Shown: positions 1 to 42,787 of the stretch, in pieces
How the letters are laid out: each line of letters opens with the position of its first letter
Numbering within the stretch: position 1 is the first letter of the stretch
Source: Armatimonadota bacterium
GTDB taxonomy: Bacteria; Armatimonadota; Fimbriimonadia; Fimbriimonadales; ATM1
Direction of reading: 5' to 3'
DNA length: 42,787 nucleotides
NCBI GenBank assembly: GCA_003577165.1
Contig: QEUM01000019.1
Span: 1 to 42,787 of the forward strand
The notes under the pieces: model-generated
The model's input: only the letters and a program-made list of their open reading frames with translations
What the model was told of the DNA's origin: nothing
Databases searched by the model: none
Made by a program: the position numbers and the translations under genes

Positions 1-68
1 GGGTGCAGAGGCCCGGGCGGGTTTCCGACATCGCGACGCGGGTTTCCAGCCCCCGAGGGAGGAGACAA

Positions 69-623
69 GTGTTTCAATGTCCACGTTGCGGCGCAACTCT
101 GCCACCCGCGGCTCTCGTGTGCCAGTTCTGCGGAACCGACGTGTCAAAGGTTCCGCGCAATTCCCCCTATCCCCGAGCACAAAACTGGCAAGTTCAAATC
201 CCACAGACAGCGACGTGGAAGATCGTCGTCGGCCACATCCTCGCTGGCCTCTGGATTCTCAACGGCCTCATCGTCGCCGCAGTCGGGGCGTTCGGCTCGC
301 TCCTTGGCTCAGAACTGGCAGCAGGTGGCGGCGTCCAATCGCTGAGCGACCAAGCCGCACAAGGCATGGCACTGTCCGGGCTCGGCTTCTGCTTCGGCAT
401 CGTCGGCCTCGTGCAGGTGCTCCTCGGTCTCGGAATGATCCTACGGTGGTCGTGGGTCCCGCCCTGGGTTTACATCCTCTGCGGTTTCACGGCCATCACC
501 GACATCCTGAGTCTGGCGACAGGCCGATATGAGTCCACGCTCCATGCGTCCGAGCAGTTCGTCTCCCTCGCGCTCAACCTATTCTTGATCTACATCGTGT
601 ATCAGACGCGCGACGAATACTGA
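69..623 (+). CDS. Zinc-ribbon membrane protein, unknown function
   Basis: Unrecognised small membrane protein of about 184 residues. The first 20 residues hold two CxxC knuckles (CPRC and CQFC), a zinc-ribbon of the kind found at the N-terminus of many uncharacterised membrane proteins. After a short polar linker there are about four hydrophobic segments: around WKIVVGHILAGLWILNGLIV, then LGFCFGIVGLVQVLLGLG, VYILCGFTAITDILSLA and VSLALNLFLIYIVY. The zinc ribbon would lie on one side of the membrane. I chose the GTG at 69 because a strong purine-rich Shine-Dalgarno (GAGGGAGGAG, 55-64) sits just upstream and puts the ribbon at the very start. The frame is open to the window edge (GTG at 3), so a longer form cannot be excluded. 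It converges with the DinB-like gene at 635. Real gene likely; function unknown. Confidence 0.65.
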   Translation: MFQCPRCGATLPPAALVCQFCGTDVSKVPRNSPYPRAQNWQVQIPQTATWKIVVGHILAGLWILNGLIVAAVGAFGSLLGSELAAGGGVQSLSDQAAQGMALSGLGFCFGIVGLVQVLLGLGMILRWSWVPPWVYILCGFTAITDILSLATGRYESTLHASEQFVSLALNLFLIYIVYQTRDEY

Positions 624-634
624 CCGCCGGCTGC

Positions 635-1108
635 TTACTGCATCGCCGTATCGCCGTACAAGGTCTGGATGTAGTTGACCTGCCCTGTGTGGTAAGTCGC
701 GTTCCATGCGTGCAAATGCAGGATGTCGATGACCCGCCAATTCGGGTTCTTTCCGAACGGGATCTCGATGGTCTTCTCGAATTCTGCTTCGTCCAAGCCC
801 TCGATGAACGACACGAGGTCGGCGAGATTCTTCTTGCACACCGCTTCGCACTCGTCGAGGGTCGTCCACTGCTCGCGCTCGCGCCTCGCTGCCTCGAACA
901 TCTCCTGGTTCCACTCGAATCGCCCGGCCTTGACGACCGACGCGCCCCAGGTCGGAGATTGCGCGCACTCTCTCGCCTGATCGAGCACAGACCGACCGAG
1001 GTCGAGCGGCTTCCAGTCCACCTTGTCGGCCGGCACCCTGCGCGCCGCCTCGAAAAACGAGTCCGTCGCGCGAAGCGTCTCCGAAATGAGGAACTCCTTC
1101 GCTTTCAT
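635..1108 (-). CDS. DinB-family four-helix protein
   Basis: A 157-residue protein of the DinB/YfiT-like superfamily, mostly metal-binding four-helix-bundle enzymes such as thiol-dependent transferases; many members have no known substrate. The C-terminal helix carries the typical HAWNATYHTGQVNYIQTLYG stretch, with the H-x6-H spacing and the HxGQ turn of the family. The middle region (WTTLDECEAVCKKNLADLVSFI) is the usual amphipathic helix. The second helix (LDQARECAQSPTW) has no histidine where the family normally supplies the first ligand of its three-histidine site; a cysteine lies nearby, so metal binding may differ. It starts at an ATG preceded by AGGTAGTC. It stands alone on the minus strand. 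Family assignment fairly sure, substrate unknown. Confidence 0.75.
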   Translation of the reverse strand: MKAKEFLISETLRATDSFFEAARRVPADKVDWKPLDLGRSVLDQARECAQSPTWGASVVKAGRFEWNQEMFEAARREREQWTTLDECEAVCKKNLADLVSFIEGLDEAEFEKTIEIPFGKNPNWRVIDILHLHAWNATYHTGQVNYIQTLYGDTAMQ

Positions 1109-1186
1109 TTTTCGAGACTACCTGTATGCGGTTCGCGCCCTTGTTCAACTGCCGTCCCCACGCGGCGCGCACATTCACAAAAGGCG

Positions 1187-1212
1187 AATCCTCAGCCGTT
1201 AGGCTGAGGATT
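1187..1212 (-). terminator. Perfect 11-bp stem-loop, terminator of the Spy-like gene
   Basis: An 11-bp perfect inverted repeat (AATCCTCAGCC and its complement) around a 4-base loop, about 28 bp beyond the stop codon of the minus-strand gene at 1240. Read on the minus strand it is followed by CGCCTTTTG, a short T-rich stretch, so it probably terminates that transcript. The DinB-like gene at 1108 lies beyond it. Confidence 0.6.
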
Positions 1213-1239
1213 CTGTATCGCCTTGCACTGACCGATGCG

Positions 1240-1923
1240 CTACTTCGCTGGCGGCGGCTGTCGCTGAATCTGGAACGGCTTGCCAAGCATCGCCGTCCAC
1301 TTGTCGGACTGCTCCTTCGTCAGAACGGCGAGCAGTTTCTTGTTCGTCTCCTCGCGCAGCTTCTGCATGGCCTCCATCATGGCTTGGCGGTCTCCGCCGC
1401 CACCGCCACCCTGGAACATCTCCTGCTGAGCCTGACGCTGAGCGTCGAGGATGGAACGCACTTGGTTGCGCTGCGCTTCGCTCAGGCCGAGCGCGTCCGC
1501 AACTTCCTTTCGCGCGAACGCAGCGGGCCCTTCCTGCTGAAGCGAGATCTGCTGATAGCGTGCGTACTGGTTCGCGTCGAGGATCTGCTTGATCTGCTTC
1601 TCCTGCTCCGCGCGCATCTTCTCACGCTCTTCCGGGGTCATTCGCTGGCCGCCGCCTCCCGGAGGTCCTCCGCCCGGGGGCGCGCCGCCCTGCTGGCCGA
1701 ACAGCGCCTGGATCTTCTGCACCTGCTCGGGCGAGAGTTTCAATTCCTGCTGAACGGAGGGGTTGAGGAGGAGTCGCGGGCCGCCCATGCCGCCGCGAAA
1801 TCCACCGCCCTGGCCGCCGCGGAAGCCGCCTCCGCCTCCGCCGCCACCTTGGGCCACTGCGAGAGGCGCAATCAGGGCCAGTGCGGCCACGACTGCGCCT
1901 AAGAACACGGTTCGTCGGATCAT
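1240..1923 (-). CDS. Glycine-rich Spy/CpxP-like secreted protein
   Basis: A 227-residue secreted protein. Residues 1-24 form a signal peptide (MIRRTVFLGAVVAALALI, cleaved after AVAQ). A glycine-rich run of eight Gly followed by FRGGQ/FRGGM units comes next. The rest is helical with three LTxxQ-like units: LKLSPEQVQKIQAL, LGLSEAQRNQVRSIL and AVLTKEQSDKWTAML. Such units define the Spy/CpxP periplasmic proteins (ATP-independent chaperone or stress sensor in enterobacteria). Two low-complexity spacers (proline/glycine and glycine) separate the units. The start is supported by an AGGAGG site 11 bases upstream. Chaperone activity is only inferred; the glycine-rich head is not part of enterobacterial Spy. 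Confidence 0.7.
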   Translation of the reverse strand: MIRRTVFLGAVVAALALIAPLAVAQGGGGGGGGFRGGQGGGFRGGMGGPRLLLNPSVQQELKLSPEQVQKIQALFGQQGGAPPGGGPPGGGGQRMTPEEREKMRAEQEKQIKQILDANQYARYQQISLQQEGPAAFARKEVADALGLSEAQRNQVRSILDAQRQAQQEMFQGGGGGGDRQAMMEAMQKLREETNKKLLAVLTKEQSDKWTAMLGKPFQIQRQPPPAK

Positions 1924-2182
1924 CTTTGAGTTCGCCTCCTAATCGGATCAGGTTCCTCTCGGCGCCTGCCTACACGTGATACGGCAGATTGGACGCGCAA
2001 CATTCCCAGGGGTTCACCGCGGCTGAGCGGAAGCACTTGCTGCGGGACCCACCAAAACCCAGCAATTTCCCGGAACGGCCGCAAACGGCCGAATGGAAGG
2101 TACCCACGGGGTCGAGGGTCTTTGCTGGCCCCATTCGCGGAGCGACGGATCGCTCCGGGATTCGAATCACGGAGGAAAACGA

Positions 2183-3616
2183 ATGTTTAGGATCAACACT
2201 AACCTCGGCGCGCTCAACGCGCTGAGAAACGTGGCAAACGCGGGGCTCGAGTTCAGCAAGTCGGTTACACGACTTTCGACCGGTCTCCGAATCGTCACGG
2301 GTGCGGACGATCCGGCCGGTCTCATCATTTCGGAGAATCTCCGATCGCAGATTGGTGGGTTGGACGCAGCTCTTCAGAATAACCAGGACGCAATCAACTA
2401 TGCCAAGACCGCCGAAGGCGCTCTTGAGGAAGTGAGCCGACTGCTCAACGACGCGCGAAAACTCGCCGTCGCCAGCGGTAACACCGGCGTTCTGGATGCT
2501 GCCGCGATTCAGGCGAACCAGAATCAGATTCAGTCGATTCTCTCGTCCATCAACCGAATCGCTGAGCAGACTCAGTTCGGCAACAAGAAGTTGCTCGACG
2601 GCTCTGCCGGTATCACTTCGACCGTGACAGATGCCGCCAACTTCGGCGCCATCAACATCGGTGGAACGTTCAACGGCCACACCGTCAACACGAGCGGCAC
2701 GGTCACCGTCCAAGTCACGCAGGCAGCGCAGCGCGCGTCCATCACGGGCTCTGTCGACCTGTCCGCGAGCGGACTCGACTCGATCATCGGCGCCGGCACC
2801 TTCGTCGTCAACGGTTACACGTTCACGACCGACGGGACCGGAACGCTTCAGGAACTCATCTCCGAGTTCAACGCCCAGTCCGACGTTACCGGCGTGACCT
2901 TCGGGTTCAACGGAACGAACGTGACGATGGTCAGCACGGGCTACGGCTCGAACGAGACCATCAGCTTCACGGACACCGCTGGCGAACTCAACACCGCTGG
3001 CAACGCAACGGACTCGGGTCAGGATGCCCTCGCGACCGTCACGGTCACGACGACTTCTGGAGCCGAGTCGGTCACCTTCACGGGCGGCCGCAACGGCGAC
3101 AGCGGCCTTCGACTGACGGACAACTACGGCAACTCGATCCTGCTCACCGAACAGGGCAACGCCGTCGCAGCCGCGGCTGCGGTTGGTCGAATCGACGCGG
3201 GTTCCGCTTCGTTCCAGATCGGCGCCAACGCCGGCCAGGTCGTGAGCCTGTCGCTCAGCAACGTCATGTCCAGCCAACTTGGACGCAGCGTCATCGCGGG
3301 CGAGAATCTCTCGACGATCGACATCACTACGGCGCAGGGCGTGGACGACGCGCTGAAGATCATCGACTCAGCCATCGCCGAAGTCTCGACGATGCGAGGA
3401 GACGTGGGCAACTTCCAGCGCAACGTTCTTCAAAGCAACATCCGATCGCTCGGCGTTGCTCGCGAGAACCTGATCGCGACCGAAAGTTCGATCCGCGACG
3501 CCGACATGGCGGGCGAGATCACCAACTTCACCAAGTTGCAGATCCTCCAGCAGGCTGGTCTGGCGGTGCTCGCTCAGGCGAACGCCTCACCGCAGGCCGT
3601 GCTGAGCCTTCTGTAA
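2183..3616 (+). CDS. fliC: Flagellin
   Basis: A 477-residue flagellin, the filament subunit exported through the flagellar type III apparatus. The N-terminal D0/D1 domain begins MFRINTNLGALNALRNV and contains the conserved LSTGLRI and ADDPAGLIISENLR helices. The C-terminal D0 domain ends with RENLIATESSIRDADMA and LAQANASPQAVLSLL. The middle (about residues 150-370) is a threonine-, serine- and glycine-rich variable region that includes a flagellin-IN-like stretch (TFVVNGYTFTTDGTGTLQEL); this is the surface-exposed D2/D3 part. I chose the ATG at 2183 because GGAGG at 2171-2175 precedes it and the homology begins there; the frame is open further upstream but that part is not flagellin-like. 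No other flagellar gene is in the window, so it is transcribed alone, with a terminator at 3640. Confidence 0.96.
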   Translation: MFRINTNLGALNALRNVANAGLEFSKSVTRLSTGLRIVTGADDPAGLIISENLRSQIGGLDAALQNNQDAINYAKTAEGALEEVSRLLNDARKLAVASGNTGVLDAAAIQANQNQIQSILSSINRIAEQTQFGNKKLLDGSAGITSTVTDAANFGAINIGGTFNGHTVNTSGTVTVQVTQAAQRASITGSVDLSASGLDSIIGAGTFVVNGYTFTTDGTGTLQELISEFNAQSDVTGVTFGFNGTNVTMVSTGYGSNETISFTDTAGELNTAGNATDSGQDALATVTVTTTSGAESVTFTGGRNGDSGLRLTDNYGNSILLTEQGNAVAAAAAVGRIDAGSASFQIGANAGQVVSLSLSNVMSSQLGRSVIAGENLSTIDITTAQGVDDALKIIDSAIAEVSTMRGDVGNFQRNVLQSNIRSLGVARENLIATESSIRDADMAGEITNFTKLQILQQAGLAVLAQANASPQAVLSLL

Positions 3617-3639
3617 GCCGACGATACGACGCACGTGGG

Positions 3640-3660
3640 GGCCGGGTTTCATTCCCGGCC
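3640..3660. terminator. Stem-loop terminator after the flagellin gene
   Basis: GGCCGGG and CCCGGCC form a 7-bp stem around a 7-base loop, 24 bases after the flagellin stop and followed by TTCGCGCTTTAT on the plus strand. The stop codon of the converging ADP-ribosylglycohydrolase gene (3649-3651) lies inside the loop, so the same hairpin can serve both transcripts. Confidence 0.7.
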
Positions 3661-4977
3661 TTCGCGCTTTATGAGCGAAACCGTTCGATTCGCTAGTTCT
3701 CGAATGCTGACGCGGTGAAACCCCGCCATCCCCGTTTCCAATGTGTCGCTAAGCGGCTCCGTCCAACTTTCCGGAATGCCGTCCGCCCCGAGGATCGCCC
3801 CCATGGTGGATCCCGAAGTCGCCCCATTGCAGTCCGTGTCGAAACCCGCGTCCACCGCGATGCACAGTGTTCGCCCGAAATCACCCCCTCCCCAAAGTAG
3901 CGCCAGCGCGACGATCTCCGCGTTCGAAATCGTGTGGCACCAATCATGAGGATCCCGCTCATCCCGCCGCGCGTGAAGTTCTTCGACAGCCGCGCTGACA
4001 TCGGGAAGCGAATCGCGATTCCTCAGTTGCCGGTCCAGCGCCTCGAAGATCCGCGACCTCTTTGGAATGCACGCCATCCCCACCTCAATTGCCTCTCTTG
4101 CATCGTCGCAAACGAGCGCCCAAGAAATCATCGCAGCCGCCCACATCTCGCCATAAATCCCGTTCTTCACGTGCGAGATGCTCGCGTCGCGCCACGCGAA
4201 GTCCGCAGCCCGCCGCGGGTCTCCCGGCGCAGCGTATCCCCAAAAGTCCGCTCGGATTTGCGCGCCGATCCACTCGCGATACGGGTTACCCCGCAAGGCA
4301 GACTCCGGCGGCCCGATGTTGTTCACGAAATTCCTGTATGCGACGCGCTCCGCCGTGCACGTGTGGAGGATCGGAAGATTCGACATCCAGTGGTTTGCGA
4401 CGTCCTCCGGCCGGAAACCTCTGCCATGCTTCTCATAGATCGACAGCCCGCACACCGTGTAGTTCAGGTCGTCGTCCTCCGGCATCCCGCTGACGCGGTC
4501 GATGAACGGGAGATTTCCTGCCGAGATCGGATCGGGGTGTTCCGCCCCCCCGCCCGAATGGATGTATTCCTGCAGAGGATACTGCCCCGTCTTTTGCAGG
4601 AACTCGTGAATCTGCACTCGCCGCCATCCCTCGACCGGCTTACCGAGAAGGCAGCCACAGCATCGCCCCATCCACGCGCCGTGAATCCGATCCTCGATCC
4701 GGTCGTCCCAGTCCCTCTGAGGGGGAGACCCGCACTCGGCGTGAATCTCCTCTAACGGGCTCGGCTCGACATACGCGTAGTCGCTCCTCGTGGGAAGTTT
4801 TGCGCTGACATCCAGAAGGCGAGCGACCTCATCGTGGATGCTATTCGAATCCGACTCGATGGCCTGAACCCGATCGAACTCGCTTCGCAGGTCGCCGAGG
4901 TCTTTCCCCTCATCCAGACACTGACGCAGTTCGATCTGCGCGTCCGTTTTCGTGAATCGCAGCCAGAGGTGATCCAT
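3649..4977 (-). CDS. ADP-ribosylglycohydrolase family protein
   Basis: A 442-residue member of the ADP-ribosylglycohydrolase (DraG/ARH) family, Mg-dependent hydrolases that remove ADP-ribose from proteins or small molecules. The family core starts near residue 92 (DRIHGAWMGRCCGCLLGKPVEG), has the first metal site at PEDDDLNYT in the middle, and the second at GFDTDCNGATSG near the C-terminus. The first 90 residues are an extra N-terminal helical region. This DDDxNYT/DTDCNGA subtype is common in environmental bacteria and often has unproven substrates, so protein de-ADP-ribosylation should not be assumed. It follows the barrel gene by 47 bp on the same strand and may be its downstream partner in a transcript. 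The ATG start has no clear Shine-Dalgarno. Confidence 0.88.
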   Translation of the reverse strand: MDHLWLRFTKTDAQIELRQCLDEGKDLGDLRSEFDRVQAIESDSNSIHDEVARLLDVSAKLPTRSDYAYVEPSPLEEIHAECGSPPQRDWDDRIEDRIHGAWMGRCCGCLLGKPVEGWRRVQIHEFLQKTGQYPLQEYIHSGGGAEHPDPISAGNLPFIDRVSGMPEDDDLNYTVCGLSIYEKHGRGFRPEDVANHWMSNLPILHTCTAERVAYRNFVNNIGPPESALRGNPYREWIGAQIRADFWGYAAPGDPRRAADFAWRDASISHVKNGIYGEMWAAAMISWALVCDDAREAIEVGMACIPKRSRIFEALDRQLRNRDSLPDVSAAVEELHARRDERDPHDWCHTISNAEIVALALLWGGGDFGRTLCIAVDAGFDTDCNGATSGSTMGAILGADGIPESWTEPLSDTLETGMAGFHRVSIRELANRTVSLIKREGRE

Positions 4978-5024
4978 GGAAGAGCGCCGAGTTGGCGCAG
5001 GTTACCGGAGCGCGAGGGCCGCGG

Positions 5025-8000
5025 TTAGAACTTCAGCTGGTAGTCCAACCGCAACTGCCAGTTCGACCAGGGCTCGTTCGTCGGCGCGCCGTCCAACCAA
5101 TCCAGGTAGCCCAGCATGAACGTCAACGTCTGGTTCGGCCCCGGCTTCTGGTCAAAGCCGATTTCGTAGATCGTCCTCGTCTTGCGCGTGCCGCCCTGCA
5201 GAGTGTTCTGCTCCGACGTGTAGGCGATCCTAAGCGGGCTTCCCGTGTTCCGGAACAGGTCCACTCCCAGGGTCGTTCGCCGTGCCAGCGTGTTCAACTG
5301 CAGGTTGTAAAGGTCCTGGAACGAGAATCGGAAAGCGGCGAAACTGTTCGGCGTGTAATCCACAGCCCAAGTCCTTCCCTGCGTCGGTTGAAGCAGCGAA
5401 CCGAGCAGCGCGTCGCCCTTCTTCTGCTCGGGCAAAAAGTCCGTCGTGTGAACCAACTTGAACTTGTCGCCCACCTTGTAACTAATGTCGTAATCCTTGA
5501 TGTACTGCGTGCCCCCGCTCGGTGTCGTCCGCACCTTGTACATCAAGTTCAACTGCAGCGGGTCCTTCCCGGAGGGATCGAGTTTGAATCCGAATGTTCT
5601 GTCTGCCGCGCGGATTTCGCCCGGCAGCATCACCTGACCGTACGCCGCCGAGATTTCGCTTCCCCAGATCTCGGCGCTGACCGATGCCAGTTCGTTCTCT
5701 CTCTGCCACACCCCGGCGTCGGTCAGGCTGTTGTAACCGACCGACAGGTTCACGTTCTTCAAAAGGCCGAAGTTGAACGGCTTCGTGTTCTTCAGGGAGA
5801 AGTTGCCGAGAGCGGTCGTCCGAATCCCATCGATTCGCTTCTCGTCATACGAACCCCCCACCTCGAACCCGCCGGTGGTGCCGTTCGTCAAGTCCGTCCG
5901 GTAATTCCGCTTCCCGCTTCCGTTCGAGTTGAGTTCTCGATACCACGTGTAGCCCAACTTCATGTTGTTCCCGAAATCATAGGTCGCAGCGAAATTCTGG
6001 AACGACAGATCCGGCCCGATGCCCTCGCGATCGATCGTGACCTGCGAAACGTTGAAGCCGAAGCGCTTGTTTACCTGCCAACCAAAGCCGTACGACTGTC
6101 CGCGCTCAGAGCTTCCGTCCGCAAATTCGTTTCGCACCTGCTCGGTCGAGAGAGTAGTCGAACTGGTCAACTTCGTTTCGTACTTCAAGTAGTCCGTCTC
6201 TCGGTCGGGCCTCGTGGACGTGGAGCCCATGTATTGCTCCTCTTCGTGCCTCAGAGTCAGCGTGCCGAACCGGCCGAACGACCTCGTTCCTTCCGCCAGC
6301 ATGAGGCTGTTACCGAAGAGCAAACCGTCGATGCCGTCCCACTGGTGATCGTCCAACCGGAACCGCACTTGCGTCGCCTTGTCCGGCGTGTAGATGAAGT
6401 TGGCAAAGTGCTTGAACCGCCGCTGCTCGGCGTTTCCGTTCGAAGAGTCGTACAAGAAAGCGTCCACCTTCAAGTTCTTGAGGAGGTCGCCCTTGAACGA
6501 GAGGTCGAACTGTCGGTACCCGAGGAGCGTCGTCAGGAAGTCCTTCTCCGGGTCCACGACGTCGGCTACGCGAGTGAACGAATCGTCTACCTCACGATAA
6601 TTACCGCGAAGTTCGAAGTTCTTCGTCTTCACCTCGGCGGAGTAGCGTTTCATCCCGCCATCGGCGGACGTCACGTCGAGGCCCTTGAGACCGACCTGCA
6701 TCCCACCGAACGAAAACGCAAGGCTCGCATCGGTTCTGTCGAATCCGCGCTGGTTTCCGAACAGTTTCCGTTCGGACTCGAGCAGGTCGAACGTCCGGTT
6801 GAAGCCTTCGTCAATCGTCTGCCGGCGATACATCAGGCTCAGGTTGGGGGCGGCGAAGTCGAAATACGTCTGCCGCAAGTCGCCGGACGTGTCTTCGATG
6901 CCGATCGAATCGAATCGGAAAGTCGAGTTCTTAGCGGGCGCTCCGGTGACGCGGAAGAACTCGCGCTGCATTCCCTCCTCTCGCGTAATCCAGGGGCGGT
7001 CCTTGTCGTTCAATCCCGCCTTTGGATCGTACATTCGCAGCGTGTCGACGATCATCGCGTCGAGTTCCGGCTGCGCAAGCGCGTTGAGCCTCCCGTAACC
7101 CGCGTTGCTCCCTCGTCGCCAGAACTCGAGCGAGTACGTGCCCAAGCCGATGGACGCGCTCGTCCAATCGAACGATCCCTGGTCCCAACCCAAAGATTTC
7201 TGCGAATAGGAGAGAGCGAACCCCGCCCGCTCCTTGGGGACTGCGAGCGAAAGTTCGCGGCGGTCCATGCCGACCTCCTTCGCCCACTGACCGCGCTCCG
7301 CTTCCGCGAGGTTCCCGGCTCTCTGGAAACCAGCGTCAATCGATTGATCGAGGTAACTCGCCTTCAAGTACGGCGAATCCAAACTCAGCGCAGTTCGGTG
7401 AACCCCGCCGTTCCGATCTTCGATGTCGTTCTGAGAGAACTTCAGCGTACTTCCGAGGAAATTGACTCCACCTCCGAACTCGCGCCGATCGATCCCACGC
7501 TCCTTCTGAAGTTGTTCGCGATCCGCTTCGGAGAGATCCTTGAACCGGTTAAATCTTTCGTCGATCGACCTCGACTTATAGAAGAGGTCGAACACCGCCG
7601 ACTTGACGGCGTAATCTTGATATTCGATCTTCCCGTCTCGATCTTCGATGGTTCTGTAACTGTTCGTGAAAGAAAGCCCGCCGAGATTGACTCCGCTCAT
7701 GCCGAGTCCCATCCTCTGAAGGCCCTTCTCCTTCTCCAGTTGCTTTGCTCTCTCCGCTTCGACGCCCGCCGTGCCGAGCATTCCGAAACCCGCGAACTTC
7801 TCGTCCACTTTTTGGTAGTCTGCCGAAATCTTCACTCCGCCGTAATCGCCGGAGAAGTTCTGCATGATCAGCGTGCCGGTTCCTTCGACGCCCTGCTTCG
7901 TGACGCCCTGATCGAGTGATGCCGAGTCGGCGCGCGTCAGCGACGTCGTCCTATTGCTGACCAGGAACAGGCCTGACAACTGCCCGCCCGCAAACGCGAG

Positions 8001-8519
8001 TTGGTTGTTCATCCCGACGTCTTGCGCGTTCATCAGCGTCCCGTCGGCAAACCGCGAAGCGCCCGCCAACCCCAGGAACATGTTGAGTTGGCCCGCCGTC
8101 CCGAAATTCAGAGCGATGATCGGAAGCGAACTAAATGCGCTCGAAGACTTCGAGCTCGGGTCGTGACGATAACTCACACGGATGGACTGTTCTGGTCGGA
8201 CCTCACTCGCCAGGTAGAGCATCCCCCCCGCGTAATCCATCGAAAAGTCCTGCCCTTCTTTCAGCGGCACGCCGTCGAGGAACACTTGCGCGCTCCCCCT
8301 AATCACGTTCCCGTAGCGGAGCGGATAGCCAAGTCCCTTCTTTAGGCCCGGCATGATGTCGATCGCCGGCCGCCCGCCGAGCGTCATCGCCGACGCGGAA
8401 GGCGTGTCGTTGAACACGGCATTGAACTCTTGCGCCGCCCCCGCGGCCGCAAGCGAGATTGCGAGCGCCGATGCTCCGACGCCTCTCATCATCTTGCCGT
8501 TCTTCCCCTTCCTCACCAT
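5025..8519 (-). CDS. Giant repeat-containing outer-membrane beta-barrel protein
   Basis: A 1,164-residue secreted protein that I do not recognise as a named family. A signal peptide (ALAISLAAAGAAQ) is followed near residues 70-118 by a domain with the pattern IRG-x4-FLDGVPL-x2-GQDFSMDY-x-GGMLYL, resembling strand units in very large surface barrels such as SprA-type proteins (inference). Residues about 231-700 contain six degenerate tandem units of 75-97 residues. Each opens with a beta strand and an (S/T)ID-x-x-F-x-R motif (near 238, 318, 393, 471, 568, 644), then usually a charged helix of the form EAER-x5-KE-x-G-x-DRRE, then a hairpin with IED-x-G. The rest alternates hydrophobic and polar residues like barrel strands and ends RLDYQLKF, the aromatic C-terminus expected for Bam-dependent insertion. 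The first ATG has no ribosome site; Met10 or Met11 (8492/8489), preceded by a purine-rich AGGAAGGGGAAG, may be the true start. Confidence 0.8.
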   Translation of the reverse strand: MVRKGKNGKMMRGVGASALAISLAAAGAAQEFNAVFNDTPSASAMTLGGRPAIDIMPGLKKGLGYPLRYGNVIRGSAQVFLDGVPLKEGQDFSMDYAGGMLYLASEVRPEQSIRVSYRHDPSSKSSSAFSSLPIIALNFGTAGQLNMFLGLAGASRFADGTLMNAQDVGMNNQLAFAGGQLSGLFLVSNRTTSLTRADSASLDQGVTKQGVEGTGTLIMQNFSGDYGGVKISADYQKVDEKFAGFGMLGTAGVEAERAKQLEKEKGLQRMGLGMSGVNLGGLSFTNSYRTIEDRDGKIEYQDYAVKSAVFDLFYKSRSIDERFNRFKDLSEADREQLQKERGIDRREFGGGVNFLGSTLKFSQNDIEDRNGGVHRTALSLDSPYLKASYLDQSIDAGFQRAGNLAEAERGQWAKEVGMDRRELSLAVPKERAGFALSYSQKSLGWDQGSFDWTSASIGLGTYSLEFWRRGSNAGYGRLNALAQPELDAMIVDTLRMYDPKAGLNDKDRPWITREEGMQREFFRVTGAPAKNSTFRFDSIGIEDTSGDLRQTYFDFAAPNLSLMYRRQTIDEGFNRTFDLLESERKLFGNQRGFDRTDASLAFSFGGMQVGLKGLDVTSADGGMKRYSAEVKTKNFELRGNYREVDDSFTRVADVVDPEKDFLTTLLGYRQFDLSFKGDLLKNLKVDAFLYDSSNGNAEQRRFKHFANFIYTPDKATQVRFRLDDHQWDGIDGLLFGNSLMLAEGTRSFGRFGTLTLRHEEEQYMGSTSTRPDRETDYLKYETKLTSSTTLSTEQVRNEFADGSSERGQSYGFGWQVNKRFGFNVSQVTIDREGIGPDLSFQNFAATYDFGNNMKLGYTWYRELNSNGSGKRNYRTDLTNGTTGGFEVGGSYDEKRIDGIRTTALGNFSLKNTKPFNFGLLKNVNLSVGYNSLTDAGVWQRENELASVSAEIWGSEISAAYGQVMLPGEIRAADRTFGFKLDPSGKDPLQLNLMYKVRTTPSGGTQYIKDYDISYKVGDKFKLVHTTDFLPEQKKGDALLGSLLQPTQGRTWAVDYTPNSFAAFRFSFQDLYNLQLNTLARRTTLGVDLFRNTGSPLRIAYTSEQNTLQGGTRKTRTIYEIGFDQKPGPNQTLTFMLGYLDWLDGAPTNEPWSNWQLRLDYQLKF

Positions 8520-8550
8520 AAATGTCGGCAGAAACCGCTCTCTGTGTTGC

Positions 8551-9456
8551 CTATGCGCCCTTCTTCACCGCCTCCTTGAGTTCGTTCTGGTTCGCGTTCA
8601 GTTTCTTCAGTTGCTCCCTCAGCCGGTTCCTCGCCTCGGGTGAGGGCTCGTCGGATTTCGAAGAGGTCACGACCCGCTGCTCCCTTTCCTCTGAAGAGGC
8701 AAGAAGCGCCACCGGATCTGGCTCTTCTGCGGCCATCTTCGGGGTCACGCCGAACGTCGGCCCATAAAGGCTGACTTTCGGCGACGAGTGCGCGCTCAGC
8801 GCGCCGGCGGACTCAGGCGCAGCTGTGCGGCCGCCGCCAAGCGCGGCTCCTCCCGACCCTGCTCCAGGATCCGGCGAGAGCGTGCCTCCAGCCAGCCGAG
8901 TGTCCGCCTCGGTCGCCCGCGGCCTCAGGGAGCGCCGTGCGCCCTTCGTCTCGCCGGCTGGGTTGGCTTGAGCCACAAGCTGTTCGCTGCCGGCCCGGCC
9001 GGAAGCCTCGGGCACCACGGAGACTCGCCCCGGGTCTGTGGGCGAAGCGGCAGAAGCGTCCACGATCCGGGCGCCTGGGACATAGGGCTCGACGTCGCTC
9101 GGCCGCAGCAGGAATACGGCGAGACCGGCCGCGGCTGCCGGCACGGCGATACGAAGCGCCGCGGGCAGCGTCAGACGAATTCGTCTGCGGGTCGTCGCGT
9201 CGAGGATCGCCCCCTCGAGCCAGGAAGGCGCCTCAAACCTTTGGGCCTGCGCCAGGATCGCGCTCCCCCCACGTAGGTCCGCGAGCAGCCTCCGACCCTC
9301 CGCGCTCTGCGCGATGTAAGCCTCAACCAAGCGCCTCTCTTTCGGGGTCGCTTCGCCGTCAGCGTAGGCCGAGATCAACTCGAACATCTCCTCGTCCAGG
9401 TTCTCCCCAGCCGTGACCAGTTCGAGTTCGTCCCAAATGTCGTGGTTTTCGTGCAT
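8551..9456 (-). CDS. Anti-sigma-factor-like membrane protein without zinc ligands
   Basis: A 301-residue protein laid out like a membrane anti-sigma factor. The N-terminal cytoplasmic part contains FELISAYADGEATPKERRLV and LLADLRGGSAIL, the helical pattern of anti-sigma domains. One membrane span follows near residues 100-118 (ALRIAVPAAAAGLAVFLL). The remainder is a long extracytoplasmic region, low-complexity in Pro/Gly/Ala/Ser, ending in a charged helix (RNRLREQLKKLNANQNELKE) that may be a coiled coil. The His-x3-Cys-x2-Cys motif of zinc-binding anti-sigma domains is absent; the protein has no cysteine. GGAGCGG precedes the ATG. It is the first gene of the unit with the barrel (31 bp gap), and no sigma factor is adjacent. 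It could instead be an envelope scaffold protein. Confidence 0.6.
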   Translation of the reverse strand: MHENHDIWDELELVTAGENLDEEMFELISAYADGEATPKERRLVEAYIAQSAEGRRLLADLRGGSAILAQAQRFEAPSWLEGAILDATTRRRIRLTLPAALRIAVPAAAAGLAVFLLRPSDVEPYVPGARIVDASAASPTDPGRVSVVPEASGRAGSEQLVAQANPAGETKGARRSLRPRATEADTRLAGGTLSPDPGAGSGGAALGGGRTAAPESAGALSAHSSPKVSLYGPTFGVTPKMAAEEPDPVALLASSEEREQRVVTSSKSDEPSPEARNRLREQLKKLNANQNELKEAVKKGA

Positions 9457-9573
9457 GTCCGCTCCGAGTCGCTTCTTGATCCGACCCGTTCAGTTAGACC
9501 CCCCAGACTCCGCTGCGTGTCGGCGTGGGGGGGCGGTTTCCTCCCTATTTCTCGGTCGTTTAGGGTATCCTTT

Positions 9574-9700
9574 GACCGTCTCCGCAGACAGTCGGCGTCC
9601 CAAACCGGGACTTAATCCGCGAGGGCCGACCGAGGGGCAGCGAACTAGGCCTGACAAGTTTTGTTTGGGCCCCGCAGCCTGTGCGGGGCCTAAATCATTT
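9574..9700 (+). promoter_or_regulatory. Ribosomal protein L10 autoregulatory leader with attenuator hairpin
   Basis: The 5' leader of rplJ shows the hallmarks of the L10 leader RNA, to which the L10(L12)4 complex binds to repress its own operon. AGACAG (9586-9591) opens the kink-turn region. GTCGGC (9591-9596) pairs with GCCGAC (9625-9630). Inside, GTCCC (9597-9601) pairs with GGGAC (9607-9611), followed by TTAAT (9612-9616). CGAGG (9631-9635) completes the conserved CCGAGG element. Downstream, GGCCCCGCA (9668-9676) and TGCGGGGCC (9682-9690) make a 9-bp hairpin followed by TAAATCATTT, probably an attenuating terminator. A weak TATCCT at 9566 is the only -10-like element I see just upstream. 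Confidence 0.8.
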
Positions 9701-9715
9701 GGAAGGAATCGAATC

Positions 9716-10381
9716 GTGCCCACTCCAGCAAAAAGTGCATTAATCGATCGAGCCACTGAGTGGTACGGTAAATCGGTTGGCGTCATCTTTACGGACTACC
9801 GCGGGCTCTCCGTGCGCGACATGCAGGAGCTCCGAAAGTCGCTCCGCCAAGCAGGCGCAGAGTACCGGGTCGTAAAGAACACGCTGTTCCGGATCGCGGT
9901 CGGCGACGACATCGCGAAGTTCCCCGCCGAGTTCCACAACGGAACCACGGCAACCGCCTTCATCTTCCAAGAGGAAACCGCTTGCGCGAAGGCCCTAACT
10001 GATTTCAAGAAGACACATCCGACCTTTTCCATCAAGGGCGGATTCGTCCAAGGTCGAGCCCTCTCGGCCGCCGAAGTCGAGGCCTTCGCCAAACTCCCTG
10101 GGAAGAAAGAACTCCTCGCGCAAATCGTGGGAGTGATGGCTGCGCCGATCTCCAATGTCGTAGGCATCATGAACGAGTTGCTCGCTGCGCCGATTCGACT
10201 CGTCGCTGCGATCGAGGAAAAGGGCGGGGGGGCGCCGTCGACGGCAACAGCACAAGCGCCCGAACCCGCTCCCGTCGAAGCGGCCGCCGAGGCCGCGCCC
10301 GAACCGGAGCAGGAAGCACAAGCAACCGAAACCGAACCCGAAGCGACCACAGCAGAGGAATCTGCAACCGAATCTGAATAA
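9716..10381 (+). CDS. rplJ: 50S ribosomal protein L10
   Basis: L10, the stalk base protein that anchors L7/L12 dimers to the large subunit. The GTG start at 9716 is preceded by GGAAGGAA at 9701-9708 and gives 221 residues beginning [20 protein letters not shown]. Conserved parts are [58 protein letters not shown] and the C-terminal L12-binding helix [20 protein letters not shown]. It carries an unusual acidic, Ala/Glu/Pro-rich tail of about 45 residues (from about 175 on) beyond the normal end; most bacterial L10 proteins are about 165-175 residues. It is followed by rplL after 11 bp. The reading frame is open upstream to 9413, but that part covers the leader RNA and is not L10-like. Confidence 0.97.
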
Positions 10382-10392
10382 GGAGTCAAGTC

Positions 10393-10782
10393 ATGCCTAG
10401 TGCAATTGAGGAAATCGTAGACAAAATCGCAAATCTCACCGTTCTCGAACTCAGCGAACTCAAGAAGTTGATGGAAGAGCGCTTCGACGTCACGGCTGCC
10501 GCCGCTATGCCGGTCGGCATGCCCATGATGATGCCCGCGGGCGGCGGAGACGCCGCTGCGGCGGAAGAGAAGACCAGTTTCGACGTGATCCTGTCCGAAG
10601 TCGGCGGCGCGAAACTGCAGGTCATCAAAGTCGTTCGCGAAGTCACCGGCCTCGGCCTGAAAGAAGCCAAGGACCTGGTGGACGCGGCGCCTGGCAAGAT
10701 CAAAGAGGGCGTGACGAAGGACGAAGCGGAGAAGATCAAGGCTACCGTCGAGGAAGCGGGCGGAAAAGTCGAGATCAAGTAA
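10393..10782 (+). CDS. rplL: 50S ribosomal protein L7/L12
   Basis: L7/L12, the multimeric stalk protein that recruits translational GTPases. The 129 residues have the usual layout: an N-terminal dimerisation/L10-binding domain ([20 protein letters not shown]), an Ala/Met/Gly-rich hinge (about residues 36-58), and the globular C-terminal domain starting [13 protein letters not shown] with [20 protein letters not shown] and ending GGKVEIK. AAGGAG at 10380-10385 precedes the ATG. It is cotranscribed with rplJ. In most bacteria rpoB follows; here a terminator and a converging recombinase gene follow instead. Confidence 0.98.
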
Positions 10783-10809
10783 CCAGAAAATTAGAGAGCG
10801 CCCAGCACG

Positions 10810-10837
10810 AAGGGCGGGGCGGATTCGCCTCGCCCTT
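10810..10837. terminator. Terminator after rplL
   Basis: A 12-bp stem (AAGGGCGGGGCG with CGCCTCGCCCTT, one G-T wobble) around the loop GATT, followed on the plus strand by AGTTCTTCTT. It lies 28 bp after rplL. The stop codon of the converging recombinase gene (10836-10838) overlaps its end. Confidence 0.85.
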
Positions 10838-11756
10838 AGTTCTTCTTAGCGCGGGGGTGAGCCGAAGCATATTTCTCCCGCAGCGTCCCGAGGTCGAGCA
10901 TCGTGTACACCTCAGTCGTCGCGATCGACTCGTGCCCAAGCAGTTCCTGCACGCTTCTCAGGTCCGCGCCCGCCTGCACGAGATGCACCGCATACGAGTG
11001 GCGAAGCGTGTGAGGACCGATTTCTGTGTCGATTCCAGCGGCCGCGGCGTAAGCCCTTAGAATCTTGAACACGCCGCTCCTCGACATCCCCGTTCCACGG
11101 AAGTTCAGAAACACGACGCTCGTCGGGCGCTTTCCAATGAGCTTCGGCCTCGATTTCTCCAGGTAGTCGCGTAACACATCGTGAGTCACGGCAGGAATCG
11201 GCACGATCCTCGTCTTGCCTCTCTTTCCGAACACGCGAAGAACCGACTCCTGCACGGAGTAGTCCTCCAACTTCAGGCGGCACAACTCGCTCACCCGAAG
11301 CCCGGTACCGTAGAGCACCTCCATCATCGCCCGATCTCGCAAGCCGATAGACGTCGCGGTGTCAGTCGTCGCCAGCAGCCGCTCGACTTCGTCTCGTGTG
11401 AGGGCCTTCGGCAACAGTTTCGGACGCCTCCCCCCCGCCGTCACAGGCAGCGTCGCCTCGGAGATCTCACCGTTGCGCGCGAGGTACTTCAAGAATGAGC
11501 GCAGGCTGGACATCTTGCGGGAGATCGTTCTGCCAGAGAGCATCCGCTTCGCCAGACTCGCACGATACGACGAGGACACCTCCTCAGAGAACTGCTGCCA
11601 ACTCTTCTTGCCGACACGCTCCAAGTGCAGCGCGGCGTCCCTTAGGTCCCGCCGATACGCCTCCATCGTGTGAGCGCTCGCGCCTCGCTCCCCGCTAAGC
11701 GAATCGAGAAACCACTCGATCGCCTCGGTCAGTTCCCCTTCTTCTGAAACACGCAT
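10836..11756 (-). CDS. Tyrosine recombinase, XerC/XerD type
   Basis: Site-specific tyrosine recombinase of XerC/XerD size (306 residues from the ATG at 11756), which normally resolves chromosome dimers at dif. The N-terminal SAM-like DNA-binding domain (about 8-100) includes GERGASAHTMEAYRRDLRD and SGRTISRKMSSLRSFLKYL. The catalytic domain has the full set: Arg154 (GTGLRVSEL), Lys178 (GKRGK), His249 and Arg252 (HTLRHSYAVHL), His275 (LLGHESIATT) and Tyr284 (EVYT). The ATG was chosen because sequence similarity begins there; a TTG at 11834 would add 26 unrelated residues. The start lies 28 bp inside the end of the upstream GT39-like gene, so the two are probably translationally coupled. Whether it is XerC or XerD cannot be decided here. 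Confidence 0.92.
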   Translation of the reverse strand: MRVSEEGELTEAIEWFLDSLSGERGASAHTMEAYRRDLRDAALHLERVGKKSWQQFSEEVSSSYRASLAKRMLSGRTISRKMSSLRSFLKYLARNGEISEATLPVTAGGRRPKLLPKALTRDEVERLLATTDTATSIGLRDRAMMEVLYGTGLRVSELCRLKLEDYSVQESVLRVFGKRGKTRIVPIPAVTHDVLRDYLEKSRPKLIGKRPTSVVFLNFRGTGMSRSGVFKILRAYAAAAGIDTEIGPHTLRHSYAVHLVQAGADLRSVQELLGHESIATTEVYTMLDLGTLREKYASAHPRAKKN

Positions 11757-13477
11757 AACGTGGGCCGAATGTACATCAGGTCGTGAGGAGATGTCGGATA
11801 CCTCGATGAGAACGCAAATCGAACCCGGCTCCAATCCCGCTCAACCCCCCCCTCGATGGGTCCTTCCGGACGCGTCGTCGGCGTGTCCGCCCAGAAGATG
11901 GTCGTCAGATCGTATCGCTTCAGCAGTTCTGGCATGAATCGCATGTAACCGGGATCGCGTACCCGATCGTGATCTAGGAACTCGAAACTGCTGATCACGA
12001 TGTAGTCCGGCGCGAGATCGAGAAGCTCGAGGTTGTAGTCGGAACGAGCCTGTCCCACTTCGCCGACCCGAATCAGCCGCTCGCTCGCCGCACGCATCGC
12101 GGCAAGCCGCGCATCCGCGCCCACGAGGCCCGTCGAGGGATAGAAGAAGAGATTCGTTCCCGGAAACACTGTCGGACTGTAAAACCACGGATCTGAGACG
12201 AATCCCAGCGATGCGCCCGAGCGAACTCGCTCAAGAAGCCACTTCCCGGCCTGCTCCCGCGGGTCCTGATCCGCCATCAGCATCGTAAGACCCACCGCAC
12301 CGGTGGGCGACGTCATCGAAATCCCGGCGATGAGCACGAGGAGGGCGTTCGCAATCCTCCACAGAGTTCCGCGCCGATGCAGTTCTTCGACGATGACACC
12401 GACTCCTAAAGCAAGACATGGCAAAAGCGGAAAGACGTAGCGCATGAACTTCACTTCTGCGCGCCCGATGGCGATGTAGTAAGCCACCGCGAACAGAGCG
12501 ACGGGTATAAGCCATGCAGACTTCTTTACCCCCCCCATCGCCAAGCCGCCAACCGAAGCGAGCAGCGCCACGCCGCCGTACGCTGCGACCAGGTTGCCGA
12601 TGTGGTACAGAAATCCGCTCGGTGTGTTCTCGAACACGAGGCCATGCCCTGTGGCTGTATGCGACAGTTCGTAACTAAAGTCTTTCCAGAACTTCGCCGA
12701 GTCGATCAGAACACCGGGCGTCGCGATGAAGAAGGCCACGGCTGCCGCAGCTGTACCGGCCCAGAACCTCTTCCAAAACTGGCCTTTGTCCGCGATGTAC
12801 AGAGCAGACCAAAGCGAGAGTAGCAGAAGCACTCCCGTGTACTTCGTCCCCGCCGCGAGTCCGCAACATGCGCCCGCTGCGATCACCAAGCGCAAAGGCG
12901 AGTTCTCCGACCGCACGATGCGCAGCACAAGCCAGAGCGCAATCGCCACCAGCAGCGTCACGAATACGTCGGTCGTCTGGAACCGCGCGTGCACCACGAA
13001 CCCGGGTCCGATGGACAGCAAAAACGCCGCTGCGACCGCGCCAGCCAGTCCCACGATCTCCAACGCAGCCAAGAACAAAAACGCGCACGCAAGCGATCCT
13101 GCGGCGGCTGATAGAACCCGTCCCGTGAGAACGACGCCTCGCTCCTCTTCCCACAGTTTGCCTTCGGTTGCTTTTGGAATCCACCCATAGGTTCTCCCCG
13201 CGTCACAGAGGAGTTTCTGAACGGTCGTGTACAGGCTTCCGTAGTTGTAAAAACCTGGCTTGAAGTAGGGCGCGGCTTCGGCCGCCGCGAGAATCGGCTC
13301 ATCGGGGTGCAGCGAATTGTGGTGCGACTCATTCGGAAGCCCCCATCCGATGCCGCCCAGACGCAGCAGCATCGCAGCAAGCGCTATGAGAATGAAAACA
13401 GACGCGACAACGCGCCGCGACGGTCGAGAGAGGAGAACGTCAGACGACTCCTGCGGGCTCTGCTGCTCGCTCGACAC
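11729..13477 (-). CDS. GT39-like membrane glycosyltransferase (PMT/ArnT type)
   Basis: A polytopic membrane protein of 582 residues resembling the dolichyl/undecaprenyl-phosphate sugar transferases of the PMT/ArnT (GT-C) superfamily. After the first membrane helix (ASVFILIALAAMLLRLGGIG) comes the first external loop with SLHPDEPILAAAE, where the conserved Asp-Glu pair is the likely catalytic site. About ten further hydrophobic helices follow to near residue 390, including GFVVHARFQTTDVFVTLLVA and AAGACCGLAAGTKYTGVLLL, as usual for the family. The last 190 residues are a soluble extracytoplasmic domain. GTG start at 13477; it overlaps the upstream HD-GYP-like gene by 38 bp and the downstream recombinase gene by 28 bp. 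A run of eight C lies near the 3' end (11845-11852). Acceptor unknown. Confidence 0.82.
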   Translation of the reverse strand: MSSEQQSPQESSDVLLSRPSRRVVASVFILIALAAMLLRLGGIGWGLPNESHHNSLHPDEPILAAAEAAPYFKPGFYNYGSLYTTVQKLLCDAGRTYGWIPKATEGKLWEEERGVVLTGRVLSAAAGSLACAFLFLAALEIVGLAGAVAAAFLLSIGPGFVVHARFQTTDVFVTLLVAIALWLVLRIVRSENSPLRLVIAAGACCGLAAGTKYTGVLLLLSLWSALYIADKGQFWKRFWAGTAAAAVAFFIATPGVLIDSAKFWKDFSYELSHTATGHGLVFENTPSGFLYHIGNLVAAYGGVALLASVGGLAMGGVKKSAWLIPVALFAVAYYIAIGRAEVKFMRYVFPLLPCLALGVGVIVEELHRRGTLWRIANALLVLIAGISMTSPTGAVGLTMLMADQDPREQAGKWLLERVRSGASLGFVSDPWFYSPTVFPGTNLFFYPSTGLVGADARLAAMRAASERLIRVGEVGQARSDYNLELLDLAPDYIVISSFEFLDHDRVRDPGYMRFMPELLKRYDLTTIFWADTPTTRPEGPIEGGVERDWSRVRFAFSSRYPTSPHDLMYIRPTLCVFQKKGN

Positions 13478-14117
13478 CCGTCAATTTTAGCACTCGAAGC
13501 AGAGCGTCGACGACCATGGGACAGAAAACGCTCCCGGACCCCTGGCGTAGGACTCGCCTCGCTTCGGATTCACCATACTGTCTCCGCGCCGAAACGTACG
13601 TTTGCACGGCGAACAAAATGCGCGACTCGATCGGTATGTCGTTTCCTGCCGGAAGAAATCGCGATCCGACTCCATCGAATCGAGCACGCTGGCAACTGAC
13701 GATCGGAACCAGGTCCGAAAACTCCGGGATGAACGACAGCATGGTGCAGCCCACGGTCGGATGCCCCTCAAATGCCTCATTCTGTTCGTCCGTCCACTCA
13801 TGCTTCGATGAAGATCGAAGCGTCCGATAGGGCACTCCCACCAGTCCGATTTGAGCGACGTGAGCGGCCCGCTCGATCGACCTTCTCGTTGCGGATGGAA
13901 GGTCCAGCATGTCCGCGACCTCGAGACAGAAGTGTACGATGCTCCTCGTCTCCCCAAACTGACCCGTCCTCACTTCGATGGAACGGGAAATGGAATTCAA
14001 AATCCCTTGCTGCGTCAGTCGAGATCTTGCCGGCACCCAACTCCAAACGAACCACGCGAGCACGCTCGTCCCCGCGGTCAAAACGAGCACGGTCCCAAAT
14101 AGCAGCCAGTCCATCAT
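13440..14117 (-). CDS. Degenerate HD-GYP-like membrane protein
   Basis: A 225-residue protein with one N-terminal membrane helix (LLFGTVLVLTAGTSVLAWFV) and a domain that lines up with HD-GYP phosphodiesterases but lacks their catalytic residues. Residues 84-96 (AAHVAQIGLVGVP) match AAILHDLGKVGVD of the upstream neighbour, with the HD pair replaced by Ala-Gln and the Lys by Leu. Residues 139-177 match its HHHERVDGNGYP to DAYDA region: the histidines are lost, Tyr-Pro of GYP is replaced, yet IPIESRI is identical. The fold is thus likely kept while metal binding and cyclic-di-GMP hydrolysis are not. It overlaps the intact gene by 4 bp (ATGA), so the two are translated together. A role as a regulatory pseudoenzyme is inference. 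Confidence 0.75.
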   Translation of the reverse strand: MMDWLLFGTVLVLTAGTSVLAWFVWSWVPARSRLTQQGILNSISRSIEVRTGQFGETRSIVHFCLEVADMLDLPSATRRSIERAAHVAQIGLVGVPYRTLRSSSKHEWTDEQNEAFEGHPTVGCTMLSFIPEFSDLVPIVSCQRARFDGVGSRFLPAGNDIPIESRILFAVQTYVSARRQYGESEARRVLRQGSGSVFCPMVVDALLRVLKLTGVERAAEPAGVV

Positions 14118-15388
14118 GCCGCTCCGTTCATCGTCATCATCTGCCGAAACTCCTCCACGACTCTCGCATCGAACTGAGTCCCTGAACAGGCCCGCAGTTC
14201 TGCCATCGCTTCCACATGGGTGAGCCTCTCTCGATACGGTCGTGCCTCTTCCGGCCCCTCCCCCCCCACCATCGCGTCATACGCGTCCACCACGGCGATG
14301 ATCCGACTTTCGATCGGGATCTCCGTGCCGACCAGACCGCTCGGGTAACCGTTGCCATCCACCCGCTCGTGGTGGTGCCGAATCCAATCCGCAACAACCG
14401 AGAGCGGCCCCGCAGCAGCGAGAACATACGCGCCGATCTCGGAGTGCTTCCGCACCTGCATCGTCTCACTCTCGTTCAAAGGCCCCGGCCGATCGAGCAG
14501 CGCCTCGTCCACGCCGACCTTCCCGAGGTCATGCAGGATGGCGGCGCTTCGCACCAGTTTCGCCCTCTCAGGAGAGAGACCCATTCGGAGCGCAATCCGA
14601 TACCCATATTCCGCAACACGGTGGATGTGACCGTGCGTGTACGGATGTGCCCTTTGAAGCAGCCTCGAAAGGACCGAGATGGTTTCCAACTCCCGTCTCT
14701 CCTGTCTCCGAAGCATCAACGCCAAGCCGAACGCAAGGCCCGCCGGCACGATCGAAAGGAGGAGCGGCCACATCACGCCCTTGGATGCGACGAGGCTCAG
14801 CGGCACCGCTGCGCCTGCCGAAACAGCGAGAAGCAGATAGCCCGCCAAGCGCGAACCCGGCAACATCCATCCGCTCACCATGTCTATCGCGCGGCCCTTC
14901 GAAAACAGCCCCAACATGGCGTGCAGCCCGGAGTAACTGAGGGCGAATGCGATCACCGACGCCTCGACAGGAGCACCACTGAAGATCTGTCGAGCGGCCC
15001 AGCCGACCGACGCCGCGACAAAGGTGCAAACCGTAGGCAGTGAAGCTTCTCCAACGTGCCGTAGGATGGAGATCCTCCTCCCACAGAAAACGTGGTACGC
15101 GATGCTCGCGACGAGGCAAGCGCAAAACGCGCCGAACACGGACACGAGTCCCCGACCCACCGCGTACAGGACTGTGAGCGGAACGATGGTGAAAGGCGGA
15201 ATGACTTGGGATTCGGCACGCCGAGGCGAGGCGATCTCAAACGCGACGAGAAGGGCGAAGATCCAAGCGAGAGACGCAGGAGTCGCGCTCACTTCAGGCG
15301 CGGGCAGTATTTGCGCGAGATAGATCGCTGCCAACGCCGTTAAGGCGTGTGCCAACGTCTCTCGCCGTTCCACTCTCCGGCCAGCCAT
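14114..15388 (-). CDS. Membrane-anchored HD-GYP domain protein
   Basis: Predicted cyclic-di-GMP (or cGAMP-type) phosphodiesterase. From the ATG at 15388 it has 424 residues. The N-terminal half is a hydrophobic module of about six to eight membrane helices (for example AWIFALLVAFEIA, FTIVPLTVLYAVGRGLVSVF, LLAVSAGAAVPLSLVAS). The C-terminal 180 residues are a complete HD-GYP domain: HIHRVAEYGYRIA, AAILHDLGKVGVD (HD pair), RKHSEIGAYVL, IRHHHERVDGNGYPSGL (HH and GYP) and IPIESRIIAVVDAYDAM. The layout (membrane sensor plus HD-GYP) is common. The frame extends to a TTG at 15454, but the ATG is favoured. It leads a coupled unit with the degenerate HD-GYP gene, the GT39-like gene and the recombinase. 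Confidence 0.88.
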   Translation of the reverse strand: MAGRRVERRETLAHALTALAAIYLAQILPAPEVSATPASLAWIFALLVAFEIASPRRAESQVIPPFTIVPLTVLYAVGRGLVSVFGAFCACLVASIAYHVFCGRRISILRHVGEASLPTVCTFVAASVGWAARQIFSGAPVEASVIAFALSYSGLHAMLGLFSKGRAIDMVSGWMLPGSRLAGYLLLAVSAGAAVPLSLVASKGVMWPLLLSIVPAGLAFGLALMLRRQERRELETISVLSRLLQRAHPYTHGHIHRVAEYGYRIALRMGLSPERAKLVRSAAILHDLGKVGVDEALLDRPGPLNESETMQVRKHSEIGAYVLAAAGPLSVVADWIRHHHERVDGNGYPSGLVGTEIPIESRIIAVVDAYDAMVGGEGPEEARPYRERLTHVEAMAELRACSGTQFDARVVEEFRQMMTMNGAA

Positions 15389-15421
15389 CCTCAACCTGTT
15401 ATCACTCTCACCAAACCGCGC

Positions 15422-15447
15422 GGCGCGCTTCCGCGCCGTCGCGACGG
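15422..15447. terminator. Adjacent GC-rich palindromes between the secreted-protein gene and the HD-GYP gene
   Basis: Two neighbouring inverted repeats: GGCGCG/CGCGCC with loop CTTC (15422-15437) and the 12-bp palindrome CCGTCGCGACGG (15436-15447). They share two bases, so they are mutually exclusive or stacked. They lie in the 96-bp gap on the minus strand, with no T-run after them. They could be a weak terminator or processing site separating the secreted protein from the HD-GYP unit. Confidence 0.35.
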
Positions 15448-15484
15448 CTCCCAACGTACTAGGTCTTCCCGGACCGGATGTTTC

Positions 15485-16426
15485 CTACTTGCGTACCAGT
15501 TTGCCCTGGCTCTTGAATCTCTCTTCGAACACGGGCCCGCCCGAATAATCCTTCACGGAGATGCTGGCGTTCCCTTCGCTCTTCGAGACTATCTTGTATG
15601 TCGCCAGATTGGCGGGCTCCAGATAGTAGTCGACAGTTCCGTCCATGAACAACTTGATCTCCTTGAACGGCGAGAACTCAGGCCGTTCGAAGAAGGTTGC
15701 GATGAACGGTGCGGCATCTGTATCGACTGCAATCTTCCCTTGAATCCAAACACACGTCTTGTTGTCGATGGACGCGTTGCCCTTGTAGGTGTAAAGGTAG
15801 TCGACGCGCCCCATCAGGCTCTTTCCCTTCTCGGCGCCCGACGAAATCGTCATCGGGGTGTATCCGATCGTTTCCTTCCATGTGTCGCCGACAGCAACCG
15901 GACGCAGCGGGAGCGAGGGCCCGAAATCATAGAAGTTGGCGAACGCCGCGAAACTGTGCAGTTGCTGGATCATCTGCATGATCGGATCCTGCACCTTGAC
16001 TCCGAAGCGCGACAGCACTCGAAGCGCACCACCACCGGCTGGCGGCTTCTTCGGCGTCTCGTCTTTGATCGAGAGGATCTGGTTGCGGTTCGAAAACGTG
16101 ATGAGCATGTTGGCGTTTTGGGCCATCACCGTCGTTTTCGGACCGGACTCGAAATCCTCCGCCATCCGAATCTTGAACTCCTTGCGTTTGAACCGCACGT
16201 CCGCGACCCCGTCCGGCTTCATCTTCTCGACATCAAGGGTGAATGTGTAAGTGAAGTCTACGTTGTCAGGGAAAAACGTCTCGATCGGATACTGGCGCAT
16301 TTCTGCGTCCACCCGGCTCGCGAAATCACAGGTCATCTTCTCGCCCGCGGCGAACTTGCGCGTAAGTTCAACCTTGTCGGCCTGGCCAGCCGACAATGCC
16401 ATGAGGGACGCAACGATCAGATGCAA
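15485..16426 (-). CDS. Secreted protein, unknown function
   Basis: I do not recognise a family. The 313-residue protein begins with a signal-peptide-like stretch (MHLIVASLMALSAGQA) and is otherwise beta-rich and soluble, with segments such as VDFTYTFTLDVEKMKPDG, PLRPVAVGDTWKETI and FMDGTVDYYLEPANLATYKI. The VGDTW phrase and the tail describing a decaying series of strands resemble uncharacterised periplasmic proteins in environmental diderms; that is only an impression. The start is a TTG at 16426, favoured by AGGAGG eight bases upstream. It is on the same strand as the HD-GYP unit but separated from it by GC-rich palindromes. Its 32-bp upstream gap is shared with the divergent VanZ-like gene. 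Confidence 0.7.
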   Translation of the reverse strand: MHLIVASLMALSAGQADKVELTRKFAAGEKMTCDFASRVDAEMRQYPIETFFPDNVDFTYTFTLDVEKMKPDGVADVRFKRKEFKIRMAEDFESGPKTTVMAQNANMLITFSNRNQILSIKDETPKKPPAGGGALRVLSRFGVKVQDPIMQMIQQLHSFAAFANFYDFGPSLPLRPVAVGDTWKETIGYTPMTISSGAEKGKSLMGRVDYLYTYKGNASIDNKTCVWIQGKIAVDTDAAPFIATFFERPEFSPFKEIKLFMDGTVDYYLEPANLATYKIVSKSEGNASISVKDYSGGPVFEERFKSQGKLVRK

Positions 16427-16458
16427 AACTCGGCCTCCTGTCTGCGGATTCAGCCATT

Positions 16459-16878
16459 ATGACGGCTTCGGCCGTGATTCGTTATCCCACCTACCTCCTC
16501 ACCGCAGCCTGGTGGAGCCTCGTCCTTTTCACGTCAGGCGAAGGGGCCGGGGCCGGTTGGACCCGACGCCTCCTACGGTGGCTTCTGGGGCTGGAGGGAG
16601 AGGCGCTCGACACCGCCAACCTCATCGTCAGAAAGGCAGCCCACGTCGTCTACTACGCCGTCCTCACGTTCCTCCTGGCGAGGAGCCTGAGCCTGGCCCT
16701 TCGGAAGCCCGCCCTGCCGGTCGCTGCAGGTCTCGCCCTCGCCACCGGCGCCTGCGACGAGTGGCGCCAGTCTCACTTCGGATCACGAACCGGAACCGCG
16801 TGGGATCTGCTCTACGACGGAGCAGGCATCCTGCTTGTGGTCGCTTACTGTTGCTGGACTCGAGCGCGAACGAAGTAA
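16459..16878 (+). CDS. VanZ-like membrane protein
   Basis: A 139-residue protein of the VanZ-like family, small membrane proteins of which VanZ gives low-level teicoplanin resistance; most others have unknown roles. Seen are a first hydrophobic helix ([15 protein letters not shown]), the characteristic [18 protein letters not shown], where Lys and His line the membrane, and [20 protein letters not shown], the conserved D-E-W-x-Q...R...D pattern, followed by a final helix ([12 protein letters not shown]). The ATG has no clear Shine-Dalgarno. The 3' end overlaps the 3' end of the converging carB gene by 34 bp. No resistance function should be inferred. Confidence 0.85.
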
Positions 16879-19800
16879 TCGCCGATCGCTTTGCAGGAGG
16901 CCTTCCTCCTTCCCTTTCGCGCCTCCACGGCAAGAGCGTACGCCCGCGCCGTGTCCAGGCTCGTCAAGCACGGGACGCCGAACTCCACGCACGCTCGGCG
17001 AATCCGCATGGCTTCCGCCTCCGCAGACTTGTCTGCGCTCGGCGTGTTGATGAGCACGGCAACGCGGCCCGATCTCACCTCGGTGAGGATGTTCTCCTCG
17101 CCCTCCGCGATCTTCCGAACGGTCCGCACGTTCAGCCCATCCGCCTCGAGCCTCCGAGCCGTGCCCGCCGTGGCTGCGAGCTCGAATCCAAGTTTTGCGA
17201 AAGATGCCGCGATCGGAGCCACCTCGTCCTTGTCGGCTTCACGCACCGTGATGAGCGCTGTACCCCCGTCGGGCATCTTCATTCCCGCAGCCAGCATGGC
17301 CTTCCACAGCGAGTTACCGAAGTCGTGATCCACTCCCATGACCTCGCCTGTGCTCTTCATCTCGGGGCCAAGCGTCGGCTCGACCAACGTCAGCTTCTGA
17401 AAACTGAAAACCGGCGCCTTCACAGCGAAGAGTCCCGGATCCGGCGGATGTGGCACGCCGTCATCTAAACCGAATCGGCTGACTCTCCCTTCGACCGGAT
17501 CCCACACGCCGCTCGTCAGCCCTTGTTCGCGAAGCGAGATGCCCGCCGCGCACCGAGTCGCGATCTTCGCCATCGGCAGGCGTGTCACTTTGCTCAAATA
17601 CGGCACGGTGCGGCTTGCCCGCGGATTCACTTCGAGCACGTACGCCGTGTCGTCCTGAATCACGAACTGGATGTTCATCAGCCCCTTCACCTTGAGCGCT
17701 CTTGCGATCTCGCACGCGAATCTCACCATCTGCCTCTGAACGGAAGTCGAGAGCGTCACCGCCGGATACACGGCCATGCTGTCACCGGAGTGCACGCCCG
17801 CTCGCTCGATATGCTCCATGATCCCGGGGACGACCGTTTCCTCACCATCGGAGATGACGTCGACCTCTGCCTCCGTTCCAACGATGTACTTGTCCACGAG
17901 CACCGGCGCACGGTCACTCGCGCGAGTCGCAGAGTCCATGTATCCCCGCAAATCGTCGTCCGAATAGACGATCTCCATCGCCCGTCCACCCAGAACGTAA
18001 CTCGGCCGAACGAGCACCGGATAACCGACCGCATGGGCCACTGCGATCGCGTCGTCCACGTTCGTGACCCCCCTCCCCGGTGGCTTGGGAATCTCCAGCC
18101 TCGTGAGGAGACGCTCGAACAGATCTCGATCCTCCGCTTCAGCGATTGCACCCGGCGATGTGCCCATCACCTGAAGTCCCGCCCGCGACAGGCCCTCCGC
18201 TAAATTGATCGCCGTCTGTCCGCCGAACTGCAGCATCACTCCCTTCGCGTTCTCGTGCTGCGCGACCATCACCGCGTCACGGGCCGTAACAGGATCGAAG
18301 TAGAGCGCGTCGGCCGTGTCGAAGTCCGTACTCACCGTCTCCGGATTGTTGTTCAGGATGACCGACCGGTAGCCCAACTCGTGCAGTTCCTTCGCGCAAT
18401 GCACGCACGAGTAGTCGAATTCGATTCCCTGCCCGATACGTATCGGCCCGCTTCCCAACACCAAAACGGCTTCCTTCTCATCGCCTCCAATGAAGTCATC
18501 CTCTGGGTCCGAGCAGCCGTAGTAGTACGGCGTGCGGCTCTCAAACTCACCCGCGCACGTGTCGACCATCTTGAAGGATCGGTGCTCGGGCCCATCCCCC
18601 ATCTTCACCGCGTTCGCGATGCGCTCGATGAACCACGGATCGATGCGGCTCAATTCGTTGATGCGCGCAGTGCTCCATCCGCGCCGAATCGCCTCAGCGA
18701 CCGCCCACAGCCGCGTGTCCGTAGGGACGCGAACCTGCTCTGCCAACTCCTCATCCGCGATTAACGTCATTGCTGGCGCAGACAGCGTCTTCCACGGCAT
18801 CTCCAAGCCACGAACCGCCTTCAGCAGCGCCTCTTCAAAGTTACGATCGATCGCCATCACCTCGCCTGTGGCCTTCATCTGCGTGGTGAGCCTCCGGTCG
18901 CCGTCAGGGAATTTGTCGAACGGCCAGCGCGGAATCTTGACGACACAATAATCGAGGGCAGGTTCGAAGCACGCTCGCGTCGTCTTCGTAATGGCGTTGT
19001 CAATCTCATCGAGCGTCTTTCCGATGGAGATCTTCGCCGACACGCGCGCGATGGGATAACCTGTTGCCTTCGAGGCCAACGCCGAAGACCTCGACACGCG
19101 AGGATTTACCTCGATGACGTAGTAGTCGAACGAGTTCGGGTTTACGGCGAGTTGGACGTTGCACCCCCCCTCCACTCCGAGAGCGCGGATGATCTTTAGC
19201 GAAGCCGAGCGCAGGATGTGATACTCAATGTCGGACAAGGTTTGAGACGGAGCGACAACGATGGAATCACCCGTGTGCACCCCCATCGGGTCGATGTTCT
19301 CCATATTGCAGATCGTGATGCAGTTGTCCGCGCTGTCCCGCATCACTTCGTATTCGATCTCCTTCCATCCGAGGAGTGAACGCTCGACCAGAACTTGGCT
19401 CGTTGGGCTCAAAGACAGCCCGAGTTGTCCGATCTGAAGGAGTTCGTCCGGGTCGTGCGCGATCCCCCCGCCCGTGCCTCCCAAAGTGAACGCAGGCCGA
19501 ATAATGCAGGGGTAAGGCGCCTTGTCGAGGAGATCCTTCAGTTCATCTACGCTCTGAACGATCCAACTCTCGGGCACCGGTTCACGGATTTCCTGCATGA
19601 GGCTCCGGAACAGTTCCCGATCCTCCGCCATTCGAATGGTGCGGAGCGGAGTGCCGAGCAAGCGCACGCCGTAATCGTCCAGGATTCCCCGCTCCGCAAG
19701 TTGCGTTGCGAGGTTCAATCCTGTCTGGCCTCCGAGCGACGCGAGTAATCCGTCTGGCCTTTCCTGCGCAATCACTCGCTCGCAGAATTCGACGGTCAAA

Positions 19801-19985
19801 GGCTCGATGTAGACGCGATCGGCCGTTTCCTCATCCGTCATGATCGTCGCAGGGTTGCTGTTGATCAGAATGACCTCCAGACCCTCTTCGCGGAGAGACT
19901 TGCACGCCTGCGATCCCGCGTAGTCGAATTCCGCGGCCTGACCGATCACGATGGGGCCGCTTCCGATGACGAGTACCTTCTTCAC
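16845..19985 (-). CDS. carB: Carbamoyl-phosphate synthase large subunit, shortened central domain
   Basis: The large subunit makes carbamoyl phosphate from bicarbonate, ATP and ammonia delivered by CarA, for pyrimidine and arginine synthesis. Both ATP-grasp halves are complete: the first from [20 protein letters not shown], with [12 protein letters not shown] and [20 protein letters not shown]; the second from [20 protein letters not shown], with [14 protein letters not shown] and [21 protein letters not shown]-terminal MGS-like domain (about 915-1046) follows. The protein is 1,046 residues, slightly short. Between [12 protein letters not shown] (449-460) and [17 protein letters not shown] (from 473) only a dozen residues remain, where E. 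coli-type enzymes have roughly 45 more in the oligomerisation domain. The GTG start overlaps the carA stop by 4 bp (GTGA). Confidence 0.97.
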
Positions 19986-21109
19986 GCACCCGCCCTTTCG
20001 ATTCTGGAGATGAACTGTTCAAAGAACGGTCGCGAGTCCCACGGTCCCGGCGCGGCCTCCGGATGGTATTGAATGCTGTATGCGCCGAGTCCCTCGTGCC
20101 GGATTCCTTCCACCGTCCCGTCGTTCAGATTGATCTGCGTGACCTCCGCGCCGGTCCCGCTGAGAGTGTTGGGGTCCACCGCGTAACCGTGGTTCTGCGA
20201 TGTGATCGTCACCTTTCCGCTTATCAAGTCCTTCACGGGATGGTTCGATCCCCTGTGCCCGAAGCGAAGTTTGAAAGTCGTCGCCCCAAGCGCGCACGCC
20301 AGCATCTGGTTACCGAGGCAGATTCCAGCAATCGGAATCTCGCCCAGCAGGTCCCGAACCGTTCCCATCACCTTGGTCAATTTCGCGGGGTCTCCGGGAC
20401 CCGGCGACAAGAGAAGTCCATCCGGCTTGAATCCGAGAATCTCATCACTCGTCGCCGACCACGGGAAGACGATGCTGCGACAACCGAGAGCAGCAAGCCG
20501 CCGAAGAATATTGAACTTCAGACCGCAGTCGAGAACGGCGATCTTGTGCTTGTATTCCGATGTCGCCGCATCCACCGGCTCCTTCCCCTCGAATCCCCAC
20601 GCGTAAACGCTCTTCGTGCTGACTCGCTCCACATAGTCGAGGTCGCCGTAATCCGGCAGCGCCTGAATTTCATTGCGAACTTCATCGGGTGACCGATCGG
20701 TGATCAGTCCCATCGTCACGCCGAGCGAGCGAATCCGCTTCGTCAGCGCGCGCGTATCCACTCCTTCGATGCCAGGCACCCCCTTCTCCGAGAGGTACTC
20801 GTGCAGAGTCCACTTGGACCTCCAATTGCTCGGCGTTTCGCAACACTCGCGGACGATGATTGCGCTTGGCTGAATTCGGTCGGACTCGGAGTCGTCGGCA
20901 TTCACGCCGTAGTTGCCAATAAGCGGATAGGTGAAGAGGACGATCTGTCCGGCGTAACTTGGGTCCGTGAGGATTTCCTGGTAACCGGTCATCCCGGTGT
21001 TGAAAACCACTTCGCCGGCGGCTTCCGTGTTCGCGCCGAGTGGCTTGCCGGCATGCACCGACCCATCCTTGAGGACCAGGTAACGCGTCAATGTGTCTCC
21101 GGTCCCCAT
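19982..21109 (-). CDS. carA: Carbamoyl-phosphate synthase small subunit
   Basis: Glutamine amidotransferase subunit that releases ammonia from glutamine and channels it to CarB. The N-terminal CPSase domain contains [20 protein letters not shown] and the class I amidotransferase domain starts near 188 ([17 protein letters not shown]). The triad is present: Cys264 in [11 protein letters not shown], and His349 and Glu351 in [19 protein letters not shown] and SNHPVKDL are typical. The length (375 residues) is normal. The ATG at 21109 is used here; a TTG at codon 7 (21091) has a better-placed GGAGA and would give [12 protein letters not shown], closer to other CarA starts. A small hairpin (GTTCC-GATG-GGAAC) lies just upstream. 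It overlaps carB by 4 bp. Confidence 0.97.
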
Positions 21110-21143
21110 TGTTCCGATGGGAACCCGTTGAGTGTACCCGGCG

Positions 21144-21884
21144 CTAATGGAAATAACTCGCGCCGTTTACGTCGATGACGACGCCGCTTAAGTACGCCGC
21201 CTCATCGGACAGAAGGAACGCCGCGACATGCGCGCAGTCTTCCGGCGTCGCCACTCGGCCGAGCGGAATGCTGTCCTCGATCTCCTTCCGTCGCGCCTCC
21301 ATCCCCTCCCGGGTCATCGCCGTCTCAACCCATCCGGGCGCGATCCCGAAAACCTCGATCCCGGATTTCGCAAGTTCCACCGCCAACGACCGCGTGAGAT
21401 TGATCTGCGCTGCCTTCGATGCAGCGTACGCAGCCGCCCCCGGCTCCCCGCGAAACCCGACTCGGGAGCACACGTTGAGAATGCGCGCCGGCCGAGTCCC
21501 GGTTCGTATCGCTTCCATCGCGAAGGAACGCGAAAGCCTCGCCGTCGCCACGAAGTTGATGCTCATCTGCCCGTCGAGCCAATTCTCAAACGCCTCCGCC
21601 CCTTCGGCAAGGAAGCCGCGGGGAACGTAGACGCCGGCGTTGTTCACCAACGCGTTCACCGGTCCCTGACCGATGGCCCACTCCCAAAGCCTCTCACACG
21701 CCTCTGGCTCTGCAAGGTCGGCGCCGAAAGGCGCGGCCACCCCTCCGCAAGCCGCTGCTGCCGCCTCCGCCTCATCGCGAGCGGCCCTGTAGTGGATCAG
21801 CGGCCTCCAACCTTCCTGGCTGAGGCGAAGAGCGATCGCCCGCCCGATTCCGCGGGACCCGCCCGTAACGAGAGCAGTACGCAT
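21144..21884 (-). CDS. Short-chain dehydrogenase/reductase (FabG-like)
   Basis: A 246-residue classical SDR, an NAD(P)-dependent oxidoreductase. It shows the cofactor motif TGGSRGIG (7-14), NNAG in the middle, the catalytic Ser of NVCSRVGFRGEPGAAAY thirteen residues before the Tyr, and the Tyr-x3-Lys pair (YAASKAA). IAPGWVETAMT and the C-terminal YLSGVVIDVNGASYF are standard. It resembles 3-oxoacyl-ACP reductase FabG, but many SDRs with other substrates look the same. It lies 34 bp upstream of carA on the same strand and 3 bp downstream of the next membrane-protein gene, so a common transcript is possible without implying a shared pathway. Confidence 0.9.
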   Translation of the reverse strand: MRTALVTGGSRGIGRAIALRLSQEGWRPLIHYRAARDEAEAAAAACGGVAAPFGADLAEPEACERLWEWAIGQGPVNALVNNAGVYVPRGFLAEGAEAFENWLDGQMSINFVATARLSRSFAMEAIRTGTRPARILNVCSRVGFRGEPGAAAYAASKAAQINLTRSLAVELAKSGIEVFGIAPGWVETAMTREGMEARRKEIEDSIPLGRVATPEDCAHVAAFLLSDEAAYLSGVVIDVNGASYFH

Positions 21885-21887
21885 GGA

Positions 21888-22463
21888 CTACCGCCCAGTA
21901 TGCTTCGTGTAGAGTTCCGGATCTGGCCGATACGAGCCCAGCCAGTCGCCCTGGAGTTCCGCGTACCCCCAACTCCCCTCGATGCATCCCGCAAAGACAG
22001 CCGGATCGGTCTCCACCTCGATCCTCTGGCCGTCCTCGGTCACGAGCACAGCGTGGTAGCCGGGCTTCAGTGTCGCCTCCTCGTGGGGAGCGATGATCCT
22101 CCCCTTCTCGGTTCGCCAGACAGAGTGAATCATCACCGCCTTCTTCACCCGCGGCCCGGTGCGGGCCTTGGAGATGGCCGCGCTCCGGATCGCCGTCGCC
22201 GCCGCCATCGTGATGATCGCCCCGACCACGGAAGCGCCCATGCCGAAGATCCCAAGCACCAAGCACCAGAGCCGCGCATCGGACGACAGGGGCGGAATCG
22301 GCGACACGGCGAGATAGATGGATACGATGCTGAGCAGGAACAGACCGACCCACAGGCTCAGCCACCGGGCAGTCCTGGACTCGAGTTTGGACACGCCACA
22401 TCTTTGGCGGGCGCCACCCGGATTCCTTCGGGGCGAGCGGCCCCAAAAGCACGAACTTTCCAA
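21888..22463 (-). CDS. Membrane protein with soluble tail, unknown function
   Basis: Unrecognised protein with two hydrophobic helices (LSLWVGLFLLSIVSIYLAV and LWCLVLGIFGMGASVVGAII) and a C-terminal soluble region of about 80 residues (RVKKAVMIHSVWRTEKGRII to DPELYTKHTGR). The soluble part looks like a small beta domain. The ATG at 22463 gives 191 residues, but the first 23 (Cys- and Arg-rich, before VSKLESRTARW) look non-coding in style. A GTG at 22394 would give 168 residues with a clean start just before the first helix. Neither has a strong ribosome site. It is followed after 3 bp by the SDR gene. Confidence 0.6.
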   Translation of the reverse strand: MESSCFWGRSPRRNPGGARQRCGVSKLESRTARWLSLWVGLFLLSIVSIYLAVSPIPPLSSDARLWCLVLGIFGMGASVVGAIITMAAATAIRSAAISKARTGPRVKKAVMIHSVWRTEKGRIIAPHEEATLKPGYHAVLVTEDGQRIEVETDPAVFAGCIEGSWGYAELQGDWLGSYRPDPELYTKHTGR

Positions 22464-22541
22464 AAATCGAACCCCGTCAAATGGCTAGCTGGGAAACGAA
22501 AGTAGATCGGGTCCGATTAGAAGAGGGCCGACAAGGTTACG

Positions 22542-22568
22542 GGACCCCGCCGAGCCAGGGCGGTGTCC
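22542..22568 (+). other. Strong stem-loop in the leader of the small LuxR-type gene
   Basis: GGACCCCGCC (22542-22551) pairs with GGCGGTGTCC (22559-22568) at 9 of 10 positions around a 7-base loop, 51 bases before the start of the regulator gene. GGGTCC at 22509-22514 could alternatively pair with the GGACCC of the same arm, giving two exclusive structures. No T-run follows. I could not match it to a known riboswitch. Confidence 0.4.
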
Positions 22569-22619
22569 AGAACTGGTGGGCGCAGGCGACGGAGTCGACC
22601 TACAGGCTTGGAGAGCCGC

Positions 22620-22898
22620 ATGAGGAACGGAAACAAGAACAAGGGTGAACTCGAGAGGGACGGCAGGATCTCGCTGTCCCGGCGCGAGACTCAAGTGCTC
22701 GCCCTCATCGCCAGAGGACTCAGCAGCAAGCAGGCCGCAGACGACCTCTGCATCTCAAAGTCGACGGTGGACTACCACCTCGAAAACACCTATCGGAAAC
22801 TCGGCGTCAGCAACCGAATTCAAGCGATCCGGAAAGCCTCCGAAGCCGGCATCCTTCCATTCGTCCCCTCGTTCAGCCCGCTCGAAATCGAATTGTAG
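22620..22898 (+). CDS. Small stand-alone LuxR/GerE-type HTH regulator
   Basis: A 92-residue protein that is essentially one LuxR-type DNA-binding domain: ISLSRRETQVLALIARGLSS (first helices), KQAADDLCISKSTVDYHLEN (helix-turn-helix, Val-Asp-Tyr-His in the recognition helix where Val-x-x-His is usual) and the C-terminal YRKLGVSNRIQAIRKASEAG. There is no receiver or sensor domain, as in GerE-type single-domain regulators, so any input must come from expression level or a partner. The ATG at 22620 follows TTGGAGAG; the frame extends to 22563, but that part overlaps the stem-loop and is Arg-rich. It faces away from the neighbouring membrane-protein gene and ends before a large stem-loop. Confidence 0.85.
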   Translation: MRNGNKNKGELERDGRISLSRRETQVLALIARGLSSKQAADDLCISKSTVDYHLENTYRKLGVSNRIQAIRKASEAGILPFVPSFSPLEIEL

Positions 22899-22919
22899 CC
22901 ATCCCTCCCCCGAGCACAC

Positions 22920-22964
22920 GCAAGCAAATGCCCCGCGTCCATAACGGATACGGGGCTTGCTTGC
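22920..22964. terminator. Long bidirectional stem-loop terminator
   Basis: Three paired blocks with small internal loops: GCAAGCAA with TTGCTTGC, GCCCCG with CGGGGC, and TCC with GGA, around an ATAAC loop; 17 bp in total. It sits between the converging LuxR-type gene (ends 22898) and TlpA-like gene (ends 22984) and can serve both, although neither side has a good T-run. Confidence 0.6.
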
Positions 22965-22983
22965 ATGGGAAACGGAACGGTCG

Positions 22984-23514
22984 CTAATTCGCTATGCCGT
23001 ACTGCTTCAGAATCGCCATTTGACCCGCGAGGTGATTCGGATTCGCACCCACCCAGTGCTTCACAACCTTCATCGTCGCCGCGTCAACCGCAAACACCGT
23101 CGGGATTCCACGAACTCGGAATAGGGAGTTCACATTTCCCGGATTCCGGCCCTTGGCGTCATGAAGGACGAGGTAGTTGATTCCCTTCTCCTCCATGTTT
23201 TTCCTCATGTCGTCCCACGTATCGCTCACGTTAATCCCCACAACCATCAAGCCCTTCGACTTGTATTTGTTGTTCATCTCGATCAACTCGGGGATGACCT
23301 TCTGGCACGGTCCGCACCAAGAAGCAAAGAAGTCGAGCAGAAGCAACTTCGCCTTGCCCTTCAGGGAGTGCAATTCGAAGTTCTTCCCACTGTTCGCCTC
23401 CAAGAATGTGTAGTTCGGGACGGCCTCACCAGCTGACAGCGGCTGCTGATCTTGAACAGGCGGCGCGGCCAACGTCAGCCCAGCCGTAAGGGTGGCAAGA
23501 ATCTGAGATAGCAT
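22984..23514 (-). CDS. TlpA-like secreted thioredoxin
   Basis: A 176-residue thiol-disulfide oxidoreductase of the TlpA/ResA group, acting outside the cytoplasmic membrane. Residues 1-20 are a signal peptide (MLSQILATLTAGLTLAAPPV). The thioredoxin fold follows, with the redox motif WCGPC (66-70) in LLLLDFFASWCGPCQKVIPE, then GLMVVGINVSD and the cis-proline loop RGIPTVFAVD. The ATG at 23514 is chosen because AAGGAGA lies seven bases upstream; the frame continues ten codons further without reason. Such proteins usually reduce disulfides for cytochrome c maturation or protect cysteines; the context does not tell which. A secreted protein of unknown function is encoded 84 bp upstream on the same strand. 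Confidence 0.92.
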   Translation of the reverse strand: MLSQILATLTAGLTLAAPPVQDQQPLSAGEAVPNYTFLEANSGKNFELHSLKGKAKLLLLDFFASWCGPCQKVIPELIEMNNKYKSKGLMVVGINVSDTWDDMRKNMEEKGINYLVLHDAKGRNPGNVNSLFRVRGIPTVFAVDAATMKVVKHWVGANPNHLAGQMAILKQYGIAN

Positions 23515-23598
23515 CGTATGTCTCCTTGGAGGCTCGCTCCTCAAGATACATACAAACGGACAGCGCCTTCAAGTTCCAGAAAACGGCGCAGCGCAACG

Positions 23599-24129
23599 TC
23601 AGCGAGACATTTGCACCGACGAGAGCGCTCGCTGCGCCGCCGATCCGCCGTCCGAGCCCTCCGGCCAAAGCGCGATCGTCTGCCAGAAGTCTCGACCGGC
23701 GCCAAACGCCAACAAAGTGAATCGGAACTTCCCTTGGCCCGAGTCAAAACTGCCGGACGCCGCTTTCGCCGGGTAGCCGCAAGCCTCCGTGTCGCTCTGC
23801 TTCAGAGTAAACGTCCCAGGCTTCGCTCTCGATTTGAGGCTCCCCACCGCTCCATCTGCAGCGCTTGCGAGGTTCACCTGGATCCCCTGCATGTACCGCG
23901 TGTAGGACGCAATCAGGACGGGGAACGAGGAGGAGACCATATACGCCTCCTGCACTTCCACCTTTCCCCGGACATCGTTGGAAAGGGGTAGGTCGAACCG
24001 ACTGGGGGCCGCCGGCAATTCCATCGTGAGCCCGGAGGTTCCGAGCGAGTATCTCTGCCATGCAGCCGACTCGGCAGGCGAAGCCGGCGCAAAAGAGGTT
24101 GCGGCGAACGCCGCGAGAGTTGCAAACAT
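23599..24129 (-). CDS. Secreted protein, unknown function
   Basis: Unrecognised 176-residue protein. The first 20 residues look like a signal peptide (MFATLAAFAATSFAPASPA). The mature part has alternating strands: LGTSGLTMELPAAP, EVQEAYMVSSSFPVLIASYT, GTFTLKQSD and FRFTLLAFGAGRDFWQTIAL. The order of strands (a short membrane-facing lead, then GLTMELP) recalls PsbP/DUF1795-like lipoprotein-type domains, a weak resemblance only. GAGGAGA precedes the ATG by six bases, a good start. The next gene on the strand is the TlpA-like thioredoxin, but one cysteine in the mature part gives no clear link. Confidence 0.7.
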   Translation of the reverse strand: MFATLAAFAATSFAPASPAESAAWQRYSLGTSGLTMELPAAPSRFDLPLSNDVRGKVEVQEAYMVSSSFPVLIASYTRYMQGIQVNLASAADGAVGSLKSRAKPGTFTLKQSDTEACGYPAKAASGSFDSGQGKFRFTLLAFGAGRDFWQTIALWPEGSDGGSAAQRALSSVQMSR

Positions 24130-24215
24130 CGGTTGTCTCCTCGCCCCCGAGACGAGGGGCCAGATCGAACATTCCGCATCGGCGGCCTGCCGCTATTGGC
24201 GGGATTGCCGGGATG

Positions 24216-25340
24216 TCACGACTGGAATTCGCCGACTTCCTCGTAAGGCAGACCGAGATGCCTCCGTACCGCCGCAACGATCCGCTTCGCCGCAAGCCCG
24301 TCGCCGTACGGGTTCCGCGCCTGCGCCATTCGGTCGTACGCGTCGGCGTCCGTCAGCAGGCGAACCGCCTCCCCATAGATCTTCTCTTCGTTGGTTCCGA
24401 CCAGGACGGCGTTGCCCGCGTCGATTCCCTCTGGACGCTCCGTCTCGTCCCTCAAAACAAGGACCGGCTTTCCGAGCGAAGGCGCCTCCTCCTGCACACC
24501 GCCGGAATCCGTCAGGATCAAATGCGACGCCATCATGAGTTGCGCGAAACTTCGATACTCGGGAGGCTCCGTCAGAATCACTCGCTCGTTCTTCCCAAGT
24601 TCTAACTCGAGCACTTCGCGAACGACCTTGTTCGGGTGCATCGGCAGGTACACGTAGGCGTCCTCGACCGCATCCAGAATTCGGACGATCGCACGGCAGA
24701 TTCTCCTCTGAGGCTCACCCCAGTTTTCGCGCCTGTGAGTCGTCACCAGTATCATGCGGCCATCGCGGGGGGGGTTGAGCGGTTCGAGCCTTCGGCTCAT
24801 GTCGAGGATCGCGTCAATGGACGTGTTCCCCGTCACCAGCACCCAATCCGATTTCACTCTCTCGGCAACCAGATTCTCCTTCGCCGCGGCCGTGGGAGCA
24901 AAGTGCAGCCTCGTAACCTGCGAGACCGCCCGTCGGTTGAACTCCTCCGGAAACGGGCTCTCGATCGTATCCGTCCGAAGACCGGCCTCCACATGGGCAA
25001 ACGGTATCCGACGATAGAAGGCGGCCATGCCCGCGACCAACGTGGTCGTCGTATCCCCCTGAGCAATCACGAGGTCCGGGGACTCCGCCTCGATCGCCTC
25101 GTCCAAAGCGCTCAGCACCGACGCCGTGATGTACGCGAGCGTCTGCCTCTCCCTCATCACGTCGAAGTTCCGATCCTCTCGGATCTCGAACGTGTCGAAA
25201 ACTTGACGCAGCATCTCACGGTGCTGGCCGCTGGCGATCACGCGCGTGTCCAAATCCCCGTGGGCCCTCAGTTCGAGGATGACCGGCGCCATCTTGATGG
25301 CGTCCGGCCTCGTGCCGCAGACGGCGAACACTCGCTTCAC
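24216..25340 (-). CDS. wecB: UDP-N-acetylglucosamine 2-epimerase (non-hydrolysing)
   Basis: Converts UDP-GlcNAc to UDP-ManNAc, a precursor for surface polysaccharides. The 374-residue GT-B-fold protein is full length. Family signatures are FAVCGTRPDAIKMAPVI at the N-terminus, GQHREMLRQV, QGDTTTTLVAGMAAFYRRIP, HVEAGLRT, SPFPEEFNRR, GNTSIDAIL, TTHRRENWG, TDSGGVQEEAPSLGKPVLVL, ERPEGIDAGNAVLVGT and NPYGDGLA. A run of eight G (24767-24774, C on the coding strand) encodes the Pro-Pro of LNPPRDGR. It is divergent from the glycosyltransferase at 25390, 49 bp away, and forms the left edge of the polysaccharide locus. Confidence 0.94.
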   Translation of the reverse strand: MKRVFAVCGTRPDAIKMAPVILELRAHGDLDTRVIASGQHREMLRQVFDTFEIREDRNFDVMRERQTLAYITASVLSALDEAIEAESPDLVIAQGDTTTTLVAGMAAFYRRIPFAHVEAGLRTDTIESPFPEEFNRRAVSQVTRLHFAPTAAAKENLVAERVKSDWVLVTGNTSIDAILDMSRRLEPLNPPRDGRMILVTTHRRENWGEPQRRICRAIVRILDAVEDAYVYLPMHPNKVVREVLELELGKNERVILTEPPEYRSFAQLMMASHLILTDSGGVQEEAPSLGKPVLVLRDETERPEGIDAGNAVLVGTNEEKIYGEAVRLLTDADAYDRMAQARNPYGDGLAAKRIVAAVRRHLGLPYEEVGEFQS

Positions 25341-25360
25341 CGGGCGTTCATACCTTCACT

Positions 25361-25369
25361 TGCTATAAT
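25361..25369 (+). promoter_or_regulatory. Extended -10 promoter of the polysaccharide operon
   Basis: TGCTATAAT at 25361-25369 is a perfect extended -10 element (TGnTATAAT). No convincing -35 is seen 17 bp upstream. Transcription would begin near 25376, leaving a leader of about 14 bases before the ATG at 25390, which has no Shine-Dalgarno. It can drive the plus-strand genes to 31933. Confidence 0.65.
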
Positions 25370-25389
25370 CTCGCCCGCCCGAGCCAGCC

Positions 25390-26490
25390 ATGCGAATCGG
25401 TTTCTTCATATGGGGCGCTGAGTCCAGGGACAAAGCCGCCCACGCCTATTACCACCGGATCGACACGCTGCGGGTGGAAATGGAGCGGAGGGGCCACCAA
25501 ACCGTCGAACTCTACGCCGCGCCCTTCGAAGGCAAACTTAAACTCGCCCCCCTCTGCAAAAAGTCCCAGCTTCGCGACGCCTTCGCCGACCTCGACGCGG
25601 TTTACCTCGGTGCGACCGACTGCGCGGCCTTCGCAGCAGCCGCCCTCCCGAGCGGAGACCGACTCGTGTTCGACTCTCACACGCCCATCATCGGCGAGAG
25701 GCTGATGATGTTCAAGGCGAACAAGACTCCTCGAAACCTCTTCATCTACCTTAGGTCGCTCCTCCATGAGTCCCTGGCGGCAAGACGATGCCGATCCATA
25801 TCCACCGTTTCCGATTCCGCCATCGACTACTATCGCAGGGTCTTCAAGCGATCGCCTGAAGATCTCTTCCTCGCGAGAAACATGATCGAAGCGTCGCTCT
25901 TTCAGCCCCGCCCCCTCCCCGAGAGCGACAGAATTCGCTTCGCTTACGTCGGCGGAATGGATCGCTGGCAAGGGGTGACCGATCTCATCGAGGCCTACCC
26001 GAAGACCAGCCGCTCGTTCGATCTCACCATCGTCGGTTTCGGGGATGAACAGGTGACGCTCATGTCGCGCGCGAGACAGTACGGAATAGAAGCGCACCCT
26101 CGTATGCCGCGCGCTCAGGCGATCGAGCACCTTGTGTCGTCGCACTTCGGAGTGACAGCAACGCCTGCAGTCTGCGCAAAACACATGCCCGGCGCATTTC
26201 CCACCAAGTGGGCGGAAATACTCGGACTCGGGCGCGCCTGCATGGTCACGCGGGCTTACGATTGCGCGCGAATCACGCAGGACGAGAACTTCGGCATCGT
26301 GTGCGAGCCCGGTGTCGCGGGCATCGCGGAGGGACTCGAACGCGCAGCGAAAGTCCCGCGTGAGCAAATCCAAGATATGGGCCTGCGAGGAAGCAAGTGG
26401 GTCCAGGACAAGTGCAGCGTCGAAGCGGTCGGCACGGCGTGGGAGGAGGCCGCGAGCCACGCCGCCGCCAGCAGGGGAGCCGCTCCATAA
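25390..26490 (+). CDS. Glycosyltransferase, GT4-like
   Basis: A 366-residue GT-B glycosyltransferase. The N-terminal domain begins MRIGFFIWGAESRDKAAHAY and contains LVFDSHTPIIGER and SISTVSDSAIDYYRR, the usual end of the acceptor domain. The donor domain begins with RIRFAYVGGMDRWQGVTDLI, then FDLTIVGFGDE and a C-terminal segment with FPTKWAEILGLGRACMVT, the weakly conserved nucleotide-sugar site. It is the first gene after a TGnTATAAT promoter. The sugar and the linkage are unknown. The ATG is followed 1.1 kb later by the PaaK-like gene, only 13 bases after the stop. Confidence 0.82.
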   Translation: MRIGFFIWGAESRDKAAHAYYHRIDTLRVEMERRGHQTVELYAAPFEGKLKLAPLCKKSQLRDAFADLDAVYLGATDCAAFAAAALPSGDRLVFDSHTPIIGERLMMFKANKTPRNLFIYLRSLLHESLAARRCRSISTVSDSAIDYYRRVFKRSPEDLFLARNMIEASLFQPRPLPESDRIRFAYVGGMDRWQGVTDLIEAYPKTSRSFDLTIVGFGDEQVTLMSRARQYGIEAHPRMPRAQAIEHLVSSHFGVTATPAVCAKHMPGAFPTKWAEILGLGRACMVTRAYDCARITQDENFGIVCEPGVAGIAEGLERAAKVPREQIQDMGLRGSKWVQDKCSVEAVGTAWEEAASHAAASRGAAP

Positions 26491-26503
26491 TGCGGGCGAT
26501 CCA

Positions 26504-27892
26504 TTGAGCATTCGAAGCGTCGTTCGCAAACTGCACGACAGCAGCCCCGTTTTCGTGCAGACCGCAATCCGAAGCATCTTTGCCTCGCTTCCCGACGGCA
26601 TCCGCTTCGGACGCGATTACACATCCATCAAAGAGGACATCTTCCAGAGCGACAAAGCGTCCGTGGAGCAACTGCGCAGCCGTAGGGACGAATCGCTCCA
26701 GCGACTGATCGCGTTCGCATGTGAACGATCCGAGTTTCACGCAGCGGGCATGAAGAAGGCCGGCATGTCGCCGTCGGACGTACGCGGGCCCGACTCGCTC
26801 GCAGCCCTGCCGTTGATGACACGCGACGACTTGCATCAGCACAACGCAGCCATCCGAGCCTCGAACGCGCATGATTTCCAGCCCGAGGCCTTGACCAGCG
26901 GCGGCAGCACCGGAGTCCCCGTAGAATTTCTCTCGGACCGTAAAGCGCTTCTCTACGAAAAGGCTTGCCTCGCGCGCCATTGGATGCGGGCGGGAGTTCG
27001 CGACGACGACAAGGTCGCCACCCTCCGGGGTTTGCGTCTCAAGGTGAATCCTCGCAAGCCCACTCTGCGCATCGGGAAGGAACTCTTTGTGAGCACCTAT
27101 CACCTTTCGCCGGCGACCATTGAACACGTCGCGCACGAAATGCGGAAGGCCAAGGTCACCGTTCTCAACGCCTACCCCAGCATGGCGGCATTTCTTGCCA
27201 AACTCATCCGCGACGCCGGTTGCGAACCGCCGAGGATCCGAGTGGTCGTCACCTCCTCCGAAACGCTCGACGATTCGCAGCGAGCGCAGGTACGAGAGGT
27301 ATTCGGCTGCGAGGTTTTCGACTACTACGGACTTACGGAACTCGTCGGCAACGCCGGACAATGTTCAGAACTCGGCGGATACCACTTCTCGGAAGAGATG
27401 GGAGTTGTGGAGATAACGGATGACGACGGCGTACCGCTCCCCCCCGGAACGGAAGGCAACGTCGTATTGACCGGCCTCCTCAACTACAGTTTCCCCTTCA
27501 TTCGCTACGTTACGGGCGACATCGGCGCCCTATCGCCGATCCCCTGCCGATGCGGCCGCCCCCACGTCACCCTCTCCCATATCGCCGGACGGACGGCCGA
27601 CTACTTGCTCACGCCGACAGGCGCGAGACTCACCGTGGCAGCCCTCAACATGCACGATTCCACTTGGGACAATGTCCTGCAGTACCAGTTGGTGCAGGTC
27701 GCGGAGGACCGCGTCGAAGTCACTGTGGTGCCTTCGGCGCGCTTCACGGTCGAGGACGAGAAGCGAATTCTCGCCATGATCGCCCCAAAACTATCGGACT
27801 TCACCGTTAGCCTGCGAAGCGACGTCGAAGTTCGGCGAACGAACCGAGGCAAATGTCCCGTCATCGTTAGGGATTACCTTGTAACTTCGTGA
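26504..27892 (+). CDS. PaaK/CapK-like adenylate-forming enzyme
   Basis: Relative of phenylacetate-CoA ligase, of the CapK subgroup found in polysaccharide loci; members activate a carboxylate as its AMP ester. With the TTG at 26504 it has 462 residues, and the N-terminal region (SLPDGIRFGRDYTS, then LQRLIAFACERSEFH) matches the family. Key motifs are the ATP loop TSGGSTGVPVEF (131-142), DYYGLTELVGNAGQ, PPGTEGNVVLTGLLNYSFPF, IRYVTGDIGAL and the hinge CGRPHVTLSHIAGRTADYLL. The C-terminal lid ends TNRGKCPVIVRDY, where Lys is the expected catalytic residue. No ATG is usable: the first is far inside. It is 13 bp after the glycosyltransferase and overlaps the next gene by one base. The carboxylic substrate in this locus is unknown. 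Confidence 0.88.
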   Translation: MSIRSVVRKLHDSSPVFVQTAIRSIFASLPDGIRFGRDYTSIKEDIFQSDKASVEQLRSRRDESLQRLIAFACERSEFHAAGMKKAGMSPSDVRGPDSLAALPLMTRDDLHQHNAAIRASNAHDFQPEALTSGGSTGVPVEFLSDRKALLYEKACLARHWMRAGVRDDDKVATLRGLRLKVNPRKPTLRIGKELFVSTYHLSPATIEHVAHEMRKAKVTVLNAYPSMAAFLAKLIRDAGCEPPRIRVVVTSSETLDDSQRAQVREVFGCEVFDYYGLTELVGNAGQCSELGGYHFSEEMGVVEITDDDGVPLPPGTEGNVVLTGLLNYSFPFIRYVTGDIGALSPIPCRCGRPHVTLSHIAGRTADYLLTPTGARLTVAALNMHDSTWDNVLQYQLVQVAEDRVEVTVVPSARFTVEDEKRILAMIAPKLSDFTVSLRSDVEVRRTNRGKCPVIVRDYLVTS

Positions 27893-29007
27893 TGAAGCCT
27901 CGGCTTCTTATTGTCGGCCCCCTGCCGCCGCCAATTGGGGGGGTCGAAACCGTGACCCAGGCGATTCTCGAGGCTCCGGCCTTCGAGACGTTCGACGTCC
28001 ACCACGTGGATATCACGAAGGGCCGGCCAAAGCAGACCCAAGGTAGGTTCGACCTCGGAAACTTCTACTGGGCGATGCGCCACTTCGCGCGAATGAGGTC
28101 CGCCGTCGCGCGATTCCGACCCGACGCGGTCTACATGCCCGTCGCAAGTTCGTGGTCCGGATTCCTCCGTGACGGTGTACTTGCGAAGATCGCGAAAGCC
28201 TCCGGCGCCAAAGTCATCGGGCACGTGCACGGCGGCCGCTTCGATCAGATATTGAACTACAACGGGCTCGCTGCCAGAAGAGTCCGCCGCGCGCTCTCCC
28301 ATTTCGATGTTCTTCTCGCACTCGGAACCCGCTGGCTTGAGTTAATCCGTGACTCCGGATTCCGCGGCCGTGTTTACGTCGTCCCGTCCACTCTCAAGCA
28401 GGACTTTTTTGACCGTGCCTCCGCCCTATCTTCACTGCCGCGCCAGGAAGCTGATGCGACCGCCCTCTTCGTCGGCCAAGTCGGTCGGCGCAAGGGAATC
28501 TTCGACCTTCTCGCCGCGCTCCGCGGAGCCATTGACCTCGGCGCCAGGATCCGGCTCGTCGTGGTCGGCCCGTCGGAGTACCCCAAGGAATTGGAAGAGG
28601 CCAAGCGGCTGACGGATGCCCTGTCCCTCCGCGACGTGGTGCGGTTCACCGGGCCGCTCATGAACGAGTGCCTGCTCAAGGAGTTCGCAGCCGCTGATTT
28701 CCTGGTCATGCCAAGCTACGCAGAGGGCCTGCCCGTCGTCTTCTTTGAGGCGGGCGCGTTCGGCATGCCCGTCGTCACGACGCCGGTCGGGGCGATCCCG
28801 GACCTGATCGAATCGGGTCGAAACGGGATGCTGGTCAACCCCGGCGACGTCGAGGGGATCCGAGACGCCCTCATGATGATGGCGGGAGACTCGGAAGCGC
28901 GAAGGAAGATGGGACGACAGTTGAACGAAGACATACAGAGGTTTCATCCGCACGCTGTATCCCAGCGAATCGCAGCCATCCTCGAAGAGAACTTGGCTGT
29001 GCGATGA
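27892..29007 (+). CDS. GT4-family glycosyltransferase (full-length paralogue)
   Basis: A 371-residue GT-B glycosyltransferase. The N-terminal domain begins MKPRLLIVGPLPPPIGGVET, followed by HVDITKGRPKQTQGRFDLGN, SSWSGFLRDGVLAKIAK, GAKVIGHVHGGRFDQIL and a helix-strand segment (122-156) that ends the domain. The donor domain has ATALFVGQVGRRKGIFDLL, VVGPSEYPKELEEAK, FTGPLMNECLLKEFA and the nucleotide-sugar site MPSYAEGLPVVFFEAGAFGM with the typical E-x7-E. The ATG at 27892 overlaps the preceding stop (TGATG); a GTG one codon earlier is less likely. It overlaps the heparinase-like gene by 4 bp. It is clearly paralogous to the gene at 34958-35995. Confidence 0.9.
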   Translation: MKPRLLIVGPLPPPIGGVETVTQAILEAPAFETFDVHHVDITKGRPKQTQGRFDLGNFYWAMRHFARMRSAVARFRPDAVYMPVASSWSGFLRDGVLAKIAKASGAKVIGHVHGGRFDQILNYNGLAARRVRRALSHFDVLLALGTRWLELIRDSGFRGRVYVVPSTLKQDFFDRASALSSLPRQEADATALFVGQVGRRKGIFDLLAALRGAIDLGARIRLVVVGPSEYPKELEEAKRLTDALSLRDVVRFTGPLMNECLLKEFAAADFLVMPSYAEGLPVVFFEAGAFGMPVVTTPVGAIPDLIESGRNGMLVNPGDVEGIRDALMMMAGDSEARRKMGRQLNEDIQRFHPHAVSQRIAAILEENLAVR

Positions 29008-30860
29008 GTTCACTCGTTTGGCGGCTTCGTCGCCTTCGCGCGATGGGGCTGGTCGAGATCCTGCACAGGACGCGCCGCGCCCTGTTGAATCGCCTGCCGC
29101 CCCCCCCATATCTTCGATGGACGCCGGAGGAAGCGTACTCTCACCTGATTGACGAAAACACGGAGCAACTGATAGCCGAATGGCCGTTCCATCTTCACTG
29201 TTCTTCCCTTGACGAAATCGAGCGTGCGCACGTTTTGGAAGATGCAGAAGCGCTCGTTAGAGGAGAGTGGGTTCTGTTCGGGCGCAAAGTCGCGCTCGAC
29301 TCCCCCCCGCGTTGGAATGCGAATCCCATGACCGGCAACACTTGGCCCGACGCGCCCTCCAAGAAGATCGACTACCACGACACGAAACTCGCAGGGGATC
29401 CGAAGTTCACGTGGGAACTGGGAAGGCTCACCTGGCTTCCAACCCTGGCGATCGCATACGAAGTCACGCAGGACGACAAGTTCAAAGAGCGGCTCAACCT
29501 ATTGCTCTCGGACTTCCTGGATCGCAATCCGGTCGGATGGGGGATCCACCACACCAGCGGCATCGAGATGGGGGTACGCAACCTCACGATCTCCCTCGCC
29601 ATCTCGGCCTGCCCATCCGCATTTAGCGAGCCCAACTTCAAAAGGTCCGTCGGCTTCATGGCACAACAGGCCCTATGGCTTCGGTCCAACTTGAGCCTCG
29701 GCTCCAGCGCGAACAACCACCTTCTCGCCGAGGCCTCGGGAATGGCAGTCGCCGCCCTCTGCGCCCCGAATTCAAGACGTCTCACGCCGCTTCGCAATCT
29801 TGGCCTCCGGCTGCTGCGCGCCGAACTTCTGAAGCAGGTCAACGCAGACGGCGGCCCCGCGGAACAGTCGTTCGAGTACCTGCCCTTCATCCTCGAACTC
29901 TTCCTCATTCCCTTCGCTATGGAGCGAGCCGCCGGCCGCGGCAATACCGCACCTTCTGCGGAACGCCTGCATCGCTCGCTGGAGTTTCTGCGCGCCGTTC
30001 TGCTCCCCGACGGCGGACTCCCAAAAGTGGGAGACCAAGACGACGCCCGGGTCGCCCTCCCGATGGAGGCGTTCTCGCGGGCGCGGCTGGTCGCCAACGC
30101 GCTTGCGGCGTTTCTTGGCCAGCCCGCAGTCTCGTCGGCCGATACGGCCCTCGCGCGTCTGATGTTTGGCGAGACCCCGCACCCGAAACCGCCCCAAGAT
30201 CTGCATCGCGAATTCGAAGCGGCCGGATACACCTTGTGGCGTCGCGACCCCTGGATGCTGCTGCTCGATCACGGCGACCTCGGCTACCTCTCGCTCGCCG
30301 CCCACGGTCACGCCGACGCCCTGTCCATCTGCCTCTATCACGGTTCAACTCCAGTTATCGCCGACCCCGGCATGGCCCACTATCACGACGACCTCGAGTC
30401 GCGAGACCGGCTACGATCCACGCCCGCTCACGCAACCGTCTCGTTCGACGGGAGGAGCCAGAGCGAAATGCTCGGCCCCTTCCTGTGGGGCAGACGCGCA
30501 AACATCTGCAGACAGTCACAAGGGTTTGAATGTGCGTGGTACACGGGCGAGATTCACTGGAGATCCGTCGTCGTCGAATCGAACCTGATACGAATTGAGG
30601 ACAAAACATCCCGTCCGGGGGGGCGAATTCACTTCCCGCTTGGCCCGAGCTGCAGTGTCGAGTTCCATGAGGATTGTGCGTTGGTCTCGTGGCCGGGAGG
30701 TTCACTTGAGATTCGTGGCAAACGAATCGGGGAGTGGATCCTCCACGACTCTCTCTTTGCGCCCCGGTTTTCGCACACCCTCCCGACAAAGAGCCTCTCA
30801 GCGGACATGAACGGTTTGGAGGCCACGATCGAAATCCGCCTCGCGGAAGCCCCGTGCTAA
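29004..30860 (+). CDS. Heparinase II/III-like protein
   Basis: A 618-residue member of the heparinase II/III-like family, polysaccharide lyases that cleave uronic-acid-containing polymers by beta-elimination. The N-terminal helical toroid (about 80-370) has FTWELGRLTWLPTLAIAYE, GWGIHHTSGIEMGVRNL and SANNHLLAEASGMAVAALC. The beta-sandwich part begins with LWRRDPWMLLLDHGDLGYL and carries the hallmark AAHGHADALSICLYHGSTPV and IADPGMAHYH. These proteins occur in polysaccharide loci, where they may trim the polymer made by the same locus. No signal peptide is seen, as is usual in such loci. It starts ATGA over the previous stop. A run of eight C (29100-29107) encodes Pro residues near the N-terminus. 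Confidence 0.88.
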   Translation: MSSLVWRLRRLRAMGLVEILHRTRRALLNRLPPPPYLRWTPEEAYSHLIDENTEQLIAEWPFHLHCSSLDEIERAHVLEDAEALVRGEWVLFGRKVALDSPPRWNANPMTGNTWPDAPSKKIDYHDTKLAGDPKFTWELGRLTWLPTLAIAYEVTQDDKFKERLNLLLSDFLDRNPVGWGIHHTSGIEMGVRNLTISLAISACPSAFSEPNFKRSVGFMAQQALWLRSNLSLGSSANNHLLAEASGMAVAALCAPNSRRLTPLRNLGLRLLRAELLKQVNADGGPAEQSFEYLPFILELFLIPFAMERAAGRGNTAPSAERLHRSLEFLRAVLLPDGGLPKVGDQDDARVALPMEAFSRARLVANALAAFLGQPAVSSADTALARLMFGETPHPKPPQDLHREFEAAGYTLWRRDPWMLLLDHGDLGYLSLAAHGHADALSICLYHGSTPVIADPGMAHYHDDLESRDRLRSTPAHATVSFDGRSQSEMLGPFLWGRRANICRQSQGFECAWYTGEIHWRSVVVESNLIRIEDKTSRPGGRIHFPLGPSCSVEFHEDCALVSWPGGSLEIRGKRIGEWILHDSLFAPRFSHTLPTKSLSADMNGLEATIEIRLAEAPC

Positions 30861-30871
30861 CATGGCCGCCG

Positions 30872-31933
30872 ATGAAGGCCCTCATCCTCGCCGGCGGTAA
30901 AGGCACCCGGCTGCGCCCCATCACGCACAGCATCGCCAAGCAGTTGGTTCCCGTTGCGAATCGACCCGTCATCGAGTATGGGATCGAAGCGATCCGCGCG
31001 TCCGGAATCACGGACTTCGGCATCATCGTGGGCGACTCCGCGCAGGAAATCAAAGCCGCTCTGGGAGATGGGAGCCGGTGGGGAGCAACGTTCACCTACA
31101 TCCCGCAAAGCGAACCCCTCGGCCTTGCGCACGCGGTCAAGACGGCCCATCCGTTCCTCGACGACAGCAAGTTCATCATGTATCTCGGTGACAACTTGAT
31201 CAAGGGTGGTGTCGCGGAACTCGTCGAGGACTTTCAGTCGGGCGAATGTGACGCCTCGATACTGCTGACTCATGTTGACAACCCCTCGGAATTCGGCGTC
31301 GCCGAACTCGACGGAGAGCGTGTCGTGAGGCTCGAGGAGAAGCCGAAGCAGCCCAAGTCCGACTTGGCGCTCGTGGGCGTTTACCTCTTCAATCCGTCGG
31401 TTTTCGATGCCATCGAAACCCTGAAGCCGAGTTTCCGTGGAGAGTACGAGATCACGGACGCCATTCAAACGCTCCTCGACTGGGGCAAAACCGTTCGCTA
31501 TCAGATCGTAACCGGTTGGTGGAAGGACACGGGAACCGTCGAGGCGATCCTGGACGCCAACAGGCTGCTGCTTCAAGACATTGAGCGCCGCATTTCTGGC
31601 GAGGTCTCGGATTCGACGATCGAGGGAAACTGCGTGATCGAATCGGGGGCGCGAGTCGTCGGCAGCACGATTCGCGGGCCGGCCATCATAGGGGCGGGCT
31701 GCGTTGTCGAAAACTCCTACGTCGGGCCCTTCACAAGTGTGGACTCGGGCACGCGAATCCTCGGCTCCGAAATCGAATACAGCATCGTCATGCAGGACTG
31801 CACGATTCGAGACGTCCCAGCGCGTCTTTCGACCAGCCTCATCGGCAGAGGGGTCATCGTGGACAAGTCGGACGGAACCCCGAAGACCGCGCGCCTCGTC
31901 CTCGGCGACGCCTCCTCCGTCACTTTTGCTTAA
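30872..31933 (+). CDS. Long-type glucose-1-phosphate thymidylyltransferase
   Basis: A 353-residue nucleotidyltransferase making NDP-sugars, of the long RmlA type (about 355 residues) that has an extra left-handed beta-helix. The catalytic domain begins MKALILAGGKGTRLRPITHS, with KQLVPVANRPVIEYGIEAI, FIMYLGDNLIKGG, RLEEKPKQPKSDLALVGVYL and TGWWKDTGTVEAILDANRLL. The C-terminal beta-helix (about 235-353) shows hexapeptide-like repeats (STIEGNCVIESGARVVGSTI). The ATG at 30872 is chosen because similarity begins there; the longer frame is out of style. It is 11 bp after the heparinase gene. The dTDP-sugar pathway genes rmlBCD are not in the window, so the sugar cannot be given. Confidence 0.92.
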   Translation: MKALILAGGKGTRLRPITHSIAKQLVPVANRPVIEYGIEAIRASGITDFGIIVGDSAQEIKAALGDGSRWGATFTYIPQSEPLGLAHAVKTAHPFLDDSKFIMYLGDNLIKGGVAELVEDFQSGECDASILLTHVDNPSEFGVAELDGERVVRLEEKPKQPKSDLALVGVYLFNPSVFDAIETLKPSFRGEYEITDAIQTLLDWGKTVRYQIVTGWWKDTGTVEAILDANRLLLQDIERRISGEVSDSTIEGNCVIESGARVVGSTIRGPAIIGAGCVVENSYVGPFTSVDSGTRILGSEIEYSIVMQDCTIRDVPARLSTSLIGRGVIVDKSDGTPKTARLVLGDASSVTFA

Positions 31934-31936
31934 GGG

Positions 31937-32788
31937 CTATTTCAGAGCGGCCAACGCCTTCTGGCGTCGTATCCTCTCCTCACGCTCTTCCGCGACTGCT
32001 TGGATCTGGAGCAATTCGGAAACCGCGACCGCCTTTCGGCCCTGCTTCTTCAGCGCGCTCAGATACTCGTCGACTGCGCCGACGATCGCGGGGTTGAGGT
32101 TGTGCATGAGGATGATGGAACCCGGCCTCGCTCGAAGTAGGCGCGTCAGCAGTTGGTCCTTCGTGCGCTTCGGCCGCGCCGCGTCTTTCGCGTCCACGTT
32201 CCACAAAATGATCTGGTCGTAGCCCTCATCGGCCGCGACGCTCAGCGATGCGGGGCCAACCGCCCCGTATGGCGGACGAAGCCACGGCTTCGTACTCTTG
32301 CCCGTTTCGGAAAGTACAAGATTTTCGAGATCCCTTAGTTCTTTACGGAGCGACTCCTCGTCGAGGCCCGGGAGGGACCGATGACTGCTCGAGTGATTCC
32401 CAAACTCATGGCCCGCCTCTGCGATGTCCTTCAGCAGCCGTCGGTGCAGCTTCGCCCAGGTACCGCAGATGAAAAACGTCGCTCGAACTCCGTGCTTCTC
32501 CAAGACGTTGAGAAGTTGCGGAGTGCATGTCTCCGCCTCGATGTCAAAAGAGAGAGCGACGTGTCCGTCCGCAAACTTCTTCGGGATCGAGAAGATCGGC
32601 TTGGGCGCAGCCGGCAGCGCTCGACGAGCGTGCTTCACCTGCCTGGGTGGGGGGAACGGCGAGTCCGCGGATTCGCTTCCAGTCCCCGAAAGGCGCTGAG
32701 AACCGGCCTGCGGCTCGTATTGCACGGCTATCGGCAAAAACGCGCAGGCTGTGAGAACACAGAGGACGGCGACTCGGACTCGGCCCAT
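31937..32788 (-). CDS. Secreted polysaccharide deacetylase (NodB domain, DxE variant)
   Basis: A 283-residue NodB-domain protein, a metal-dependent deacetylase of N- or O-acetylated sugars. An N-terminal hydrophobic stretch (VAVLCVLTACAFLPIAVQY) is a signal peptide or anchor, then a proline-rich linker. The catalytic domain (about 76-250) has motif 1 as LSFDIEAE: the first Asp (82) is kept, the second is replaced by Ile and Glu84 follows, as in a subgroup of exopolysaccharide-locus deacetylases. Motif 2 is HSSSHRSL (His132, His136), motif 3 LRPPYGA, and motif 5 SIILMHN. It points against the rest of the plus-strand operon but ends only 3 bp from it. It has its own extended -10 promoter. Confidence 0.88.
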   Translation of the reverse strand: MGRVRVAVLCVLTACAFLPIAVQYEPQAGSQRLSGTGSESADSPFPPPRQVKHARRALPAAPKPIFSIPKKFADGHVALSFDIEAETCTPQLLNVLEKHGVRATFFICGTWAKLHRRLLKDIAEAGHEFGNHSSSHRSLPGLDEESLRKELRDLENLVLSETGKSTKPWLRPPYGAVGPASLSVAADEGYDQIILWNVDAKDAARPKRTKDQLLTRLLRARPGSIILMHNLNPAIVGAVDEYLSALKKQGRKAVAVSELLQIQAVAEEREERIRRQKALAALK

Positions 32789-32803
32789 TCAGGAACTACA
32801 CAT

Positions 32804-32812
32804 ATTATAACA
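32804..32812 (-). promoter_or_regulatory. Extended -10 promoter of the deacetylase gene
   Basis: On the minus strand the sequence is TGTTATAAT, a perfect TGnTATAAT element. No -35 of the usual type is found 17 bp upstream. Transcription would start near 32797, about nine bases before the ATG at 32788, giving a nearly leaderless message without a Shine-Dalgarno. Confidence 0.65.
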
Positions 32813-33110
32813 CCTTCGTGCGTCGCCCTCCACGTTGATTTTGAAAGTCCCAATATATCGGTGACCCGAGTGCGGCCCCTGAAAATACGGATGCAGATTC
32901 CAATCTGAACGCGACGCGCGCCGATCGTCGCATCAAGCCCCCCACCCGAAGCGCACACAACGCACGTCCCCCTGGTCGACGAACGTGGATCTGCGCGGAA
33001 AACCCCGCTGCGCTGGGACCCACGAGCAAATCAGCGCCCGGGGCTAGATATGTGTCTAAGTTTTCGTCTCTTCCCTGCCTTTAACGAACCCATGGCGCTC
33101 AAAGAGAGAA

Positions 33111-33132
33111 GGTCCCGGCGTTTGCCGGGACC
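33111..33132 (-). terminator. Terminator of the amidase gene
   Basis: A perfect 9-bp stem (GGTCCCGGC with GCCGGGACC) around a 4-base loop. Read on the minus strand it is followed by TTCTCTCTTT and lies about 110 bp after the amidase stop. It ends the minus-strand unit asnB, glycosyltransferase, amidase. Confidence 0.75.
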
Positions 33133-33241
33133 GGAGGGATGAACAGGGAGGATGGTGGCTACACTTGCGCAGGCATTGCCTGTGTGTTCTTTTCAGCCAT
33201 CCATCGTATGGCAACCGGCGTGCCATCCGGACGCCCGACGA

Positions 33242-34921
33242 TCACGATCCGGCAATCTTGCTGAGGTCGGGCCGAAGCAGATGCTTCCCGAGTCGCTTCT
33301 GGATCGCCCAGGCCGCCGCGAGAAGCCGTTCCTCGTCGTAAAGCCGGCCGATCAGCGACACGCTCCTCGCTGCCCCGCGCTCGTCCTGTCCGCACGGGAT
33401 GAGCACCTGAGGATGCCCGGTGAGGTTCGTGATGAACAACGTGTGCCCCCCTCTCTCCTCGGCGATCATCATGTCGAAGTCGCCCAACTCCGCTTCGAAC
33501 TGCCGCATGAGGCGAGTCCTTACCCTCTGCGCCTGGAGATACTCCACGGCCCCCACGAATCGGTTGGACCGATAAGTGTTCGGCCATGCGCTGTTCCGGA
33601 GGTTCTGAATGCGGTCGCTCAACGTGAAGTCGTCGAACGCCGCCGCGGCCTCGACTCCCAGCAGCGAAGTCGCTCCCGGAGGCGCCGGTGTGATGATCAC
33701 CGGCCGAAGCCTTGCCCCCATCTCCCTCAGCGCCTTCACCGCTTCATGCTGATCGAATCGTTCAGCGCCCTCCCTGTCTTGAACGAGCATGCACACGTTG
33801 AGGCGTCCGAAGTCAATCTGCTCATCGTATCGGAACCCTCGGTCGCTCGTCGAACCGTCCCTCTCGTCTCGCCCGACGATCTGCGAAAAGACGATCGCGC
33901 AATCCTCCGCGGATCGACAGATTGGGCCCACTTTGTCCATGGTCCAACTCACGGCCATTCCCCCGTACCGACTGATCCGCCCGTACGTCGGCCTCAGTCC
34001 CGTCACGCGACACACGTGACTGGGAGAAACGATCGAGCCGAGAGTCTCCGTTCCGATCGTGAACGCCGCCAATCCTGCCGCGGCGGAACAAGCGCTCCCA
34101 GCGCTCGAGCCGCTGGATCCCTGTGTGGGATTCCACGGGTTCTTCGTCCGACCGCGAAACCAGACGTCGCCTTGAGCGAGGGCCCCAAGACTCAGTTTCG
34201 CGAGCATCACCGCTCCCGCCGCATTCAACCGCTCGACGACGGCCGAGTCGTAATCGAACACCTGGTCCTTGTACGGCTCAGCCCCCCAAGTCGTCGGGAT
34301 TCCCTTCGTCGCGAACAGATCCTTGATCCCGTACGGAATGCCGTGCAGCGGTCCGCGATCCAATCCCCGCGACAACTCTTCGTCGGCTCTCTTTGCCTGT
34401 AACAGGGCGTGCTCTTTCGTCAACGTCACCACGCAGAGCAGCGACTCTCCATATTTTTCGAGCCGGTTCAGATACGTAGTGGTCAGTTCGACGGACGACA
34501 TCTTCCTCTTTCGCAACAGCCGCCCGAGTCGCCTCAGCGAGCTGAAGCAAAGCTCCTCTTCGTTCGCCGGCACTTCGTCCGAGACGGCGCTCGCGTGCCG
34601 AATCTGCACTCCTTTCTCTGCTCCGAACTTCTTCCCTGTTGGAGTGAAAATCGTCGGCGGCTCGACGGTGTAATCGACCTGCATCGCTCGCACAGCGGCG
34701 TAGCGGTTTCGTGCATCCACGACCGCGTTGAATACAGCGCGCAGTTGCTCATCTGTGAACGAGATGCCCAGGAGCCTTTGGGCCGCTTTCAGATCATCGA
34801 TCGTGATTTCGTCGGTATTCGATTGCGATTGCGGCAACGCCAGATTCGGCAGTGCAGCGACGAGCGCAGTGCCCGCCGCGCTTCTCAAGAAGTCCTTTCG
34901 ACTGATGGGGTTCGAACTCAC
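33242..34921 (-). CDS. Amidase-signature enzyme with secretion signal
   Basis: A 559-residue amidase-signature hydrolase. Catalytic residues are seen: Lys200 in GIPYGIKDLF, the cis-Ser in GSSGSSAGSACSAAAG (268-283) and the nucleophile Ser296 in GTETLGSIVSPS. The first 30 residues (SRKDFLRSAAGTALVAALPN) look like a Tat-type signal, but with Arg-Lys in place of the twin arginine, so export is likely rather than certain. Residues 35-130 are an extra N-terminal domain typical of secreted amidases related to Asp/Glu-tRNA amidotransferase A. The substrate is unknown; amide bonds in the nearby polysaccharide are one idea (inference). GTG start; a 7-bp hairpin lies directly before it. Gap to the glycosyltransferase upstream is 36 bp. 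Confidence 0.88.
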   Translation of the reverse strand: MSSNPISRKDFLRSAAGTALVAALPNLALPQSQSNTDEITIDDLKAAQRLLGISFTDEQLRAVFNAVVDARNRYAAVRAMQVDYTVEPPTIFTPTGKKFGAEKGVQIRHASAVSDEVPANEEELCFSSLRRLGRLLRKRKMSSVELTTTYLNRLEKYGESLLCVVTLTKEHALLQAKRADEELSRGLDRGPLHGIPYGIKDLFATKGIPTTWGAEPYKDQVFDYDSAVVERLNAAGAVMLAKLSLGALAQGDVWFRGRTKNPWNPTQGSSGSSAGSACSAAAGLAAFTIGTETLGSIVSPSHVCRVTGLRPTYGRISRYGGMAVSWTMDKVGPICRSAEDCAIVFSQIVGRDERDGSTSDRGFRYDEQIDFGRLNVCMLVQDREGAERFDQHEAVKALREMGARLRPVIITPAPPGATSLLGVEAAAAFDDFTLSDRIQNLRNSAWPNTYRSNRFVGAVEYLQAQRVRTRLMRQFEAELGDFDMMIAEERGGHTLFITNLTGHPQVLIPCGQDERGAARSVSLIGRLYDEERLLAAAWAIQKRLGKHLLRPDLSKIAGS

Positions 34922-34923
34922 CT

Positions 34924-34943
34924 GCAGGGGATTCGCCCCCTGC
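34924..34943 (-). other. Hairpin abutting the amidase start codon
   Basis: GCAGGGG (34924-34930) and CCCCTGC (34937-34943) form a perfect 7-bp stem around a 6-base loop, ending two bases before the GTG start of the amidase. A purine-rich ribosome-site candidate would be inside the stem, so the hairpin could hold down translation, or it may mark the end of the glycosyltransferase message. Confidence 0.35.
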
Positions 34944-34957
34944 GCCGCCGCTCCTCC

Positions 34958-35995
34958 CTACCCGCGTGAAGCCGTCTCGCGAATCGCATCCGCGATGGAC
35001 TGAGTGACCACGTCCGGATGGAACGGCTGAATCGCGCTCCGGAGGTTCGTCGCCAACCTCTGCCTTAGCCCGGCGTCGGCCGCCGCCGTTCGTATCGCTG
35101 CAGCCAGGCCATCCACGTCGCCAGGCTCCACAAGCAGCCCGCTCTCCTCGTGAACGATGAGGTCGGCGATCGCCCCCACGGGAGTCGCGATGACCGGCAG
35201 TCCGAACGCGCCCGCCTCGAACAGCACCACAGGAAGCCCCTCCGAATGACTCGGCAGAACGAACAGATCACACTCTCGAAACTTGGCGTACAGATCATCG
35301 CCCTGCAGGGAGCCGGTGAACTCGGCGATCTCCTCGAGGCCCAACTCCTTACGAAGGGCGAGCATCTCCTCCCATTCCCCTTCGAACTCTCCTGGCCCTA
35401 CGAACACCGCCCTCATCTCAGGAAGGTCGCCGCGCACGCCAGCCAGCGCGCGGAGCAATTCCGGTACTCCCTTCCGCTTCCCCAACTGCCCTAAGAACAG
35501 AATCCTCTTGGCAGACCCTTCGTAGTGGCGTGTCGCCTCCCCCCCCCTCTCGAACACCTCTCTTCGAAATGTGGACGGAACGATCCGGACTTCGCCGCGA
35601 ACTCCGTACTCCGTGCGATCCAAAATCTGATCGAACCACGCCCCATGCACGTGCGCGACCACCTTGGCGCCCCCCCGCTTCGCAACGCGCGCGAGCGCCA
35701 GGTCGCGCAAGAACCCCGACCACGTCGCCGTCAAAGGCATGTACACGACGTGCGGCCTCGCTTCGCGAACAGCCTTCTTCAATCGCTTGATGTGAATCCA
35801 CGCCCACCGGAAGTTGCCGAGATCGAACTTCCCCTGCGTCTGCTTCGGTCTGCCCTTCGTCAAATCGCAGTGCGTTACGTCGAATCCGGACATCGCCGAC
35901 GACTCCAACAGGGCCTGCGTGACCGTCTCGACCCCGCCGATCGGCGGAGGCACCGGCCCGACGACCACGACTCGAAGTTTCTCCCCTCCGCTCAT
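34958..35995 (-). CDS. GT4-family glycosyltransferase with an internal block missing
   Basis: A 345-residue glycosyltransferase, closely similar to the one at 27892-29007. It shares VVGPVPPPIGGVETVTQALL, LTKGRPKQTQGKFDLGNF, TWSGFLRDLALARVAK, HVHGAWFDQIL, ILFLGQLGKRKGVPELL and HSEGLPVVLFEAGAFGLPV. Between FDQIL and VRGEVRIVPS only six residues remain (126-131), where the paralogue has 35: about 29 residues, a helix and strand at the end of the acceptor domain, are absent without breaking the frame. Activity is therefore uncertain. A nine-G run on the coding strand (35539-35547) encodes Arg-Gly-Gly soon after. The ATG at 35995 overlaps the asnB stop (TGATG); the longer frame upstream lies in asnB. 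Confidence 0.88.
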   Translation of the reverse strand: MSGGEKLRVVVVGPVPPPIGGVETVTQALLESSAMSGFDVTHCDLTKGRPKQTQGKFDLGNFRWAWIHIKRLKKAVREARPHVVYMPLTATWSGFLRDLALARVAKRGGAKVVAHVHGAWFDQILDRTEYGVRGEVRIVPSTFRREVFERGGEATRHYEGSAKRILFLGQLGKRKGVPELLRALAGVRGDLPEMRAVFVGPGEFEGEWEEMLALRKELGLEEIAEFTGSLQGDDLYAKFRECDLFVLPSHSEGLPVVLFEAGAFGLPVIATPVGAIADLIVHEESGLLVEPGDVDGLAAAIRTAAADAGLRQRLATNLRSAIQPFHPDVVTQSIADAIRETASRG

Positions 35996-37965
35996 CAACT
36001 CTGCCTCACAATCCCTTCTGCGCCGGGCACCTCGCCGCTCGTGGTTGCCCCCGTTTGATCCACATACAGCCGATGCCAGATCTCCAGCGCAAGCAGCACC
36101 CAAATCCCCTGCTCCCGATCCACTCGACCCTCCAAATGGTCCTTCACGATCCGCCGCACGGAGTCCGGCTGGAAGTAACCCCTCTCCAGGCACCGATCGC
36201 TCAGAAGCAGTTCCTCCACGTACTGCCGGAGCGGTCCCAAGAACCACGTCGAAAGCGGCACGGTGAATCCGACCTTTCGTCGGTAGATGATCTCCTCGGA
36301 CGCATAGCGCTCGGCGAGCCGCTTGAGCAAACGCTTCGTCTTCATCCCCTTAACATGATAAGAATCGGGCAGCGTCGCCGCAAACTCCACAACGTGATGA
36401 TCCAAGAACGGAACTCTCGCCTCGACGCTCGCCCCCATGCTCATCCGGTCACCTTTAACGAGCAAGTCGTCCACTAACCGAGTGTGATTGTCCACGTATT
36501 GGAACTTTTTCAAACGGCTCTTCGTCCCCGATGCCTCAATCAAGGGCCGGAAGTACCTCTCCACGAAAGCGGCGCCCACCGTTTCTCGCATCTCCTTCGT
36601 GAGCACGTCCGACTGCAAGTCCGCGTCGAACGCTCCGTACCAAGACGAGAAACGGAGAGCGGGATCGCTGAGCGCGAGGATCTCGAAAACGCTCCTCAGT
36701 CTGCGCGCCTGGAACGGCAACAGCCGAGCCAACGTACGCAGCGATCCCCGCCGGATGCCGGCCGGTAGGAAGTCGAGATACCGAGAGTACAAGTCGAACG
36801 CAAACTTCGTGTAGCCCCCGAACTGCTCGTCCGCCCCCTCGCCACAGAGCATGACCGTCACGTGCTCCTTCGCCTTCTTACACATCAGGTAAGTCGGGAT
36901 CGCGGGCGGCTCACCCACCGGCTCATCGTAAATCCAGCAGAGGTTCACGAACTCTTCAATGAAGTCGTCGAAGCCGACGCGAATCTCGTGATGCTCCGTC
37001 CCGTATCGCTCTGCGATCTGCCGTGCATAAGGCAACTCGCTGAACCGCTCCACGTCGAACCCGACCGAAAACGTTTTGACTGGATCGCTGATCCCCTCTT
37101 CGCGCCGAATCTTGTCCATGATCGCCACGACGACGCTGCTGTCCACCCCCCCCGATAGCTGCGCACCTAACGGCACATCCGACATCAACTGCATCTTCAC
37201 CGACTCGTGAAGCAACTCGTCCAGCCTCTCCACCGCCTCATCGAACGTCAGCGTGCTCGACGCGTCGTACCGAATGTCCCAGTACTTCCTGGGTTCCTCG
37301 ACGACCCCCTCCCCGAATCGCACCGTTAGCGTCGAAGCCTCCGGCACCTTGTAAACACCCTTGAACATCGTGTCCGGACGCGAAACGTATCGCGTCACGA
37401 TGAACTGCGCGATGCCTTCCCGACTTACCTCACGCTTCGCTAATCCCGGATGGCACAGGAGGCTTTTGATCTCACTCGCGAACAGGAACGTCGAGCCGTC
37501 GGACCACCAGTATAGTGGCTTCACCCCCATGTGGTCCCTCGACAGGCTCAGCGTGCGCGCCTTCTCGTCGTAGATCGCGAACGCAAAAATACCGCGCAGC
37601 CTCTGTGAGAGCCCCTCGATCCCCCACTCTTCGTACCCATGAACGAGCACCTCCGTGTCGGCATTTGTTCTGAACCGGTGCCCCTTCGAGGCCAACTCGC
37701 GCCGCAAGTCCTCAAAGTTGTAGATCTCCCCGTTGAATGCGGTCCACACATCCCCCGTCTCGTTTGCCATCGGCTGATCGCCCGTCACGAGGTCCACGAT
37801 CGCAAGCCGTCGGTGCCCGAGCCAGCACAGACCGTCCGGGGATTGGTAACTCCCCTTCGCGTCCGGGCCTCTCCGCCAAAGCGCGGCGGACATCGCCGAC
37901 GAAATCTCGTCGTCGACCTCTGCCGCACCGGACCCGGTGCGGAACCATCCGCAAATGCCACACAT
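35995..37965 (-). CDS. asnB: Asparagine synthase-type amidotransferase
   Basis: A 656-residue glutamine-hydrolysing amidotransferase. Cys2 (MCGICGWF) is the N-terminal nucleophile of the class II glutaminase domain, with GHRRLAIVDL and FNGEIYNFEDL. The synthetase domain has the ATP loop LSGGVDSS (270-277) and MLCGEGADEQFGGY. The C-terminal region ends with ILLALEIW-like residues (WVLLALEIWHRLYVD). Paralogues of this size occur in exopolysaccharide loci and are thought to amidate sugars or precursors there rather than make free asparagine; the location here fits that. The eight-G run at 37146-37153 encodes Gly-Gly of the ATP loop. It starts the minus-strand unit with the glycosyltransferase and amidase and is divergent from prpB. 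Confidence 0.92.
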   Translation of the reverse strand: MCGICGWFRTGSGAAEVDDEISSAMSAALWRRGPDAKGSYQSPDGLCWLGHRRLAIVDLVTGDQPMANETGDVWTAFNGEIYNFEDLRRELASKGHRFRTNADTEVLVHGYEEWGIEGLSQRLRGIFAFAIYDEKARTLSLSRDHMGVKPLYWWSDGSTFLFASEIKSLLCHPGLAKREVSREGIAQFIVTRYVSRPDTMFKGVYKVPEASTLTVRFGEGVVEEPRKYWDIRYDASSTLTFDEAVERLDELLHESVKMQLMSDVPLGAQLSGGVDSSVVVAIMDKIRREEGISDPVKTFSVGFDVERFSELPYARQIAERYGTEHHEIRVGFDDFIEEFVNLCWIYDEPVGEPPAIPTYLMCKKAKEHVTVMLCGEGADEQFGGYTKFAFDLYSRYLDFLPAGIRRGSLRTLARLLPFQARRLRSVFEILALSDPALRFSSWYGAFDADLQSDVLTKEMRETVGAAFVERYFRPLIEASGTKSRLKKFQYVDNHTRLVDDLLVKGDRMSMGASVEARVPFLDHHVVEFAATLPDSYHVKGMKTKRLLKRLAERYASEEIIYRRKVGFTVPLSTWFLGPLRQYVEELLLSDRCLERGYFQPDSVRRIVKDHLEGRVDREQGIWVLLALEIWHRLYVDQTGATTSGEVPGAEGIVRQS

Positions 37966-38064
37966 GAAGAACTACCCGTCGGCCGCCTCGACGCCCGTCT
38001 CCGGGTCTTTCGCGACCAGCCTAAGAGTAGCCCTCATGCAAGTCTCCTGCCATCACCCAATAGG

Positions 38065-39030
38065 ATGAGTTTGCTCCCAATCTCATCAGTGGAACTGCGT
38101 CCACCGACCCCACCAGGTAACCTCCCCTCCGTGCTCCGACGGCGCCTCGATTCCCCCGGATCGGTTCTCAGAGAACTCGCTCGCGACGGCACGGTCGTCC
38201 TCCCTGGCGCCTACGACGCCATCACCGCGCGACTCGCCGAGGCCTCGGGCGCCAAAGCGATCTACCTCAGCGGCGCAGGCGTCACCAACAGCATGACCGC
38301 ATGCCCCGACATCGCGGTCATCACCCTCGACGAGATGGCCCGCCACGCGGCCTACGTCAGCGACGCCGTGACCCTCCCCGTGCTCGCCGACGCGGACACC
38401 GGCTTCGGCGAAGTCGTCAACGTGATCCGCACCGTCCGCGAGTACGAACGAGCCGGCCTCGCCGGCCTCCACATCGAGGACCAAGTCAGCCCGAAGCGCT
38501 GCGGACACCTCGACGGGAAGGAACTTATCTCGAAGCAGGCCATGTGCGAAAAGATCCGGGCCGCCTGCTCCGCCCGACACGACCCGGCCTTCCTCGTCGT
38601 CGCCCGAACCGACGCGAGGGGAGTCAACGGACTCGACGACGCGATCGACCGCGCCCAGGCCTACGTCCAAGCCGGAGCCGACGCCATCTTCCCCGAAGGC
38701 CTCGAGTCGCAAGACGAGTTCCGAGCCTTCCGAGAAGCCGTCCCCGGGCTGCTTCTTGCCAACATGACGGAGTTCGGAAAAACGCCCCTCATCTCCGTCT
38801 CGGAATTCGAGGCGCTTAGGTACAATCTCGTCATCTTTCCGATGACCGCTTTTCGCGTCATGATGAAAGCCGTCGGCGAGGCTTACGAAACTCTTCTCCG
38901 CGAAGGGACACAAGCCGGGATTCTCAACAAAATGCGAACGCGCGCAGAACTTTACGACTTGATCCGCTATCCCGAATACATGGATCTGGATCAACGGCTT
39001 TCGTACGAAACGAAAACCGGCAACGACTAA
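38065..39030 (+). CDS. prpB: 2-methylisocitrate lyase (isocitrate lyase/PEP mutase family)
   Basis: A 321-residue member of the isocitrate lyase/PEP mutase superfamily, most like PrpB, which cleaves 2-methylisocitrate to pyruvate and succinate in propionate breakdown. Seen are AIYLSGAGVTNSM, the metal site LPVLADADTGFGEV, the AGLHIEDQVSPKRCGHLDGK loop with the catalytic Cys of KRCGH, FLVVARTDARGV and AGADAIFPEGLES, then LLANMTEFGKTPLIS. An ATG at 38065 with a weak AGG precedes it; a GTG at 38131 begins nearer to the usual N-terminus. It is 14 bp upstream of the citrate-synthase-like gene, which supports the methylcitrate role. Other members of the family (carboxyphosphonoenolpyruvate mutase-like) cannot be fully excluded. 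Confidence 0.9.
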   Translation: MSLLPISSVELRPPTPPGNLPSVLRRRLDSPGSVLRELARDGTVVLPGAYDAITARLAEASGAKAIYLSGAGVTNSMTACPDIAVITLDEMARHAAYVSDAVTLPVLADADTGFGEVVNVIRTVREYERAGLAGLHIEDQVSPKRCGHLDGKELISKQAMCEKIRAACSARHDPAFLVVARTDARGVNGLDDAIDRAQAYVQAGADAIFPEGLESQDEFRAFREAVPGLLLANMTEFGKTPLISVSEFEALRYNLVIFPMTAFRVMMKAVGEAYETLLREGTQAGILNKMRTRAELYDLIRYPEYMDLDQRLSYETKTGND

Positions 39031-39044
39031 GGAGTGAATTGAAA

Positions 39045-40181
39045 ATGGCAGCTCAGGCCGAATACAGCCCAGGACTCGCCGGCGTAGTGGCCGGGGTTTC
39101 CACCATTAGTGACATCGACATTGAAAAGTCGCGCCTGATTTACAGAGGGTACGACGTACATGACATCGCAGAGCAAGGGTGCTTCGAAGAGGCAGCCTAC
39201 CTCCTCTTGCTCGGAAAACTGCCCAATCGCAGAGAACTCGACGATTTCAAGAAACAACTCGCGAACGAGAGATCCGTTCCCGATTACGTTTACGAAGTCA
39301 TGGCGCGCGTCCCCAAAAACGCGCATCCGATGGATCAACTCAAAGTCGGAGTGGCCGCCCTCGCGGCGAGCGACCCGGACTACGACGTAGACCCGCTCAA
39401 TCACGCGGCAAACGTCAGAAAGGCGATCCGACTCACCGCGAAAATGGGCAACCTCGTCGCAAACGGATGGCGCTTAGCGCACGGCGATCCCGTCGTGCAG
39501 CCCCACCCAGAACTCGACACGGCCGCCAACTTCCTCTACATGCTGCGCGGAGAGAAGCCCGACGAATACGTCGCAAAGTCCATTGACACTTCGCTCGTGC
39601 TCTACGCCGAACACGGCTACAACGCCTCCACGTTCTGCGCGCGCGTGACCGTCTCCGCAGTCAGTGACATCTACAGCGGCATCGCCTCCGCCATCGGCAC
39701 CCTCAAAGGCCGACTCCACGGCGGAGCCAACGAAAAAGCGATGGAGATGCTCATCGAAATCGGCACCCCCGAAAACGCCGAACCCTACATCCGAGGAAAA
39801 CTCGAACGCAAAGAACTCATCATGGGCTTCGGACATCGCGAATACAGAATCAGCGACAGCCGAGCCGGCATCATGGGCGAAATGGGCAAGGAACTCGGTC
39901 GAAGACTTGGCAACACCAAATGGGGCGACATCGCCGACATCTGCGAGCGAATCATGAAGGAAGAGAAAGGCCTCTTCCCCAACGTGGACTTCCCCGCAGC
40001 CTACACCTACTTCCTGCTCGACATTCCCATTCCCCTCTACACGCCGATCTTCGCAGTCTCGAGAATCACGGGATGGTCGGCGCACATCATCGAGCAACTC
40101 GACAACAACAGAATCATCCGGCCGAAGTGCATCTACGAAGGTGAATCGCTCCGGCCCTACCCGCCGCTCGATCAGAGATAA
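39045..40181 (+). CDS. prpC: 2-methylcitrate/citrate synthase
   Basis: A 378-residue citrate-synthase family enzyme joining an acyl-CoA with oxaloacetate; next to prpB it is best called 2-methylcitrate synthase, but citrate synthase activity is usual as well. Motifs include SPGLAGVVAGVSTISDID and LIYRGYDVHDIAEQGCFEE at the N-terminus, AEHGYNASTFCARV, LHGGANEKAMEMLIEIG with the first catalytic His, MGFGHREYRISDSRAGI with the second (canonical FGHRVYK), and the Asp in FPNVDFPAAYTYFLL. AAGGAG at 39029-39034 precedes the ATG at 39045; a TTG at 39039 is possible. The third gene of a cycle (prpD or acnD) is not seen nearby. Confidence 0.92.
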   Translation: MAAQAEYSPGLAGVVAGVSTISDIDIEKSRLIYRGYDVHDIAEQGCFEEAAYLLLLGKLPNRRELDDFKKQLANERSVPDYVYEVMARVPKNAHPMDQLKVGVAALAASDPDYDVDPLNHAANVRKAIRLTAKMGNLVANGWRLAHGDPVVQPHPELDTAANFLYMLRGEKPDEYVAKSIDTSLVLYAEHGYNASTFCARVTVSAVSDIYSGIASAIGTLKGRLHGGANEKAMEMLIEIGTPENAEPYIRGKLERKELIMGFGHREYRISDSRAGIMGEMGKELGRRLGNTKWGDIADICERIMKEEKGLFPNVDFPAAYTYFLLDIPIPLYTPIFAVSRITGWSAHIIEQLDNNRIIRPKCIYEGESLRPYPPLDQR

Positions 40182-40188
40182 GCGGCGG

Positions 40189-40431
40189 CTACTCGACAGG
40201 CGGCTGAGAAGATGCCCTTTTCAGCCGCTTCGTCGCCTCTGCGGCCGCCTTCGCATCCTCCAACCGACCCATGGACCGACAGTAGTCCGCGAGTTTCTGA
40301 ACTGCACGCGCGCTCTGCGCGTCCAAAGCGATTGGACTCATGAGGCAAAGCGTCAGCAGAGACAGGGCCTCCTCCTGCGTGAGGGAACAGCCCTGCGTCG
40401 CCTCGATCTCGTTCGCGCGCGCCAAATCCAT
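40189..40431 (-). CDS. Small hypothetical protein
   Basis: An 80-residue frame that I do not recognise. It is largely helical and charged: MDLARANEIEATQGCSLTQE, then LSLLTLCLMSPIALDAQ and AVQKLADYCRSMGRLEDAKA, the last part having the spacing of a tetratricopeptide-like helix pair. It fits between prpC (ends 40181) and the ASCH-like gene (40564) and its codon usage is like its neighbours. The ribosome site (GTGAG) is weak. The frame continues upstream to 40557 without obvious sense. Moderate support only. Confidence 0.45.
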   Translation of the reverse strand: MDLARANEIEATQGCSLTQEEALSLLTLCLMSPIALDAQSARAVQKLADYCRSMGRLEDAKAAAEATKRLKRASSQPPVE

Positions 40432-40563
40432 CGGTCTCACTTCAGTTGGACTGCCTTCGAGCCGCAAGGTTCTGACTCCCGGCCGTTTCTGGCAATTCCC
40501 CCAGCCCCCAAGAGGACTCTCGAGAGCCCTGTGGAAATATCTTCCTAACAAGACCACCCCCGA

Positions 40564-40911
40564 ATGATCGCTCTCAATTTCTACTCCGACCTCTACCGAG
40601 ACGTCCTCGTCACCGGCCGCAAGACCGTCACCATCCGCCTCGGTGACAAGTCGGCCAAGTACCGTGACGGCGAAATCGTCTGGGTGACCGTCGGCCAGCG
40701 CTTCGGCCGAAGGCAGAAACTCTACTCAGCGATCGTCGACCGCGTGGACGTCAAGAGGATCAACGAACTAAGCCGACGAGAGATCGAACGGGAGAACCCC
40801 GAGTTCCGCACCGCAGGCGACGTCGCCAACCTGCTCACCCGCATCTATGGCGAGCCCATCAACGAGAACCACCTCGTCTCGGTCATCCACTTCAGCCAAG
40901 TGGACGAATAG
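40564..40911 (+). CDS. ASCH-domain-like protein
   Basis: A 115-residue protein resembling the ASCH domain, a PUA-like fold proposed to bind RNA or nucleotides. Residues 15-50 show LVTGRKTVTIRLGDKSAKYR, where the G-R-K-T-x-T-x-R pattern is the family hallmark, followed by DGEIVWVTVGQRFGRRQKL and the C-terminal strand NHLVSVIHFSQV. The central helix ELSRREIERENPEFRTAGDV is usual. It is a single-domain form, without the fused HTH seen in some relatives. It converges with the MerR-type gene (2 bp gap between stops). Function unknown. Confidence 0.75.
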   Translation: MIALNFYSDLYRDVLVTGRKTVTIRLGDKSAKYRDGEIVWVTVGQRFGRRQKLYSAIVDRVDVKRINELSRREIERENPEFRTAGDVANLLTRIYGEPINENHLVSVIHFSQVDE

Positions 40912-40913
40912 CC

Positions 40914-41333
40914 CTATCGAGCCAACAGCACGTCCGACGCGTTCACCAACGCGTACGCCCGGTCCCCGACCCTGAGCCCGAGCCGCCGAACCGCGCTTCG
41001 CGGCAGCACGCTCACGATCTCCTGGCCATCCGGCAGGCTCAGCACCACCTCAGCCATCACCCCCTCGCCCACGATCTCCTTCACCACTCCCTTCAGCCGC
41101 GTCCTCGCCGACGTGTCGAGCGCCCCCAGCCCCAAGTCCGGCTGCTCCATCTCCCCGCCCAGCAGTTTCCGCCGCATGTCGCGCACGACGGCCCGGTCAT
41201 AGAGCCTCCACCCGCGCCAGTCGCGCTCCGGGGGCGGGATCTTCCCCTGCTTCTCCCACGTCGCCAGCGTCTTCGGCGTCACGCCGAGCGCCTCGGCAAC
41301 CTCTTTGCGAGTCAACTTCTCCGGATGCTTCAT
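40914..41333 (-). CDS. MerR-type HTH plus Mop (molybdate-binding) domain regulator
   Basis: A 139-residue protein of two parts. Residues 6-58 form a MerR-like winged helix-turn-helix (KLTRKEVAEALGVTPKTLAT, WEKQGKIPPPERDWRGWRLY). Residues 74-139 match a Mop/TOBE domain: SARTRLKGVVKEIVGEGVMA, then PRSAVRRLGLRVGDRAYALV ending NASDVLLA. Mop domains bind molybdate or related oxyanions, so this looks like an anion-responsive regulator, simpler than ModE. The ATG at 41333 overlaps the stop of the upstream PHP gene by 4 bp (ATGA), and a GGAGGGGGG site precedes it. No molybdate transporter or molybdoenzyme is in the window, so the target is unknown. Confidence 0.85.
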   Translation of the reverse strand: MKHPEKLTRKEVAEALGVTPKTLATWEKQGKIPPPERDWRGWRLYDRAVVRDMRRKLLGGEMEQPDLGLGALDTSARTRLKGVVKEIVGEGVMAEVVLSLPDGQEIVSVLPRSAVRRLGLRVGDRAYALVNASDVLLAR

Positions 41334-42553
41334 CGGACCCCCCTCCCCGCGACCGGCTGAACCCACGCCGTCTCCGTCTCCCCCTCTGCGTACGGATTCA
41401 CCTTCCGCTTCGACGACACAACGCGCGCGCGAACGTAAATCTCATCGCCCTTCAAAACATATCGCGCCGAAACTCCCTCCACTTTCGAGAGCACCATCCC
41501 GATGTCGTCGCTGTATCGCATCGTCACTGCCAACGGCTTGCCCATCTCGTTCGTCACCGGCGTCGCGGTCGGATCATATCCGCGCCGCGTCCCGATGAAA
41601 TACGTCGTGTAAGTCACGCCCTTCTCCGGTCGAATCCGAATCGAAAGTTCTCTACCGTCGAACGCCACGTCATCCAGCGTCACCCCGCTCGTCGCATAGA
41701 AGTCCCCATCCTCCATCGCGTGCACGATGTCGTGCGCGTGCAGCCTCTTCGCGCGCACCATCACCCACCCCCTCCCCGGATTCGCCTTCGTGATGTGCGA
41801 TTCGTGATAGTTGTGCGCGTCGTCTACCGCGATCCCATACATGATGCCCTTCTTGAGTTCCGCGAGCCGCTTCGTGAGAAGGATGTCCCAAACGCGCTCG
41901 ATTCCTGCGTGCGTGCCGTCCCCATAGTTGTGCACTGCCGGATGCCCGTTGTAAACCTCGAAGAACTTCTCGCCTTCGAGTTGCATCAACTCCTCCGCCG
42001 TGATCGCCCATCCGAAATTCGGGTGATTGATGTGCGGAAACATCGGCATACCGGTCCTGTTGCGCTGCTCGTTCACTGCGTCCACGTTTTTCTGCATCGT
42101 ATCCAGAACCGAACTTCCGCTCTGCGGCGGAATGAACTCCTGCAGGTTCGTGGCGTTGACGTGGATCGGCTTGCCGTCGTGCGCCGCCGTGATCTCTTCG
42201 CTCTGAATCATGAGGAATCGGCCCGGCTCTTCGAGCAGCCTCCGCACCTCGTCGAGCGTCCGAAGCCGCACCTCCACCTTTCCGTTCCGAACGCGCGTCG
42301 CCACCCACTCATCGCCGAACCGCTCGATGTATTTCACGAGCGCCCCCCCGCGACCCCGCGCGCCGCTCAGGTCGAACCACTTCTCGCCGACGCTCAGCAC
42401 GTTGTGATCGCTCAGCGCGAGGAATTGATAGCCGTTCCTCTTGTACCAATCCGGAGTGTGCAAGTTCCCCTTCCACCACCTCGCCCCCGCGTCGCCAACG
42501 CCACCCCCAGGAACCGCGAGAAGGACCACGAGCGCAAGAGAACCGACCATCAC
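41330..42553 (-). CDS. Secreted PHP-domain protein with altered first metal motif
   Basis: A 407-residue protein with a short hydrophobic N-terminus (VGSLALVVLLAVPGGG) and a PHP (polymerase and histidinol phosphatase-like) domain, a metal-dependent phosphoesterase fold. RWWKGNLHTPDWYKRNGYQF and LALSDHNVLS (25-54) match the start of relatives, which read NLHTH-S-x-SDG and then about a dozen more residues before WYK-x-HGY. Here His-Thr is followed directly by Pro-Asp-Trp-Tyr, so the second metal His and the following Asp are missing. Other motifs are kept: MIQSEEITA, PMFPHINHPNFGWAI and GIAVDDAHNY. A C-terminal beta-sandwich-like region (about 300-390) follows. GTG at 42553 or ATG at 42550 may be the start. 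Confidence 0.82.
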   Translation of the reverse strand: MMVGSLALVVLLAVPGGGVGDAGARWWKGNLHTPDWYKRNGYQFLALSDHNVLSVGEKWFDLSGARGRGGALVKYIERFGDEWVATRVRNGKVEVRLRTLDEVRRLLEEPGRFLMIQSEEITAAHDGKPIHVNATNLQEFIPPQSGSSVLDTMQKNVDAVNEQRNRTGMPMFPHINHPNFGWAITAEELMQLEGEKFFEVYNGHPAVHNYGDGTHAGIERVWDILLTKRLAELKKGIMYGIAVDDAHNYHESHITKANPGRGWVMVRAKRLHAHDIVHAMEDGDFYATSGVTLDDVAFDGRELSIRIRPEKGVTYTTYFIGTRRGYDPTATPVTNEMGKPLAVTMRYSDDIGMVLSKVEGVSARYVLKGDEIYVRARVVSSKRKVNPYAEGETETAWVQPVAGRGVR

Positions 42554-42627
42554 CCTCTCAGGCTACCCGCCCAACGAAACCCCAGCGTCCCGCCGCCGAA
42601 TCCCCATCCCCCGGGCGCGAAGCGTCT

Positions 42628-42651
42628 GGGGGAGGGGGTTGGGGGAGGGGG
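42628..42651 (+). repeat. G-quadruplex-type tract
   Basis: Four runs of five G separated by A, TT and A, with no break. This meets the usual G4 rule with loops of 1-2 bases. CCCCC follows at 42658-42662 and could compete by pairing. It lies in the 120-bp gap between two minus-strand genes, with the G-rich strand opposite to them. Confidence 0.6.
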
Positions 42652-42673
42652 CCCGTACCCCCGGGTTCGTGGA

Positions 42674-42787
42674 CTAGGTCCCTTTCTCCCTCGCCCTCCG
42701 CCGGGCATTCGCCATTCGCTCTCGCAACCCCCCGCCCTCGACGAACTCCCTCTCCAGCCTCGCAATCTGCCGATCCAACAGATATGT
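42674..42787 (-). CDS. C-terminal end of a four-helix-bundle-suffix protein (partial)
   Basis: Only the last 37 residues are in the window; the gene continues past the right edge. They read LLDRQIARLEREFVEGGGLR and end RRRAREKG. This arrangement, L-x-x-Q-I-x-x-L-E-x-x-F-x-x-x-G-G, is the suffix found at the C-terminus of small four-helix-bundle proteins related to the S23/23S rRNA intervening-sequence family. The stop TAG is at 42674-42676. Codon use is as in its neighbours. Function of the family is unproven. Confidence 0.65.
   Translation of the reverse strand, partial: TYLLDRQIARLEREFVEGGGLRERMANARRRAREKGT

Follow-up and report, generated by a model that had tools for sequence, protein, structure and literature searches.

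A family of very large predicted outer-membrane barrels with a new repeat layout in the Armatimonadota

Results

A giant barrel gene and its neighbour

The window, by which we mean the whole 42,787-nt stretch of DNA that was analysed, carries at 5025–8519 of the minus strand a gene whose product is 1,164 aa long (ORF list and translation); the plus strand of this interval contains stops. The protein starts with a hydrophobic stretch at about residues 11–29 and ends in LRLDYQLKF, which bears out the signal peptide and the aromatic C-terminus described in the initial annotation. It has the general features of an outer-membrane beta-barrel: a signal peptide (read by eye), an aromatic C-terminal strand and amphipathic antiparallel strands. 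A second gene lies directly upstream of the barrel gene, and rplJ and rplL diverge upstream of the pair. Neither Rfam nor tRNA searches gave a hit in the window. The main features are:

8551–9456, minus strand: partner gene, 301 aa, with a zf-HC2-type domain (E 5e-5), one TM segment and a proline/alanine-rich tail, separated from the barrel gene by 31 nt
5025–8519, minus strand: giant outer-membrane barrel gene, 1164 aa (ORF and translation; orthologues ~1150–1190 aa)
8433–8519, minus strand: N-terminal signal peptide, about residues 1–29 (hydrophobic stretch ending in AAQ, kept in orthologues; by-eye reading)
8160–8336, minus strand: SprA-like module, about residues 62–120, before the first long strand (profile matches to SprA)
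5028–5066, minus strand: C-terminal strand ending in LRLDYQLKF, an OMP-type beta-signal (among orthologues Tyr1160 never varies and Phe1164 hardly ever does)

A family found across the phylum

Within the order, matches were found in 57 of 61 genomes, nearly always as one orthologue each, and the orthologues measure ~1150–1190 aa in nearly all of these genomes. Across the phylum Armatimonadota there were matches in 239 of 291 genomes, some of them short matches only. Two reduced genomes (1.5 Mb) have kept BamA and lack the barrel gene. A scan of genome contigs with the single protein recovered no relatives and an alignment-based scan of the genomes recovered 32 loci; the pattern scan across all species used a 9-residue motif.

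No family in Pfam, NCBIfam or the PDB matches the barrel protein over its length, and a full-length profile search of the PDB gave no credible match. In particular, LptD, SprA and BamA were not matched confidently over the full length, in keeping with the initial view that this is no known family. Pfam scans detected no SLH domain in the barrel protein or 27 orthologues, and neither an Omp85 domain (PF01103) nor LptD (PF04453) in the protein and its orthologues; the window's genome had no PF04453 match at E 0.01, and its sole Omp85 match is another gene (C20:16188–17159). SlpA_C had no match in that genome at E 0.01 and only weak, sub-cut-off matches inside a few orthologues.

The profile matches to SprA are confined to short segments. 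Residues ~62–103 match Flavobacterium johnsoniae SprA 687–728 (E 5.4e-5), and the window protein matches TIGR04189 only at model positions 599–652 (E 3.6e-4). The 200-bit cut-off of TIGR04189 was passed in none of 21 genomes, where essentially only positions ~592–690 match. A phage origin was considered and rejected: matches to Pfam DUF2460 and NCBIfam tail-tube families are weak and, since DUF2460 falls on the N-terminal module of the window protein, we take them to reflect that one small beta module. We conclude that the protein represents a hitherto unclassified family of very large outer-membrane barrel proteins whose repeat layout is new, and that it is exported-looking, with an OMP-type C-terminus and a short N-terminal SprA-like module. 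The module is presumably periplasmic.

Six related units, each with a predicted helical insert

The initial annotation had placed six internal units near residues 231, 311, 388, 465, 562 and 637. A unit HMM put them at the same positions (230–307, 310–383, 386–457, 463–556, 560–633 and 635–697), and two AlphaFold models assign one helical insert to each. The units and inserts, all on the minus strand, are:

7596–7835, minus strand: repeat unit 1, residues 229–308 (unit HMM 3e-18; hhalign)
7719–7805, minus strand: helical insert 1, predicted surface, residues 239–267 (AF2 helices 247–250 and 255–263)
7368–7592, minus strand: repeat unit 2, residues 310–384 (unit HMM 1e-23)
7491–7562, minus strand: helical insert 2, predicted surface, residues 320–343 (AF2 helix 334–339)
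7140–7364, minus strand: repeat unit 3, residues 386–460 (unit HMM 1e-19; nearest to unit 2)
7266–7337, minus strand: helical insert 3, predicted surface, residues 395–418 (AF2 helix 406–414)
6846–7136, minus strand: repeat unit 4, long form, residues 462–558 (unit HMM 3e-14)
6969–7106, minus strand: helical insert 4, long, predicted surface, residues 472–517 (AF2 helices 483–495 and 507–511)
6621–6842, minus strand: repeat unit 5, residues 560–633 (unit HMM 5e-18)
6741–6812, minus strand: helical insert 5, predicted surface, residues 570–593 (AF2 helix 581–587)
6384–6617, minus strand: repeat unit 6, residues 635–712 (unit HMM 1e-15)
6519–6587, minus strand: helical insert 6, predicted surface, residues 645–667 (AF2 helix 659–664)

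When unit profiles built from 28 orthologues were compared with hhalign, 14 of the 15 pairs proved related beyond chance, with p from ~4e-5 (U1–U4) to 2e-22 (U2–U3); U1–U6 was the one pair below the 20% printing cut-off. In control windows from the N- and C-terminal parts the probability stayed at or below 24%, except for two windows with common residues. In 21 genomes, matches to the unit profile were confined to the barrel protein. Unit 4, described from the start as altered and longer, is 94 aa long, and a long unit occupies the same place in most other classes checked. The IED-x-G hairpin that had been ascribed to most units stands out in units 1, 2 and 4; units 3, 5 and 6 show it weakly. 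Relatives carry five or six units and differ by one whole four-strand unit; the unit 2/unit 3 type is present as a single copy in most five-unit relatives. The helical loops are better conserved (0.47–0.68) than other surface loops (0.42), insert 2 being the best conserved (mean column identity 0.68).

A predicted meander of 54 strands

The models, of the window protein and of a 32%-identical orthologue (L025), agree on the SprA-like module followed by 54 antiparallel strands. Model scores were pLDDT 82–84 and pTM only 0.46–0.49, so that the global shape is not fixed. In both models a helical insert follows strands 5, 9, 13, 17, 21 and 25, that is, one after every fourth strand, as expected from the proposal that a charged helix regularly follows one and the same strand of the repeat. 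A strand count begun at either end would put these helices on the cell-surface side. The four-strand repeats span strands 2–25 only, and the remainder of the sheet is a separate feature:

5028–6518, minus strand: C-terminal 29 strands without helical inserts, residues 668–1164 (AF2; equal count in L025; covariation)

Covariation was computed from 99 sequences with a reduced amino-acid alphabet. Neighbouring strands covary in the antiparallel sense (p 9e-24), exceeding the parallel control in 43 of the 53 strand pairs, and 75% of the best registers lie within 2 residues of a tight hairpin. Hydrophobic alternation along the strands beat all 1000 shuffles (z 3.9) and the long loops gather on one side (p 0.0016); strands 29–35 are rather polar for a lipid-facing wall. 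Some non-neighbour strands are strongly coupled as well, for example 17–22 and 5–38; the repeats or common ancestry may have produced these signals artificially. We conclude that the chain probably runs as an unbroken antiparallel meander through about 54 strands, and that strands 2–25 are made of four-strand units with one conserved helical loop each. The suggestion of a sequential-repeat barrel therefore holds for the periodicity, which both models reproduce; it does not extend beyond strand 25, and closure drew no support from covariation, the score of the strand 1–strand 54 pair (1.32) being reached or exceeded by 884 of 1326 non-neighbour pairs.

In Foldseek searches the best 20 matches were chains of SprA, LptD, FimD and ApoB and a few other membrane barrels. 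Both runs ranked SprA top, with E-values of ~2e-8 to 3e-8 and TM-scores below 0.2. VIA-align rows were likewise membrane barrels (Z 13–20), over parts of the model.

The zf-HC2 partner

The partner gene lies directly upstream of the barrel gene in at least 53 genomes from 11 families, and 15 of 16 partners match zf-HC2. The partners are single-TM proteins with a proline/alanine-rich region; in other classes they often carry, in addition, a strand-like tail ending in xIxVDVIxxxF. The window's copy has lost this tail and also the H-x3-C-x2-C Zn ligands, though it still matches zf-HC2; the ligand motif has gone from the window's family and from some further ones, and most other classes retain it. 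In the Fimbriimonadaceae loci that were read, the upstream gene is not the partner. With the degenerate copy of the window, this indicates that pairing is not required everywhere, although in most lineages the barrel is encoded directly after the partner.

A blastp search with three sigma queries found no sigma gene beside the pair in most loci, and with these queries only, a distant sigma would be missed. In two f35 genomes the pair is flanked by a divergent ECF-type sigma gene, and in one Fimbriimonadaceae genome (L044) such a gene sits close upstream of the barrel gene. No conserved operon with metabolic genes was found; neighbours other than the partner vary between families.

Discussion

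Our preferred reading, which we put forward tentatively and at somewhat less than even chances, is that of a core Armatimonadota outer-membrane beta-barrel, repeat-built and gated, that works as an export conduit coupled to its partner. The meander would close into one very wide barrel. The computed width of a closed, round 54-strand barrel is ~95 Å, so that a plug would be needed; this counts against the reading, as do the low pTM, the missing strand 1–54 signal, the rather polar strands 29–35, the altered or absent partners and the two reduced genomes that lack the barrel gene. The six helical loops, predicted to lie on the surface, may fold over or into the pore and narrow or gate it, with the SprA-like module on the periplasmic side. 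The barrel might then be a gated export conduit that resembles SprA in its working and is not a member of the SprA family; in lineages with the complete partner, the partner's periplasmic tail might contact the barrel and link the barrel with either the inner membrane or gene regulation. A conduit capped by surface helices is the function we favour, weakly, and no cargo, motor or carrier was identified. We regard as doubtful the stricter form of the proposal, in which the 54-strand chain closes as a single ~95 Å outer-membrane barrel that has been enlarged by whole four-strand units, each with a surface helix, and is reached by the partner's strand-like tail in most lineages. Since each added unit brings its own surface helix, barrel and lid would grow together.

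The strands may instead make up a pair of adjacent barrels, such as strands 1–25 with the helical loops and strands 26–54, or a sheet that is incomplete by itself and needs another protein for its closure. We consider this possible but doubtful. The missing strand 1–54 signal and the low pTM would fit it, as would two further points: the helical repeats end at strand 25, and the model's C-terminal portion can in part be superposed on SlpA (Z 14.9, rmsd 5.8 Å over 261 residues). However, strands 25 and 26 show the covariation seen in other hairpins (3.0 antiparallel, 2.25 parallel), which argues that the meander is uninterrupted there, and the division would leave 25 and 29 strands; odd strand numbers are unusual among bacterial barrels.

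Function is contested in turn by a surface sensor, in which barrel and zf-HC2 protein would be a trans-envelope signalling pair in the manner of FecA/FecR: a surface ligand, or the folding state of the barrel, would act through the partner's periplasmic tail on a cytoplasmic sigma factor. The adjacency of the two genes, the zf-HC2 domain with its proline/alanine-rich region and tail, and the few nearby ECF-type sigma genes point this way. The scarcity of linked sigma genes, the loci without a partner, the lost Zn ligands and the fact that no TonB-receptor family was matched make it unlikely. Uptake of polymers or big solutes through a large channel, either passive or substrate-specific, in the manner of SlpA/OmpM or SusC, seems to us similarly improbable. 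It has a precedent in OmpM, which PMC10628300 describes as a tether and nutrient channel in some diderm Terrabacteria, and it would agree with the weak SlpA_C matches inside orthologues and the partial structural matches to SlpA and TonB-receptor barrels; yet most SlpA_C matches belong to other genes of the same genomes, Pfam detected neither an SLH domain nor a TonB plug, and there are no constant metabolic neighbours. That the protein is a divergent SprA, with the role of translocon in type 9 secretion by Armatimonadota, is very improbable. The shared module, the top Foldseek rank of SprA and several CTD-like sorting domains (TIGR04183) in relatives speak for it. Against it stand the TIGR04189 results, half the length of SprA, and 54 predicted strands rather than 36 (PMC10994853, PMC9581022). 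Searches of 21 genomes for GldM and PorV gave no match, but neither did any control, so that they weigh neither way.

With this family, a group of bacteria whose envelope has received little study gains an uncharacterised core outer-membrane protein that spans the phylum. Its ~54 predicted strands are half as many again as the 36 of SprA, the largest solved single-chain barrel that we found. If the closed form is true, it would raise the known size limit of single-chain barrels and offer a clear example of a barrel that grew by entire multi-strand units, of which nature supplies five-unit and six-unit forms for comparison. Through the linked zf-HC2 protein, a coupling of the outer membrane with the cytoplasm can be put to a direct test.

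Among known systems, FecA/FecR likewise sets an outer-membrane barrel gene beside a gene for a single-TM, anti-sigma-like protein, but here no TonB plug or FecR domain was detected and the sigma gene is usually unlinked. LptD (PF04453), with 26 strands (PMC9581022), is also a large barrel and gives partial fold matches. Deinococcus SlpA/OmpM (PF21620) is a wide outer-membrane barrel of a deep-branching diderm with partial structural superposition; the barrel protein differs in having no SLH domain, and SlpA_C-like proteins occur separately in related genomes. SprA/Sov (TIGR04189; PDB 6h3i, 8gl6) is, like the protein described here, a very large single-chain outer-membrane barrel, and the two have a module of ~40–60 residues in common. 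We know of no four-strand repeat with one helix per unit in SprA, which builds 36 strands from ~2,400 aa, whereas ~54 are predicted here from 1,164 aa.

Six four-strand units in a phylum-wide family

The initial annotation described a giant barrel protein of 1,164 residues at 5025-8519; the ORF exists and is encoded on the minus strand, from 8519 to 5025. Its product has a hydrophobic N-terminus and ends in LRLDYQLKF. The six internal units also described there were recovered within a few residues of the proposed positions by a unit HMM made from the units of 28 sequences (U1-U6: 230-307, 310-383, 386-457, 463-556, 560-633 and 635-697). When unit profiles were compared with each other, 14 of the 15 pairs gave p values of ~4e-5 to 2e-22, the fifteenth, U1-U6, falling below the printing cut-off. 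Control windows elsewhere in the protein were related to one another with at most 24% probability, except for two windows that share residues. The unit profile matched only the barrel protein or its fragments in 21 genomes.

No family or chain in Pfam, NCBIfam or the PDB matched the protein across its whole length, and its named relatives belong to Fimbriimonadales and other Armatimonadota. The sample from the order comprised 61 genomes, of which 57 had a match. In two of the 57 only the N-terminal module was matched, over a short stretch; the others had one orthologue each, which in two assemblies is divided between contigs; complete orthologues are ~1150-1190 aa long. A profile search of the phylum matched 239 of 291 genomes; full-length matches came from the order and from family f19, partial or short ones from other groups. 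Proteins read from eight further families (1,071-1,290 aa) nearly all have five or six units, and most have an aromatic residue in the last or next-to-last position. In most five-unit proteins, the order fits U1, a single U2/U3-type unit, a long unit at the place of U4, U5 and U6, and therefore the family varies by one whole four-strand unit; the units of one five-unit protein (L082) fit differently. The barrel protein is missing from two reduced (1.5 Mb) genomes, which do have BamA. The orthologues in JADZEW010000008.1 (L027, titled Methanoregulaceae archaeon SJ84) and CAMCWC010000020.1 (L032, titled Chthonomonas calidirosea) are of the Fimbriimonadales type, and both titles look wrong.

Predicted shape and closure

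We ran AlphaFold2 with the window protein and with a 32% identical orthologue as queries; the two runs are not fully independent as the alignment was mostly common to both. Both models (pLDDT 82.4 and 84.0; pTM 0.46 and 0.49) show a small beta module at ~49-120 followed by 54 long strands, a count that leaves out strands shorter than 8 residues. A helical insert follows every fourth strand, after strands 5, 9, 13, 17, 21 and 25. Outer-membrane barrels usually have both their N- and C-terminal ends in the periplasm. Given such ends, the models would put all six helical inserts on the cell surface, because the numbers of strands before the first insert (5) and after the last (29) are both odd. 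Loops are longer on the insert side (p 0.0016; p 0.03 without the six inserts), and hydrophobic alternation along the strands, averaged over orthologues, exceeded that of all 1000 shuffles (z 3.9).

Inter-strand couplings were derived from a set of non-redundant orthologues (99 sequences, effective number 77). Coupling between neighbouring strands was far above that of other pairs (p 9e-24). Of the 53 neighbour pairs, 43 scored higher as antiparallel than as parallel (p 1.2e-7), and 75% of the best registers lay no more than two residues from a tight hairpin. Apart from the strand ends, which came from the AlphaFold2 model, this covariation supports an antiparallel meander independently of the models. 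Some non-neighbour couplings (17-22, 5-38 and 5-28) exceeded those of most neighbour pairs and are either artefacts or real contacts.

Because the meander is unbroken at strands 25-26, we give a single closed barrel slightly less than an even chance. Coupling of strand 1 with strand 54 was at background level in the 99 orthologues; instead, there may be a double barrel, or an open sheet that a partner completes.

In Foldseek searches with both models SprA, the type 9 secretion translocon, ranked top, with TM-scores below 0.2, and human apolipoprotein ApoB100, which also has a long antiparallel sheet, ranked alongside it; the comparison therefore shows a long antiparallel meander only. VIA-align, restricted to the Foldseek candidates, aligned membrane barrels to parts of the model with Z scores of 13-20 and an rmsd that was often >10 A.

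An upstream partner gene

Genes around the barrel gene in the window are as follows.

2093-3616, plus strand: flagellin gene (Flagellin_N and Flagellin_C)
3649-4977, minus strand: ADP-ribosylglycohydrolase gene, beside the flagellin gene
8551-9456, minus strand: partner gene (301 aa), 31 nt upstream of the barrel gene
9413-10782, plus strand: rplJ and rplL (identified from sequence), diverging from the barrel and partner pair

The partner's zf-HC2 domain is degenerate; the protein also has a single apparent transmembrane segment and a tail rich in proline and alanine. By a tally made by eye from printed match positions, at least 53 genomes, from eleven families (f1, f2, f3, f12, f13, f14, f19, f26, f32, f33 and f35), have the partner and barrel genes adjacent and on the same strand. 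In other classes, most partner tails have a strand-like end, xIxVDVIxxxF (L072-L085), that closes in Phe or Tyr and resembles an OMP C-terminus or beta-signal; this tail is lost in the window's family. From sequence, we read the last ~50 residues of the partners in those other classes as a putative beta-alpha-beta fold. Two f35 genomes have ECF-type sigma genes next to the pair. In the Fimbriimonadaceae (f4) loci read, other genes stand upstream of the barrel gene, often one for a Gfo/Idh-type oxidoreductase (named from sequence) and, in L044, one ECF-type sigma gene just upstream.

A SprA-like module and possible function

In profile comparison, SprA residues 687-728 matched barrel residues ~62-103 (E 5.4e-5), and positions 599-652 of the SprA family TIGR04189 matched the barrel protein (E 3.6e-4). 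The remainder of SprA was unmatched and the SprA family cut-off was reached in none of the genomes searched; it is unlikely that the barrel protein is SprA proper. Full SprA was not found, despite TIGR04183 (C-terminal sorting-type) domains in Fimbriimonadales relatives. These domains occur in several proteins (genomes G002, G004, G005, G006, G008 and G019), and the own genome has a match below the cut-off (G000:C8:93566-93802). A second protein of the own genome also carries the module.

L099:1775-4351 (G000:C17:101774-104350), minus strand: 858-aa protein, apparently with two SprA-like module copies

It has no Pfam match, and its gene neighbours encode a PS_pyruv_trans protein (polysaccharide pyruvyl transferase), a DUF5693 protein and a rhomboid protease. 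Relatives also have the module in proteins of ~860-1100 aa.

Conservation of the helical loops (0.47-0.68) roughly equals or exceeds that of the strands (0.49), compared with 0.42 for other surface loops. Surface loops are not usually so conserved, and a lid or a lining would fit. Because of these conserved loops, the great predicted width of the wall and the SprA-like module, our first choice, at low confidence, is that the protein may be a gated export conduit. A closed barrel with a lid and partner contact, taken as one joint reading, seems rather doubtful. The barrel may instead pair with the zf-HC2 protein as a sensor, or it may be an uptake channel resembling SlpA/OmpM or SusC; we rate these two rival functions equal to each other.

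What we rate as new here is a family of outer-membrane barrels whose repeat layout is its own. The largest single-chain barrel that we found in the literature is SprA, with 36 strands (PMC10994853, PMC9581022), although predicted barrels described elsewhere may include a larger family.
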